Source: Candidatus Poseidoniales archaeon (GTDB taxonomy: Archaea; Thermoplasmatota; Poseidoniia; Poseidoniales; Poseidoniaceae). Taken from it: a stretch of 59,219 bases of DNA. Position 1 is the first letter of the stretch, and each line of letters opens with the position of its first letter. Location of the stretch: positions 36,854 to 96,072 of the forward strand of contig QQRY01000057.1 of NCBI GenBank assembly GCA_003602575.1, given 5' to 3'. A program made the position numbers and the translations under genes. Of the stretch, positions 1 to 59,219 are shown piece by piece. Under the pieces are notes generated by a model. The model saw only the letters and a list, made by a program, of their open reading frames with translations. It made no database searches and was not told the DNA's origin.

Positions 1-934
1 CTCCTGATAGGTCCTCAACATCGCCATCCTTTGATCTAAAAAGATTAATCTCGACCAAATAATCAAAGCCTTTCAGTGCAACTTCGGTTTGTATAGCATG
101 TTCAAATGCTTGCTTCAAATCTTCGGGAGTATCAAGTACTCTGCCGTCGTCAACATAAGTGATATTTACAGACAAAATATCATCGTTCAATTTTGCTTGA
201 GGTGTTTCTACTGCAACCCCTCTCTTTCTAGCAACTCTTCTTACTGCGACTTCACACATTCTTCGTAAAAATGCATCATTGGGAGCTTCGTTTTGATTAC
301 CGAGTGCGCCAGAAAGAATATCCTTAGCAGCATTGTCTTCTCCCCTTAGATGAGGAGGTAAATCTGCGCCTAAAGATGAGAGTACATTTGAGGCAGAAGA
401 CTGATTCATATTCAACCATTGACTTCTTCTTTCGGTTTTCATAGCCTTTTCAGCTTCAGCCAAGCGATTAACCATTTGATCTGTAGGTGAATTATTTGGT
501 ACATTATTTGGCATTTGATTATTCATCATATTTTGATTACTTGGATTCAAGTTGGATGGCATATTTCCAAGAGTGGGTTTGTTTTGAGGTAATTGATTTC
601 CGATGTTTGTATTAGGTATTACATTTGATTGAACATTCTGTGGCGGGAAATTACCAGGAGGAATGTTTTGTTGATTCTGCAATCCTTGAGCGATTTGTTG
701 AAGTAATTCAGGAGATATAGAGTTTAGGTCTGTTGCTCCCATTTCTCTTTGGTGCCTAATAGCTTCACCTGAAACTACACCAAAATTACGCCCACCTGAA
801 ACTTCTTGACCACTTAGGCCAATAGAATTGGGACTAGTAAAACTGCCCGCACGAGACATATCTTGTCTAGCACCGCATTCAGGGCAGAAAATACTGTCAT
901 CAGGGATTAATTCGCCACATGAACCACATTCCAT
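1..934 (-). CDS. Zinc-ribbon protein with Asn/Gln/Pro-rich linker, 3' end truncated by window edge
   Basis: Reverse-strand reading from ATG at 934: MECGSCGELIPDDSIFCPECGARQ... (CxxC...CxxC), then an NQ/P-rich linker; open to the window edge. Confidence 0.75.
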   Translation of the reverse strand, partial: MECGSCGELIPDDSIFCPECGARQDMSRAGSFTSPNSIGLSGQEVSGGRNFGVVSGEAIRHQREMGATDLNSISPELLQQIAQGLQNQQNIPPGNFPPQNVQSNVIPNTNIGNQLPQNKPTLGNMPSNLNPSNQNMMNNQMPNNVPNNSPTDQMVNRLAEAEKAMKTERRSQWLNMNQSSASNVLSSLGADLPPHLRGEDNAAKDILSGALGNQNEAPNDAFLRRMCEVAVRRVARKRGVAVETPQAKLNDDILSVNITYVDDGRVLDTPEDLKQAFEHAIQTEVALKGFDYLVEINLFRSKDGDVEDLSG

Positions 935-1103
935 AGTTTGCACTACCCCCCTAACACTTACGCCAAAGCCTCTTTGCCTAAAGAATTAACTAATTTAAAA
1001 CCACATAATTCAATGATTTATAATCATGAAATATGACAACTGAACGAATATTCAACCATAGAGTCAATAACAAATAACCATTGGATAAACATGAGGGGAT
1101 TAA

Positions 1104-2120
1104 TTGTCAGTACTTATCAATGAAAAGATTGATAATTTACTTAAGACAACATCTCGTTCCTTCTATCCTACGCTGAAATATCTACCAAAGAAAGTTCGTG
1201 GGCAAATTGGACTCCTATATCTTCTTGCAAGAGTTGCAGATACAATTGCTGATTCAAAATCAGGCGAAACTGATGAACTTTTGAGATTGTTGCGTGGATA
1301 TAATGATGTTGCTCAAGGCAAATCTGATAATTTACCTGATTTTTCCAGTCTCGCTGAAATCCAAGAAAATACCCATGAGGCTGAACTTTTGAGAAATGTT
1401 CAAGATGTTGTTGATGGACTTTTAGTTTACTCAGAAGAAGATAGACAAAGAATGTTAGAATGTCTTGAAATCATAGTCGGAGGCCAAATTTTGGATCTCG
1501 AAAGGTTCGGACCTGCCAATGAAGGAGGTAATTTATCTGCCCTTAATGACAATTCAGAATTAGATGATTATACGTTTAGGGTTGCTGGCTGTGTTGGCGT
1601 TTTATGGACCAAAATGTCTCTTGCTCATTTGATAACTTTACCTGCTGAAAAAGAGGGTGAATTTTTTGAGAAAGGAATAAGATTTGGTAAAGCACTTCAG
1701 ATGATAAATATTCTACGTGATATTCCTGAAGATTTAAGATTTGGACGTTGTTATATTCCAGAACAAGAATTAAGAAAACATAACATGAAACCTGAAGACT
1801 TGTATGATTCTAAGAATATAGAAAAATTTAGACCTCTTTACGATGAATACCTAGATTTGACCAATGAACACTTAGATGCTGCTATAGAATATATCAAAAT
1901 GCTTCCAGAAACTCAATTTAGACTCAAGGCATCATGTATGTTGCCAGTATTGATTGGACAGAGAACCGTAACTCTACTTAGAGATGGAAATATTCTTGAT
2001 TCTTCTGACAGAATAAAAGTAACTCGGGATGAGATAAAATCCTACGCAAAGAAATTATTACGCGCATTAATCATTCCAGGAGGAGTTAAGCGACTTCTCG
2101 AAAAGAATAAAAATTCTTAA
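1104..2120 (+). CDS. Squalene/phytoene synthase family protein (squalene synthase-like)
   Basis: Asp-rich motifs LARVADTIADS and INILRDIPEDLRFGRCYIP; TTG start in the ORF track. Confidence 0.88.
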   Translation: MSVLINEKIDNLLKTTSRSFYPTLKYLPKKVRGQIGLLYLLARVADTIADSKSGETDELLRLLRGYNDVAQGKSDNLPDFSSLAEIQENTHEAELLRNVQDVVDGLLVYSEEDRQRMLECLEIIVGGQILDLERFGPANEGGNLSALNDNSELDDYTFRVAGCVGVLWTKMSLAHLITLPAEKEGEFFEKGIRFGKALQMINILRDIPEDLRFGRCYIPEQELRKHNMKPEDLYDSKNIEKFRPLYDEYLDLTNEHLDAAIEYIKMLPETQFRLKASCMLPVLIGQRTVTLLRDGNILDSSDRIKVTRDEIKSYAKKLLRALIIPGGVKRLLEKNKNS

Positions 2121-2258
2121 ATGGCGCTATGCACCCTTAGTTAGTAAATAATTACTTTGTTTATTGTTAATAATTACACCCTGTTTGCTCTAAATTTTAA
2201 TCTTTTAATTTTGATACTTTTCAACAAAGACATCAAAAAGGAGTAGTCATACAGGTGT

Positions 2259-3566
2259 TTGATAGGGATGTTGGAACGACGGAAACCTCTCGACTTGCTA
2301 TTCCCTCTAAAGGGTAATGCAAAAAGTCGAACTGGTAACGATGACAACGAGCCTATTACCACTTTACAACGGCTAAGAGCTGGTGTTGTTCTTGCTGGAG
2401 ATGCTGTTAAAGCTGTGAGTGTCACAGCAATGGAAGCATTGAGAGAAGGTGCTACATTTATTGGACTTGTATCAGAAAAAAATGAACTAGTTGATCCTTT
2501 TGAACACCTTGATGCCCCTATTTGGTCTGAAAAGCCACCTCATGAATTATTGAGACTTGCTTACAGTTACTGTGAAGAGTTAACTATTAGGGAAGCTGGA
2601 AATTTCTATCACTCTTTCAAATATTTACCAGATGAACAAAGACAAGCAATGTGCTCTGTTTACGCTTTTTGTCGAAGAGCGGATGATATTGCAGACGGAG
2701 ACTGGTCGGACAGATTCCCTGGAAGCGGAGGAGAAGAAAATACTGAAGCGATTGCTTATCGTGAAGAATTAGAAGCACTCCAAGATAGAGGTACAATTCT
2801 TGACGAAGCATCATATTTGAATAAAATAACACAGTTATTTTTCTTTAGGAAAAAACTCTCAACTTGCTATACAGATGTTTACTCTACCGACCCAGTGTTT
2901 TTAGCATTGAAAGATACTGTCGAAAGATATAGCATACCTAGAGATGTATTCGATGACCTTATCTCAGGAATGGAAGATGACCTTTACAACAATAGATATC
3001 GAACTTTTGATGAGCTTTACAATTATTGTTACAGAGTTGCTTCGGTCGTTGGTCTAATGTGTATAGAGATTTATGGATATGAAGACCCCCTAGCAAGGAA
3101 ATACGCTGAGTCATGGGGTATTTTCATGCAATTGACTAATGTTTTGAGAGATGTTGGAGAAGATATTGAAAGAGATAGAGTATACTTACCTATTGATGAA
3201 TTAGAAGCGAATGGCATTACAGAAAGTGAACTGGATGGAAAGGTTGTGTTGAATAAAACATGGGAGCCTTACTGTTATCACTATGCCAAAAGAGCTAGAA
3301 CATATCTTGAGGAAGCTAAACAACTTCTCCCACTTCTACCTAGAAGAACAAGATATTCTCCAGCTGCTATGATTGCTTTCTATGACAAAATTTTGAGGCA
3401 AATAGAAAGACAACAAGGAGACGTCTTTACCAAGAGAGTAAAACTTAACAAGGTACAAAAGATGAGTTTAGCTGCTGCTGTTTATGTCAGACATAGGTTA
3501 TTGCCAAGATTCCTAGACCCACTGTGGTCAGGACTAGCAAGAATTGGTTTGCTACCTTCGGTTTAA
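2259..3566 (+). CDS. Squalene/phytoene synthase family protein (HpnD/CrtB-like) with about 85 aa N-terminal extension
   Basis: Motifs FCRRADDIADGD and LTNVLRDVGEDIERDRVYLP. Confidence 0.88.
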   Translation: MIGMLERRKPLDLLFPLKGNAKSRTGNDDNEPITTLQRLRAGVVLAGDAVKAVSVTAMEALREGATFIGLVSEKNELVDPFEHLDAPIWSEKPPHELLRLAYSYCEELTIREAGNFYHSFKYLPDEQRQAMCSVYAFCRRADDIADGDWSDRFPGSGGEENTEAIAYREELEALQDRGTILDEASYLNKITQLFFFRKKLSTCYTDVYSTDPVFLALKDTVERYSIPRDVFDDLISGMEDDLYNNRYRTFDELYNYCYRVASVVGLMCIEIYGYEDPLARKYAESWGIFMQLTNVLRDVGEDIERDRVYLPIDELEANGITESELDGKVVLNKTWEPYCYHYAKRARTYLEEAKQLLPLLPRRTRYSPAAMIAFYDKILRQIERQQGDVFTKRVKLNKVQKMSLAAAVYVRHRLLPRFLDPLWSGLARIGLLPSV

Positions 3567-4742
3567 TCAAGCGTTTCTTGTGAAAGCTTGAATTCCTGTG
3601 ATGTATCTTCCTAATATTAAATTGTGAATATCGTGTGTTCCTTCGTAAGTCTTTACCGACTCTAGATTTGCCATGTGACGCATAACTGGATATTCGTCTA
3701 ATACTCCGTTCGCTCCATGGATATCTCTTGAAACTCTAGCGATTTCCAATGCAATGTCAACATTATTCATTTTTGCCAGTGATATTTGCTCATTGAACCA
3801 AGTACCATCATCTTTCTTTCTTCCTAAGTGATATGCTAATAGTTGACCCTTTGTGATTTCTCTTAACATCCAAGCCAGTTTATTTTGAACCAGTTGATAA
3901 GATGCTATCGGGTGATCGAATTGGATTCTTGAAAGAGCGTAGGTTTTGGCACTATGGAAACAAGCCATAGCAGCACCTAAAGCGCCCCAAGAAATACCAA
4001 ATCTAGCATTATTTAAGCAAGAAAACGGACCTCTTAGACCCTTAACATCTGGCAGAATTCGATCCTTTGGTATCTTACAATCTTGGAATACTAATTCGCT
4101 TGTTACAGATGCTTTTAGAGAATGTTTGCCTTTCATTTCAGGAGCAGTAAAACCTTCATCATCTTTCTCTACAATAAATCCTCTAATTACTCCGTCTAAC
4201 TTTGCCCAAACAACTGCAACATGTGCAATAGTTCCATTGGTAATCCACATTTTAGCACCATTTAATAAATAATGATCACCCTTATCTTCAGCCCTTGTAA
4301 TCATGTCACCAGGGTTAGAACCGTAGTCTGGTTCAGTCAATCCAAAACATCCAACCCATTCTCCAGAAGCCATTTTAGGAAGATAGTAATTTTTCTGTTC
4401 TTCCGTACCAAAATCCCATATTGGATACATAGCCAAAGAACCTTGAACTGATGCGAATGAGCGTAAACCTGAGTCTCCTCTTTCTAATTCTTGGCAAATT
4501 AAACCATAGGCAACATAAGATAAACCTGGGCAACCATAGCCTTTCAGAGGAGCTCCCAGCACTCCCATTTCACCAAGCGCAACTCTCCATTCATCAGGAA
4601 ATACTCCTTGTTCGCATGCATGTTCGATTTTAGGCAAAACCTCTTCATCTACCCAGTCGCGAACCATGTCACGAATCATAATCTCTTCTTCAGTAAGTAA
4701 ACTCTCTATGTCGTAAAAATCGACTCCTTCGAACGGCTCCAT
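3567..4742 (-). CDS. Acyl-CoA dehydrogenase, glutaryl-CoA dehydrogenase-like
   Basis: ACAD features: FGLTEPDYGSNPGDMITRA and catalytic-Glu context KTYEGTHDIHNLILGRYITG. Confidence 0.88.
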   Translation of the reverse strand: MEPFEGVDFYDIESLLTEEEIMIRDMVRDWVDEEVLPKIEHACEQGVFPDEWRVALGEMGVLGAPLKGYGCPGLSYVAYGLICQELERGDSGLRSFASVQGSLAMYPIWDFGTEEQKNYYLPKMASGEWVGCFGLTEPDYGSNPGDMITRAEDKGDHYLLNGAKMWITNGTIAHVAVVWAKLDGVIRGFIVEKDDEGFTAPEMKGKHSLKASVTSELVFQDCKIPKDRILPDVKGLRGPFSCLNNARFGISWGALGAAMACFHSAKTYALSRIQFDHPIASYQLVQNKLAWMLREITKGQLLAYHLGRKKDDGTWFNEQISLAKMNNVDIALEIARVSRDIHGANGVLDEYPVMRHMANLESVKTYEGTHDIHNLILGRYITGIQAFTRNA

Positions 4743-4784
4743 ATTACCCTCTCAAATTATCGGGGTCATAGGCGCTTCAAGAAC

Positions 4785-5996
4785 CTAACTCTTTTTTTGC
4801 TTCTTACTTTTTTTGTCTAAGCCTCTAAGTTGAGCGTATTTTTGCTGCAGAGTCTTGCTATTCATGTAAATCAGTCCTAAAATTACACCTGGCACTGAAA
4901 TGACAACCACATAGCCGATAATTACTACAATTAAACTCTCTGAGACCTCTTCAGAAAGAGGACTAAATGATATAACATTGCCAAAAGAGGTAATAATAAA
5001 ACCATTATTGAATGAATTCTCCCAAACAAAGGATATAGAACGGCCGGATATTATTGCATCCCACTGACTTACATCTTCTGAGGAAATATGAACATAGGAA
5101 TCATCAGCAACAGGATATTGCCTCAATGTGGAAAATGGAGCTAAATGTATCAATGTTGTACTATCATATCCTCTTGAAACTTTAGTAAAATCGCCCTCTG
5201 CGATATAATATTGTGTACTGCCCGCAGAAGATTTGGTGGAATCGATTGAATCGATTGAAATAATCATAGTTCCTAGGCCACTGCCAAAAGCTACACATTC
5301 ATTCAAAATTGGTTCTGCACAATCAACGTCAACCCAAGTATCGGAACTTGTACCTGAAAGCCATGTAATATTATGAGTTGGACCGATCACTGCAATTCCA
5401 TCATCGAGAGTCGTCATTACACAAACATCAATATTACGATGGCAGGAAATTCCGGTAATCGAACTATTCTTGGAATTATCCAAAGAGACAAAACCAATTC
5501 CTTCAGCAAATTTCCAAACTCCACCGTCTTCGGCGCCAAAGTATGCATAATCTCCAGCTTGTCGCCATTCTACAGTACTCAAATCTCTTCCAATAATTTC
5601 CCCAGTCCCATTAACAAGAGTCACTCCATGATTTGAAGTTTCATACCTTAGTGCGACTCCTGTATCTCCAGCAATAAGTGCTGCTTGACCCCTAGGATGC
5701 CAAGATACATCATTTAGAGAAACCGTACGAGCTGTATTCAACTCGACATCTTTGGTTCTATCACCCGCTTTTAGAGCAGAAATCTCTCTAGCATAGCCAT
5801 CTAAGCCAACGATAAGAACCGATTCTCCATTAGGAGAAAGTGCGCCTGCCAAAATACCTAGGTCAGAATCGGAAAGCGATTCTTCGACCTCTAATTCTAC
5901 TACAGAATTTGAAGCGATAGTGGAGGGAATCATCAATATCAATAGACAAGTGAAAACAAAAATAAGTTTGCCTCGCATAATGTGCCCACTAATCAA
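4785..5996 (-). CDS. Membrane-anchored beta-propeller-like protein
   Basis: N-terminal signal/TM (LIFVFTCLLILMIPSTIAS), repetitive beta-rich blades, C-terminal TM and basic tail. Confidence 0.6.
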   Translation of the reverse strand: MISGHIMRGKLIFVFTCLLILMIPSTIASNSVVELEVEESLSDSDLGILAGALSPNGESVLIVGLDGYAREISALKAGDRTKDVELNTARTVSLNDVSWHPRGQAALIAGDTGVALRYETSNHGVTLVNGTGEIIGRDLSTVEWRQAGDYAYFGAEDGGVWKFAEGIGFVSLDNSKNSSITGISCHRNIDVCVMTTLDDGIAVIGPTHNITWLSGTSSDTWVDVDCAEPILNECVAFGSGLGTMIISIDSIDSTKSSAGSTQYYIAEGDFTKVSRGYDSTTLIHLAPFSTLRQYPVADDSYVHISSEDVSQWDAIISGRSISFVWENSFNNGFIITSFGNVISFSPLSEEVSESLIVVIIGYVVVISVPGVILGLIYMNSKTLQQKYAQLRGLDKKSKKQKKS

Positions 5997-6069
5997 TCGA
6001 ACAAAACCTCTTCGCCCAATTTATCTTTAGTCAAAATTAAAAAAAATTCCATTTTTGACGGTGAGCCTT

Positions 6070-6621
6070 ATGTTCAATGGAGTTTTGCCTCGGCTTATGG
6101 AGAAGTTTGCAGTTAAAAGAGGATTACAAAAGTCGATTGGCGGAAATTCTGGACTTGCTAAATTAGCGACCGAATATTTCGAAAATATTAATGCCGATGC
6201 TGAAGGTAAATTTACTGGGTCTTTTGGAATATTAACCAGCGTAAGCGGGCACTATGATGATGATGGAAAATTATCCATGGATGTCGTTCAACTAAAGGGT
6301 GAAGAACTTGGAGAATTCTTATCTGCAGACAACGGAAGAGAGTTGGCTATGGAGTCAAGGAAAAGATGGTCAGGCTTCCTAGATATGGCTACAGGATACA
6401 ATCCAAAGCAACGTGGAGATAAAGCAAAAGAGGAAGCAAAGAAATTCTCTAAGGCTAAATCTGCTATCAAAATGGCTCATAAGTCTATGCAGATGGCCAC
6501 ATCGATCACTCAAGAAAAAATTGATACTGCAAATAATATGATTGCAGAATTAGAAACAATGATTGAGAATGGCGAGGCTCCCTCCGAAGGAAGAGTCAAG
6601 AAATTAAATGACTTATTTTGA
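6070..6621 (+). CDS. Conserved hypothetical protein
   Basis: ORF with likely ATG at 6070 preceded by GGTGA; overlaps the TyrRS ORF start. Confidence 0.6.
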   Translation: MFNGVLPRLMEKFAVKRGLQKSIGGNSGLAKLATEYFENINADAEGKFTGSFGILTSVSGHYDDDGKLSMDVVQLKGEELGEFLSADNGRELAMESRKRWSGFLDMATGYNPKQRGDKAKEEAKKFSKAKSAIKMAHKSMQMATSITQEKIDTANNMIAELETMIENGEAPSEGRVKKLNDLF

Positions 6622-6632
6622 ATGTGATTTCT

Positions 6633-7778
6633 ATGAACGTCGACAAAATCCTCGCCCCTTTTGAGGAAAGATGTCAGCGTTTGAGTGAACTCAATGAAAT
6701 GCAGAGAAGTCGAATCGCGTCGATTGTAGGCGGAGTAGAAGAAACTGTTGGAATTGATCACTTAGTTGACTGTATCGCGGATAGTACAAGTATTGGAGGA
6801 GATGGAACAATAAGGTGTTATGTTGGTTTTGAACCATCTGGAAAGGCCCATATTGGATGGAAAGTACTTGCCTTACAGCTTAAGAGAATGCTTGATGCTA
6901 AAGTAAATGTTCTAATTTTCCTTGCTGATTGGCATGCATGGATAAATGATAAATTCGAAGGAAAGATGGAAGATATACAGGTTACTGCAAGGTATATGGA
7001 AGATACCTTCAGAGCGCTACTCGGACATCCTGAAGAGGGTGATGGGCCTGGCCAACTTAGATTCTTCTGGGCTTCAAGTTTAATGGATTCAGGAGAATAC
7101 TGGGCCCGTGTTCTAAGATGTTCTAAGGGTGCAACTTTAGCAATGGTAAGAAAGACTTTCACAATTATGGGAAGGGATGAAGCATCTTCAGACCACGATT
7201 TGTCAAAATTCTATTACCCTGCTATGCAAGCATCTGACATTTTCGAGTTAGATATCGATATTGCGATAGGTGGAATGGATCAAAGAAAGGCTCACATGTT
7301 CATGAGAGATGTTGCAAGCAAATGGGGATGGGAAAAGGCAACATGCCTTCATACTCCAATAATATCTTCTCTAAAATCATCTGGAGCACGAATGGAAAGT
7401 TTTGACCATAAGATGAGTAAATCTGACCCCTCTGGCGCAATTTTAATTCACGATACAGAAAAGAAGTTACGTAAGAAGATGCAAAAACATGCTTATCTAA
7501 ATCCTGAAGATGATTCATCGCCTGTTTACGAATTAGCAGAGCATGTAGTACTTCCAGAATGGGGAGAAATTAATGTCACGCCTAATCCTAAATTCGGCGA
7601 ACCTTCGACATGGAAGGATTTGGATTCTTTCAAGAAAGCGGTCCAAAGTGGAGAAATTCACCCCCTTGATGCTAAATTAGGTGTTGCCGATGGAATCTAT
7701 AGAGGACTACATGAAGTGGCTAAATTCTTTGAAGAAAACCCTGAAAGGCTCGATGCTGTTAATGAATTATTAAAATAA
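6633..7778 (+). CDS. tyrS: Tyrosyl-tRNA synthetase
   Basis: YVGFEPSGKAHIGW (HIGH-type) and KMSKSDPSGAI; start may be 6618 (TTG) or 6633 (ATG). Confidence 0.88.
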   Translation: MNVDKILAPFEERCQRLSELNEMQRSRIASIVGGVEETVGIDHLVDCIADSTSIGGDGTIRCYVGFEPSGKAHIGWKVLALQLKRMLDAKVNVLIFLADWHAWINDKFEGKMEDIQVTARYMEDTFRALLGHPEEGDGPGQLRFFWASSLMDSGEYWARVLRCSKGATLAMVRKTFTIMGRDEASSDHDLSKFYYPAMQASDIFELDIDIAIGGMDQRKAHMFMRDVASKWGWEKATCLHTPIISSLKSSGARMESFDHKMSKSDPSGAILIHDTEKKLRKKMQKHAYLNPEDDSSPVYELAEHVVLPEWGEINVTPNPKFGEPSTWKDLDSFKKAVQSGEIHPLDAKLGVADGIYRGLHEVAKFFEENPERLDAVNELLK

Positions 7779-8639
7779 TTTATTCTTAAAGCCAGGCTCA
7801 ATACTATGAATTTTTAAAATTAAGACTCTTCTAGTATCCATTGCAAAGTCACGGTTTGGTAGATGGTCCAACTCAACCCAAGCATTGACTGTAACCTCTT
7901 GAGTAAGAGATAATTGACCAACATATTCATCATTTATTACCGCTAGATAACGGAATAAAGGATTTCTAGTTTCATCATGTGCGTGTCTTTTAAGCATTAC
8001 AGGGCATGTTAATTCGATATACTGAATATCTTCGTATATATTACCCTCAACTATCATCGAGATATTTGTCGGGGGAGGGATTTTTGCCTTTCCATCTGTT
8101 TTTTTCATTTCATCATAATAAGATTCTGCACACAATGAACATTGAAAAGAACGCTTCCTTTCTCTTGCTAAAGATTGCTTGATAGACCATGTGGTTCCAC
8201 ATTCATTACAGATATACTGTGACTTCTTGAGCCAACCCATTGGAGAATCTAAGTTAGTGATTATACTATTAAAAGACAATAATCTACCTCTATCTCTAGT
8301 TCTCACATCACCCAGTAAATATGAGAATTCGTCATCAAAGCCAATTATTCTTATCACTGGACGTGTCCTTGAATTACGTGTCTGAAATTGTTCTCTAATG
8401 ACTTGATTACCCAATTCAAGACATTTGGTCGGACTGTTAGGGAAAATAGAGTGTAGAGGCGTATTCTTGAGATACTCCCACTGAACTTCAAATCCAAAAA
8501 CATCTTCTTCACATAATAAAAAATAATCTAGTTCGGAACTATACTTCTCTTCAAAAATTAATCTCCAAGCATTGAGTATTTCTTGAGCCTCAATGTCAGG
8601 TTCTGTAGCCTTAATTTGTGGCATGGAAATAATTGTCAT
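7770..8639 (-). CDS. Stand-alone MCM N-terminal-domain-like (OB fold plus zinc-binding) protein
   Basis: DVRTRDRGRLLSFNSIITNLDSP..YICNECG..FQCSLC..YEDIQYIELTCP resembles the MCM N-terminal OB/zinc region; no Walker A/B domain follows. Confidence 0.6.
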   Translation of the reverse strand: MTIISMPQIKATEPDIEAQEILNAWRLIFEEKYSSELDYFLLCEEDVFGFEVQWEYLKNTPLHSIFPNSPTKCLELGNQVIREQFQTRNSRTRPVIRIIGFDDEFSYLLGDVRTRDRGRLLSFNSIITNLDSPMGWLKKSQYICNECGTTWSIKQSLARERKRSFQCSLCAESYYDEMKKTDGKAKIPPPTNISMIVEGNIYEDIQYIELTCPVMLKRHAHDETRNPLFRYLAVINDEYVGQLSLTQEVTVNAWVELDHLPNRDFAMDTRRVLILKIHSIEPGFKNKLF

Positions 8640-8741
8640 ACACGACGGTTCTCAAAGATTTCTATCAAAATTGATAATTTCTATAATAACAATGTTCATG
8701 AATTGATTTCTTTACGACCAATCATCAGCGTAGGTGTTAAT

Positions 8742-9479
8742 ATGACAAAAATTGCAGTTCTAGTTAAGCAAGTACCAGATACTAATTCAAAAATAGTAAT
8801 ATCTGGAAATTCAGTCGACCTTTCAAGTGTCAAAATGGTTATGAGTCCATATGATGAATTTGCAGTAGAAAACGCCTTGCGACACAAGGAATCAGTCGGC
8901 GGCACTGTCACCGCAATCACAGTGGGTGGCCCCAGTGCAGAAAAAGTTCTCAAAGATGCGAAGGCGATTGGCGTAGATGAAATTGTTAGAATTGATTGCG
9001 ATTCATACTTAGACTCAAACGCTCTTCAATCAATCCTAAGTTCTATGATTTCAGAAAGTGGTTTCGAAGTAGTATACTGTGGCAAGTCAGCCGCTGATAC
9101 TGGTGCAGGTTCAACAGGACCTGGAATTGCAGAACATCTTGGCTGGGCTTCTGTATCTAATATAACCGAATCAAATAGTGAAGGAAACTTTACTGTTGTC
9201 GCACCTCTAAATGATGGTAACGCAATAATTGAAGTACCAATTCCAGCAGTAATTACTTGTGACAAAGGTAATACAAAGGTTAGAAAACCAAATGTGAAGG
9301 GTATTATGCAGGCAAAAAGAGCTCAAGTGGATGTCAGGAGTTGCGAAGTTCCAGCATCAGCAGTTAGCATTGTAAACCAAAGTCTTCCTCCAGCAAAGCC
9401 TGAAGGTAAAATGTACGAAGGTGGTCAATCTGCTTCTGAAGTAGCAAGATTGCTTAGAGACGAGGCAAACATTATTTGA
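8742..9479 (+). CDS. etfB: Electron transfer flavoprotein beta subunit
   Basis: MTKIAVLVKQVPDT..; true start likely ATG 8742 rather than the ORF-track start 8583. Confidence 0.92.
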   Translation: MTKIAVLVKQVPDTNSKIVISGNSVDLSSVKMVMSPYDEFAVENALRHKESVGGTVTAITVGGPSAEKVLKDAKAIGVDEIVRIDCDSYLDSNALQSILSSMISESGFEVVYCGKSAADTGAGSTGPGIAEHLGWASVSNITESNSEGNFTVVAPLNDGNAIIEVPIPAVITCDKGNTKVRKPNVKGIMQAKRAQVDVRSCEVPASAVSIVNQSLPPAKPEGKMYEGGQSASEVARLLRDEANII

Positions 9480-9488
9480 GGTGAAAAT

Positions 9489-10418
9489 ATGACAAATACA
9501 ATAGTAATAGCAGAATTAAACAAAGGAAGTATTCATTCAACAACTAAAGAATTAATTTCAGCAGCACAAATGTTAGGAAATTCTTGCACAGTAGTTGTAC
9601 CTTGTAACGATTCATCGGTAGCTGATTCAATAAGTTCAGTTTCAGGTGTTACAAAGATAATTGTTGCAAAATCTGAAATTTTTACAAGTTATGATGCATC
9701 AGGTTGGGCATCAGCAATAGATTCAGTGACTCCTGAAGGCACAATAATCACTTCAGCAAGTCCCCAATCAAAGGATTTAGCAGCAAGATTAGCAGCTAGA
9801 AGAAAGTTATCAGTGGTTCAAGATGTTGTGTCTATACAAGATGGTAATTTAACTTCGCCTGTATATTCGGGTAAAGCAATGCAGACAGTGTCTACATCAG
9901 GAAATACTGTTGTTAGTATTAGGCAAAATGTGTTTGATCCTTCACCTGATGGTGGCTCTGCGGAAGTTTCAGTTATTGATGCATCTGGAAATGTAACTAC
10001 TGCTGTAAAGGAATTAATCTCTAGGGCGTCTGAAAGATTAGACGTCTCAGAGGCAAATATCATTATTTCTGGTGGAAGAGGAATGGGTTCTCCTGATAAT
10101 TTCACACATTTAGAACAAATTGCTGACACTTTAGGTGCTGCTGTAGGCGCATCAAGAGCTGCAGTTGATACTTGGGATGATATTCCTCACTCGATGCAAG
10201 TTGGGCAAACAGGAAAAACTGTCAATCCGAATCTTTACATTGCAGTTGGAATCTCTGGAGCCATACAACATTTGGCTGGTATGAGGTCTTCGAAATATAT
10301 TGTTGCAATAAACAAAGATGCTGATGCACCGATTTTCCAACATGCAGACTATGGAATTGTTGCTACCTGGGAAGAAGCATTACCTGTTCTTCAATCAAGC
10401 CTATCTGCAATGATGTAA
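9489..10418 (+). CDS. etfA: Electron transfer flavoprotein alpha subunit
   Basis: [52 protein letters not shown]-binding signature; GAGGTGA SD upstream. Confidence 0.93.
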
Positions 10419-11186
10419 TCACAAATATTTTCCAATAAAGCCATCTTTAGTTTGGTCAGATTGACCAACATAAGGGTTAGTTAGTCTTTCTATACCTATG
10501 GACGTTAATGGCCCATGTCCTGGGTGAACAATAGTGTCTTTTTCAAGAGGCCATAATTTAGTCTTAATTGAATTAGATAAAACCTCAAAATCTCCTCCAG
10601 TATTAGGTAAGTCTGTTCGACCAACTGAACCTGCAAATAATGTATCTCCAACAAATATGTGGTCAGGACCATCAGAAACATCAAGCAATAAACAACATCC
10701 ACCCAATGTATGACCGGGCGTATGAAGGATCTTCAAACTGATATTACCAAACTCGAGTAACTGTTCATCAGAAATCTCATGTGTAGCTTTTGCAGGCTCT
10801 GGTAGCATAATTCCACGTCTAGCACCTGAAACCTTAGCCAATGTTTGTAAAAAGTAATCATCCTTATGTAGATACCAATCTACATCATATCTTTCCAATA
10901 AATAAGGAATGTGCCCACTGTGATCATAATGCGCGTGAGTATTTACGAGAGCAACAACATTTCTTTTTGATATGCCATGTTGATGCATTTCTTCCATATT
11001 CCTTGGCCCAGTAGACCAATTAGGCCCAAGGCCTTCAAATTCTTCAATCCAAGAAATTATTCTTTCAGATTCCCCCCCTCCGTCAATTATTACTGTATCA
11101 CCGGTTGATAAATCGGTGACTACAGAACATCTCATCTGTAAATCTCCTACCATAAATGATTCAATCCAAGGCGATTCAAGTGTCAT
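10419..11186 (-). CDS. Metallo-beta-lactamase-fold hydrolase (glyoxalase II-like)
   Basis: NTHAHYDHSGH, HTPGHTLGGCCLL, VHPGHGPLT metal-binding motifs. Confidence 0.9.
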   Translation of the reverse strand: MTLESPWIESFMVGDLQMRCSVVTDLSTGDTVIIDGGGESERIISWIEEFEGLGPNWSTGPRNMEEMHQHGISKRNVVALVNTHAHYDHSGHIPYLLERYDVDWYLHKDDYFLQTLAKVSGARRGIMLPEPAKATHEISDEQLLEFGNISLKILHTPGHTLGGCCLLLDVSDGPDHIFVGDTLFAGSVGRTDLPNTGGDFEVLSNSIKTKLWPLEKDTIVHPGHGPLTSIGIERLTNPYVGQSDQTKDGFIGKYL

Positions 11187-11194
11187 AAAAATAC

Positions 11195-12844
11195 CTACCT
11201 TTCTACAATAATTGTAATCTCATCACTATTCCAATTACCATCTATGTCACAAATCCGTAACTCGAACTGATGTTTGCCAATATTAAGTTTGACTTTAAGT
11301 TTAGCAATATCTGAAATTTCTCTCCCAGTAGAGTCTATCCATGACCATGCGTTTATTCTTTCTTGAGGGTCATAACTTGAAGTCCCGTCTAAAATTATAA
11401 CAGCAGTGCCGTCTTCTTGTGCAGTTATTCTCTGGTCGCCTCCTGCATTAGCGATAGGGATTTCTATTTCTTCCACAGACTTGGTTAGTTCATCGAAAAT
11501 AGATTCATCTGGAATCATCGCCATATTTTCTATTGCGTCATCCAGTTGAGAAATTAGTTCTTCCGTATCAATATCTATTGTTCCTTGAATAGACGAATTA
11601 TCCTTACAATCTTTTTCTAAACTTAATGCCCCAATCAGTTCATCTATAGATTCAGAAATCGTTGTAGAATCTGTTTCTTCTAGTTGCTTTAATTCTTCTT
11701 TAGTCAAATGTTGTGAAATTTGCTCGTCAGAATATAATTCTTCTGACGTTAAATGTTTGATTTCTTGGACATCATTAAACCAAGATGGAAGTTCAGATTC
11801 CTCAATATCGATCAAGTTATCTTTGAGAGAAATTTTTCCTATAGGCTCAGTTTCAGTCCAGTCATTTTGGTCTTCACCTGCAAAAAGACAAATTTCTCCA
11901 TCTTTTGAAATTTGAATATATTCTGGAATCCCTTGGTGCTCTACTTTCCATAAATCTCCATTACTATTATATCCATAAATAAAGAACCATGATGAGCAAA
12001 TTATTTGTTCAGAATGATAAATTAAATTTTTAATCGGGTATTTACAATCAAATAAAATATTCATATCTTGTTCAAATTGACCATTATCTCTCATTTCTAA
12101 TTCTATTACTTTACCATCATCAAAACCTAAAACACTCCCCTTGTGGGAACTTGTGGAGATCAAAAGTCTTGATTTAATATCGATTCTTCTAATAAGTTTA
12201 TTTTTTGAGATGTCCCAAATTTCCATTTCAAGAGCCTCTTCTTCTCCTGGAACTAAAGCATATCCTTCTCGACCTATTATTAGATAACCATCACTTGTCG
12301 AACCAATTGAAGTTATTGATTCACCTAACTCACCGCGTGAAGGACGTTGCCATATTGTTTGTCCATCTAAAATAGCCTGAACCTCTCCATTCTCATGAGC
12401 AGTGATAAGATAATTATCTAATTTTTCGACCTTTACCACAGAATTATATTTATCAGCTAAATCTATTTTTTCTCCATCCTTTAGAACAAAATGTAGCCTA
12501 CCTAAGGAATCTATTATTGCAAAACGATCGCCAATTTCTAATAAAGAAAAACCACCACCTTTAATTTCACACTTCCAAACAACTTCTCCTGAAAAATTAA
12601 GACATACCAAGCCAAAGAATTCATCTAAAACAAAAATGCTAGTATTTGTGGTCACTAGTCCTGTTACTTTACCTTCTGATTTCCAAAATAAAAGTTCTTC
12701 ACCAGTTAGGTCAACAGTCTTGTGAGATATACAAACTAATCCATTAGTCTCTGCCCAAACTATAATGTTGCCATCTGGCGATAAAGACAAAGCAGAAATC
12801 TGCCCCTGTGGACGAAAGGCCACAACAACATCTCTACTTAGCAT
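11195..12844 (-). CDS. Beta-propeller protein with acidic linker and C-terminal PKD-like domain
   Basis: WD40/PQQ-like repeats, Glu-rich middle, then IANAGGDQRI..LDGTSSYDPQERINAWSWIDSTG. Confidence 0.7.
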   Translation of the reverse strand: MLSRDVVVAFRPQGQISALSLSPDGNIIVWAETNGLVCISHKTVDLTGEELLFWKSEGKVTGLVTTNTSIFVLDEFFGLVCLNFSGEVVWKCEIKGGGFSLLEIGDRFAIIDSLGRLHFVLKDGEKIDLADKYNSVVKVEKLDNYLITAHENGEVQAILDGQTIWQRPSRGELGESITSIGSTSDGYLIIGREGYALVPGEEEALEMEIWDISKNKLIRRIDIKSRLLISTSSHKGSVLGFDDGKVIELEMRDNGQFEQDMNILFDCKYPIKNLIYHSEQIICSSWFFIYGYNSNGDLWKVEHQGIPEYIQISKDGEICLFAGEDQNDWTETEPIGKISLKDNLIDIEESELPSWFNDVQEIKHLTSEELYSDEQISQHLTKEELKQLEETDSTTISESIDELIGALSLEKDCKDNSSIQGTIDIDTEELISQLDDAIENMAMIPDESIFDELTKSVEEIEIPIANAGGDQRITAQEDGTAVIILDGTSSYDPQERINAWSWIDSTGREISDIAKLKVKLNIGKHQFELRICDIDGNWNSDEITIIVER

Positions 12845-12893
12845 GATTATTCCTATTTGCCTTATACCATTAAATTGACTATCTAATGATAGC

Positions 12894-13835
12894 CTAATTT
12901 ACCCAACTAACTAAATCAGGATGGATTACATGTTTTGATGGGTTATTAAAATGTTCAAGTAAATTTTGAATTTCTAATTGATTCCATCCAGTAAGAGGGG
13001 ATAATGTCGATATGGGGGTTGTCTTTACTGCCTCAGCCCTCTTTCCAATGAAAGGTTCAGCCTCTTTTAGTGTCAACCCCATAATACCCCATGCAGGCCT
13101 ATCAAAAGCATGGCCTCTCATTTCATGCTCCAATGTTCTCTTTCCTATGAAGGGGTCGTAACTAGATAGTTGCTCAATATATTCGGGATTTGAATCAAGA
13201 ACTGGAATTAATCTTACACCTCTCCTCATAACTAGAAATGCTTCAAGCATTAATTCTTCAGAACTTAGTTGAATTAATACATCACCTTGAACACCAGGAG
13301 GAAGGCCTCCGCATGTTTGGATCCTATACTTTATTTGGAATAGTTCCTCATTATCAACTATCAGTTTTATCCATTCATCCGGATCTGTCAAATTAACTGA
13401 CAATTTAGGATCTAGACTGATCATTTTCGCCCCAATTCTGCTTTCATATTCTCTAGAGTTAATTTTTCCAGTTTTAGCAACACGTTTTACCCTAACACCA
13501 AAAGTTCTATTATTTCCAAAATTAGTAGAATTATTGATTACTTCTTCTGCTATTGATTCGGGATTTAATCCACAGTCTAATTTAACAATACGGTCTATGG
13601 CAACCACTCCAATTACTCTCGAGAGTAAATCTTCAACTTCCTCGATTGAATCACTTGAGGAAACATGGTCTTGAGTACCATTGACATGATGAAATAGAGT
13701 AATTTTTCTTTTTTCGGCTAATTCAAGCATATTTTTTCGTAAAGAACGTTGAAATGATTTCCTTACAGATTTTGACTTTAATCCTAGTTCACCGAAACGA
13801 AGAATCCAAGAATTTAGTTGCATCCAATCACTCAC
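12894..13835 (-). CDS. ThiI-like protein (THUMP-containing) with degenerate PP-loop
   Basis: [22 protein letters not shown]-terminus; [37 protein letters not shown] aligns by eye with ThiI GG.P.G..G.VL.LLSGGIDSPVA..LMMKRG. Confidence 0.75.
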
Positions 13836-15370
13836 GCTGAATCATTATGTAAATCCAGAACTTGATCCTCTTCCATATCTTCCTGCTTAGCAGTATCATT
13901 CCTCTTATCATGTAGCTTCTTTAGATAGGCGTCGGTTATATTTCCAGTAACATATTTGCCATCAAAGCAACTAGAATCGAATTCCATTTCTAAATCAGTA
14001 CCCATTAGAATAGACTCAACAAGATCATCAAGTGTTTGATAAAATAGTTTATCACTACCTATTTTTTCATTTATTTCCTCTATAGAACGGCCATTTGCAA
14101 TAAATTCATTAACAGCAGGCATATCTATCCCATATACATTAGGATATCTTACAGGAGGTGCTGCTGAAGCAAAATATACCTTCTTAGCACCCACGTCTCT
14201 AGCCATTTCAATAATCTGCTGACTTGTAGTACCTCTAACAATAGAGTCATCTACTAAAAGTATATTTTTTCCTGAAAATTCATGCTCAATAGCATTCAAT
14301 TTTCTACGAACTGACTTTTCGCGAAGAGCCTGTCCTGGCATAATGAAAGTCCTTCCAACGTAACGGTTTTTTACAAATCCTTCACGATATGGAACATTGA
14401 GAGTATTAGCCATTTGTAATGCGGCAATTCTACCAGAATCAGGAACTGGGATGACTGCATCAATGTCATGTTCAGGCCACTGTTGCAAGATTCTTTCTGC
14501 CAATTTTTTACCTTGATTTAATCTAGAATTATATACGGAAATACCATCTATTACTGAATCAGGTCTAGCGAAATAAACATACTCGAAAATACATGGAGAA
14601 TGTGTCATTGATTCAGAGCACTTACGTGAGAAAAAATGTCCTGAAGATGAAATAAATATTGCTTCACCGGGCTCTACATCTCTTACAATTTCGAACCCTA
14701 ATGCGGAAATTGCAACAGACTCACTAGCAACGATCCATTCTGATTCTCCATCGACTTCTCTCTTACCAAAAACAAGTGGACGTATTCCGTTTGGATCTCT
14801 AAATGCTAATAATCCATATCCTGAAATAAGCGACACACAGGAATATCCTCCTTCTACCTTATTGTTCAATGCCTTGATTGCACCAAATACTGCTTCGATG
14901 TCTAAGTGTGGATCGCCATCTATCGAAATCCCATTGGAGCGCTCAAATAACTCTACTGCCAAAACATTGAGTAAAATTTCAGAGTCACTCTTGGTATTCA
15001 TATGTCTAAAATATGAGTCTAGTAAATTCTTTCTTAGTTCTTCAGCATTGGTCAAATTACCATTGTGAGCAATTGACAATCCATATGGTGAATTGACATA
15101 GAATGGCTGGGCTTCAGCCTTTGAAGAAGAACCCGCAGTTGGATATCTAACATGACCCAATCCAATGTGACCCTCAAGCCTTTGCATATGCCTTGTGTAA
15201 AATATATCGGAAACTAAACCATTGGATTTCCTCAGCCTAAATTGACCTTCGAAATCTGTCATTATTCCAGCAGCGTCTTGACCTCTGTGCTGTAAAACTG
15301 TAAGTCCATCATAAATCAGTTGATTGACGTGAACGCCATTGCGTCCAACAACTCCGATTATGCCGCACAT
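13832..15370 (-). CDS. purF: Amidophosphoribosyltransferase
   Basis: MCGIIGVVG Ntn-Cys start; [25 protein letters not shown]-binding motif. Confidence 0.97.
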
Positions 15371-15435
15371 GGCTCTGCCTCATTCAATGTAACAGTAGGT
15401 TGTAGGTATAAATTGCCCTTAGGAGTCAAAAATTC

Positions 15436-15615
15436 TCACGCCTTAGGTCGGTGAGATTTCTTTGACCAGCTGAACTTACGCATTCTACTGGTTGCTCCGT
15501 ATCCACACGCAGCGCATACTCCTTTTTGCTTGTGGTAAGCATTTCTTCCACACCTTCTACATCTAATGTGTGTAGTCTTTTGACGACGTCCCATTGAAGG
15601 TGTTCCCTTTGACAT
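15436..15615 (-). CDS. rpl37e: 50S ribosomal protein L37e (not in supplied ORF track)
   Basis: Manual reverse translation: [59 protein letters not shown]. Confidence 0.97.
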
Positions 15616-15684
15616 ATAATCACCACGACAAACGCCCCACCGACCTCCCCCTTATGAAATAAGCGGATGGAAAATAATATTGAT

Positions 15685-16164
15685 TCATTCCTCTTCTTGG
15701 AAGATAATTCTCTTTTTGCCATTTGTCAAAGTAGCAAACATAGAACCTATACATACGGCAACTGCTAGAGATATAGCCAAGAATGATACAATAGTGTGTC
15801 CGATATTGTAAACTGTTTGAGCTCTAACTGAACCGTTTGCTTCTAGTAGCATGGGACCCATTCCAATCAATGCTAAAGTCGCTAAAATGCCGAATAAAAC
15901 TGCTAATATCATTCCAAAAAGTGGAGCTAATGGGCGTTTTCTTGAATCTGCATAAAAGAATAAGTTACCAAGTAGCACTAAAGAACCCAGAGTGTATGAA
16001 GTCAAAATGGCATTTGCAAACCTTGTAAAAGAATCGCTGGTATCAAAACTAGAGAAATTTCCTTTCAATGTTGAATCAATAATCCAAATAACAATTATAG
16101 GCAGCAAGAATGCCATAAATAGCAACTTGAGGTTTAGAGTCTGTTTTAACTCACTCACTTTCAA
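15685..16164 (-). CDS. Multi-pass membrane protein, unknown function
   Basis: Several hydrophobic segments; overlaps the upstream membrane-protein ORF by 14 bp. Confidence 0.6.
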   Translation of the reverse strand: MKVSELKQTLNLKLLFMAFLLPIIVIWIIDSTLKGNFSSFDTSDSFTRFANAILTSYTLGSLVLLGNLFFYADSRKRPLAPLFGMILAVLFGILATLALIGMGPMLLEANGSVRAQTVYNIGHTIVSFLAISLAVAVCIGSMFATLTNGKKRIIFQEEE

Positions 16165-16948
16165 TACCCCCTATGTTTTGTGCAATCTTTTCTGAAGCTT
16201 GCGACAACTCATCACCAGTTGGCGGAGGTACAGAATTAGGTTCTCCAATTGATCGCTCGTAAAGATAAATCACAAATCCAAATATGAAAATTGATAATGA
16301 CACGCCCACTAAAATACCAAATAAGTCGGATACTGAAAGCCAGAAATAAGTTGTAAATAATTCCGATGAAGTGTTTTTTCCATCTATTGTTAAGCCACAA
16401 ATTATCAAAGTCATAGACATTACAGAAATTAATCTCATTATACTAGACTCCCTATGCCTTTCTTCACCGATTAACATCATAGAGATGGATAGTACAGAAG
16501 ATAAACAACAAATCATCAAGACTAGGGTTGGAAAGAATATCAACCAAAAGCGGTTTACTTCTTTACCTTCATACATTGGAGTCAAATCGCCCCATTGCAT
16601 TAGACAAAACCATACCATGCTCAAAGTAATACAAAATAAGCCTAGTTTTCTATCACTTGTAGGCAATTTACCAACTGGTACATTTCCGGAAAATACCAAA
16701 AGATATATTCCTATTATCAAAAGTATTGATGGCCCTAAAATGAATCCGATTAAATGACCTATTGAAGAAGAAGGAGAAGAAGGGACTGTCCATGGGCTGG
16801 CACATACTAATGCAAGACCAATAATCGAAATAAATTTGCCAATATTACTTTTCATATTGTCTTTTGAGGAAAGTGAAACCCATGCACCCAGTGCTATCAT
16901 AAACAATGGTAGCCAGAAAAAAACTACGGCTTCTGCCATTGCATCCAT
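16151..16948 (-). CDS. Multi-pass membrane protein, unknown function
   Basis: Repeated hydrophobic helices, no recognised motif. Confidence 0.6.
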   Translation of the reverse strand: MDAMAEAVVFFWLPLFMIALGAWVSLSSKDNMKSNIGKFISIIGLALVCASPWTVPSSPSSSIGHLIGFILGPSILLIIGIYLLVFSGNVPVGKLPTSDRKLGLFCITLSMVWFCLMQWGDLTPMYEGKEVNRFWLIFFPTLVLMICCLSSVLSISMMLIGEERHRESSIMRLISVMSMTLIICGLTIDGKNTSSELFTTYFWLSVSDLFGILVGVSLSIFIFGFVIYLYERSIGEPNSVPPPTGDELSQASEKIAQNIGGIESE

Positions 16949-17080
16949 ATTATACCCTATGCATGGATATTAATTACTTCATCCCCTCTTTCATATCGCA
17001 GTGGCTCGTTTTCTATACCCTTTAAGATGCGGAGTTTCTAAATACCCGACCCTAGTGGCACGAACGCTCAAGGTGTTACT

Positions 17081-17365
17081 ATGGTAAAGATGCCACGTCA
17101 AATCAAGCGTTATAGCCCATCTGCTGGTAAGCATACCATGCACACTGTAGAGCGTGTAAAGAAGCGACGTGCTTCTGAATTAAAATGGGGTCAGAGAAGA
17201 TTCCGTAAAGTTATGGCAGGATATCGTGGTTTCCCACGTCCTAAACCAGATGGTAGAGAAAAGCCAACAAAGAGAGTAAATATTCTATTTAGATGTACTG
17301 AGACTGGAAAGGCTCATTACGCTCCATGTAAGAGAGCGAAGAAATTTGAATTAGTGGACAAGTGA
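17081..17365 (+). CDS. rpl44e: 50S ribosomal protein L44e
   Basis: MVKMPRQIKRYSPSAGKHTMHTVERVKKRRASELKWGQRRFRKVMAGYRG.. Confidence 0.96.
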   Translation: MVKMPRQIKRYSPSAGKHTMHTVERVKKRRASELKWGQRRFRKVMAGYRGFPRPKPDGREKPTKRVNILFRCTETGKAHYAPCKRAKKFELVDK

Positions 17366-17374
17366 TGTGATTTT

Positions 17375-17545
17375 ATGGCTAGTAATTTTCTAAAGGTATC
17401 ATGTAGAGACTGTGGTGCAGAAGTAGTAATATTCTCAAGAGCTACCAGCGTAGTTTCATGCTCTGTTTGTGGAGCAACCCTAACAGCACCATCCGGAGGA
17501 AAGGCTGACCTCGTCGGATGTAGTATTATTGAAGCCCTTGAATGA
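17375..17545 (+). CDS. rps27e: 30S ribosomal protein S27e (not in supplied ORF track)
   Basis: Manual translation: MASNFLKVSCRDCGAEVVIFSRATSVVSCSVCGATLTAPSGGKADLVGCSIIEALE*; zinc-ribbon CxxC..CxxC. Confidence 0.95.
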   Translation: MASNFLKVSCRDCGAEVVIFSRATSVVSCSVCGATLTAPSGGKADLVGCSIIEALE

Positions 17546-17560
17546 GGGGGCTAAGCCTCC

Positions 17561-18352
17561 ATGGTCAAGGAAGAAAATATCATCCCTCCTGAAGAAGGAG
17601 AATTGGTTGTTGTAACTGTAAAATCTGTTAAACAAAACGGAGTTTATGTCGATTTTGATGAATACCCAGGCCTTGAGGGATTTATTTTTATTGGAGAAGT
17701 AGCTAGTGGATGGGTAAAAAATATCAGAGCATTTGTTCGTGATGGTCAACGTCTTATCTGTAAAGTAATGCGTACTAGGAAAGATGGATCATCGTTAGAA
17801 CTTTCTCTCAAGTCTGTTTCTGAAGAAAGAAGAAGAGATAGACTACAAGAATGGAAAAATGAACAAAGGTCCATTCAACTGTTTAAAGTTCTAGCTGAGA
17901 AAGTCGGTTGGGATGAGGAAACAAAGAATGTAAATTCTGAAGATTTGGTAAATTCTTTTGGAACCCTTTACAGTTCATTCGAAGAAGCAGCTACAAATGA
18001 AACAGCTCTTATTGATGCTGGATTTGAAGGCGACTGGCTCAAAGAATTCATAGAAATTGCAGTTGAAAATATAATTCCTCCTTTTGTTGAGATAAGAGGA
18101 ACTTTGACACTTAGCATAAATACGCCCAATGGGATTAATGTAATTAGAGATGCACTTATCTCTGCTGAAGAATTTTCATCTGAGGAAGAAGAAATAATCG
18201 TTGCTTGTTTCTATAATGGGGCTCCTGATTACCGAATTGAACTAAAAGCACCAGATTTCAAAACTGCAGAAGATCTTTGGATAAACGTATCCAAGACAGC
18301 AGTTGATCACGTTATAGCCAATGGTGGAGAAGCATCTGCCTTTAGAGAATGA
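17561..18352 (+). CDS. Translation initiation factor aIF2 alpha subunit
   Basis: S1 domain start PEEGELVVVTVKSVKQNGVYVDFDEYPGLEGFIFIGEVASGWVKNIR; archaeal S27e-aIF2a-Nop10 synteny. Confidence 0.95.
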   Translation: MVKEENIIPPEEGELVVVTVKSVKQNGVYVDFDEYPGLEGFIFIGEVASGWVKNIRAFVRDGQRLICKVMRTRKDGSSLELSLKSVSEERRRDRLQEWKNEQRSIQLFKVLAEKVGWDEETKNVNSEDLVNSFGTLYSSFEEAATNETALIDAGFEGDWLKEFIEIAVENIIPPFVEIRGTLTLSINTPNGINVIRDALISAEEFSSEEEEIIVACFYNGAPDYRIELKAPDFKTAEDLWINVSKTAVDHVIANGGEASAFRE

Positions 18353-18392
18353 TTACCAACTTTATCATAAGTAAAGACGCATAGGCCAATAC

Positions 18393-18638
18393 ATGGCACG
18401 CCAAATTCTGCAGCAATGCTTAGATTGTCAGGCTTGGACTTTGTCAACAACATGTCCTAAATGTGGCGGTACAGCACAAGCTGCAGCACCTATCAAATGG
18501 TCACCAGAAGATCACAGAGCATCAATTAGAAGAAAAATGTACGATGTCGGTTCCAAGGAGTGGACTGATAAATTACCTTCACTAAATTCACTAGAAGAGA
18601 TGAAAAAAGATTCATTAAAAACTTTTGAAGAAGAGTAA
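18393..18638 (+). CDS. nop10: Nop10-like H/ACA RNP protein with C-terminal extension
   Basis: CLDCQAWTLSTTCPKCGGTAQAAAPIKWSPEDHRASIRRKM; position after aIF2a. Confidence 0.88.
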   Translation: MARQILQQCLDCQAWTLSTTCPKCGGTAQAAAPIKWSPEDHRASIRRKMYDVGSKEWTDKLPSLNSLEEMKKDSLKTFEEE

Positions 18639-18727
18639 CTGAGATTTTTTCTAACTGTCGAAAATCGTTTTATTTATCGCCATTCTATGTCAAACATTAT
18701 ACTTCGTAAAGTTTCGTTGAGTAAATA

Positions 18728-19483
18728 ATGAGTTTACTTGTAGAGTGGAGAGGCGTGAATAGCAATGTTGGAGAAAATACTCTTACGTTGTTGGCATTAC
18801 CTGGAGTTGGGAATATTGGCAAGGCTTCATTGGATGCACTAAATGATATCAATGAAGCAGAAGAAATTGCTAGATTACACCATACTGCCCTTCCTCCGTT
18901 AGCAACTCTTGATGAAGACGGCTTACTATCTCCCCCTCATCTATCCGTAAGGTCTATAGAATCTAATACTGGAATTAGATTAATAACTATTGTTGGAACA
19001 TCACAGCCTTTAGAATCACAATATCAAGGTACTATGGCAAGAGAAATAATGAAATTCTTAAAATCTGAAAATGTTGAGAATCTTATTGTTTTAGCCGGAA
19101 TGGTAGACGTTGCTACTCGCAAAGAGACTTTCATAGTACCAAGCAGTTCTAGTTTTAGAGTTGAATTAGAGTCTATGGGCGCTGATGTTAGAAGAGATGA
19201 ACCTAGTTCAGGAGCCATTGGAATGGCTGCTCTTCTTTCATCTTATGGCCCTTTATTTGGAATAAATTCCGCCTGTGCTATCGCGACAACTGTTGGCTCG
19301 AGTGGAGATATTCACGCATCCCAGAGACTGTTAGAGTCTTTGGACAAATGGTTTGAACTTGGAGTTGCTTTACCAAAGGATGCAAAAGAAAAATTGACAG
19401 AGAAACTAGCTTCTATGGCGCCTAAAGTAACAAGTGACCATTTATCTGAACTTAAAGAATCACCAGATGCATTTTACATGTGA
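18728..19483 (+). CDS. PAC2-family proteasome assembly chaperone-like protein
   Basis: LTLLALPGVGNIGKASLDAL.. and archaeal synteny with nop10. Confidence 0.85.
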   Translation: MSLLVEWRGVNSNVGENTLTLLALPGVGNIGKASLDALNDINEAEEIARLHHTALPPLATLDEDGLLSPPHLSVRSIESNTGIRLITIVGTSQPLESQYQGTMAREIMKFLKSENVENLIVLAGMVDVATRKETFIVPSSSSFRVELESMGADVRRDEPSSGAIGMAALLSSYGPLFGINSACAIATTVGSSGDIHASQRLLESLDKWFELGVALPKDAKEKLTEKLASMAPKVTSDHLSELKESPDAFYM

Positions 19484-19485
19484 AA

Positions 19486-19570
19486 TGGCGCCGAGAGAGA
19501 GATTTGAACTCCCGTGTCCGAAGACAGTGGATTTCGAATCCACCGCAATACCGGGCTATGCGATCTCGGC
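19486..19570 (-). tRNA. tRNA-Ser (anticodon CGA), class II with variable arm, 3' CCA encoded
   Basis: Minus strand: GCCGAGA..GTGGA-TTCGAAA-TCCAC..GTC-TTCG-GAC..GGGAG-TTCAAAT-CTCTC-TCTCGGC-G-CCA; 7-bp acceptor stem pairs perfectly. Confidence 0.95.
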
Positions 19571-19624
19571 AGTAGATGTCGCTTTAGCGCCACCATCATA
19601 AGCATGGTGCTATAACGCTTGACC

Positions 19625-19825
19625 ATGCAGATTCATTTTGTTGGTAGAGACTATGATGCAATTGTAGAATTTGAACAGAGTATATCGGTAAGAGAAGCAT
19701 TGAGTAATGCTAAAATCCAACCATCTACTGTAATAGTGTCATTTGAGGAAAATATTCTACCTCATTCAACAGTCATCAAGTCCGACCTAACTTTGAATGT
19801 GATTACTGTTTCATCTGGTGGATGA
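19625..19825 (+). CDS. Ubiquitin-like beta-grasp sulfur carrier (SAMP/ThiS/Urm1-like)
   Basis: About 66 aa ending in VSSGG (terminal diglycine): MQIHFVGRDYDAIVEFEQSISVREALSNAKI.. Confidence 0.85.
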   Translation: MQIHFVGRDYDAIVEFEQSISVREALSNAKIQPSTVIVSFEENILPHSTVIKSDLTLNVITVSSGG

Positions 19826-21646
19826 AATAATTTGAATTTTAGAATTACGAGAAATGTCTCCCCTTACCTGAGTAGCCCATGCATCAATTCCAGTATTGGC
19901 AATCAATACTAAATCACCAATCTGCGACATATCATATTGAGTACCCCAATCATTTGCCCAACCTGATATCTTCATTGAACCGGATGGGTCCATTATCATA
20001 ATCCCTCTCCTATGCCATTGTTTACCATTTCTACCTGTACCCTTTTTATCAAATTTATAGATTAATTTACCAACAATATTCCACCTTGCTCTAAATTCCA
20101 TTAGATTAGAATGGTCAGATATTCCTTCCTGTGTTTTTGAAATAAATCCTAAAGGATCGATCTTCAAGACCAATTCACCTTTCCAATTTATCGTAACAAC
20201 GGCATTCTTAACCAATATTCTGTCTCCTTTTGAGATTTGTTCAGGCCATGGCATTTGACCATCTTGATTTTTATCGACTAACATATCGATTTTAGCCATG
20301 CTTTTTCCTTGACTTACAGTAATGCTAGGTCTATTTTTGTTTGAATTGAATACAGAAAAAACGTCACATACGATAGTCATTCTCGGATTCAAATCTTCAA
20401 TTCTAGTTACTTCAATTGGTGTTATACTTCCTGGAATATTGAATGATGTATCTTTAGGGAATTCATCATCGCCCGAACCTCCAGGGCAGATATCATTCCA
20501 GTCACATCTTACACATCTTTTCTCATCAGGATCATCGGTCTTTACCCCCCCTTCTAGAAAGCCTCTTAGAGGGCTAGGATAAGGAGGGAAATTCTCTATA
20601 GAAATTTGCATATCCTTCAATTTAGACCATAATGAATTAAGTTCCTCTTCCATATCTTCTAATTCTTTTTCAGTCGGATTTTCAATGATTTTTATTTTAT
20701 TAGCGCCAAGATACCAAACTTCTAGCCCTTCAACCATTTCTTTTTTACCATGTGTGACCCACCATAACATTGCATACATTCGCAACTGCTTGACATAGTC
20801 ACCAGAGCGATCACCTTTACCTAAACTAGCTTTTAGATCTACAATCTTGATTCTACCATTCCATCGGTAAATTAAGTCATACTCACCTTGAAACCAAAAA
20901 TCAGGATGAATCGAATTTAGGCTGAAATTGGCTGCATCTGGGTCTACAAACCAAGGGCGACTAATCTCCCATGCTTCAATTAATTTAATTTCTGAACTAC
21001 TCGACAATGGATGAGCACCAGAGAAAGAGAAACCAAAACCATCGGGTGATGGCCAGTTCTCTCGAATTCCACTCCTCCATAGTTTCAATGATTTTTCGTC
21101 AAGTTCTTCAAAGCACTGCTTAACTTGGGCTAAGTGCATATCTATGCCATTGATACACATTTGACGACAGTAATTCGGATCTACGTCATTCCAATCGCCA
21201 GATTTTCTTTCATCCTTTAACCATTCCTTTCTCATTTCCTCTAGAGATATAGGTAAGTGGATGTCGATTCTTGATATTGCCCAATCTCTAATTTGCTCTA
21301 TTGAGTTTGGAATTAGTTTTTCTGGTAAAGGAAGTATTCTTTGAGATGGCCAAATCTGTTCAGGGTCTCTGTCTGGCTGGCCGCTTTCATCCAAAGGAAT
21401 CTTTGATAGAGTATCATTTGAAGCATTACTGGATATCAATGCTGGAGATTCCCTTAACATCCTGCAAAAGGCATCTTCTACAGCCCTTCCAACAAAGAGA
21501 ACTGGAACTTGAGGGAATTTAAAATGTAAATTTTTCTCGTAAAACCATAACCTAGGGCACGATTGGTAACTATTTACTTGGCTTGCTGACAATCTATTGT
21601 AAGGCCCAACGATATCATTGTCTCGGTCCACGATTGTCGCTGGCAT
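19811..21646 (-). CDS. PD-(D/E)XK (RecB/Cas4-like) nuclease with Fe-S cysteines and C-terminal OB-like region
   Basis: SASQVNSYQSCPRLWFYE; GEYDLIYRWNGRIKIVDLKAS; QLRMYAMLWW; RCVRCDWNDICPG. Confidence 0.82.
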   Translation of the reverse strand: MPATIVDRDNDIVGPYNRLSASQVNSYQSCPRLWFYEKNLHFKFPQVPVLFVGRAVEDAFCRMLRESPALISSNASNDTLSKIPLDESGQPDRDPEQIWPSQRILPLPEKLIPNSIEQIRDWAISRIDIHLPISLEEMRKEWLKDERKSGDWNDVDPNYCRQMCINGIDMHLAQVKQCFEELDEKSLKLWRSGIRENWPSPDGFGFSFSGAHPLSSSSEIKLIEAWEISRPWFVDPDAANFSLNSIHPDFWFQGEYDLIYRWNGRIKIVDLKASLGKGDRSGDYVKQLRMYAMLWWVTHGKKEMVEGLEVWYLGANKIKIIENPTEKELEDMEEELNSLWSKLKDMQISIENFPPYPSPLRGFLEGGVKTDDPDEKRCVRCDWNDICPGGSGDDEFPKDTSFNIPGSITPIEVTRIEDLNPRMTIVCDVFSVFNSNKNRPSITVSQGKSMAKIDMLVDKNQDGQMPWPEQISKGDRILVKNAVVTINWKGELVLKIDPLGFISKTQEGISDHSNLMEFRARWNIVGKLIYKFDKKGTGRNGKQWHRRGIMIMDPSGSMKISGWANDWGTQYDMSQIGDLVLIANTGIDAWATQVRGDISRNSKIQIISSTR

Positions 21647-21694
21647 ACTAAGAGTCGTATTGGCCTACCCTATTCAAACCTATGATTAATCAGA

Positions 21695-23452
21695 TTAATC
21701 TTTGATAGTGATTCTAGTATTTCTTAAATCGATTCTAAGTTGTGGCAATCCGGCTCTCCAACCTATTTCTGCACCAATGAGACCTACTTTCTGACCCTTG
21801 GTTATAGATTCTAGTTGAGAGTTAATACTAGAGCCAAAAGCGACCACCTCAACTACATTACTGCCATCCCAGATATACATGTTCAGCATTGTCCAAGGTT
21901 TGCCATCAATTCTAGTTCCGTTCCTCTTTCTGATACTTAGAACAAATCCCTCAGCATTCGCCCTTGTTCTTAGAAGCCCTACTCTGGTAATAGCACTAGA
22001 GGATTCTTTTCCAATTGAAGTGAAGTATTTTTCTGATTCCTCGATTGTTAAGATTTTTGTTTTAGAATCAACATATAGTCTAGAATTACCTCTCCAAACC
22101 CCAGGTAATGCGTCTATTATCACGACCTCCCCATTTGGACAATCATGTAATGATGGAAAAGATCCTGGTTCACTTTCCTCAATAGTTATCTGCTTTTGAC
22201 CTGAAGACAACATAGCACCTAATACTGGTTCAGAAAAGTGATTTGGTAATGGTCCCCAGGAACCTGTAAATTTTCCCTTCACCGTAACTCTTGAGGGGAT
22301 TTCTTGCAACATTTCGAATGGGGCTTTTACCTCGATTTCTAAATTCTTAGTTATCGACTCAACTATTTCAGGGTTAGTCCAAATTCCAGAGTCATCTCTT
22401 GAAACACCACACCAGTAACATCCTGCTTGTTCGCCTTTGCAATCACTTTGTTCGACATTAGGGAATGCTACTGGACCTTCGCCCATAGATTGCATCTCAT
22501 TATGGACTTCTTTGAATTCTAGACTCATAGATTCGTATTCTTTCGAAGTGGGTGCCTGATAGGTTACTCTTTGGCCTCCATCAAGATACCACCCCTCCAT
22601 TCCATCAATACATTCGCCATCATGTGTTTCTCTCCATAACCAAGAATAAAATCTCAACTGATGAATTAATGATGGTGCAAACTTTGATTCAGGATTACCT
22701 GACTTGATATCGACTATTCTTATTCTTCCATCCCATCTTAGAACAAGATCTAACTCACCAGCTGCCCATCCATCCGGATGAAATAACCTTTGAGGCTGGT
22801 GTACCCTCGGATCTTTTACCCAAGGTCTAGCAATTTCCCATGCCTCACACCAACTGACCTCTTCATTTCCTTCAAGCCACTCTATATCTTCTTCTATAGA
22901 CCATTTTCTCATAGCAAAGTTATTCACTTTATCAGGTATAGGGAAAATAGGCTCTTCGCCCCAAGCAGGCGAATTTATTTCAAATACAAAATCTCCTTTT
23001 CTGAAACTTTCCAGATAAGGACCTCCTCCTGCATTATAGCAGTTTTCGACCTCTTCAAGGAATAATTCTAACCCACATGAAATTCGAAATTTTATTGATT
23101 CTAATTCGACATCATCCCAAGATGACCCATCCTTATGCCAAATACCTTGATCCCATAGCTCTTGGCCTCTATCTAGTGCTTTTTTTGAGTACTCTTCAAC
23201 AAAACTATGACTCCATGACTTTAAATCTTGAAAAGAGGTTATCGATTTGGGCCGCTTCATCAATATCTCACAAAAACAGTCCTCAATCACTATACCTAAT
23301 ATTTGTGAAGTATTCAAAGGACCAGATAAACCTAATTTAGAACCTAGAAACCATTGCATTTTACACCTTAGGAAAGTGGTTAATCCACTAGCTGATATTC
23401 TTGAACGTGATTTGCCCAAAGGGCCGCCTAAAGGTGGTTTTCCAAATGGCAT
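21695..23452 (-). CDS. PD-(D/E)XK (RecB/Cas4-like) nuclease, paralogue of the downstream ORF
   Basis: SASGLTTFLRCKMQWFLGSK; GELDLVLRWDGRIRIVDIKSG; QLRFYSWLWRE; CKGEQAGCYWCG; OB-like C-terminus. Confidence 0.82.
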   Translation of the reverse strand: MPFGKPPLGGPLGKSRSRISASGLTTFLRCKMQWFLGSKLGLSGPLNTSQILGIVIEDCFCEILMKRPKSITSFQDLKSWSHSFVEEYSKKALDRGQELWDQGIWHKDGSSWDDVELESIKFRISCGLELFLEEVENCYNAGGGPYLESFRKGDFVFEINSPAWGEEPIFPIPDKVNNFAMRKWSIEEDIEWLEGNEEVSWCEAWEIARPWVKDPRVHQPQRLFHPDGWAAGELDLVLRWDGRIRIVDIKSGNPESKFAPSLIHQLRFYSWLWRETHDGECIDGMEGWYLDGGQRVTYQAPTSKEYESMSLEFKEVHNEMQSMGEGPVAFPNVEQSDCKGEQAGCYWCGVSRDDSGIWTNPEIVESITKNLEIEVKAPFEMLQEIPSRVTVKGKFTGSWGPLPNHFSEPVLGAMLSSGQKQITIEESEPGSFPSLHDCPNGEVVIIDALPGVWRGNSRLYVDSKTKILTIEESEKYFTSIGKESSSAITRVGLLRTRANAEGFVLSIRKRNGTRIDGKPWTMLNMYIWDGSNVVEVVAFGSSINSQLESITKGQKVGLIGAEIGWRAGLPQLRIDLRNTRITIKD

Positions 23453-23460
23453 TTAATCAC

Positions 23461-25233
23461 CTATCTTGATTCAAAGGAATAAAAATCTCCTGAACTTTGT
23501 TGCTCTCTGTCTTTTCTACTGTTACTCTTATTTATCCTTGGCCTTTTTGAATCGTGATCTCTTCTAAAGGTGATATTAACATCCTCAAGGAATCGATTCA
23601 TTCCTTCTCTAAGTGTAAATGGCCCTTCTGCTTTTCCAAATGATCCTCCTTGTCCGTCGAAAACCAAAAGAGAGTCGCTAAGAATATCTATGAAATATAC
23701 GTCATGGTCAATAACAAAAGCAGATTTCTCATTTGATTCCATAGTCCGTCTAATAGCCTTGGCTGCTTCCATTCTAGAATTTGCATCTAGGTGTGCTGAA
23801 GGCTCGTCCAAAAGATATAGATCTGCATCTCTACCAAGACATATAGCAATTGAGACAGCTTGTCTTTCACCACCTGATAATTTCTTGACTCTCTTTGCCA
23901 GTAATTTATCAACTCCTAATGCTTTGATTACGTTGACATTGAATTCTCCACCGCGCCATTTAGCACCTATCTCACTATCAAGCCATAATTGAACACTACA
24001 ATCCATATCGACATCAATATGTTGGGGCTTGTAAGATACTGTAGATTCTTTAGTGACCCATCCATCATCGTATTCGTGTATTCCTGCTAGTATTTTTATC
24101 ATGGTTGATTTACCTGTCCCGTTAGGGCCTACGACTCCAACGACCTCGCTTCTATGAACAGCACCATCGCCAGTACTAAGTTCGAAATCTCCTAATTTCT
24201 TCTTCAATCCCGACCATGAAACTATTTTAGTTCCAGCAGAAGGATTGCGGTCTCTATGAGTCAAGAATTTTATCGGCTTACTTCTTATTCGTATATTTTG
24301 TTCAACTAAAAATCCATCTAAATAAGCGTTAATCGCTTGCCTTGTAGTTCTTGCAGGAGTGAAAATACCAAATGCACCTTTATCGCCATATACAATATGA
24401 ACTAAATCCGCAAGAACGTCTAACACAGCTAAATCGTGTTCAACGACAATTACTCTCTTAGTTTCAGATAACTTTTGGATTATTTTCACAATTTTCATCC
24501 TTTGGTAAATATCAAGATATGAAGATGGCTCATCGAAAAAGTAAACATCTACATTTCTCATTAATGTCGCACAAATTGCCATTCTTTGTAATTCTCCACC
24601 AGATAATTGGTTTATTTTTCTTTCAAGTAAATGATCGAGCCCTAATTCTACAGTAATTTCATCAAAAATATCTCTTTCATCTACTTTACTTAATAGCTCG
24701 CGAACAGTACCTTCGACTCTTTTAGGAATTTTATCTACGTTCTGCGGCTTGACTGCTATCTTTATCTGTCCATCTTTAACTGCAACTAGAAAATCTCTTA
24801 ATTCCCCTCTAGGGAGTGTTTCAATAATATCATCCCATTCTGGCTCTTTATTTTTCCAATCTCCTAGGTTAGGTACCATTCTACCAGATAGAGCATTTAT
24901 AGCAGTTGATTTACCCATACCATTAGGACCTAAAATCCCAACTACTGATTCTTTAGAAGGAGTCGGTAAACGGAAAAGTCTGAATCCATTCAATGAGTAT
25001 CTATGGACCATATCGGTTTCAAGTTCTGCTGGCAAATTAATTATCTTCACAGCATCATCGGGACAATGCTTAGCTCTAATTATACAGGGAGGACAAGCAG
25101 ATTCTAAAATCCGACATTTTGTACCCTCTACCTGGATACATTCACCGCCACATGAACCTGCCCATCTCTGAAGATATTCAAAGGCATTACTATTAGGCTT
25201 GCATCTATCTTCAATAAGAACGGCTATCCTCAA
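23461..25233 (-). CDS. ABCE1/Rli1-type ribosome recycling twin ATPase with divergent Fe-S domain
   Basis: Two ATPase cassettes (GPNGMGKST/LSGGELQR and GPNGTGKST/LSGGERQA); atypical N-terminal Cys pattern. Confidence 0.95.
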   Translation of the reverse strand: MRIAVLIEDRCKPNSNAFEYLQRWAGSCGGECIQVEGTKCRILESACPPCIIRAKHCPDDAVKIINLPAELETDMVHRYSLNGFRLFRLPTPSKESVVGILGPNGMGKSTAINALSGRMVPNLGDWKNKEPEWDDIIETLPRGELRDFLVAVKDGQIKIAVKPQNVDKIPKRVEGTVRELLSKVDERDIFDEITVELGLDHLLERKINQLSGGELQRMAICATLMRNVDVYFFDEPSSYLDIYQRMKIVKIIQKLSETKRVIVVEHDLAVLDVLADLVHIVYGDKGAFGIFTPARTTRQAINAYLDGFLVEQNIRIRSKPIKFLTHRDRNPSAGTKIVSWSGLKKKLGDFELSTGDGAVHRSEVVGVVGPNGTGKSTMIKILAGIHEYDDGWVTKESTVSYKPQHIDVDMDCSVQLWLDSEIGAKWRGGEFNVNVIKALGVDKLLAKRVKKLSGGERQAVSIAICLGRDADLYLLDEPSAHLDANSRMEAAKAIRRTMESNEKSAFVIDHDVYFIDILSDSLLVFDGQGGSFGKAEGPFTLREGMNRFLEDVNITFRRDHDSKRPRINKSNSRKDREQQSSGDFYSFESR

Positions 25234-25313
25234 GTTAATCCCCCAAAGACTCCCAAACTATTTACACTAATCAAACACACTATCCAAAAGGATAATTTTA
25301 TTTTAAATCTAAA

Positions 25314-25853
25314 TCAAATTAGACCCTTTAGATGCTCATGGCCTTTGATTAAACGAATTGTGCATGGAGTTGGAAACTTCATACTAGCCTTTCTTAGAGC
25401 ATCTCTTGCAGTTAGATAGTGATCTGGTTGAACCTGAATTGAAATAACTCTTTGACCTCTCTTGACTCTAGCAGCAGTACCTACATTCTTTCCAAATGCA
25501 CACCTCATTCCTTGAGATACACGGTCTGCACCTGCTCCAGTAGCTTGTTTATTCTCTCTTAGAACATGGTGTGGGAATGTGTGGACTCTCAAAGCATATC
25601 CTTGAGCTCCAGCTTCATTACGGATTGTCGAATTAGAAATAACACGAGCAGCCTCTAATGCTGTGTGTCTAATTTGACAGTTATTATCGGACCTTAGTTC
25701 AATAACAACCGGGAACTGTCCAGTTTCAGCAGCTCTTCTATTACCGACATGGAATTGCATAATACGGTTATTTGGTACACCGCCAATATACTTACGTCTG
25801 GTGTAAGCAGGACCTTTCAAACGGCGATACATTGATGCGGGTTTTCTTGCCAT
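25314..25853 (-). CDS. rpl10e: 50S ribosomal protein L10e (L16/L10e family)
   Basis: MARKPASMYRRLKGPAYTRRKYIGGVPNNRI..; true start likely internal Met of the ORF-track entry. Confidence 0.95.
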   Translation of the reverse strand: MARKPASMYRRLKGPAYTRRKYIGGVPNNRIMQFHVGNRRAAETGQFPVVIELRSDNNCQIRHTALEAARVISNSTIRNEAGAQGYALRVHTFPHHVLRENKQATGAGADRVSQGMRCAFGKNVGTAARVKRGQRVISIQVQPDHYLTARDALRKASMKFPTPCTIRLIKGHEHLKGLI

Positions 25854-25980
25854 AATAGACCTCCAAGCAACACTGCGATTGATGCTCCCTTTATCACTTC
25901 TCCGCATGATTCGCTTTTTTAAAATCCTAGAAACATTATAGAAAAAATATGTATTTTATCAAAGCCTTCATGGAGTATAA

Positions 25981-27189
25981 ATGCCACCGAAGAACATGGC
26001 GAAGGGTTGGAGGCGGTTTCTTGAAGAAGAATCTGAGCATCAATGGTTAGCGATTTCATTGTTCTTCGTCTTCATCATTATAGGTGCATTTGCAATTCAT
26101 GGAACTAGCAAACTAACCGGCATGGATATAGTAAAAAATGCAGCATTGGAAGACTCGCGTGTACTAGATATCAGTTACCAAAACGATGGTGATCACTATT
26201 CTGTTAGCCACACAACCGAAGGGACTTATTTGTATCACTACTACGATGATGAAAGGACTGATATCATAAATCCTAGCACAGACTCCAGTGCATCGGACAT
26301 TCGATTCATGACCGAACTAAATGATGGCACTGTTGCAACTTCAATAGAAGAAAACTCCATCTTAATTCTTGATGGTTCAACAATGTCTAACTTAAGTTTG
26401 GACACAGATAGGGGGACTTTCAAAATTATTGATTTATCAGAAAATTTGAACGAGCAATCAAATTCTATGCTTTTGATTACTGATGAAGGAGATAATATAA
26501 CCTTTAGAGGAATTACCAATAATGGCGTCACAAGTTCTCCAATGCCTAACAATGTAGGTGTTGAATGGCAAAAAATAGAGGCTCTGAGCGATGATGAATG
26601 GATAGCAACTGGCATTCAAATCTCATCTAGTTCAGGCCAAAATGATAATCCCGCATCACCTGAAATCAAGCCTTTTATTGGACATATTATTTGGACAGGC
26701 GGATTTACTGCTCCAATGCTGAATGATATGTATCCTGCCCCATCAGGAGAGTTTCATTCAATGATTAGAATGGGTGATGAAATGGTAATTGCTGGAACTA
26801 CGCAAACAACTATTTTTGACTCTAATGATTTAACTTTTGAACATTCGACTATTACAAGTTCTGCTGCAATAAAAGGAGATTGTGGCGTTGTTTGGTTCTT
26901 TGGTTCCATCAATTCAGATTCGGTTATCAAATGGACCAAGGATGGTCATGAGGTTATTGATCTACAACATAAATTACCTATAGAAATCGAAAGCCATGGT
27001 TCTTCATCTAATATAATTTATATGCATGGTATGAATTCAAATGGCGACAATAAAATACTAACCTTCGACTACTCATCATACGGTTCTATAGAAAGTGGAA
27101 GAGGTTTCTTAAACTTCTCATTTATTCTAATATTCAGTATAATTTTTGCAGTGATGGGTTGGAACATAATTGAAAGAATGAAATTATGA
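25981..27189 (+). CDS. Membrane-anchored beta-propeller-like protein
   Basis: N-terminal TM (WLAISLFFVFIIIGAFAI), beta-rich repeats, C-terminal TM. Confidence 0.55.
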   Translation: MPPKNMAKGWRRFLEEESEHQWLAISLFFVFIIIGAFAIHGTSKLTGMDIVKNAALEDSRVLDISYQNDGDHYSVSHTTEGTYLYHYYDDERTDIINPSTDSSASDIRFMTELNDGTVATSIEENSILILDGSTMSNLSLDTDRGTFKIIDLSENLNEQSNSMLLITDEGDNITFRGITNNGVTSSPMPNNVGVEWQKIEALSDDEWIATGIQISSSSGQNDNPASPEIKPFIGHIIWTGGFTAPMLNDMYPAPSGEFHSMIRMGDEMVIAGTTQTTIFDSNDLTFEHSTITSSAAIKGDCGVVWFFGSINSDSVIKWTKDGHEVIDLQHKLPIEIESHGSSSNIIYMHGMNSNGDNKILTFDYSSYGSIESGRGFLNFSFILIFSIIFAVMGWNIIERMKL

Positions 27190-27253
27190 GAATTATTCGA
27201 AGAAATCTGAATAATTTTTCACTTTCTTTGGCAACCTTCATGAGCCTTGTTCA

Positions 27254-29920
27254 ATGACAATCAATTCCAGCGTAAGCCATGGAAGTGATGAGATTTCAAA
27301 AAGGGGAATGATGGACCAATTCATGGATATAAAATCCGAACATCCTGAAACGATTTTGTTTTTCAGAATGGGGGATTTCTATGAATTATTTCATGATGAT
27401 GCTGAAATCGCTTCTGAAATTCTAGGTTTAGCACTAACTGCTAGAGACAAGAATGCCGAGTCACCCATCCCTATGGCTGGTTTTCCATGGCATGCTTTGG
27501 AAGATAATTTGAGAAAGATGCTAAAATCTGGGTTTAAAGTTACAGTTGCTGAGCAAGAAAGCGAACTTAGAGAAGGGGCCAAGCTTCTAGAAAGAGTAGT
27601 AACTAGAGTTTACACTCCCGGCAGCCTCTATGAGGAATCTCTGTTATCTAGCGAAGAGCGCTCTTTGTTAACTGCCATTGTTCTAGGTAAAGAACAACTT
27701 GGCATGGGAGTAATTGATGCTTCAACAGGAGAATCTTGGGCAAGTACTTGGAGCGGAAATGATAGATACAATAGAGCGATGGATGAAATCCTAAGATGGA
27801 ATCCTGCAGAAATTGTAATTTCTACTAGAGACTCACAAGACTCTACTCTTTGCAATATGTTCACTCATCTACAAAACACAGTGATTAGCCAACATAATGC
27901 TTCTGAAACTAAAAGACGAAATAGACTTAAGGAAATTATGAAGGTTGGAGATTTAGGGCACCTCGATCTGGACAATGCTCCTTTATCTCTGGCTGCCGCT
28001 GGACTTGCTGCAGACTATTTAGCAACTGTACATATTGCTGATTCTATTCCACTTAGAGATATTTCAATAATTGAAGAAAAAGGAAATATGCTATTAGACC
28101 AAACAACACTAAGGAATTTAGAATTAACATCTACGCTTTCAGGTGAATACGAAGGTAGTTTGCTTTCAAGTATCAACTTCTGCCGTACTGCAATGGGTAG
28201 AAGACTATTGAAAACTTGGATTCTAAGGCCATTATCTAATATAGAATCTATAATATCAAGACAAAACTCCGTCAATGCATTATTTCGATCCTCAAAACGG
28301 ATAGATTCATTGAGAGATGCACTCAAAGGTTTGAGAGATATGGAAAGGCTAGCAACACAATTAGCCTACAATAGATCAAATGCTAGAGATTTACTTGCTA
28401 CCTCTTTGGCTATTGAAAGAATGCCTGCTGTAATAGGGATTTGTCAACAAACCGATGATGTACTCCTAAATCACTTAACTTCAAATCTAGATTGCTTAGA
28501 TACAATGGGAGAAGAAATTAGGCGTACATTAGTCGATAATCCTCCTCTTAGTTTGCGCGATGGAGGATTGATAAGAGATGGATTTAGTGATGAAATTGAT
28601 ACTTTGAGAGAGACTACATCTCAAGGACATTCCTGGTTCAGTGATTTAGAAAAGAAACTTAGAATAGAACTAGATATTCCTTCGCTCAAGGTAAAAATGA
28701 ATCGCCAGATTGGTTGGTTTATCGAAGTGACAAAGACTCACGAAGAGAAAGTGCCTTCTGAATGGAAAAGAAAGCAACAAATGACTAATGGTTCTCGATA
28801 TACCACTGATGAACTAATTCAGCGAGATGATTTACTACTTACAGCAGATACGAAGGTAAAGGAATTGGAATACCGAATATTTAGACAATTGAGGGATAAG
28901 TGTAGAGTTAATGCCCAGCAACTAGCAGAAATTGCAGGTAAAATTGCCTCGATTGACGTTCTACAATGTTTTGCAATTGTGGCAAAAAGACGTTCTTGGG
29001 TAAGGCCTGAGATTATAGATAGTCCAATAATGAAAATAGAACAAGGAAGACACCCTGTATTAGAACAACAAGGAGGATTTGTTCCAAATGACATATTATT
29101 AGATAATAAGAAGAATTTCTTATTGATTACTGGCCCGAATATGGGAGGTAAGTCGACCTATTTACGTACCACTGCACTAATCTCTATTCTTGCTCAATCC
29201 GGATCATTTGTACCTGCGTCGAAAGCTAAAGTTGGACTAGTTGATAGAGTTTTTACTAGAGTTGGAGCAAGTGATGATCTAAGAAGAGGAAGGTCAACAT
29301 TCATGATGGAGATGATCGAAGTTGCCCATATTCTTAAGCGAGCAACAAGCAATTCATTGATTCTCTTGGATGAAGTAGGACGTGGAACTTCTACCTTTGA
29401 TGGATTGTCCATTGCTTGGTCTATGACTGAAGATATTTGTAATAGAATTCAAGCAAGAAGTCTTTTTGCAACACATTATCATCAATTAATCGGATTAGAA
29501 GAGGAGATTAAACAAATTAAGAATGTTCATGTTCAAGTAGCTCAAAGTAATGGTGAATTGAAGTTCCTACATACTGTTGGAGACGGCCCTTGTGATGATT
29601 CATATGGAGTACAAGTTGCTGCATTAGCAGGACTTCCAAGAAATGTGGTCGAGAGAGCGTCAGATCTATTGATTTTCCTCGAAAAACAAGCAAGAGGGGC
29701 TAGGGCTGGAGAATCAGGCGCCCCAATGGCTAGAGATTTAGGGCAATCTAGTTTGATGGGTTATCTCGCAGCATCAGTAAATGAAAATCGTGATAACAAG
29801 TATGAGAAAGTAATTGAAGAATTAGACCTTATTTGTTCACAACTAGACAATATGTCCCCCAAGGATGCACACGATTCTTTATATCGTCTAAAAATACTAA
29901 AAGAGAGTTTGAGGGATTAA
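27254..29920 (+). CDS. mutS: DNA mismatch repair protein MutS (MutS1 type)
   Basis: MFRMGDFYELF-type mismatch motif (FFRMGDFYELF), Walker A TGPNMGGKSTYLR, DEVGRGTSTFDG. Confidence 0.98.
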   Translation: MTINSSVSHGSDEISKRGMMDQFMDIKSEHPETILFFRMGDFYELFHDDAEIASEILGLALTARDKNAESPIPMAGFPWHALEDNLRKMLKSGFKVTVAEQESELREGAKLLERVVTRVYTPGSLYEESLLSSEERSLLTAIVLGKEQLGMGVIDASTGESWASTWSGNDRYNRAMDEILRWNPAEIVISTRDSQDSTLCNMFTHLQNTVISQHNASETKRRNRLKEIMKVGDLGHLDLDNAPLSLAAAGLAADYLATVHIADSIPLRDISIIEEKGNMLLDQTTLRNLELTSTLSGEYEGSLLSSINFCRTAMGRRLLKTWILRPLSNIESIISRQNSVNALFRSSKRIDSLRDALKGLRDMERLATQLAYNRSNARDLLATSLAIERMPAVIGICQQTDDVLLNHLTSNLDCLDTMGEEIRRTLVDNPPLSLRDGGLIRDGFSDEIDTLRETTSQGHSWFSDLEKKLRIELDIPSLKVKMNRQIGWFIEVTKTHEEKVPSEWKRKQQMTNGSRYTTDELIQRDDLLLTADTKVKELEYRIFRQLRDKCRVNAQQLAEIAGKIASIDVLQCFAIVAKRRSWVRPEIIDSPIMKIEQGRHPVLEQQGGFVPNDILLDNKKNFLLITGPNMGGKSTYLRTTALISILAQSGSFVPASKAKVGLVDRVFTRVGASDDLRRGRSTFMMEMIEVAHILKRATSNSLILLDEVGRGTSTFDGLSIAWSMTEDICNRIQARSLFATHYHQLIGLEEEIKQIKNVHVQVAQSNGELKFLHTVGDGPCDDSYGVQVAALAGLPRNVVERASDLLIFLEKQARGARAGESGAPMARDLGQSSLMGYLAASVNENRDNKYEKVIEELDLICSQLDNMSPKDAHDSLYRLKILKESLRD

Positions 29921-29921
29921 A

Positions 29922-31931
29922 ATGAGTGAACCAAATATTATTGTTCAATTAGATCAAAACACCATTGGACATATCGCTGCTGGAGAAGTAGTCGAAAGAC
30001 CTGCTCAAGTAGTTAAAGAATTGATTGAAAATAGCCTTGATGCTGGCTGTTCTCAAATTAAAATAACAATTGAAAGAGGTGGATTTGACCTAATAAAAAT
30101 AGAAGATGATGGGAGTGGAATTAGGGAACAAGATCTCAGTTTGTCATTAGATAGGCACGCTACTTCAAAGTTAAAATCCGCTGAAGATTTACATAAAATA
30201 AACACACTTGGTTTCCGTGGAGAAGCATTGGCCAGTATTGGCATTGTGTCTAAACTATCTGTTGCCAGTAGGCCAAATGGTTGTGAAGGTCGAAGTATAA
30301 CAATGGAATTCGGAGAAAAGAAAGGTATTGAACCATATGGGATGGCTGAAGGGACAATTATTGAAGTCAAATCTCTCTTTGAAAACACACCAGCAAGACT
30401 TTCTTTTCAAAGAAGACCTGCTACAGAAAATTCGCGTATTGTAGATGTTGTTGTATCGCATGCCATGGCAAATTCTCAAACAGGATTCAAACTTGTAAAT
30501 GATGAAAGAACGATCCTAGATGTACCTAAGAGTGAAAGTCTATCAGATAGATTATATGATATTTTAGGAAGGCAAGCAAACCAATTAATCGAATTAAAAA
30601 TTCCAGAAATAGATGATACTGCTCCTGGTAATGAAAAATGGAAAGGATGGATTAGTACACCTGATATAACTAGGGGCAAAGGGGATGACATATACATTTT
30701 AATAAATGAAAGACCTGTAGCTTCAGGGCCATTTCAACAAGCAATTAGAAGAGGATATAAAACCCGATTGATGCAAGGAAGACATCCAATTGCAGTCTTA
30801 TCATTAGAATTACCACCTGATGAAGTAGACGTAAATGTACATCCGACCAAACGGGAAGTTCGCCTAAAACACTCTTGGAGGGTTTTGGAAAGGTTGGAAA
30901 GAGCGATATCAAATACTCTTGAGCAAGTCCCTACAAATCCAGATTCCGCAGGTGGGATTAAGGAATTACAAGGGCTGAGTGCTCAAGATATTGAACCAGT
31001 AACACAATTTTTCTCTAAAAATAGTCCAATATCAGACATTTCTGAAGCAGCAGGTATATCTACTGCAATACTCCCTTCTATAGACAATAAAAACAAACAA
31101 AATATACCTTCATGGGCAATTGCAGCGGGCTCACAACTAAACCTCCATGGCAGTGAAGCTGTAACTCCCAAAGATACCGAAAAACCCAGACCTATCTCAT
31201 CATCACAAGCACCACAACAAATACTTCCTGGAATGGAAGAAAACCCAATATCTCCGGCTTTGTCATATGCTGAAAGAGATTTACACCGCTATTCTAGAAT
31301 AGGTAAACAAATTTCTCCTGATGATGAATTACCACTTGAAAAGGTGATTAATGATTTACCTGAAATGGAGCCTTTAGCACAATTTGCAGATTCGTATATT
31401 TTGGCTCAAGCCGGGGAAGAACTACTCTTGATTGACCAACATGCATTGCATGAAAGAATACGGTTTGAAAGATTGCGATATAATAACAAACTATGGATGA
31501 GTCAAAAAAGGCTTGAACCAATGGAATTAGATTTTGATGCAAAGCAAATAACATTACTTGAATCTTCATTTGAAAGGTTAAGTGAAGTTGGTTTTGAATT
31601 CGAAAAGATAAATGATTCATGGAAAATGACTTGTTCTCCAAACTTACTCAAAGGCGAAGATGTAATACCATTTTTAATAGATACTTTACAAGATTGCTCA
31701 GAAGATGGTGCACCTTTGGAAACGGTAGAAAAAAGAAAAGATCACCTAGCATTCCTAAATGCTTGCAGAGGTGCTGTAAAGGCAAATGAAAAGTTAACTC
31801 TTTCAGAAATGAGAAGGTTACTAGATGATATGAGAAAAATACCAAATCCTTGGGCATGTGTTCATGGGAGACCAACTGCGTTAAGACTACCAATTCATTC
31901 ACTAGACCATCATTTTGGTAGACATGGTTAA
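29922..31931 (+). CDS. mutL: DNA mismatch repair protein MutL, endonuclease-type
   Basis: GHL motifs IAAGEVVERPAQVVKELIENSLDAG, GFRGEALASI; C-terminal DQHALHERIRFE. Confidence 0.98.
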   Translation: MSEPNIIVQLDQNTIGHIAAGEVVERPAQVVKELIENSLDAGCSQIKITIERGGFDLIKIEDDGSGIREQDLSLSLDRHATSKLKSAEDLHKINTLGFRGEALASIGIVSKLSVASRPNGCEGRSITMEFGEKKGIEPYGMAEGTIIEVKSLFENTPARLSFQRRPATENSRIVDVVVSHAMANSQTGFKLVNDERTILDVPKSESLSDRLYDILGRQANQLIELKIPEIDDTAPGNEKWKGWISTPDITRGKGDDIYILINERPVASGPFQQAIRRGYKTRLMQGRHPIAVLSLELPPDEVDVNVHPTKREVRLKHSWRVLERLERAISNTLEQVPTNPDSAGGIKELQGLSAQDIEPVTQFFSKNSPISDISEAAGISTAILPSIDNKNKQNIPSWAIAAGSQLNLHGSEAVTPKDTEKPRPISSSQAPQQILPGMEENPISPALSYAERDLHRYSRIGKQISPDDELPLEKVINDLPEMEPLAQFADSYILAQAGEELLLIDQHALHERIRFERLRYNNKLWMSQKRLEPMELDFDAKQITLLESSFERLSEVGFEFEKINDSWKMTCSPNLLKGEDVIPFLIDTLQDCSEDGAPLETVEKRKDHLAFLNACRGAVKANEKLTLSEMRRLLDDMRKIPNPWACVHGRPTALRLPIHSLDHHFGRHG

Positions 31932-31941
31932 TGATTTTATT

Positions 31942-33315
31942 TTAAAATCGCTTGATAAAAAGTTCATCTGCAACCTTGTGAAGTCCTTTACCTCTCAGTT
32001 TAGCACCTACTCTAGATGCCAAAATATATGCTGACATGAAAATTCTATGATCGCCAAAGCAGTCTACTATTTCTTCAGGAACATTTGGTATTTGACCTCC
32101 AGGTATTGTGATTCCATCATTATTTATTTGACAATTCATTCCAAAAGATTTCAATAAATATTGTGTTGAATTTATTCTATTACTCTCTTTAAACGAGGTG
32201 TGTGATGCTCCAGTAATTACCCCACCGCCTCCAATTGCCATAATAACGCTCAAAGGTGTAATTAAATCATTGCAATTAGTTATATCTATCTCTATAGAAC
32301 GAGCGCTTCCTAAATAATCAATAGTATCATTTTGCCATGAAAATCCCAAATCTTTAGATTTGGCTTTAAGAATTTCATGACCTATAGAGTCGTCGTCATT
32401 AGGCCAACCCTGAATTTCGACTTTGTAACCTAAACATGAGCATGCTAGCATAGCAAAACTGGCCATTGAAGCATCTTTTGGTATCTCAACAGTATCTGGC
32501 AACTCTACATCCCATGGAAATAGATTGACTTTATTTCTATCAATTATGATTTTTGATCCATATTGATTACACATGCTAAGACTTAGTTCCCAATGACGAT
32601 TAGATACTGAATTGCCAACTCTAAAAATTTCTATCATCCTTTCTAAACCTGAACTAGCTATCATCCAAGCGGAAAGGGGTTGACTAGATTTTGAAACATC
32701 TAGTGTGATTTTATCAACCGATTTACTAAACCATGGTCCTGTTAGTTTCACTGGCAAGCGATTTTCCTCACTCATGAATGAAACATTTACTCCTGATTGC
32801 TTTATTGAATCCCATAAAATTTCAGTATCTCTATTCCTTAAGGTTTCATCACCATCAATAATAACAGAAAATGTGAATCTCGAACATAATAATGCAACCA
32901 ATCTAAGAGTAGTACCTGAATTTCCTACATTCAAAAAATCTTTAGGTTTTGAAAATCCATTTTTGCCAACTCCGTGAACTCTAAATGATTCTATTTCAGA
33001 TGATTTTTTGTCATCTAAAGTTTCAATTACATCTCCACGTGAATCGATCTCTTCAATTACAACCCCTAGTTGAGTTAAACATTCTTTCATTGAATTTACA
33101 TCATCGCCACAGTTTGCAATCCCTGAAATTATAGTTTTTGCATTTGATTGCGAAGCAAGTATTAGCGCCCTAATAGCGTGACTCTTGGAAGGGGGTAATT
33201 GCCATTTGACATGTTTATTGAGTTCAGAAATTCCGACTGAGATTAGTTCATCGCCTATCGAAACTTTCTGCAATTGCCTTGACGATGAAGTGTAATCTTC
33301 ATTGCCCATGAACAT
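31942..33315 (-). CDS. aroA: 3-phosphoshikimate 1-carboxyvinyltransferase (EPSP synthase)
   Basis: LPPSKSHAIRALILAS, NVGNSGTTLRLVALL, FKESNRI, DHRIFMSAYILAS. Confidence 0.93.
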   Translation of the reverse strand: MFMGNEDYTSSSRQLQKVSIGDELISVGISELNKHVKWQLPPSKSHAIRALILASQSNAKTIISGIANCGDDVNSMKECLTQLGVVIEEIDSRGDVIETLDDKKSSEIESFRVHGVGKNGFSKPKDFLNVGNSGTTLRLVALLCSRFTFSVIIDGDETLRNRDTEILWDSIKQSGVNVSFMSEENRLPVKLTGPWFSKSVDKITLDVSKSSQPLSAWMIASSGLERMIEIFRVGNSVSNRHWELSLSMCNQYGSKIIIDRNKVNLFPWDVELPDTVEIPKDASMASFAMLACSCLGYKVEIQGWPNDDDSIGHEILKAKSKDLGFSWQNDTIDYLGSARSIEIDITNCNDLITPLSVIMAIGGGGVITGASHTSFKESNRINSTQYLLKSFGMNCQINNDGITIPGGQIPNVPEEIVDCFGDHRIFMSAYILASRVGAKLRGKGLHKVADELFIKRF

Positions 33316-33382
33316 TCCAAGAAATCATATAACATCAAACCTTGTAAAACAATTCAATAACCTACTAGGCTTAGAAATAATC

Positions 33383-34390
33383 ATGAGATTAGACGATTCT
33401 CTAGGTAGGCCACTGCGCGACCTTAGAATCTCAGTCACTGATAGATGTAATTTTAGATGTGATTACTGTATGCCAAGAGAGCATTTTGATTCTAAATATG
33501 AATTCCTTCCAAAGGATAAAATAATTTCATATGAAGAAGTAATTTTAGTAATAAAATCCGCTCTACCATTAGGATTAAAGAAGATTAGAATCACTGGAGG
33601 GGAGCCATTGATCAGAAAGGATATTTCTAAATTAATTAAAATGATTAGAGATTTAGATGATGAACTGGATATTGCAATGACAACAAATGGGGTTCTACTT
33701 AGAAGAAATATTGATTCTCTAAAGAAAAGCGGATTAGATAGAGTCACTGTTAGTCTTGATTCAATAGATGATGAACTATTCAAGGAAATAACAGATTCTA
33801 ATTATAATGTTAGTGATGTTTTAGATGGTATCCAATCAGCAATTGATTCAGGATTAGAAGTAAAAATCAATTCTGTAATAAAAAGAAATTTGAATGAAAA
33901 TCAGTTGATACCTCTAGTAGAAAAATCAATACAATATAATGTCCCGATTAGATTCATTGAATTTATGGATGTTGGTTCTACAAATTCATGGAATCTAAAT
34001 TCAGTAATTACTGGTGCGGAAATGAGAAAAGTCATACAACGAAAATTTGGTCCTTTGGTTCAGAAGAATCCGAACTACTATGGGGAAGTTGCTAAACAAT
34101 GGACGATATTAGATAAAGAGTATGATTTTGGATTTATCGAATCAATTAGTTCTCCATTCTGTGGCTCATGTACTAGAGCTAGAATCTCATCAAACGGTCA
34201 TTTATTCACATGTTTATTTTCAGAAAAGGGTCATGACCTTCTAAGCATGATGAGAATGGATGCAGAAGAAGAAGATATCGCAAATGCGATAACTAAAATA
34301 TGGAATAATAGAAATGACAAGTATTCTGAAGGAAGAAAGGGTAATCATAAAGATAGAATCCCAGTAGAGATGTCTTACATCGGTGGCTAA
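33383..34390 (+). CDS. moaA: GTP 3',8-cyclase MoaA (radical SAM)
   Basis: RLDDSLGRPLRDLRISVTDRCNFRCDYCMP; second cluster CGSCTRARISSNGHLFTCLF. Confidence 0.96.
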   Translation: MRLDDSLGRPLRDLRISVTDRCNFRCDYCMPREHFDSKYEFLPKDKIISYEEVILVIKSALPLGLKKIRITGGEPLIRKDISKLIKMIRDLDDELDIAMTTNGVLLRRNIDSLKKSGLDRVTVSLDSIDDELFKEITDSNYNVSDVLDGIQSAIDSGLEVKINSVIKRNLNENQLIPLVEKSIQYNVPIRFIEFMDVGSTNSWNLNSVITGAEMRKVIQRKFGPLVQKNPNYYGEVAKQWTILDKEYDFGFIESISSPFCGSCTRARISSNGHLFTCLFSEKGHDLLSMMRMDAEEEDIANAITKIWNNRNDKYSEGRKGNHKDRIPVEMSYIGG

Positions 34391-34938
34391 TAGTCGATTG
34401 CAACCAATTGTATGTCAATCAGTAATGTATTGGAACTCAAATCTACCAACTTGAATTTCCATTCTCCATTATCGGAACCAATTGATTCAGAATCTATAAC
34501 GAAGTAATCCCCTTTGGTAACTGAATAACCCGCATCTCTATCATGGAAAGATACATTTGAACCAATTACTCCATAAACATCAAGATCATCTACAAATCCT
34601 GTAATCTCATTACCCTGGCCAGAGATGGGATATAGTTGAAATTCTAATCTTGCAGGATCTAAACTTTGATCTAGACTCGATAACTTGACTACATGAAAGC
34701 CATTTGACAATCCTCTAACACTGGCTGACGCTTGGGGTTCAGATTTCTCTACCGTTGTCAAAGCACCTTGCATCATCACAAAAACCATACTAGACAGCAT
34801 GACGGTAATTGCTAGAAGTAAAACTGTCGCAATAACAGGACTCACCGCCCGGTCATCATCAACGATTAACTCTCGGCGCATACTAGCCTGTACACTCCTT
34901 AACACTTGAACCAACCGGAAATAATTAACAAAAAACAT
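34387..34938 (-). CDS. Archaeal type IV pilin-like protein
   Basis: DDRAVSPVIATVLLLAITVMLSSMVFVMMQG, typical archaeal pilin N-terminal hydrophobic segment; start may be internal (MRREL). Confidence 0.8.
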   Translation of the reverse strand: MFFVNYFRLVQVLRSVQASMRRELIVDDDRAVSPVIATVLLLAITVMLSSMVFVMMQGALTTVEKSEPQASASVRGLSNGFHVVKLSSLDQSLDPARLEFQLYPISGQGNEITGFVDDLDVYGVIGSNVSFHDRDAGYSVTKGDYFVIDSESIGSDNGEWKFKLVDLSSNTLLIDIQLVAIDY

Positions 34939-34968
34939 TCATTATGTTATGTTCTTCACTTGAGGACA

Positions 34969-35946
34969 TCACATTTTCCTCTTAGTAATATACTCAGATA
35001 AAGCGAAAAGGTGCTTTCTAACATCAGTATCTGAAAATCTTTCTAATGATTTTATTGCTCTATCAAAATGGTTTTGAATTAGTATTTCAGTATAGGTAAA
35101 ACTATCAGATTTTTCTAATAGTTCTATTAATTCATCAAATAAATCATAATTAAAATTACTAATTATTTCGGCTAATCTTTCCCTATTTTCTCCATGAAGT
35201 AAAGTAAGAGAATGGATTAGAGGTAGGGTCATTTTACCCTCATAAACATCTGAACCACGTGGCTTTCCAATTGATTCATCACCTTTTAAGTCCAACAAAT
35301 CATCCACTAATTGGTAAGCGATTCCAATTTCCATTCCGAAATTAGAAAGAGCTAATTTATCCTCTTCACAAGCACCTGCAATTACTGCTGCTGCGTGACA
35401 TCCCCCTGAAAAAGGGCCAGCGGTTTTCCCTCTAACTATACTCAAATAATCTTCAGGAGTAGTCCTCAGATTGTTGACGTGATCTATTTGTGAAAATTCT
35501 GAAACCGCAATTTCAGAACAATAGTTTCCTATGATAGTTACTATCTCTTGGTCATATCTGCCTCCAAGTGCATATCCTTGAACGAATAACCAATCACCGG
35601 CAATTATTGCTTTGGCTAAACCATAATCTGTGTGAATAGTAGGAACTCCGCGTCTGTGTGTTGCCTGATCGTTAATATCATCATGAACAAGTGTGGCAGT
35701 ATGTAAAAATTCGAATCCCATTGCTAGAGCCATCAGTTCCTGTGGGTTTTTACCCCCCGCTAATTCATATGCTAGAAACATCATTATGGGTCTAAGTCGT
35801 TTTCCTCCGGCAAGAAGCATTTTACCTGCAAGTTCTACTACTTCACCTGAATGAATTCTCGATGCAATCAGTTCCTCAAGAGATTGTTCTATCTCATTTC
35901 TCAACTCTTCAAAGCGATTGAGGTGGCTCTCCGAAATCTGCGACAT
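34969..35946 (-). CDS. Polyprenyl diphosphate (GGPP/FPP-type) synthase
   Basis: GGKRLRP, LVHDDINDQATHRRG, LVDDLLDLKGDE. Confidence 0.93.
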   Translation of the reverse strand: MSQISESHLNRFEELRNEIEQSLEELIASRIHSGEVVELAGKMLLAGGKRLRPIMMFLAYELAGGKNPQELMALAMGFEFLHTATLVHDDINDQATHRRGVPTIHTDYGLAKAIIAGDWLFVQGYALGGRYDQEIVTIIGNYCSEIAVSEFSQIDHVNNLRTTPEDYLSIVRGKTAGPFSGGCHAAAVIAGACEEDKLALSNFGMEIGIAYQLVDDLLDLKGDESIGKPRGSDVYEGKMTLPLIHSLTLLHGENRERLAEIISNFNYDLFDELIELLEKSDSFTYTEILIQNHFDRAIKSLERFSDTDVRKHLFALSEYITKRKM

Positions 35947-36028
35947 ATTACCTCGTGGTAGGGTGTCCTTCTTAACCAATGGTCTACGCCCATAGAACGC
36001 TAGGAGCATTCTTAGCCGAGGTGAATTC

Positions 36029-37147
36029 ATGACAATAGAGGAGCGGTTAACCATTCTTGCTACTCCTTCTAACGGAGATGGTGTCAGAATTCATGTTGAA
36101 AAGATGGTTGAGCAAAAGTCGAAAGAATTTGACCTTGTTCTGAAGCAATTACCTCATTTGGAAACTGCTATTTCTGAATTGAAAATAGGTAATGCAGATT
36201 TAGTAGCAATGAGTGCTTGGGATTGGAAAGAACATCATGATGAGCAACTAATGATTTCTGCGATATTACCTAGGAGAGAACCAACATGGGTTTTAGTCAG
36301 TGAAGATAAACCTGAATATTTGATTTCTAAAGCCAAAATTATTTGCGATAATTTGCTTATTGTTAGACAACTAACTAGACTTCGTGATGATTTGGAGATT
36401 ATTTCATCATCACAGTTCATCTCAACTTTCGATAACCCAATACTCGAACAGATGGATGAAAGGGATACTATCTCTTGGCTTGAAGAATGTCGACAAGATG
36501 AATTAATTGATGGCTTTGTAACAACCAGAAGTTTTCATAGTTCTCTAAAATTTAAATCTAGAAGACATACTCTAGGACTACATAGAGATCATCCTGAAAG
36601 AACACACTTCATACCTCCTCCATTACACGGCTTTACTCTACTTGTATCAAGAAAAGGTTTTCCATCTGCCAAAATTGTCTCAATGAACGACGAAGCGGCA
36701 ACGATATGTCACCAACTAGAATCAAGTCTTTATGAATCACTAGATAGTAAACTTAGCCCAATAGTTGGAATCTTTGTCGAACAAAGAAAAATAGGAACCA
36801 TTCTGAGAGAAGCGCAAAGGAGCAAAGATGAAGCAACTATTGATTCAGTAATAGGGACTGATGGAAAGCCTATCAATTCTCAAATTCGAGTCCATATGGC
36901 AATAGAAACGCTAAGTAGCAATGGTAAAGTTACTGCAATGTGTGAAAGAATAGTTCCTTTAGAAAAAGGACACATGGGTATGGTAAATCTGCTAAAAGAA
37001 TTTAATTTCCTAATTGAAGTCATGCAAAAAGAACACGAAGAATTAACTAGGGTAATACATGGAATGCCAGATAATTACAAAGATGCCAGAGGAGCAATAT
37101 TGAACCTTGAACCTTATTCAGACTCTACGCCTGAAGATTTTGAATGA
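36029..37147 (+). CDS. Divergent porphobilinogen deaminase (HemC)-like protein
   Basis: ISAILPRREPTWVLVSED, RQLTRLRDDLEI, HFIPPPLHGFTLLV, NDEAATICHQLESSLYESLD resemble HemC landmarks; cofactor Cys context absent. Confidence 0.55.
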   Translation: MTIEERLTILATPSNGDGVRIHVEKMVEQKSKEFDLVLKQLPHLETAISELKIGNADLVAMSAWDWKEHHDEQLMISAILPRREPTWVLVSEDKPEYLISKAKIICDNLLIVRQLTRLRDDLEIISSSQFISTFDNPILEQMDERDTISWLEECRQDELIDGFVTTRSFHSSLKFKSRRHTLGLHRDHPERTHFIPPPLHGFTLLVSRKGFPSAKIVSMNDEAATICHQLESSLYESLDSKLSPIVGIFVEQRKIGTILREAQRSKDEATIDSVIGTDGKPINSQIRVHMAIETLSSNGKVTAMCERIVPLEKGHMGMVNLLKEFNFLIEVMQKEHEELTRVIHGMPDNYKDARGAILNLEPYSDSTPEDFE

Positions 37148-37701
37148 ACTTGTCCTTGAATCAATTTATCATATCCTTGTTTAGAAATAAAGGCTTCAAG
37201 TTCAACTAATTCTGAAGGCTCCTGATCATCGCATAAGTCACTTATTGATTGATCAATCTCACGCCCAATTCTTTCCCAGGACCCTGCGAACCTTTGTAAA
37301 TCAAAAGCAAATTTCTCAACTGCTTCAACAGCAGACATATTTGGATGTAAAACCATAGAGATTGAATCAGAGATTTTATCATTCGCTAATTTTAACCTGG
37401 ATATGTCTTTAGCAACTTCGAGTAATGTATTCCTTAAATCATCAACATTATTACTTCTAGAAAATTTTCTCTGTGCCTTTTCAATACTCTTGCGCATAGT
37501 TATTATTCCTGCAACCATTGCTTCTCTAGCTCTTGATGATTCAATAATTGCATTTTCTGCATCATTAAGCCTAGTTCTAAGAGATTCTTCGAAAGAAGAA
37601 ATATTCGACTTTATGTCATTTCTAACCGTTTCTTGTAAAGAATCCATTAATTGAAAAGTTTCTTTGATAGAAGATTTGGCTGACTTCACACTCCGGCCCA
37701 T
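37114..37701 (-). CDS. Predicted coiled-coil protein, unknown function
   Basis: Charged helical sequence; convergent 34-bp overlap with the HemC-like ORF. Confidence 0.6.
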   Translation of the reverse strand: MGRSVKSAKSSIKETFQLMDSLQETVRNDIKSNISSFEESLRTRLNDAENAIIESSRAREAMVAGIITMRKSIEKAQRKFSRSNNVDDLRNTLLEVAKDISRLKLANDKISDSISMVLHPNMSAVEAVEKFAFDLQRFAGSWERIGREIDQSISDLCDDQEPSELVELEAFISKQGYDKLIQGQVHSKSSGVESE

Positions 37702-37872
37702 TGACTTCTCCTCAATACACGCTGATAGTTATCACCCTTCAAATAATTGGTGGATAAAATGAAAAATTTTCTCATTTCGATTGAGGCATCATACCCCGAA
37801 ATTGAGCAATTTTATATGATTCGACACCGAAGACACATATACTGGTTTGAACGCATAGAGAAATAAGGTGAT

Positions 37873-39639
37873 ATGTTGACTGACAAGGGTGAACTATTGA
37901 ACGAACTTTACCAAGCTCGTTTTGACCGCCTAAAAGAGATTGCAACAAGTTACCAAATGCCAAAAAATGGAACTGTTGAATCCCTTAGAGCAAAATTAAT
38001 TGCAAATCTGATTTTAGATGAATGGGAATTGGGGAGGACCGAGATAAAGTCTCTCAAAAACAAGGACATAGGAGAAATTCTAGGTATTTTTGGAATTAAG
38101 AAATCGGGTTCAATAAGAGAACGTCGACAGAGACTGTATCTGCATTTACATGAAGATCCAAAGCAATTAACTCCTGAAAAATTAGATTCTTTGAATAAGA
38201 ATCAATTACATGACTTATGTAAAATTCTACAATTGCCGCTAACTGGGGACAAGCAATCATTACTTGTTAGAGTTGCAGGAGTATTAGCATCCCAACAAGG
38301 TTCTTGGGGCAAAGTAAAGAAAACTCTTAGGAGGCCAAAGAGTTCTAAAGGTATAGTAACAATACCTTCACCTTCTGATGAAACAGAAATGGCTAGTTCT
38401 GAACCAACTGATAGTATGAAAGATTCTGTAGAAAAATTTGTTTCGCAACATCCTGATGGTTGGACCTTTGAGCAGGAAACTGAACTAAGAACTGACCTCT
38501 CAAGCGACGGTTATGACACAACCCTTCCCGATGTATCACAATCCATTGATGAAGTATTAAGATCTAAACAAAATATAGAACAACAAACTGAAAGCCCTTC
38601 AATGATACAAACTCCTCTAGAAACCACTAAAGAAGTAAATAGTCTAGAAGTAGAAGCTGCTCTTATCGAAGTTAAATCTAGAATGGCAGAAATTGAAGCA
38701 TCGGGGAGAGATTTCTTGATGGTTAGTTCTTCTAGCGACGAAGATGACTTGGAAGCATTTATCTCTAAATTCTCAGACTTTGGCTTCCAAGTTGATGAAC
38801 CAGCCATTAGAAATGTAATTCGAAACCGAATCATGGAATTGGATTTCCAAACACAAAACGAGAGAGATTCGATTAATTCAATGCCTAATTCATGGCGAGA
38901 AAGAGAAGCAGTAAGAGAATTTGAAAATGCTAGAAGTTCTTTGAGAAATCAATTAACTAATACTCTCGCACTGCATGAAGGAGACTTGGTCAAGGCCAGA
39001 ATTGCATTTGAAGAAATTGGTAGAAATATGAAATTGGACCTTAGAATCCCTAGTATTTCTGGAAGATTACATGCCCTATTTGACTTACATGTTGACATAA
39101 ATGAAGCCGAAGCACTTCAGGACCCTAGTGTTGCTAGAAGAAATAGAATACTGAGAATACTGCACCACGGCGCAATCCATCTTTCAAGTGGAGAACGAAG
39201 AACCATTGATAGACTTGAAAGAAATATTAAATCATTTGAGGAAGTTGTAGAAACCATTCTTGAATCAAGTGAAGGTAAATTCCACGAAGCCCAGCAAGCT
39301 CTAATAATAAAATTTCTAGAATCAAGAGGCTATGAAGTAAATACTAGTGACCTAAGGCCAAGAATCCTAGCATCTGCAGGAATAATAGGGGCTGAGTTAG
39401 GACATTTATCTCCATCCGAAATCCCTCGAGTTGCACCGGGAATAATAGTATCTGATTCTCAAGTAGATGCCATAGTTACTGAATTAAAGTCACTTGCACA
39501 GGCATTCAAGCCTAAAGATGAAACGATTTCACAAGTTGTTGAAGATGATGAGGAAATAGCAGATGCAGCTGACCGGCTTAAATCAGCAAGAGAGAAGATA
39601 GATCACATTGATGATGTCCTAGCGAGATTGCGTGGATAA
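37873..39639 (+). CDS. Protein with tandem SAP-like N-terminal motifs, unknown function
   Basis: Repeated pattern RLKEIATSYQMPKNGTVESLRAKLIANL / IGEILGIFGIKKSGSIRERRQRLYLHL / LHDLCKILQLPLTGDKQSLLVRVAGVL; AAGGTGAT before ATG. Confidence 0.6.
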   Translation: MLTDKGELLNELYQARFDRLKEIATSYQMPKNGTVESLRAKLIANLILDEWELGRTEIKSLKNKDIGEILGIFGIKKSGSIRERRQRLYLHLHEDPKQLTPEKLDSLNKNQLHDLCKILQLPLTGDKQSLLVRVAGVLASQQGSWGKVKKTLRRPKSSKGIVTIPSPSDETEMASSEPTDSMKDSVEKFVSQHPDGWTFEQETELRTDLSSDGYDTTLPDVSQSIDEVLRSKQNIEQQTESPSMIQTPLETTKEVNSLEVEAALIEVKSRMAEIEASGRDFLMVSSSSDEDDLEAFISKFSDFGFQVDEPAIRNVIRNRIMELDFQTQNERDSINSMPNSWREREAVREFENARSSLRNQLTNTLALHEGDLVKARIAFEEIGRNMKLDLRIPSISGRLHALFDLHVDINEAEALQDPSVARRNRILRILHHGAIHLSSGERRTIDRLERNIKSFEEVVETILESSEGKFHEAQQALIIKFLESRGYEVNTSDLRPRILASAGIIGAELGHLSPSEIPRVAPGIIVSDSQVDAIVTELKSLAQAFKPKDETISQVVEDDEEIADAADRLKSAREKIDHIDDVLARLRG

Positions 39640-40878
39640 TCATCTGCTTGCATAGAAGTTCTGAATAACTTGAGTTACCGTCTGGATATCTCTAATGTCA
39701 CGTCTGAGTAAGTCTTCAATTATTTTTTGTCTTTGTTCTACATGCTTTTCAAACACATCTGGAGTAACACCTGCTGCTTGACAAATAACTTCTCTAAGTT
39801 TTGAAGGAATTCCTGTTTCTTCAATTCTGTCTTTGGCAGCATTATACTTCCATATAATATTCAATCTAGGTTTGGTTCCTTCCATACCAGCTATCTCAGC
39901 AACCTCCGTAATTTTTCTAACTGTGTTACCATTAACATGTAACCTCGCTTGAATGATTATCAAATCCAATCCTGTTAGCATGATTGGAGGCACGTTCATC
40001 GGTGGATTAATCATCCTAGTTACTGTTTCTTGGGCTGTATTTGCGTGCAATGAACCAAAAGATCCATCGTGACCTGTATTCATTGCAGTAAGTAAAGTTG
40101 CAGCTTCTGCGCCTCTGACTTCACCAACTATTATTCTATCAGGACGCATACGTAAACTAGATTTCAAACAATCATTCATGTCAACTTCAGGGGTGCCGTC
40201 CGGCCTCTCTCTTCGGGTTTCCATTCTCAACCAATGGTCGTGATAAACTTGTAATTCAGCAGTATCTTCAACCGTTAACAGCCTTCTATGCCAAGGAATA
40301 TACATTCCTAAACAATTTAGTGTCGTTGTCTTACCTGAACCTGTTCCTCCAGCAATTACGAAGTTTGCTGGCCTACTGTCTAGACCTTCAATCCAAACCC
40401 ACATCATAGCAGCAAGACGGGAATTTACTGTGCCGAATTTAACCAAATCAAGCATAGTAAGCGGGTCTTCTCTAAATTTACGTATTGTCAATGTAGGTCC
40501 GTCTGGAGTGATTGGTGGAATTGTTCCATTTACACGAGAACCATCTGGAAGTCTACCATCAAAGATTGGCACCATCCCAGGTCCATCACCTAAAGGTACA
40601 TTAGTGAAAGATGCGATATTCTTCGCAATTTGGATGCCCGCATCATCGTCAATCCATACATTGGTCCTACACATTCCATGGTCTCTGTGAGCCACTTTAA
40701 CACATTGAGTACCTCCATTATACATGACTTCTTCAAGTTCATCATCTTCTAATAAAACAGCGATATCACCATAAGGATTAGGTTCTATAGAACCATCTAC
40801 ATGATATATTGGCGAAGGGTGATTTGGTTCTAAATAAATTGTTACTCTACCATATTGTGCTAATACTTTTTCTGACAT
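39640..40878 (-). CDS. Type II/IV secretion ATPase (TadA/CpaF-like)
   Basis: VIAGGTGSGKTTTLNCLGMYIP, LTVEDTAELQVYHDHWLRMETR, RPDRIIVGEVRGAEAATLLTAMNTGHDGSFGSLHANT. Confidence 0.95.
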   Translation of the reverse strand: MSEKVLAQYGRVTIYLEPNHPSPIYHVDGSIEPNPYGDIAVLLEDDELEEVMYNGGTQCVKVAHRDHGMCRTNVWIDDDAGIQIAKNIASFTNVPLGDGPGMVPIFDGRLPDGSRVNGTIPPITPDGPTLTIRKFREDPLTMLDLVKFGTVNSRLAAMMWVWIEGLDSRPANFVIAGGTGSGKTTTLNCLGMYIPWHRRLLTVEDTAELQVYHDHWLRMETRRERPDGTPEVDMNDCLKSSLRMRPDRIIVGEVRGAEAATLLTAMNTGHDGSFGSLHANTAQETVTRMINPPMNVPPIMLTGLDLIIIQARLHVNGNTVRKITEVAEIAGMEGTKPRLNIIWKYNAAKDRIEETGIPSKLREVICQAAGVTPDVFEKHVEQRQKIIEDLLRRDIRDIQTVTQVIQNFYASR

Positions 40879-40881
40879 AAT

Positions 40882-41613
40882 CTAACCTCCAATCATCTTT
40901 ACTGCGCCTAGATAAAGGCCCATTGAAACCGCCATCCAAAAAGGTAGCCACCAAAGAAAATCCTTCATTCTACCCAACATTCTGCCAGATACCAGTGAGG
41001 CAATAGCAGAAGATGCAGCGAAGAATAGAGCAAATGTTTGGTTGAAATCACCGATCTGATAACCCTTATTTGCAGGAGCGAATAAACCGACAATAAATGC
41101 GATAAGAACTGGAAGTCCGATACATACAAAAATTATAATCAAAATTCCTCTACCTTGAAGTTCACTTTCTCTTTTATTCATTAAATCGTTAAGCCTTTCA
41201 TAATCCATTGACAGGTCTGAAAGAATACCTTGCAACGGTGCGTCTTGCTCTATTGCAGTTTCGATTAGAACTGTTACCCTTTGAACTTGAGATGAACGGG
41301 TTTTTGAGGCGAATGCTGAAAGAGCCGCATCAAAAGAAGATGAATGACTAGATTCTAAAGTTTCAGTTAGAAGTTTCCCTAGAACTCCTGGGGTATTTCT
41401 TCCTTGTTCTAACATAGCTTCTTGAATACCCCTTCCAGCCCCAACAGCATCTGATAAGGCTTCAAGTAAACCTGGTAGTTGATTTTCTATACTTCTTCGC
41501 CGATTCCTCTCAAGTATTGGAGGGATACCTCCTGCAGAAAAAGCCACACCTAAAACGATTAGAATCAGCAATAACATCTGATCGTTAAATGCTTCGAGGA
41601 AATCAAAAATCAT
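40882..41613 (-). CDS. Type II secretion F/TadB-TadC-family membrane protein
   Basis: TM-flanked cytoplasmic domain (LPGLLEALSDAVGAGRGIQEAM), adjacent to secretion ATPase. Confidence 0.82.
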   Translation of the reverse strand: MIFDFLEAFNDQMLLLILIVLGVAFSAGGIPPILERNRRRSIENQLPGLLEALSDAVGAGRGIQEAMLEQGRNTPGVLGKLLTETLESSHSSSFDAALSAFASKTRSSQVQRVTVLIETAIEQDAPLQGILSDLSMDYERLNDLMNKRESELQGRGILIIIFVCIGLPVLIAFIVGLFAPANKGYQIGDFNQTFALFFAASSAIASLVSGRMLGRMKDFLWWLPFWMAVSMGLYLGAVKMIGG

Positions 41614-41620
41614 AATATCA

Positions 41621-42202
41621 CTACAACCCCGGGTCTTTTGTATGGGCTTTTAATCCAATCATTATCATTCCAAAAAGCGTTGCAATAAGTCCAACATTGA
41701 CTACAGATTGAATTGTAGAAGCGGGTGGTAATTTCATAAATGCCCCTAAATCACCACTCATCAATTGAGGAATCAAGCCAACAATTGCTAGAATAATTGG
41801 TCCTATCATTCCTATTGACAATAATGTTTCAGGAACTCCACTGAGATCCTCAATGTACTTTTTGACTTCTTCATTTCTATCTTCTTCCATCCTCTTACCC
41901 TGTTTCCTTAAGGTTTCGATTAAATCGGTATTTTGAGTTAGATTATTATACATAGTATTTAGCAATCTTCTATAGCCTTCTGATTCAGATTTACTCATCA
42001 AAACTTTGATCTCTTTTTCTAATCCCTTAGATTTTCCAGAGCGTAACTTTTCCATAACATTGGAGAAGTCTTTCGATATAATTCCATAACCTCCTGTCCC
42101 AATTGTATGTATTGCCGCCTCAAGACCAACGCCTGATGACATCAAAACATCCATAGTACGTATAACATAGAGAATTTCTCTTTTCTCCTCTAGCTTACGC
42201 AT
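41621..42202 (-). CDS. Type II secretion F/TadC-family membrane protein
   Basis: MDVLMSSGVGLEAAIHTIG.. plus two C-terminal TMs; adjacent to TadB-like and ATPase genes. Confidence 0.8.
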   Translation of the reverse strand: MRKLEEKREILYVIRTMDVLMSSGVGLEAAIHTIGTGGYGIISKDFSNVMEKLRSGKSKGLEKEIKVLMSKSESEGYRRLLNTMYNNLTQNTDLIETLRKQGKRMEEDRNEEVKKYIEDLSGVPETLLSIGMIGPIILAIVGLIPQLMSGDLGAFMKLPPASTIQSVVNVGLIATLFGMIMIGLKAHTKDPGL

Positions 42203-42211
42203 AATTAATCC

Positions 42212-42565
42212 TCACACAATATCTTCAATTAATTCAAATTTAAACGATTCAGTAGAACCGTCATATTCCATGGATGCAAAAACTACCTTTACATCTCTTT
42301 CTTCAAATGGGTCGTGAATACACGGTTGGCCTGAACGGAACATGGCTAAAATTCTCTTATACTCATCTAATTGCATTTCTCCGCTAATTGTATAGATAGC
42401 GGACTCAGAACCTTCATCATGTAAATTATCGCCTTCTTCTCCACGAACAATTGTACGTGTCATTCTACGTGTCAATCTCACTTTAATATCTGCATTCGGT
42501 ATCCGAACCCAATCTGCGCTAGTCGTGCCCGTAGCCGGGCGGATGAAGAAATCCATTCCTGCCAT
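42212..42565 (-). CDS. Small beta-rich protein, possible phage tail/baseplate-like fold
   Basis: MAGMDFFIRPATG..IVRGEEGDNLHDEGSESAIYTISGEMQLDEYKRILAMFRSGQP..DVKVVFASMEYDG..FKFELIEDIV; start chosen at internal Met. Confidence 0.6.
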   Translation of the reverse strand: MAGMDFFIRPATGTTSADWVRIPNADIKVRLTRRMTRTIVRGEEGDNLHDEGSESAIYTISGEMQLDEYKRILAMFRSGQPCIHDPFEERDVKVVFASMEYDGSTESFKFELIEDIV

Positions 42566-42625
42566 ATAGTGACCTCTAAAACAAGCACAGAAGCGAAAGA
42601 ACTTGAATGTGTTGGGCAAAAGTAT

Positions 42626-43567
42626 TCAAGAAACGATTCTAAACCATCCAAATGCAGGTTCATGAATAGAACCTTCGTCGGATAAAGATTCTATTTTTTC
42701 TTCGGAAACGGAGCGGGAAAAGCCTCTTGCAGAAGCATTAGTAATCAATGTTTCAAAGTCAACTCCTTCGCCTTGATCTAATTTCTTAATGATATCAAGT
42801 AATATATCACCAAGTTCATCTGAATTATTAGAACTCGCTTCATCGTCTTCTTGAACTGACACAATTTGTTGTTGTGGAGGCTTGGAGGCGGCATCAATCT
42901 TACCTTCTGCAATATCCAATGCTTGCAAAATATTCAGATTATAATGCTCCAAATCTATATCTCCATAATGATTTCGTGAAGCAACTAATCCTTCTACCAT
43001 GTGACTTGCAATGTCTTGTTTAGTCAAAGCCTCAATAGTAGGTTCGAAGTCTAATGAATCTGTAAAAACCTTCATTCTTTCCAATGTATCTTGGCAAGTC
43101 TTAGTCAGCCAAGTAGCGTATCTATTACTATCGATTTCACATGCTTCTTCTGGCCTCAATGAGGTGTAAATAGCCCCTTCTTCAGTTTGGAATAAGCGAG
43201 TCTTAGCAACCATCAGCATAAGTATTGGTTCTCCACTTTCTACCTTCGGCGATAGTTGTAAAGTAAGTTCCCTCATAGAATCTGAAGCATAATCTCCAAC
43301 CGAGAAATAATGAACACCTGAAGGATCCCTAATTTGACCTTGGTATAGTACAGAACCATTCGCTGTATCTCTAGGCTCTAATCTTTCTAAAAGACCTGCT
43401 ACTATAACTCGATTGACTTTCGAACCTAATTTAGTAATGACAAATGAAGGATCAAATTCACCTGAACCTTTCTCATTTAGAGTAGATTCACCAAATTCTG
43501 AAGCCAGCATATGCCATGCAGGTTGCCTTTTTATTGAACGGGATGGTTGCATTACTGGACCCCCCAT
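42626..43567 (-). CDS. RPA-associated protein-like (OB fold, COG3390-like)
   Basis: Overlaps the RPA gene 3' end; QPAWHMLASEFGEST..VNRVIVAGLLERLE..YQGQIRDPSGVHYFSVGDY. Confidence 0.82.
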   Translation of the reverse strand: MGGPVMQPSRSIKRQPAWHMLASEFGESTLNEKGSGEFDPSFVITKLGSKVNRVIVAGLLERLEPRDTANGSVLYQGQIRDPSGVHYFSVGDYASDSMRELTLQLSPKVESGEPILMLMVAKTRLFQTEEGAIYTSLRPEEACEIDSNRYATWLTKTCQDTLERMKVFTDSLDFEPTIEALTKQDIASHMVEGLVASRNHYGDIDLEHYNLNILQALDIAEGKIDAASKPPQQQIVSVQEDDEASSNNSDELGDILLDIIKKLDQGEGVDFETLITNASARGFSRSVSEEKIESLSDEGSIHEPAFGWFRIVS

Positions 43568-45243
43568 TGCGCCCTTATTTCGGTAGATATTAACCCAGGG
43601 TCTTGTTCAACTAATTCGGTATTATCAGCAAGCAACATTGCACCTTGTTCATCAACAATAGTTCTTCCAGAAGCGGTAACAAGTTGACCTAATAATTTAC
43701 CTCTAAGCCTCTGAACAAATTCCATCTGGCCATTAGAATCTATTTCTGCTTTGATTTCATCTTCAGTCATATTTAGTAAATTTAGAGTGGCGTCTTTGTT
43801 GATTAATAGTGAAGATGTAGAAGTACCATCATCGATTACAAGTCTGAGTCTAACATCTTGAGTACCAACATCATCCCCATGTTGGCTACAATTTCCATCA
43901 CGCAATACTCTACGGCACTGAGTGCATCTCATGATAATACCACAATCCTCTCTTACACTAGCCACAATTCCTTGGGTTGAAATTCCAACCCTACTCGAAC
44001 CATTGACCAATTCAGTCAATGGAACTTCAACGACATGGTTTGAAAGGTCTATAGAATCGTCCCATGGAGTCGATTCAAGAATTTCTACCTGAGTAGATTT
44101 ATCCACGGTTATATCGGGTATACCTTGCCATGAGCGCACTCTTACTCCTTTCACCTTTATTGTAACTGGTAAATCTGATTCACTTATCGGTAATTCTTCC
44201 CAAGCACTCATGCGGCATTTACCTGATGGATCAGCTATTTGACCAGACCAAAGGAACTTTTCTTGTCCATCGCGAACAAATGACCTCTTGGACCATTCAG
44301 TGATTTGTACTATTGCTTCAACGTCTCTTGAGCCATCTCTCAATTGTGAGATAGTTACTATGTTTTGCTCCATCAGTGATTCTGCATCAGCAAAGTTAGA
44401 ATCGTGATATAATTCTACTTTTGTAGTCCTGCCAAAGTTAAGTTCTGGAGTATCTCTAAATGTTCTTACTTGAGCCCCATCGATCTTTACCAAGGCTCCA
44501 ACTTCGTGTTCAAATGGCTCCCAAGAAAGAAAACCTATTGTCCCAGACTCATCAGCCATTCTACCTCTTACAACGTCAATAGAGCCTGAGCCATCTTTCC
44601 TATGAATTTGGTCTGGCCTAGAAGATAATATTCTTCCAACAACGCATACATAGCCATCGCTTGGAATATTATTGATTTCTATTGGTTCTCCAGGCGCTAC
44701 AACTGGCCTAGTACCTTCTCTAAGTACTGCGATTCTGGTACTCTGATTAATGTTAAGTGACATCCTACCCTGATATTCGTTTACAGAAGCACCTTCTATT
44801 CTAACAACTGTCCCAGGAGAAATATTTGAGTTTGGGCCCCAATCTTTGTATTCCCATCTAGTTCGCTGACCGCCTTCATCCCAAGGATTATCTTCAAGTA
44901 AACCAAAAGCAATCTGTTTTTGCTCACCCCTAATTGTTTGTTCTCTAAGGTTATGGGAAATTATCTCAACCTCTATTTCAACATCTCTATCTGTAGCAGA
45001 AAGTTCAGTTAAACTAGCTACTTTCTTAGAAACTGATGATTTTTGAGGTTGCGAATTATTACCAGTACTGGAAGGCGCCATATCGCCCTTAAATCTACGG
45101 ATTATAGATCTCAATGCATCTTGAGGGGGGATATAGAATTCACTCTCATATTTTGCAAAGGCCTCTCTGACCTCCTCTCTATCTGCATCAGGGCATTCTG
45201 ATAACACTGCGTTAATATGCGATTCATATTTTTCTTCAGACAT
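43552..45243 (-). CDS. Replication protein A (multi-OB-fold ssDNA-binding protein)
   Basis: Repeated OB folds (VEAIVQITEWSKRSFVRDGQEKFLWSGQIADPSGKCRMSAWEE); zinc finger MRCTQCRRVLRDGNCSQHGD. Confidence 0.92.
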   Translation of the reverse strand: MSEEKYESHINAVLSECPDADREEVREAFAKYESEFYIPPQDALRSIIRRFKGDMAPSSTGNNSQPQKSSVSKKVASLTELSATDRDVEIEVEIISHNLREQTIRGEQKQIAFGLLEDNPWDEGGQRTRWEYKDWGPNSNISPGTVVRIEGASVNEYQGRMSLNINQSTRIAVLREGTRPVVAPGEPIEINNIPSDGYVCVVGRILSSRPDQIHRKDGSGSIDVVRGRMADESGTIGFLSWEPFEHEVGALVKIDGAQVRTFRDTPELNFGRTTKVELYHDSNFADAESLMEQNIVTISQLRDGSRDVEAIVQITEWSKRSFVRDGQEKFLWSGQIADPSGKCRMSAWEELPISESDLPVTIKVKGVRVRSWQGIPDITVDKSTQVEILESTPWDDSIDLSNHVVEVPLTELVNGSSRVGISTQGIVASVREDCGIIMRCTQCRRVLRDGNCSQHGDDVGTQDVRLRLVIDDGTSTSSLLINKDATLNLLNMTEDEIKAEIDSNGQMEFVQRLRGKLLGQLVTASGRTIVDEQGAMLLADNTELVEQDPGLISTEIRAQWGVQ

Positions 45244-45396
45244 TTATCATCACCCCGACAGACTTTGTGTTCATCCATTGTCTGTGCGGAGTACAGACTT
45301 CGGGTTTTCGTGCGGATTGGTTTAGACTAGACACTCCCTTGACCTCCATGGTACAGGATACCACAGACGACAGGAAATAAAGAATGCCCTCGAAAA

Positions 45397-46794
45397 TTAA
45401 ATTGGGTTGACTCTTAAAGCCTGCATCAACAAAATATCTGGAATGTGCATACTGCCACCTGATACTCTAATCTCATCGCCCAAGAATACATCTCTGCTCA
45501 ATGCTTTAGCCATATTCCCTGAAAGACCAGCCTGCTTTATTGCGCCAATAACCTCGCCATCTTCAACTCTGAGGATAGAACTAGTAGTGACAGAAAAATC
45601 ACCACTGGTGGGATTAGCAGTATGCGCACCCATGACGCTATTTACGACATAACCTGAGTCCATGCGTTGAAGTAACTCATCCATACTACTCGATTTGGAA
45701 CTAGAAATTAATTCCAAATTGCTACAAGATGTTACTGGAGGACTTTGATGACCTCTGCGTGAAGCAGAACCAGTAGATGTAGCATGTTCTATTTTCCCTT
45801 CTGCAACCAGTTTAGCTGAATCCCTAGTAGACCATAATGATCCGACTAGTTTTCCGGAATCAACAACTATTTGTCTTCGAGTTGGAACACCTTCAGCATC
45901 TCTTGATGATGATGAAATCCCTCCTTCCATTATCGCATTATCAATTAATGATAGATCTTTTGCCATAACATTATCTCCTTGTTTTCCGGACCAAAAAGAC
46001 TCCATACGGCTCAACCTTTCGCCTCTAATTGCCGAAGGTATGACAGTCGAGAATAGTGAACCAAGACCTTCTGAAGTCATTAGAACTGGTAAATCTTCAG
46101 CACCATTATCGACTTTAATAGGATCTCTAGTTTTTTGAGCCCATTCAACAGAATTAGCTACGCAATTTGGTATCTCATCGATTAGTTGCTTGCTAGATTC
46201 TCCTTGCCACGAACTTGTTAATTGCTCATTTTCATCTATAGAAACTTGCACTCCTATTCCGTGAGAGGTTGTGATCCCATGGTGCTCAATTCCTTCACTT
46301 GACGTTAAAACTCCCGCGGTTGCGCTAACTCCGAGCCCTCCTCCAGTTACAACTGCTCTTTTATCCAAAGATTTTACTTCATCCAAAATTGAATCTGCTT
46401 GTTTCAATAGGTCTTCTGGGCCTACAGACAGAATCCTCTTATCGAATAATCCTTTGACTTCTTTTGTTTCTTGATTACTCGGTAAATCAAATCCTTTGAT
46501 CGATGGGGAAATACGAGCTATTGAAAGAGCTTCTTGGATTGCATTATCAGCAGACTTTACGTCTACTAAGTAAGCATAACCAAACTTACCATCTTCAACT
46601 ACTCTGATTCCATATCCGCCATCACCGCCACCTGCGGCTAGAGAAATCTTCCCCGCTTCAATATCTAATTGATGACCATATGATTGTGTAGCAATTATTT
46701 CCCATTGCTGAACTTTATTTTCACGGCACAAGTCTGCGACCTTTTTACTACCTTCGATAAGCCTATCCAAAGCATCATTGGGTAACATATTCAT
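45397..46794 (-). CDS. pmbA: TldE/PmbA-family protein
   Basis: PmbA-like architecture, overlapping stop/start with TldD; DSGYVVNSVMGAHTANPTSGDFSVTTS. Confidence 0.9.
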   Translation of the reverse strand: MNMLPNDALDRLIEGSKKVADLCRENKVQQWEIIATQSYGHQLDIEAGKISLAAGGGDGGYGIRVVEDGKFGYAYLVDVKSADNAIQEALSIARISPSIKGFDLPSNQETKEVKGLFDKRILSVGPEDLLKQADSILDEVKSLDKRAVVTGGGLGVSATAGVLTSSEGIEHHGITTSHGIGVQVSIDENEQLTSSWQGESSKQLIDEIPNCVANSVEWAQKTRDPIKVDNGAEDLPVLMTSEGLGSLFSTVIPSAIRGERLSRMESFWSGKQGDNVMAKDLSLIDNAIMEGGISSSSRDAEGVPTRRQIVVDSGKLVGSLWSTRDSAKLVAEGKIEHATSTGSASRRGHQSPPVTSCSNLELISSSKSSSMDELLQRMDSGYVVNSVMGAHTANPTSGDFSVTTSSILRVEDGEVIGAIKQAGLSGNMAKALSRDVFLGDEIRVSGGSMHIPDILLMQALRVNPI

Positions 46795-48233
46795 CCCACC
46801 AATGCTTCCTTAATCCTCATAATTGGCCCTCCGTCTCCGACAGGAACCGTTTGTCCTTTACCACAAAAACCAGGGGCTGCTAATCTTGAATCAGTTGTTA
46901 AACCATCGACATCTTTCAAAATTTGAAGTGTCAAACCACTCACGCTTACATCCTTTAATGGTGTTGTGATTGAACCGTTTTCAATCAACCAGGCTTCTTG
47001 TGCAGCAAATTGGAAAGAACCTCTTCCAGTATCGACTTGCCCCCCTCTAGAACCACAGGCATATACTCCATAATCGATATCTTCAATCAGTTCATCTAGA
47101 TCATTATGAGTTCCTCCCATGATTAGAGTATTAGACATTCTAACCAGAGGATGATGTAACCCATCTTGCGCTCTAGCTCCGGCATTTGGCTCAATTCCAA
47201 AATGATGAGCTGATTCTCTATGATTCAGATAGTCGGTCAAAACTCCATTTTTTATCAGACACTTTTCTTTGGTATCCAATCCTTCATCATCAATTGGATG
47301 AGCTCCATAGCCGCCCCTGATTGTTGGATCATCTACAACAGTAACAATATCATTACCTATCTTTTGACCTAATTTACCATCAAGACATGAATCGCCTGCA
47401 GCGACTAAATCTGCTTCACATGGGTGCCCCAATGCTTCATGAATGTAAACTCCAGTCAAATCTCTATCTGCTACCAATGGTAACTTTCCAGAGGGCGACC
47501 TTTCTGCTTTCAATAGTCTAATTGCTGAAGTCTTAGCATAACTTCCAAGTTCTGCTAAATCGCATTGTTCGATTAGTTCTAAACCCCCTTCACCACCGTG
47601 CCTAGTCCGGTATGAAACGACGTCAGAGCCATCTCGTGCTGTAACTGTAGCGTTGATGAGTGACCTTTGGAAAGACCAAACTCTGTTCATTCCCTCACTG
47701 GACATAAATTCAGTATGAATATGTTCATCATGCCATCCGCATATCACAGATGCAATTTTTTTATCTTCTTTCGAATTCTCATAAAGAACTTTTAGATGTT
47801 CTAATTTTTCGCTTAACTCGGTCTCTCTAACATCTTTTTCGGGCCTCCAATGTACTGAATCTTCGATTATTGGGACATCTGCTAATGAGACTGGTTTATC
47901 CTTGGAGCTCCTTCTTTGAGCCACGGCCTTGGCTAAGCGAACTGTTGATTCAACCTGACTAGGAATCGATTCGATGTCGGTTGTAGAATGAACGCCCCAT
48001 GCACCATCAGCGAGAACCCTCATCGTAGCACCAACTTCTTGGCCTGGAATTGCTCTTTCCAATTGGCCGTCCCTAGTTGCTACGCTGGAATCGGTGACCG
48101 ATACCAATCTTACCTCAGCATAACTTGCTCCAAAATCGGTAGCATTCTGTAATGCGGAACGAATTTTATCTTCTTCAAGATACCTACGAGCATTGTTGAA
48201 AATATCGTCACCGGGGGAAGTTGCAAGCACCAT
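46791..48233 (-). CDS. tldD: TldD-family metalloprotease
   Basis: HEALGHPCEAD, GGYGAHPIDDEG, NAGARAQDGLHHPLVRMSNT. Confidence 0.93.
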   Translation of the reverse strand: MVLATSPGDDIFNNARRYLEEDKIRSALQNATDFGASYAEVRLVSVTDSSVATRDGQLERAIPGQEVGATMRVLADGAWGVHSTTDIESIPSQVESTVRLAKAVAQRRSSKDKPVSLADVPIIEDSVHWRPEKDVRETELSEKLEHLKVLYENSKEDKKIASVICGWHDEHIHTEFMSSEGMNRVWSFQRSLINATVTARDGSDVVSYRTRHGGEGGLELIEQCDLAELGSYAKTSAIRLLKAERSPSGKLPLVADRDLTGVYIHEALGHPCEADLVAAGDSCLDGKLGQKIGNDIVTVVDDPTIRGGYGAHPIDDEGLDTKEKCLIKNGVLTDYLNHRESAHHFGIEPNAGARAQDGLHHPLVRMSNTLIMGGTHNDLDELIEDIDYGVYACGSRGGQVDTGRGSFQFAAQEAWLIENGSITTPLKDVSVSGLTLQILKDVDGLTTDSRLAAPGFCGKGQTVPVGDGGPIMRIKEALVG

Positions 48234-48273
48234 GCTACTATGTAATCGACGAGAGTGCTTGAACTCTTCGAAT

Positions 48274-48828
48274 TTAATTGTTAAATTCAGATGAAAGAAC
48301 AAATCCAATCAAAGCATCTTCTAAGTCGTCTAAATCTAAGTCATTTATGTCCATTCCTAATTTATCTGCATTCTCTAAATTTAGTTCTAAGGACGAATAA
48401 CTAGGAGTCAATTTAAGCGATTCAAGAATACCTATTGCAGTAGTCTCAAAATTATCTTTATATTCGACAGAAGGAGACATTCCATTATCTAAAGAATTGT
48501 TTTCTTGTATTTCTGGAAGATAAATGATCCAACCTTTAACATCTGTGTCTGAAACTCCAGCCCTTTGAAATGCTTCAGAAATATGGTGAGTACCAGCAAT
48601 GAATCTTATGAATTCAGCATCTATTGTTCTTGCGAGTGAAGTTTTCCGAAAAAATCTACGCACTGAACAGTGCCAAGCAGTCCAGAGTTGATTATCACAA
48701 AGTGCTGCATGTGATCCTAACATCAACCATCTTTTAGAAGGTCTAATCTTAAGAAATTGATTCAGTGTTTGATTAGATGATGATTCAGAGTTTGACCATG
48801 ATAAACAAGGAAATGCGCCTAACTCCAT
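48274..48828 (-). CDS. Cgi121-like KEOPS subunit
   Basis: MLGSHAALCDNQLWTAWHCSVRRFFRKTSLARTIDAEFIRFIAGTHHISEAFQRAGVSDTDVKGWIIYLPE. Confidence 0.75.
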   Translation of the reverse strand: MELGAFPCLSWSNSESSSNQTLNQFLKIRPSKRWLMLGSHAALCDNQLWTAWHCSVRRFFRKTSLARTIDAEFIRFIAGTHHISEAFQRAGVSDTDVKGWIIYLPEIQENNSLDNGMSPSVEYKDNFETTAIGILESLKLTPSYSSLELNLENADKLGMDINDLDLDDLEDALIGFVLSSEFNN

Positions 48829-48854
48829 AGATTAAGCCAATAAGTTATTTTTCT

Positions 48855-51461
48855 TCAATCATCCGATTCTTTTTCATCAAAAAGAGGAATATCATCATCT
48901 CTTTTCTTTATTGGAGAGTTAGCCTTTGAATGACTTTTTGTTCTAGAAATTATTTTTTCAACCTCTGAAATTATTTTACCAATTAGCACAGGGCCCCAGC
49001 CTCTAAGTTTGAGAAGTTCATTTTTCTTAGAACGACTCATAGAAATTACTTGTTGTGGAGTCCTAATTCCTAAATTAGCCAGTTCTCTAGCACGCGAACG
49101 CCCAATATTTCTGATATTGACTAGAGTTAGTAAGTCCTCTTTACAACCATGCCTGGTCCTCTGTCTCAAAATATCTACCTTCTTGATAATTTCAGAAATT
49201 TCCGACATGTGTTCTTGTGAGAAAACATCATCTGCAATCAGAATCTCCTTCGAAGCTAGCAAAAGCCAAGATGCCAAATCTACTCTATGATGTAAATCAC
49301 CCGGGCTTACATCCAAACTTTTCTCTATAGAACGCATGCTTTCTTCATTGTTCCATTTATCAATCAACCATGCGGATTTAATATTTCCAAGTAACATTTC
49401 GTCATAAGAAGAATCAGCCAAAAGTTCATTTTCTACTGAATTAGTCTTTAGCCAAAGGTTTGAATTTATATCCATATCACTATTTTTCGCCCAAAGGGAT
49501 GAGAAGTCTGGAGTTGTAGCGATCAAGTGCAGTAAGCCAAAATTTGTTACCTCTCCACTTTTCCTAACCTCTCTTCTAACAGCCCTTCTTAGACCAACCC
49601 TCAACAAGGATGCAGATAAAGGATCTAAATACAACTGTGTTATTCTTTCACCCATCAAAGTTGCTTCGTATTTCATTGCAGAAAATTCAGTTTTATCATC
49701 TAATTGCCATGCCCCTACATGAGATAATTCTGTAGCTTTTTTAAATCCAAAACTTGGTTCACCAAATGCTGAATTGAAAATTTTATTTGGTTTATTTTCT
49801 CCTGTAGGTTGAAATTCAACACCAATGGTTGAATGTGCTATATTTGCCCATACTGGCATATTGTCATCCCAGTCTTCAGCATCGTTAATTTTCTCATCTG
49901 CTCGCTTATTGGCATAGGATTCATCAACACCTAATCTTCTAATGAATCTTTCATCTACTAACCAATTAAGCATCTCATCAATTCTTTCATTGAGAATATT
50001 CTTAGAGATGCTGAATCCTAAGAAAGTTGATTCAAAAAAATCACCAATATCTCCACGATGTTGCAGCCCACCGGTGGAAATTATCGATAGAAGATGAGTC
50101 CGTAGTGCTGGTTCACTAGCCAACTTAGAAGAAATTGATTCTATTTCTCCAAAAAAATATCTTTCGCTGACATCATCAGCAATCTCCCAACCATCTGTAC
50201 CTTTACAGAGAATCCAAGCCTCACCATAATCATCATACTTTGGCCGGCCTGCACGCCCTAACATTTGTCTAACTTCCATAACTGGTAAAGGACGACTCAT
50301 GCCATCTCCCCATCTTTTTACATCCCTAACTAATACTCTTCTCGCTGGAAGGTTGACTCCCGCAGCCAAAGTTGGGGTTGCAGTCAAAGCGATTAGAAGC
50401 CCTTTTTTGAAGGCTGATTCAATGGATTTTCTTTGACTATGTGTAAGACCTGCATGGTGAAAAGCGATCCCCCCTTTGATACACTCGTACAATTTTTCTC
50501 CCATTGCAGTCTGCGTTCTTCCTTCAAGTGATTCTGCAAACTCCTTTAGCAGATTCAGCCTATCTTGATCTTCTTTTTCTAGTAATTTGGAAACTCTCTT
50601 CGATAATTTGAGAGCTTCAGATTCGGCGCTTCTTCTAGTTCCAACAAAAATTAGTAACTGCCCTTTCTGCATAATCGTATCTTTTAGAACAACCCATGTT
50701 GGTTGTGTCTTTGGACCATCTAAATCTCTTGGAGGATTCAATACGTCTGGTGAATTTGAGACTTCTGATGATTGTACAAGTCTAGGTTCTAAATGTAGAT
50801 CATGAAAAGTACTGTATTCTAGAGCAACCGGCCTCCAATCTGATTGTATTAAGTCTGCATCTAGCCAATTTGCTAAGTCTTGGCAATTGCCAACTGTTGC
50901 AGATAATGCTATCAATTGAGCCTCTTTTCTAAGGAATCTAAGTTTTGTTAGATTAATTTCTAATGTAGGTCCTCTTGTCGAATCATTCATCAGATGAAAT
51001 TCATCTGCAACCACTATGGAAACTCTAGACATAGTCTGTGGCTTATTTCTAATTATAGAGTCTAGTTTTTCAGATGTACATACTAAAATATCGCATTCAT
51101 CAATTTTTTTGGCTTCTGAAGAAGAATCCCCAATTCCCAAACCAACTGTTAGATTTAGTGATTTAGAAATTTCTTTTAGATCTTCAAATTTCTCACTGGC
51201 CAATGCTTTCAACGGTACAATATAAATCGCTTTAGTTCCAATTTCTTCAACCATTAATTTTCTTAGAATTGCGATATAAGCTACCAGTGATTTACCACTC
51301 GCTGTAGGTATGGCTAAAAGCACATTTCTTCCTTTGAAAATTGACGGCATCGCTTCAAATTGAGGGGGGTGTAACTTAGTAATACCCCATTTATCAGTAA
51401 TGAAATCTTTTACTGAATCTGGCAAATCCAGTTCGGAAATACACTCTTTCCCGGCCGCCAT
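48855..51461 (-). CDS. hel308: Hel308-type Ski2-like DNA helicase
   Basis: AIPTASGKSLVAYIAIL, DEFHLM, SATVGN, FHHAGLTHSQRK, QMLGRAGRPKYDDYGEAWI; C-terminal HhH. Confidence 0.95.
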   Translation of the reverse strand: MAAGKECISELDLPDSVKDFITDKWGITKLHPPQFEAMPSIFKGRNVLLAIPTASGKSLVAYIAILRKLMVEEIGTKAIYIVPLKALASEKFEDLKEISKSLNLTVGLGIGDSSSEAKKIDECDILVCTSEKLDSIIRNKPQTMSRVSIVVADEFHLMNDSTRGPTLEINLTKLRFLRKEAQLIALSATVGNCQDLANWLDADLIQSDWRPVALEYSTFHDLHLEPRLVQSSEVSNSPDVLNPPRDLDGPKTQPTWVVLKDTIMQKGQLLIFVGTRRSAESEALKLSKRVSKLLEKEDQDRLNLLKEFAESLEGRTQTAMGEKLYECIKGGIAFHHAGLTHSQRKSIESAFKKGLLIALTATPTLAAGVNLPARRVLVRDVKRWGDGMSRPLPVMEVRQMLGRAGRPKYDDYGEAWILCKGTDGWEIADDVSERYFFGEIESISSKLASEPALRTHLLSIISTGGLQHRGDIGDFFESTFLGFSISKNILNERIDEMLNWLVDERFIRRLGVDESYANKRADEKINDAEDWDDNMPVWANIAHSTIGVEFQPTGENKPNKIFNSAFGEPSFGFKKATELSHVGAWQLDDKTEFSAMKYEATLMGERITQLYLDPLSASLLRVGLRRAVRREVRKSGEVTNFGLLHLIATTPDFSSLWAKNSDMDINSNLWLKTNSVENELLADSSYDEMLLGNIKSAWLIDKWNNEESMRSIEKSLDVSPGDLHHRVDLASWLLLASKEILIADDVFSQEHMSEISEIIKKVDILRQRTRHGCKEDLLTLVNIRNIGRSRARELANLGIRTPQQVISMSRSKKNELLKLRGWGPVLIGKIISEVEKIISRTKSHSKANSPIKKRDDDIPLFDEKESDD

Positions 51462-51552
51462 GTTTAGACTGTCGCGCCAACAGTCCAAAAGGACAACGCT
51501 TGAAAGAGTAATTCCGACACCCATAAGACCCCTCGACTACTCACCTTACAAC

Positions 51553-52191
51553 ATGAGCGATGAGATTGACTCTATTATTGAAGACCGACTTTCAGTTTTT
51601 GACGACGAACCGGACCTCAATGACTGGGTGGAAGTGATGTGTGGAGCCGCTATGGCTGTTATCGGAATATTTCACTTAGTTCAGCCTGGCGAATTGGTAG
51701 ATCCTGATATTATGAGATGGTTTGCAGCTGCAGTAGTTGCCGCTGGTGCGGTATGGGCAGGGCACGGGCTGAAAGATATGGCTGTTAAAGAGGTTAGACG
51801 CTCTATTGCAATCCTAGAACTCTCAGGTGAAATGCCAGCAGAAGGGCCAAATCACGGACTCATTAGAGACGTATTACTAAATCCTGAAGATTACAAAAGT
51901 TTCCTCATTGAAGCGTATAACGCCGCTTGGGACGATGGAATAATTACTGAAGAAGAGCTAAACGAACTGAAATCATTCCAAAGTGCGCTTGGAATCTCTG
52001 ACGAGGAAGCCGCTGAAATGAATGTTGAGGCTGCAATAAAGTCCGCAGCCAAAGATGGAGAAATCAGTGAAAAAGAAGAATCGATGATAAAGAAAATCGC
52101 AGAAGATGCTGAAATGGACGCAGAAAGTAAGGTGGAAGAGGCTAAGACTAAGGCTAAAAGTAAGTCTAAATCTAAGTCAAAAAAGAAGTAA
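51553..52191 (+). CDS. Two-TM membrane protein with helical DGxIxxxE repeats and Lys/Ser-rich tail
   Basis: Hydrophobic segments near N-terminus; WDDGIITEEELNELKSF and AKDGEISEKEESMIKKI; tail KTKAKSKSKSKSKKK. Confidence 0.6.
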   Translation: MSDEIDSIIEDRLSVFDDEPDLNDWVEVMCGAAMAVIGIFHLVQPGELVDPDIMRWFAAAVVAAGAVWAGHGLKDMAVKEVRRSIAILELSGEMPAEGPNHGLIRDVLLNPEDYKSFLIEAYNAAWDDGIITEEELNELKSFQSALGISDEEAAEMNVEAAIKSAAKDGEISEKEESMIKKIAEDAEMDAESKVEEAKTKAKSKSKSKSKKK

Positions 52192-52722
52192 TTAGATTTT
52201 ATTGTCGATTAAAACTGTATTACATTCCCTACACTTATACATGCCTTTTGAAGGCTTTTTCCTCGGAAATTCCTTGTTACAAGTTCTGCATGACCAAATC
52301 CACTTAGCATTCTTCATCCTCAAGAATTCTGTGAATTCAGAACCGTGTTTAACCGCTTTACTTCCCGGCCAAGATTTCTCCAAATATCGAAATCTCTTGT
52401 CATGCTCTCTAAATCCAAGTGCATGAATATACTCATGATGTAATACAAATGCTGCATAAGCATTCCACCTCTCCTCTAAGAGATCAGGGTGAATATTAAT
52501 CTCTTGAACATCGCAAGGGGTAAGATTAGATACATCTACTCCTTTCTTCCACCTTGTAACTCCATGTCTTTGTGTCGCATTAATCCTTAGAACTCCAAGA
52601 TCTATTTTTTCTAATTCATCTGTATCTATTTCAGACCATATTTCCATATCTTGCATCAAATCCAAAACAATCGATCTTAGTTGTTCAAGCTTTATCTTTT
52701 GTTCTGGCTTTGGTTTGACCAT
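52192..52722 (-). CDS. SprT-like zinc metalloprotease
   Basis: HHEYIHALGFREHDKRF (HExxH) and C-terminal zinc ribbon CRTCNKEFP..YKCREC. Confidence 0.87.
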   Translation of the reverse strand: MVKPKPEQKIKLEQLRSIVLDLMQDMEIWSEIDTDELEKIDLGVLRINATQRHGVTRWKKGVDVSNLTPCDVQEINIHPDLLEERWNAYAAFVLHHEYIHALGFREHDKRFRYLEKSWPGSKAVKHGSEFTEFLRMKNAKWIWSCRTCNKEFPRKKPSKGMYKCRECNTVLIDNKI

Positions 52723-52731
52723 TGAAATTCC

Positions 52732-53253
52732 TCAACTCCAACGATGATATGCGGGATGGCCTTCTTTTACAGCAACAAATAATCCTTCACCAGTTGCACA
52801 CACTTTTCCATTCGCTTCTAAAAGAAGTTCAATTTCAACTTTATTTCCATCAACCGATTTAATCTGACTTGTTATACAGAGCATTGTATCTATAGGAGTT
52901 GGTCTTCTAAGTTTGACAGAATATGACGCAGTAACAGTGCATGGAGGCTCATCTAATTTTTCTTCATCCATCAAAGCAATAGCAGCTGTCCAATTGCCAT
53001 GACAATCAAGAAGAGTGCCGATAATACCCCCATTTATCATACCTGGAAATGCTTGATGGTGTTGTTCAGGCATAAATTCAAGATAAAGCCCATTTTCAAT
53101 CCTACGACTGGTTATCTGTAATCCATCTTTATTTGCTGGCCCACAACCAAAACATATTGAATTCGGTGCGTACTTCTGTTGCACTCCAGTTACGTCCACA
53201 GTCTTGCTAATAGAACTCCGTCTTTGTTTGTTTGTATTAAAAATCAATAGCAT
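52732..53253 (-). CDS. PaaI-like hotdog thioesterase
   Basis: FPGMINGGIIGTLLDCHGNWTAAIAL..TASYSVKLRRPTPID. Confidence 0.85.
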   Translation of the reverse strand: MLLIFNTNKQRRSSISKTVDVTGVQQKYAPNSICFGCGPANKDGLQITSRRIENGLYLEFMPEQHHQAFPGMINGGIIGTLLDCHGNWTAAIALMDEEKLDEPPCTVTASYSVKLRRPTPIDTMLCITSQIKSVDGNKVEIELLLEANGKVCATGEGLFVAVKEGHPAYHRWS

Positions 53254-53284
53254 TGTTCATCATGAATGAACTACTCGCCTGTAC

Positions 53285-54610
53285 ATGGGTGGCAACAAGA
53301 AAGTCAAGAAGACAAAAATTCGAGTCGCCCATGAATTGCCAAAAAGAAGACGTATTGCAATCCAAGAAGCACTAGATGCTCACCAAACTGAAGACCGCCC
53401 CGAATGGGATAGAACAGCAGAATGGGGTAATATAAGACTATACAGGAAAATAATCAAGCCAGGTACGATTAGAACTATTGCAATGCCTCTGCTAGAGGTT
53501 GACTTAGGAGATCCTTGGCCAATTCCTGTAACTATTATTCATGGAGAAAGGCCCGGTCCGACAATTACTATTCTTGGCGGCATACATGGTGATGAATTAA
53601 CAGGACCATCTGCTTGTACCCATCTTTTGTCAAATGCATTCACTGATATTGGAAAACCACTTAATCCAAAGCAAATGGCTGGTACAGTAAGAATAGTACC
53701 TGTTGTCAATCTCCCCGGATATCGTTCTAAATCCAGATATTTTCCCGATGGTAGAGACCTTAATCGGAATTTCCCTGGTAATTTTAAAAGTACAACAACA
53801 AGGAGAGTTGCTGCTCAAGTATGGAAGTACTTACTAAGCGATAGTGATGCTATAATTGATTTGCACAGTGCTGCCAAGGGAAGGTCAAATATGCCTCAAT
53901 TAAGGGCTGATTTAGCACATGCAGGCTCAAATATTTTAGCTAAAGCATTTGGAATCGAAATTATTCTTGATTCCAAACCTCCTTCTGGTTCATTAAGGAA
54001 AGCAGCTGTTGAGAATGATATTCCTTCAATTACTTACGAAGGTGGAGGGGCCAATCTGCTAGATAACGAATCGGTAAAGGTCGCAATTCATGGAGTTATG
54101 AACGTCCTAAGATCACTTAGAATGATACCTGGTAAGCCTCATCGACCTAGATTCCGTATGCTTGCCAGTGGCTCTTTATGGCTAAGGGCCAGTGAAGGAG
54201 GATTATTGGATATGTTTGTCACTTCTGGTTCGGTAATGAGGGAAGGCGAAGTAATCGCTACAATTTCTGACCCTGCAACGCCAGGCCTTACAGTGGATAT
54301 TGTTGCTCCCGAAGATGGTTTATTGGTAGGGGCTGCAACTAACCCATTTACTGCTAGTGGAATGCCTGTTGCTCATTTCTTACCGGTTTCAAAACACATG
54401 AAACTACTTGAAGAACAGATTGATGACGATGGTAATTTTATTGTTTGTGGGTCTGAAGAAGATGCAGTTTGGCGCGAAGAACAAGATGTTGATGAAGTAA
54501 ATGTAGAAGGTGAGTGGAGTGGTGGTGGAGTAGATACTGAATGGATGATCGGACGTTCAAATCAACAAAAGTCAAACCCATTCTCTGATGATGAAGAAGC
54601 TGGAGCTTAA
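53285..54610 (+). CDS. Succinylglutamate desuccinylase/aspartoacylase-family zinc hydrolase
   Basis: LGGIHGDELTGPSA, GRDLNRNFPG, DLHSAAKGRSN. Confidence 0.9.
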   Translation: MGGNKKVKKTKIRVAHELPKRRRIAIQEALDAHQTEDRPEWDRTAEWGNIRLYRKIIKPGTIRTIAMPLLEVDLGDPWPIPVTIIHGERPGPTITILGGIHGDELTGPSACTHLLSNAFTDIGKPLNPKQMAGTVRIVPVVNLPGYRSKSRYFPDGRDLNRNFPGNFKSTTTRRVAAQVWKYLLSDSDAIIDLHSAAKGRSNMPQLRADLAHAGSNILAKAFGIEIILDSKPPSGSLRKAAVENDIPSITYEGGGANLLDNESVKVAIHGVMNVLRSLRMIPGKPHRPRFRMLASGSLWLRASEGGLLDMFVTSGSVMREGEVIATISDPATPGLTVDIVAPEDGLLVGAATNPFTASGMPVAHFLPVSKHMKLLEEQIDDDGNFIVCGSEEDAVWREEQDVDEVNVEGEWSGGGVDTEWMIGRSNQQKSNPFSDDEEAGA

Positions 54611-55866
54611 GCCTGATTTAAGAACTTCTTTACTTCAAATTCTACTTCGGAATCTTCCATATTTCTTCTTTGACTTTTTGCAACATCAAAAATATGTGCT
54701 ACTAAATCATCCTCAGCCTCATAGCCATTCTGCTCCAACCACCAAATGATATTGGAACGGCCAGCCATATGCCCTATTCTGATTACTTGCTTCAATCCAA
54801 AATCTCCGGCTGGGACTCCTGAATAAACCCTATCAGCCAACCAGTCATCTCCTTTTCTCATTGCTTTGATCACTGCCGATGCATGCACACCTGTTCCTGT
54901 TTCGAATGCATCTTCACCAAATACCGGATAATTTCTTGGAAGTGGAACTTCTATGTACTTGTTAGCCAATCTAGTATATTCATCAAGGTGAGTTAAATCA
55001 TTATCGATAACACCCATTAGTTTCAAATTCACTAAAGTTTGATCTAATGGAGCATTCCCCGCTCTTTCTCCAACTCCTAAAGCAGTACCATGAATTACAT
55101 CAGCGCCTGCTTCAACCGCTGCAATATTATTTGCAACTCCAAGACCTCTGTCTTGATGGCCATGCCAATTTACTTCAATTTCACTTCTCTTGTAACCAGC
55201 ATCTTTTATGACTTCTTCATCTATGAAATTTAATAATTTCTTTACACCATTTGGTGTAACATGGCCACATGTATCACAAACACAAAGTCTACGAACACCT
55301 AATTCCATCGCTCTTTGGTAAATTTTCTTTACGTCATCTGGTTTTGACCTCGTTGTATCTTCAGTAACAAACATTACTTGAACTTCGTTTTCAACAGCAT
55401 AACTGACTGCTTTTTCCATTGTTGAGATTAATTTATCCATAGTCCAGCCTTCCGTATATTGACGGATTGGGCTAGTACCTAAGAAAGCAGATGCTTGAAT
55501 AGGCACACCGTGTTTATTTTGCATCTCAACAAGAGGCTCGATATCATTCATTAAGGTCCTAACAGCAGCGCCTGGTCTAATTTTATAATCATTTGAAGTG
55601 ATATGATTAATCAGCGCGTCGATATGCTCTCTGTGAAATGGCCCTGCACCTGGAAGACCAAGGTCGACTTTTTGAATACCCAATTTCTCCATATAACTTA
55701 GTAATTCTATTTTTTGTTCTATGGTCGGATTTCTAGCACTAGGGCTTTGAAGACCATCTCTAAGGGTTTCATCATCGAACCAAACACCATGAGGATGATT
55801 TGATGGATTTCTGTTGAAATCATACTCAATAGTATTCCAATCATAAATCAAAGAACGCTCATCCAT
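54607..55866 (-). CDS. 2-isopropylmalate/homocitrate synthase-family (HMGL-like) enzyme, no LeuA regulatory domain
   Basis: FDDETLRDGLQSPSARNP, NWHGHQDRGLGVANNIAAVEAGADVIHGTALGVGERAGN. Confidence 0.85.
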   Translation of the reverse strand: MDERSLIYDWNTIEYDFNRNPSNHPHGVWFDDETLRDGLQSPSARNPTIEQKIELLSYMEKLGIQKVDLGLPGAGPFHREHIDALINHITSNDYKIRPGAAVRTLMNDIEPLVEMQNKHGVPIQASAFLGTSPIRQYTEGWTMDKLISTMEKAVSYAVENEVQVMFVTEDTTRSKPDDVKKIYQRAMELGVRRLCVCDTCGHVTPNGVKKLLNFIDEEVIKDAGYKRSEIEVNWHGHQDRGLGVANNIAAVEAGADVIHGTALGVGERAGNAPLDQTLVNLKLMGVIDNDLTHLDEYTRLANKYIEVPLPRNYPVFGEDAFETGTGVHASAVIKAMRKGDDWLADRVYSGVPAGDFGLKQVIRIGHMAGRSNIIWWLEQNGYEAEDDLVAHIFDVAKSQRRNMEDSEVEFEVKKFLNQA

Positions 55867-55948
55867 AATAATCGCCTCAGGTAGAAAATAACTTCCGCCC
55901 TATGACACGACAAATCGTAATCATGTTTGAAGTCGTCGATACTTCAAA

Positions 55949-58735
55949 TCACTCTTCTTCTTCGTTCAAAGCCTTCAACTTCATTGCTGCTTCAAATTCT
56001 TCTCGGTCAATTACACCGTCTTGATTTGTATCCATTTCATCGAAACCTTCGTCTTCATCATCAATTAATTCCGCTGGTAATCTTGCAACGAAAATAATTT
56101 GATCACTAAATCCAGATTTACCCTTATTCCTCAATTCCATGATTCTAGTACCCTTCGATTTCTTGGACTTAGTCTCCTTGGTTTGGTTAGCCCTTAATCT
56201 AATCATCATACCTTTCTTAGTCAAAACAAATAAGTTGTCATCAAGATTTGGAATATGCCTTGCTGCAATAATTTCATCATTTTCTTCCTTATCGATGTTC
56301 ATAGTAAATGCTCCTTTAGCACCAGGATTGGTTTTTCTATATCCATCGGTTCTTTCCATCAGTTCTCCAGTCTCTTTGTCAACTTTTTGAACACCTTCAG
56401 CATCTAGGTAAGGAATCTTCTCAGCAGTACCAAGTCTACTTCTCTTAGCCATACCATTCTTCGAGATAGTCAAGATTTGTGTTTCTGTATTATCTGTAGC
56501 GATCATTCCAACTACATGACCTCCATCAGCACCCTTTCTATTACCAGTCTTTATTCCATAAACACCAGCAGAGACTCTACCAGATGCTCTGATTTTTTGG
56601 CACGCAAACCGACTTGCAAATCCTGTACTGGAAATCATAACTATATCCGATTGGTCTGTTCCACACCTTACATTGACCAAACTATCACCATCAAGTTTGA
56701 ATCTTAAAGCATATTTTCCATTTCTATTGATTTTTACATATTCCTCTAAACGAGTTTTCTTGATAAGACCCAATTTAGTTGCAAATAATAGATAATTACC
56801 TTCAGGGGTTTCAAGAAGTTCTCTAGATATTGGTAGAATAGTGACAATATTTTCATCTTCTCTAAGGCTTTCAAGCAAGTTTCTGATATGCCCCCCTCTC
56901 GAATGTCTACTTCCCAATGGAGTTTCCCAAGCCTTCAAGCCGTATACTCTACCTTGATCTGTAAAAATTAGTAATCTGTCTTTGCTGAAACATGTAATGA
57001 TTAGTTGAGGAGTATCTTCTGCCTTGGTTGCGACACCTTTGAGTCCTTTACCTCCTCTATTTTGAACTCTAAATGATTCAACAGGTAAATGACGAATGTA
57101 ATTATCTTCACTTAGAGTAATTGCAATGGCTCTCTCTTCAATCAAATCTTCTCTGTCCATGGAAAGTGGCATTGGGTCAATGTAAGAGCGCCTTTCATCA
57201 CCATGCTTCTCTACCATTTCATTAAGTTCGGTTAGTAAAATATCTAACCTCCTAATCCTTGAAGAAATGATATCTTGTAAATCTGCAATCTTTATCTGTA
57301 ATTCAGAATATTCATTTTGAACTTTGTCAACATCAAGACGGCTCAATTGATACAATCTTCTCTCCGCAATTGCCTTAGCTTGTGGTTCAGTGAAATCAAA
57401 TGCTGCTATCGAACCCAATGTTTCATCACCACGCAGAACAGACTCAAACTGCTCACGACTAGCACTCGCTTTACCGACTGCAATTACATCATCAATACGA
57501 TCTTGAGCTTTGACAAGACCTTCTAATATGTGGGCGCGTGATTCAGCTTTTGACAATTCAAATACAGCACGTCTTTCTATCACAGATTCTCTGTGTTCTA
57601 CATATGTGTGAAGTATGACTGGCAAGGTCAATAAAACTGGCCTACCATCTAGAATACCCATCATATTTGCAGAATAGGATTCTTGTAAACGACTAGACTT
57701 GTATAATTGGTTCAATACTGCATGAGGGTCTGCATTATTCTTTACTTCAATTACAACTCTAATACCTTCCTTGGAAGACTCATCTCTAATGTCTCTAATT
57801 CCTACAACTGTCCCTTTACTAACCAAATCAGCAATATGGACTAACATATCTGCTTTTTTGACTTGGTATGGGATTTCATGGACAATGATTCTCTTTCCTT
57901 TCTGGTCATCGAGGACATCACACTTTGAACGAACATGGAATCTTCCTTTGCCTGTTGAATACATATCATATATTCCATCAACGCCATGAATTCCTGCTCC
58001 AGTGGGGAAATCAGGACCTTGTACATGCTCCATGTAGTTTTCTATAGAAATACTTGGCATCTTATTTTCATCGACTCCTTCTTCGATAATCGTCTTGACG
58101 TGCAAGTCAATTGCACCTGCAACCTCAGTCAAATTATGAGGTGGTATTCGTGTCGCCATACCTACAGCAATACCATCACTTCCATTCAATATCAAGTTTG
58201 GAAGTCGTGATGGAAGAACTGTTGGCTCCTGTTCAGAATCATCGAAATTGGGTTGGAAGTCAACTGTTTTCTTATCAATGTCCTCAAGCATATGTTTGGA
58301 AATTCGATCCAATCGACTTTCTGTATATCGCATAGCAGCAGGCGGGTCGCCATCTATGGAACCGAAATTCCCTTGTCCGTCTACCAAAGGATATCTAAGT
58401 GAGAAATCTTGAGCCATTCTAACCATTGTATCATAGATTGATTGATCACCGTGAGGGTGATACTTACCCATTACTTCTCCAACAGAACGAGCTGATTTAC
58501 TGAATTTCTTATCGGCAGTATGCCCGCCTTCGTGCATTCCGTAAAGCACTCTTCGGTGAACCGGTTTTAGACCATCTCTAGCATCGGGCAATGCTCTTCC
58601 AATTATCACAGACATTGCATAATTAATGTAAGAGTTCTTCATTTCCTCTTCCAAGGGCTGATTCAAAATATTTCCTTGGGGAACTATTTCGTCATCTTCT
58701 TCGGTGTTCTCTATATTTTCTTCTTCAGATGTCAA
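55949..58735 (-). CDS. gyrA: DNA gyrase subunit A with C-terminal EF-hand motif
   Basis: [31 protein letters not shown]; catalytic Tyr [12 protein letters not shown]; beta-pinwheel with GQVYGL-type strands; TTG start. Confidence 0.98.
55997..56032 (-). other. EF-hand loop [12 protein letters not shown] within GyrA C-terminus
   Basis: Checked on the reverse strand: GAT ACA AAT CAA GAC GGT GTA ATT GAC CGA GAA GAA; fits D-x-[DN]-x-[DN]-G-x-[ILV]-D-x-x-E. Confidence 0.9.
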
Positions 58736-59219
58736 GGTTGGTCACCTCCTTAGCGTACTTCTCAATAAATGCCCTTCTGTCAGGAACATCTTCTCCCATT
58801 AGAATTTCAAATAATCGGTCTGATTCTTCTGCATCCCTAATTGTTACTTTTAGCATAGTTCTTGTTTCTGGATTCATTGTAGTTTCCCATAGTTGATCCG
58901 GATTCATTTCACCAAGACCTTTGTACCTTTGTACTCCTATTTTTGTTGATGGGTTTCCGGCTTTCAAGTCCTCGATAATCGAATCTCTTTCCTCATCACT
59001 AAATGCATACTTGTTGACTCTACCCTTTGAAAGCTGGTATAGCGGCGGTTGGGCTATGTATACATGTCCTTCAGTTATTGCAGGCCTCATGAAACGCCAA
59101 ATAAATGTCAACATCAATGTTCTAATGTGAGCACCATCGACGTCAGCGTCAGTCATGATTATAATTTTTGAATATCTTAACTTTTCAGGATTAAATGAGC
59201 CTTCATCATCAGGATTATT
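58725..59219 (-). CDS. gyrB: DNA gyrase subunit B, C-terminal part; 5' end beyond window
   Basis: [51 protein letters not shown]; open to window end; overlaps gyrA start by 11 bp. Confidence 0.97.
58742..58755 (-). promoter_or_regulatory. Strong Shine-Dalgarno for gyrA, inside gyrB
   Basis: Minus strand reads CTAAGGAGGTGACCAACC-TTG. Confidence 0.8.

Follow-up and report, generated by a model that had tools for sequence, protein, structure and literature searches.

In E. coli, DNA wrapping by GyrA is repressed by the acidic C-terminal tail of the subunit, and the effects of such tails vary by species (PMC7038939, PMC4643928). These sources describe acidic tails from two bacteria, E. coli (Tretter and Berger 2012) and B. 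subtilis (Lanz 2014). A different regulatory element has been placed in M. tuberculosis GyrA, where a putative Ca2+-binding EF-hand motif in the linker between the N- and C-terminal domains (NTD-CTD linker) modulates activity (Karkare 2012, NAR 40:9774, cited in PMC4643928 and PMC4297366), and modulation of a gyrase by Ca2+ through an EF-hand-like site is therefore not new in principle. Nor are EF-hands as such new in Poseidoniales, since earlier work noted, in general terms, calcium-binding families that are specific to subgroups of this order (PMC9258230). EF-like loops located in acidic disordered chains typically bind with a Kd of ~100 uM (PMC8391695). A 2022 study of archaeal gyrases mentions no EF-hand, calcium, or acidic tail (PMC9348778), and a literature search that took in a minority of the subscription papers found no description of an EF-hand at the extreme C-terminus of a gyrase. 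The earlier note on this DNA, which knew of no EF-hand in GyrA tails, thus holds for the extreme C-terminus, but it must be read beside the putative Ca2+-binding motif published for the M. tuberculosis linker.

The gyrase described here comes from an archaeon, Candidatus Poseidoniales (Marine Group II), inside Thermoplasmatota, family Poseidoniaceae, so the bacterial GyrA tails named in the earlier note serve as a comparison only. Marine Group II archaea are uncultured and are among the commonest archaea of the surface ocean. The window, by which we mean the whole 59,219-nt stretch of DNA that was analyzed, belongs to a 1.97-Mb MAG that is ~87% complete. Its gyrA gene (55949..58735, minus strand) encodes 928 aa from a TTG start that lies within the end of the adjoining gyrB (58725). 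The product scores above the curated cut-off of the NCBIfam equivalogs for DNA gyrase subunit A, matches PF00521 and five PF03989 blades, and carries a GyrA-box, QNRGGKG, at residues 558-564. Its C-terminal DNA-wrapping domain (CTD), which includes the GyrA-box and together with the tail spans 55952..57178 (minus strand), was modeled by AlphaFold2 as a pinwheel whose top Foldseek matches are solved GyrA CTDs. Given the NCBIfam call, the GyrA-box, and the resemblance to solved structures, the product is a true DNA gyrase subunit A. The reading frame is unbroken from the start to the TGA at 55949-55951, and the reverse-strand codons read through in frame to the same terminal residues that the earlier note had given.

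Following the last blade, GyrA ends in an acidic tail (residues 888-928; 55952..56074), and between that blade and the terminal EEE sits a single EF-hand motif, all on the minus strand. The entering (E) helix comprises residues 896-901 (56033..56050; helix 377-382 of the AlphaFold2 CTD model) and is marked by conserved hydrophobic positions, Phe at -4 and Met at -1 of the loop. The loop itself, placed by profile matches and conservation at residues 902-913 (55997..56032), presents the expected ligands D902, N904, D906, the V908 carbonyl, D910, and E913 at positions 1, 3, 5, 7, 9, and 12, together with G907 at position 6 and the hydrophobic I909 at position 8, and thus fits the EF-hand consensus at every coordinating position, as had been claimed. 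The plausible exiting (F) helix is likewise predicted by AlphaFold2, which places it at residues 911-927 (55955..56005), running into the terminal EEEE (55952..55963) recognized by tail comparison. Pfam EF-hand_1 (PF00036) matches the whole of GyrA at 25.7 bits (gathering threshold 25.4) and the last 63 aa at 30.6 bits. EF-hand_5 (PF13202) matches the tail alone at 30.4 bits (cut-off 25.9) and the whole protein at 25.7, and the GyrA tail is its top match in the entire genome. The helix-loop-helix comes from AlphaFold2 prediction only, with moderate confidence: in the model of the CTD with its tail, the short helix 896-901, the loop, and helix 911-927 have confidence values of about 54-74, and the tail modeled alone adopts the same arrangement with pLDDT up to 90. 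Foldseek neighbors of the tail model are nearly all EF-hand proteins, although the shortness of the model keeps their E-values above 1 and hence non-significant; one of them, EhCaBP1, superimposes at 0.7 A over 33 columns (E>1). EF-hands normally come in pairs, although lone ones exist and pairing is usual rather than defining. That GyrA has only one is therefore expected to lower affinity and leaves the family assignment unaffected. A canonical EF-hand at the extreme C-terminus of GyrA, the central claim of the earlier note, is supported by profiles, conservation, selection, and structure prediction.

EF-hand families are hit at E<0.01 by every one of 18 diverse aligned tails (alignment A1). 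Across 55 EF-hand tails, which were chosen (like the pN/pS set) by a ligand-pattern expression so that strict ligand invariance is partly built in, loop positions 1, 5, 6, and 12 (D1, D5, G6, E12) are invariant, position 3 is D or N, position 8 is I or V, and position 9 is D, S, or T, with substitutions at the remaining ligand positions confined to residues able to bind Ca2+. The flanks of the loop in these tails show a fixed F at -4, M, I, or L at -1, and F or Y at +1. The bimodality of HMM scores that defines the 71 carriers described below is independent of the ligand-pattern expression and is not built in. Loop residues are thus kept in Poseidoniales orthologues, and the objection that they might not be conserved fails. 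Fourteen close pairs, each independent of the others, gave a pN/pS of 0.04 in the gyrase body and 0.07 in the motif, against 0.36 in the stretch directly behind the motif; in close pairs the motif is under strong purifying selection. The order is similar when all pairs are taken (motif 0.23, last blade 0.40, following residues 0.87), at which depth synonymous sites are near saturation. An identical loop-region peptide is encoded by differing codons in the window species, a g3 species, and Thalassarchaeaceae, and a degenerate loop was seen once (L238, YTDGDGVVSREE, with D1 changed to Y). When the 41-residue tail was shuffled, a comparable loop pattern arose in 0.05% of permutations; together with conservation and selection, this led us to reject a chance origin of the motif.

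A profile of the last blade and tail was searched against 319 Poseidoniales genomes, 279 of which gave a match to the GyrA C-terminus, and 71 of those 279 have the EF-hand tail, leaving out a contig-end fragment (G106). The two classes are separated by a gap in score, the carriers reaching at least 162 bits with matches that reach or near the end and the rest scoring at most 146 bits with matches that end before the motif. Carriers are spread over at least five genera and two families, with 35 in the genus of the window, 7 in g3, 19 in g5, and one in g9 (Poseidoniaceae) and nine in g19 (Thalassarchaeaceae). The closed MG-II chromosome CM001443.1 (L265) has the tail; most of the order is without the module. 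In a sample of 390 genomes from across the phylum, the GyrA matches that lie outside the order stop short of the tail, none of them having the EF-hand, and no relatives of the tail were found in phage records (tblastn) or in viral contigs. On an unrooted GyrA tree of 133 rows built without the tail columns, the presence of the EF-hand needs at least 12 changes (13 on a tree of 114 rows). The EF-hand is a module that comes and goes among Poseidoniales GyrAs, and its absence from most of the order, taken with these changes, indicates that it is not essential. The closest lineage without it (L007-L009) has GyrAs with 92-93% protein identity to that of the window; there, DEFDS, a remnant of the entering helix, precedes a shortened tail, which favors loss of the loop by deletion.

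Several further features of these genes were observed. Genera g1, g3, g5, g9, and g10 are each scattered over distant branches of the 133-row tree, and Thalassarchaeaceae g19 groups with Poseidoniaceae. Such intermixing of genera on an unrooted GyrA tree suggests that gyrA may have been exchanged between Poseidoniales lineages, or that some bins are mixed. In three g9 genomes (L110-L112; G161, G162, G133), GyrA is ~940 aa long and similarity to the window GyrA is lost after residue 643, part of the DNA-wrapping domain having strongly diverged or been altered. An in-frame TGA interrupts the gyrA of L003 (G029) at about codon 88, probably through an assembly or sequencing error.

EF-hands also occur on other proteins of the host genome. 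On the contig of the window, the 781-aa V/A-type ATPase subunit I contains a mid-protein EF-hand pair (G000:C53:147784-148023; L125, L285) that matches Pfam EF-hand_1 at 29.2 bits and EF-hand_7 at 30.2 bits. A 725-aa multi-pass membrane protein (L297:434-2611) has a terminal EF-hand pair (G000:C51:48234-48470) followed by a SAP domain; its likeness by eye to an oxidase found no such Pfam match and was discarded. Over the 80 residues of the EF-pair module the two proteins are 61% identical, and EF-pair matches in frames about as long as the V-ATPase subunit or the membrane protein were present in most of the same-genus genomes sampled. From their sequences, the two pairs would appear to be a shared mobile module. 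An amino-acid permease carries a C-terminal EF-hand pair and, as in GyrA, a terminal EEE (L132; G000:C35:68332-68391), and further loci (L119/L121, L120, L122, L124, L130) comprise a zinc-ribbon membrane protein, in which several EF-hands occur, as well as an amidohydrolase and a Tudor-like protein, each bearing an EF pair. With EF-hand pairs on the V-ATPase subunit, the permease, and others, Ca2+-binding proteins are therefore common in the lineage. Within the window, a 263-aa ORF (51400-52191, plus strand) has a likely membrane stretch, judged by eye, weak similarity to TerB, and acidic repeats (DDGIITEEEL/KDGEISEKEE).

We propose, as the simplest and likeliest reading, that the EF-hand tail is a form of the regulatory acidic tail of GyrA that responds to Ca2+ or another metal, a reading to which we assign roughly even odds (a probability of about 0.5) and for which the Ca2+ site of M. 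tuberculosis GyrA offers a functional precedent. Ca2+-responsive supercoiling, as suggested in the earlier note, is plausible for the predicted EF-hand, and we infer that the loop binds Ca2+, that it folds on binding, and that this affects wrapping. In the absence of Ca2+, the tail, strongly negative at about -15, would stay extended and compete with DNA for binding to the positively charged rim of the wrapping domain. Binding of Ca2+ by the loop would cause the tail to fold, with ~two charges fewer, and to shift away, and this folding and departure would alter both the wrapping of DNA and the set point of supercoiling. The Ca2+ affinity of a lone EF-hand is normally low; the tail may answer only large Ca2+ rises, or it may pair in trans, either with its counterpart on the other GyrA subunit of the A2B2 enzyme or with a different EF-hand protein.

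The constant position and strong conservation of this lone EF-hand would also suit a structural metal site, permanently loaded with Ca2+ or Mg2+, that caps or stiffens the acidic tail and senses nothing; Dx[DN]xDG sites are commonly structural (PMC3123361). Such a cap should resist loss, yet it is missing from relatives as close as L007-L009, and lone EF-hands are weak binders, which speaks against permanent loading. We regard a purely structural site as possible, if doubtful. It is unlikely that the EF-hand serves mainly as a docking module, binding the second GyrA tail, GyrB, or a cellular EF-hand protein to recruit or localize gyrase, even though EF-hands usually pair, gyrase contains a GyrA dimer, several multi-EF-hand proteins are encoded in the same genome, and the structural neighbors of the tail include 1cta, a 34-residue lone EF peptide that dimerizes.

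The remaining explanations dispense with an EF-hand altogether. GyrA tails are generally acidic, and all 133 Poseidoniales tails compared, with or without an EF-hand, end in EEE or GEE; tails of the EF type average 41 aa with a net charge of -14.9, and those without it average 21 aa and -10.2. Because tails without the EF-hand are also acidic and share these ends, the basic role of the tail does not need the EF-hand. The alternative offered in the earlier note, that the loop is a mere acidic tail, would make its likeness to an EF-hand accidental and leaves unexplained the invariant ligands, the F at -4/+1, G6, the I/V at position 8, the low pN/pS, and the Pfam matches above cut-off. Distant GyrAs, moreover, encode the same 12-residue loop with different codons, and we consider an accidental resemblance highly improbable. 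Although the window derives from an incomplete MAG, an assembly chimera or frameshift near 56030 is excluded for practical purposes, since this tail is shared by the closed chromosome CM001443.1 and by dozens of MAGs of independent origin.

If the Ca2+-responsive tail is the correct reading, a conserved gyrase EF-hand would tie Ca2+ to genome-wide DNA topology. A broader and more speculative proposal, which we think improbable as a whole, is that intracellular Ca2+ sets chromosome supercoiling in Poseidoniales through a switchable gyrase EF-hand, within a wider set of EF-hands on housekeeping machines such as the V-type ATPase, the permease, and other membrane proteins. Regardless of the mechanism, the finding draws attention to EF-hand fusions in Poseidoniales as a group of proteins that has been little described, and makes Ca2+ control of DNA winding in these archaea a testable idea. 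Since close species differ by a module of ~20 residues, they provide natural matched enzyme pairs for biochemistry.

Like the M. tuberculosis site, the Poseidoniales EF-hand is an EF-hand-like motif in a gyrase A subunit, one that in M. tuberculosis modulates activity; the two differ in location, the NTD-CTD linker in M. tuberculosis and the extreme C-terminus in Poseidoniales. A linker comparison found no Dx[DN]xDG loop in the equivalent stretch of the window GyrA, and we therefore reject homology to the mycobacterial linker site and consider the two sites independent. Like bacterial acidic tails, the Poseidoniales tail follows the last CTD blade, is strongly acidic, and is not conserved across lineages, but it holds a canonical EF-hand, whereas PMC4643928 and PMC7038939 do not present the bacterial tails as metal binders. 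As in Excalibur-like and condensed-charge Ca2+ motifs (PMC8391695), a single EF-like loop lies within a highly acidic stretch, and their Kd of ~100 uM is a fair guide to its affinity; the Poseidoniales tail differs from them in its predicted and conserved flanking helices. In its 12-residue loop with all ligand positions and its entering and exiting helices it resembles EF-hand proteins (PF00036, PF13202), from which it is set apart by being single rather than paired and by its fusion to a DNA topoisomerase.
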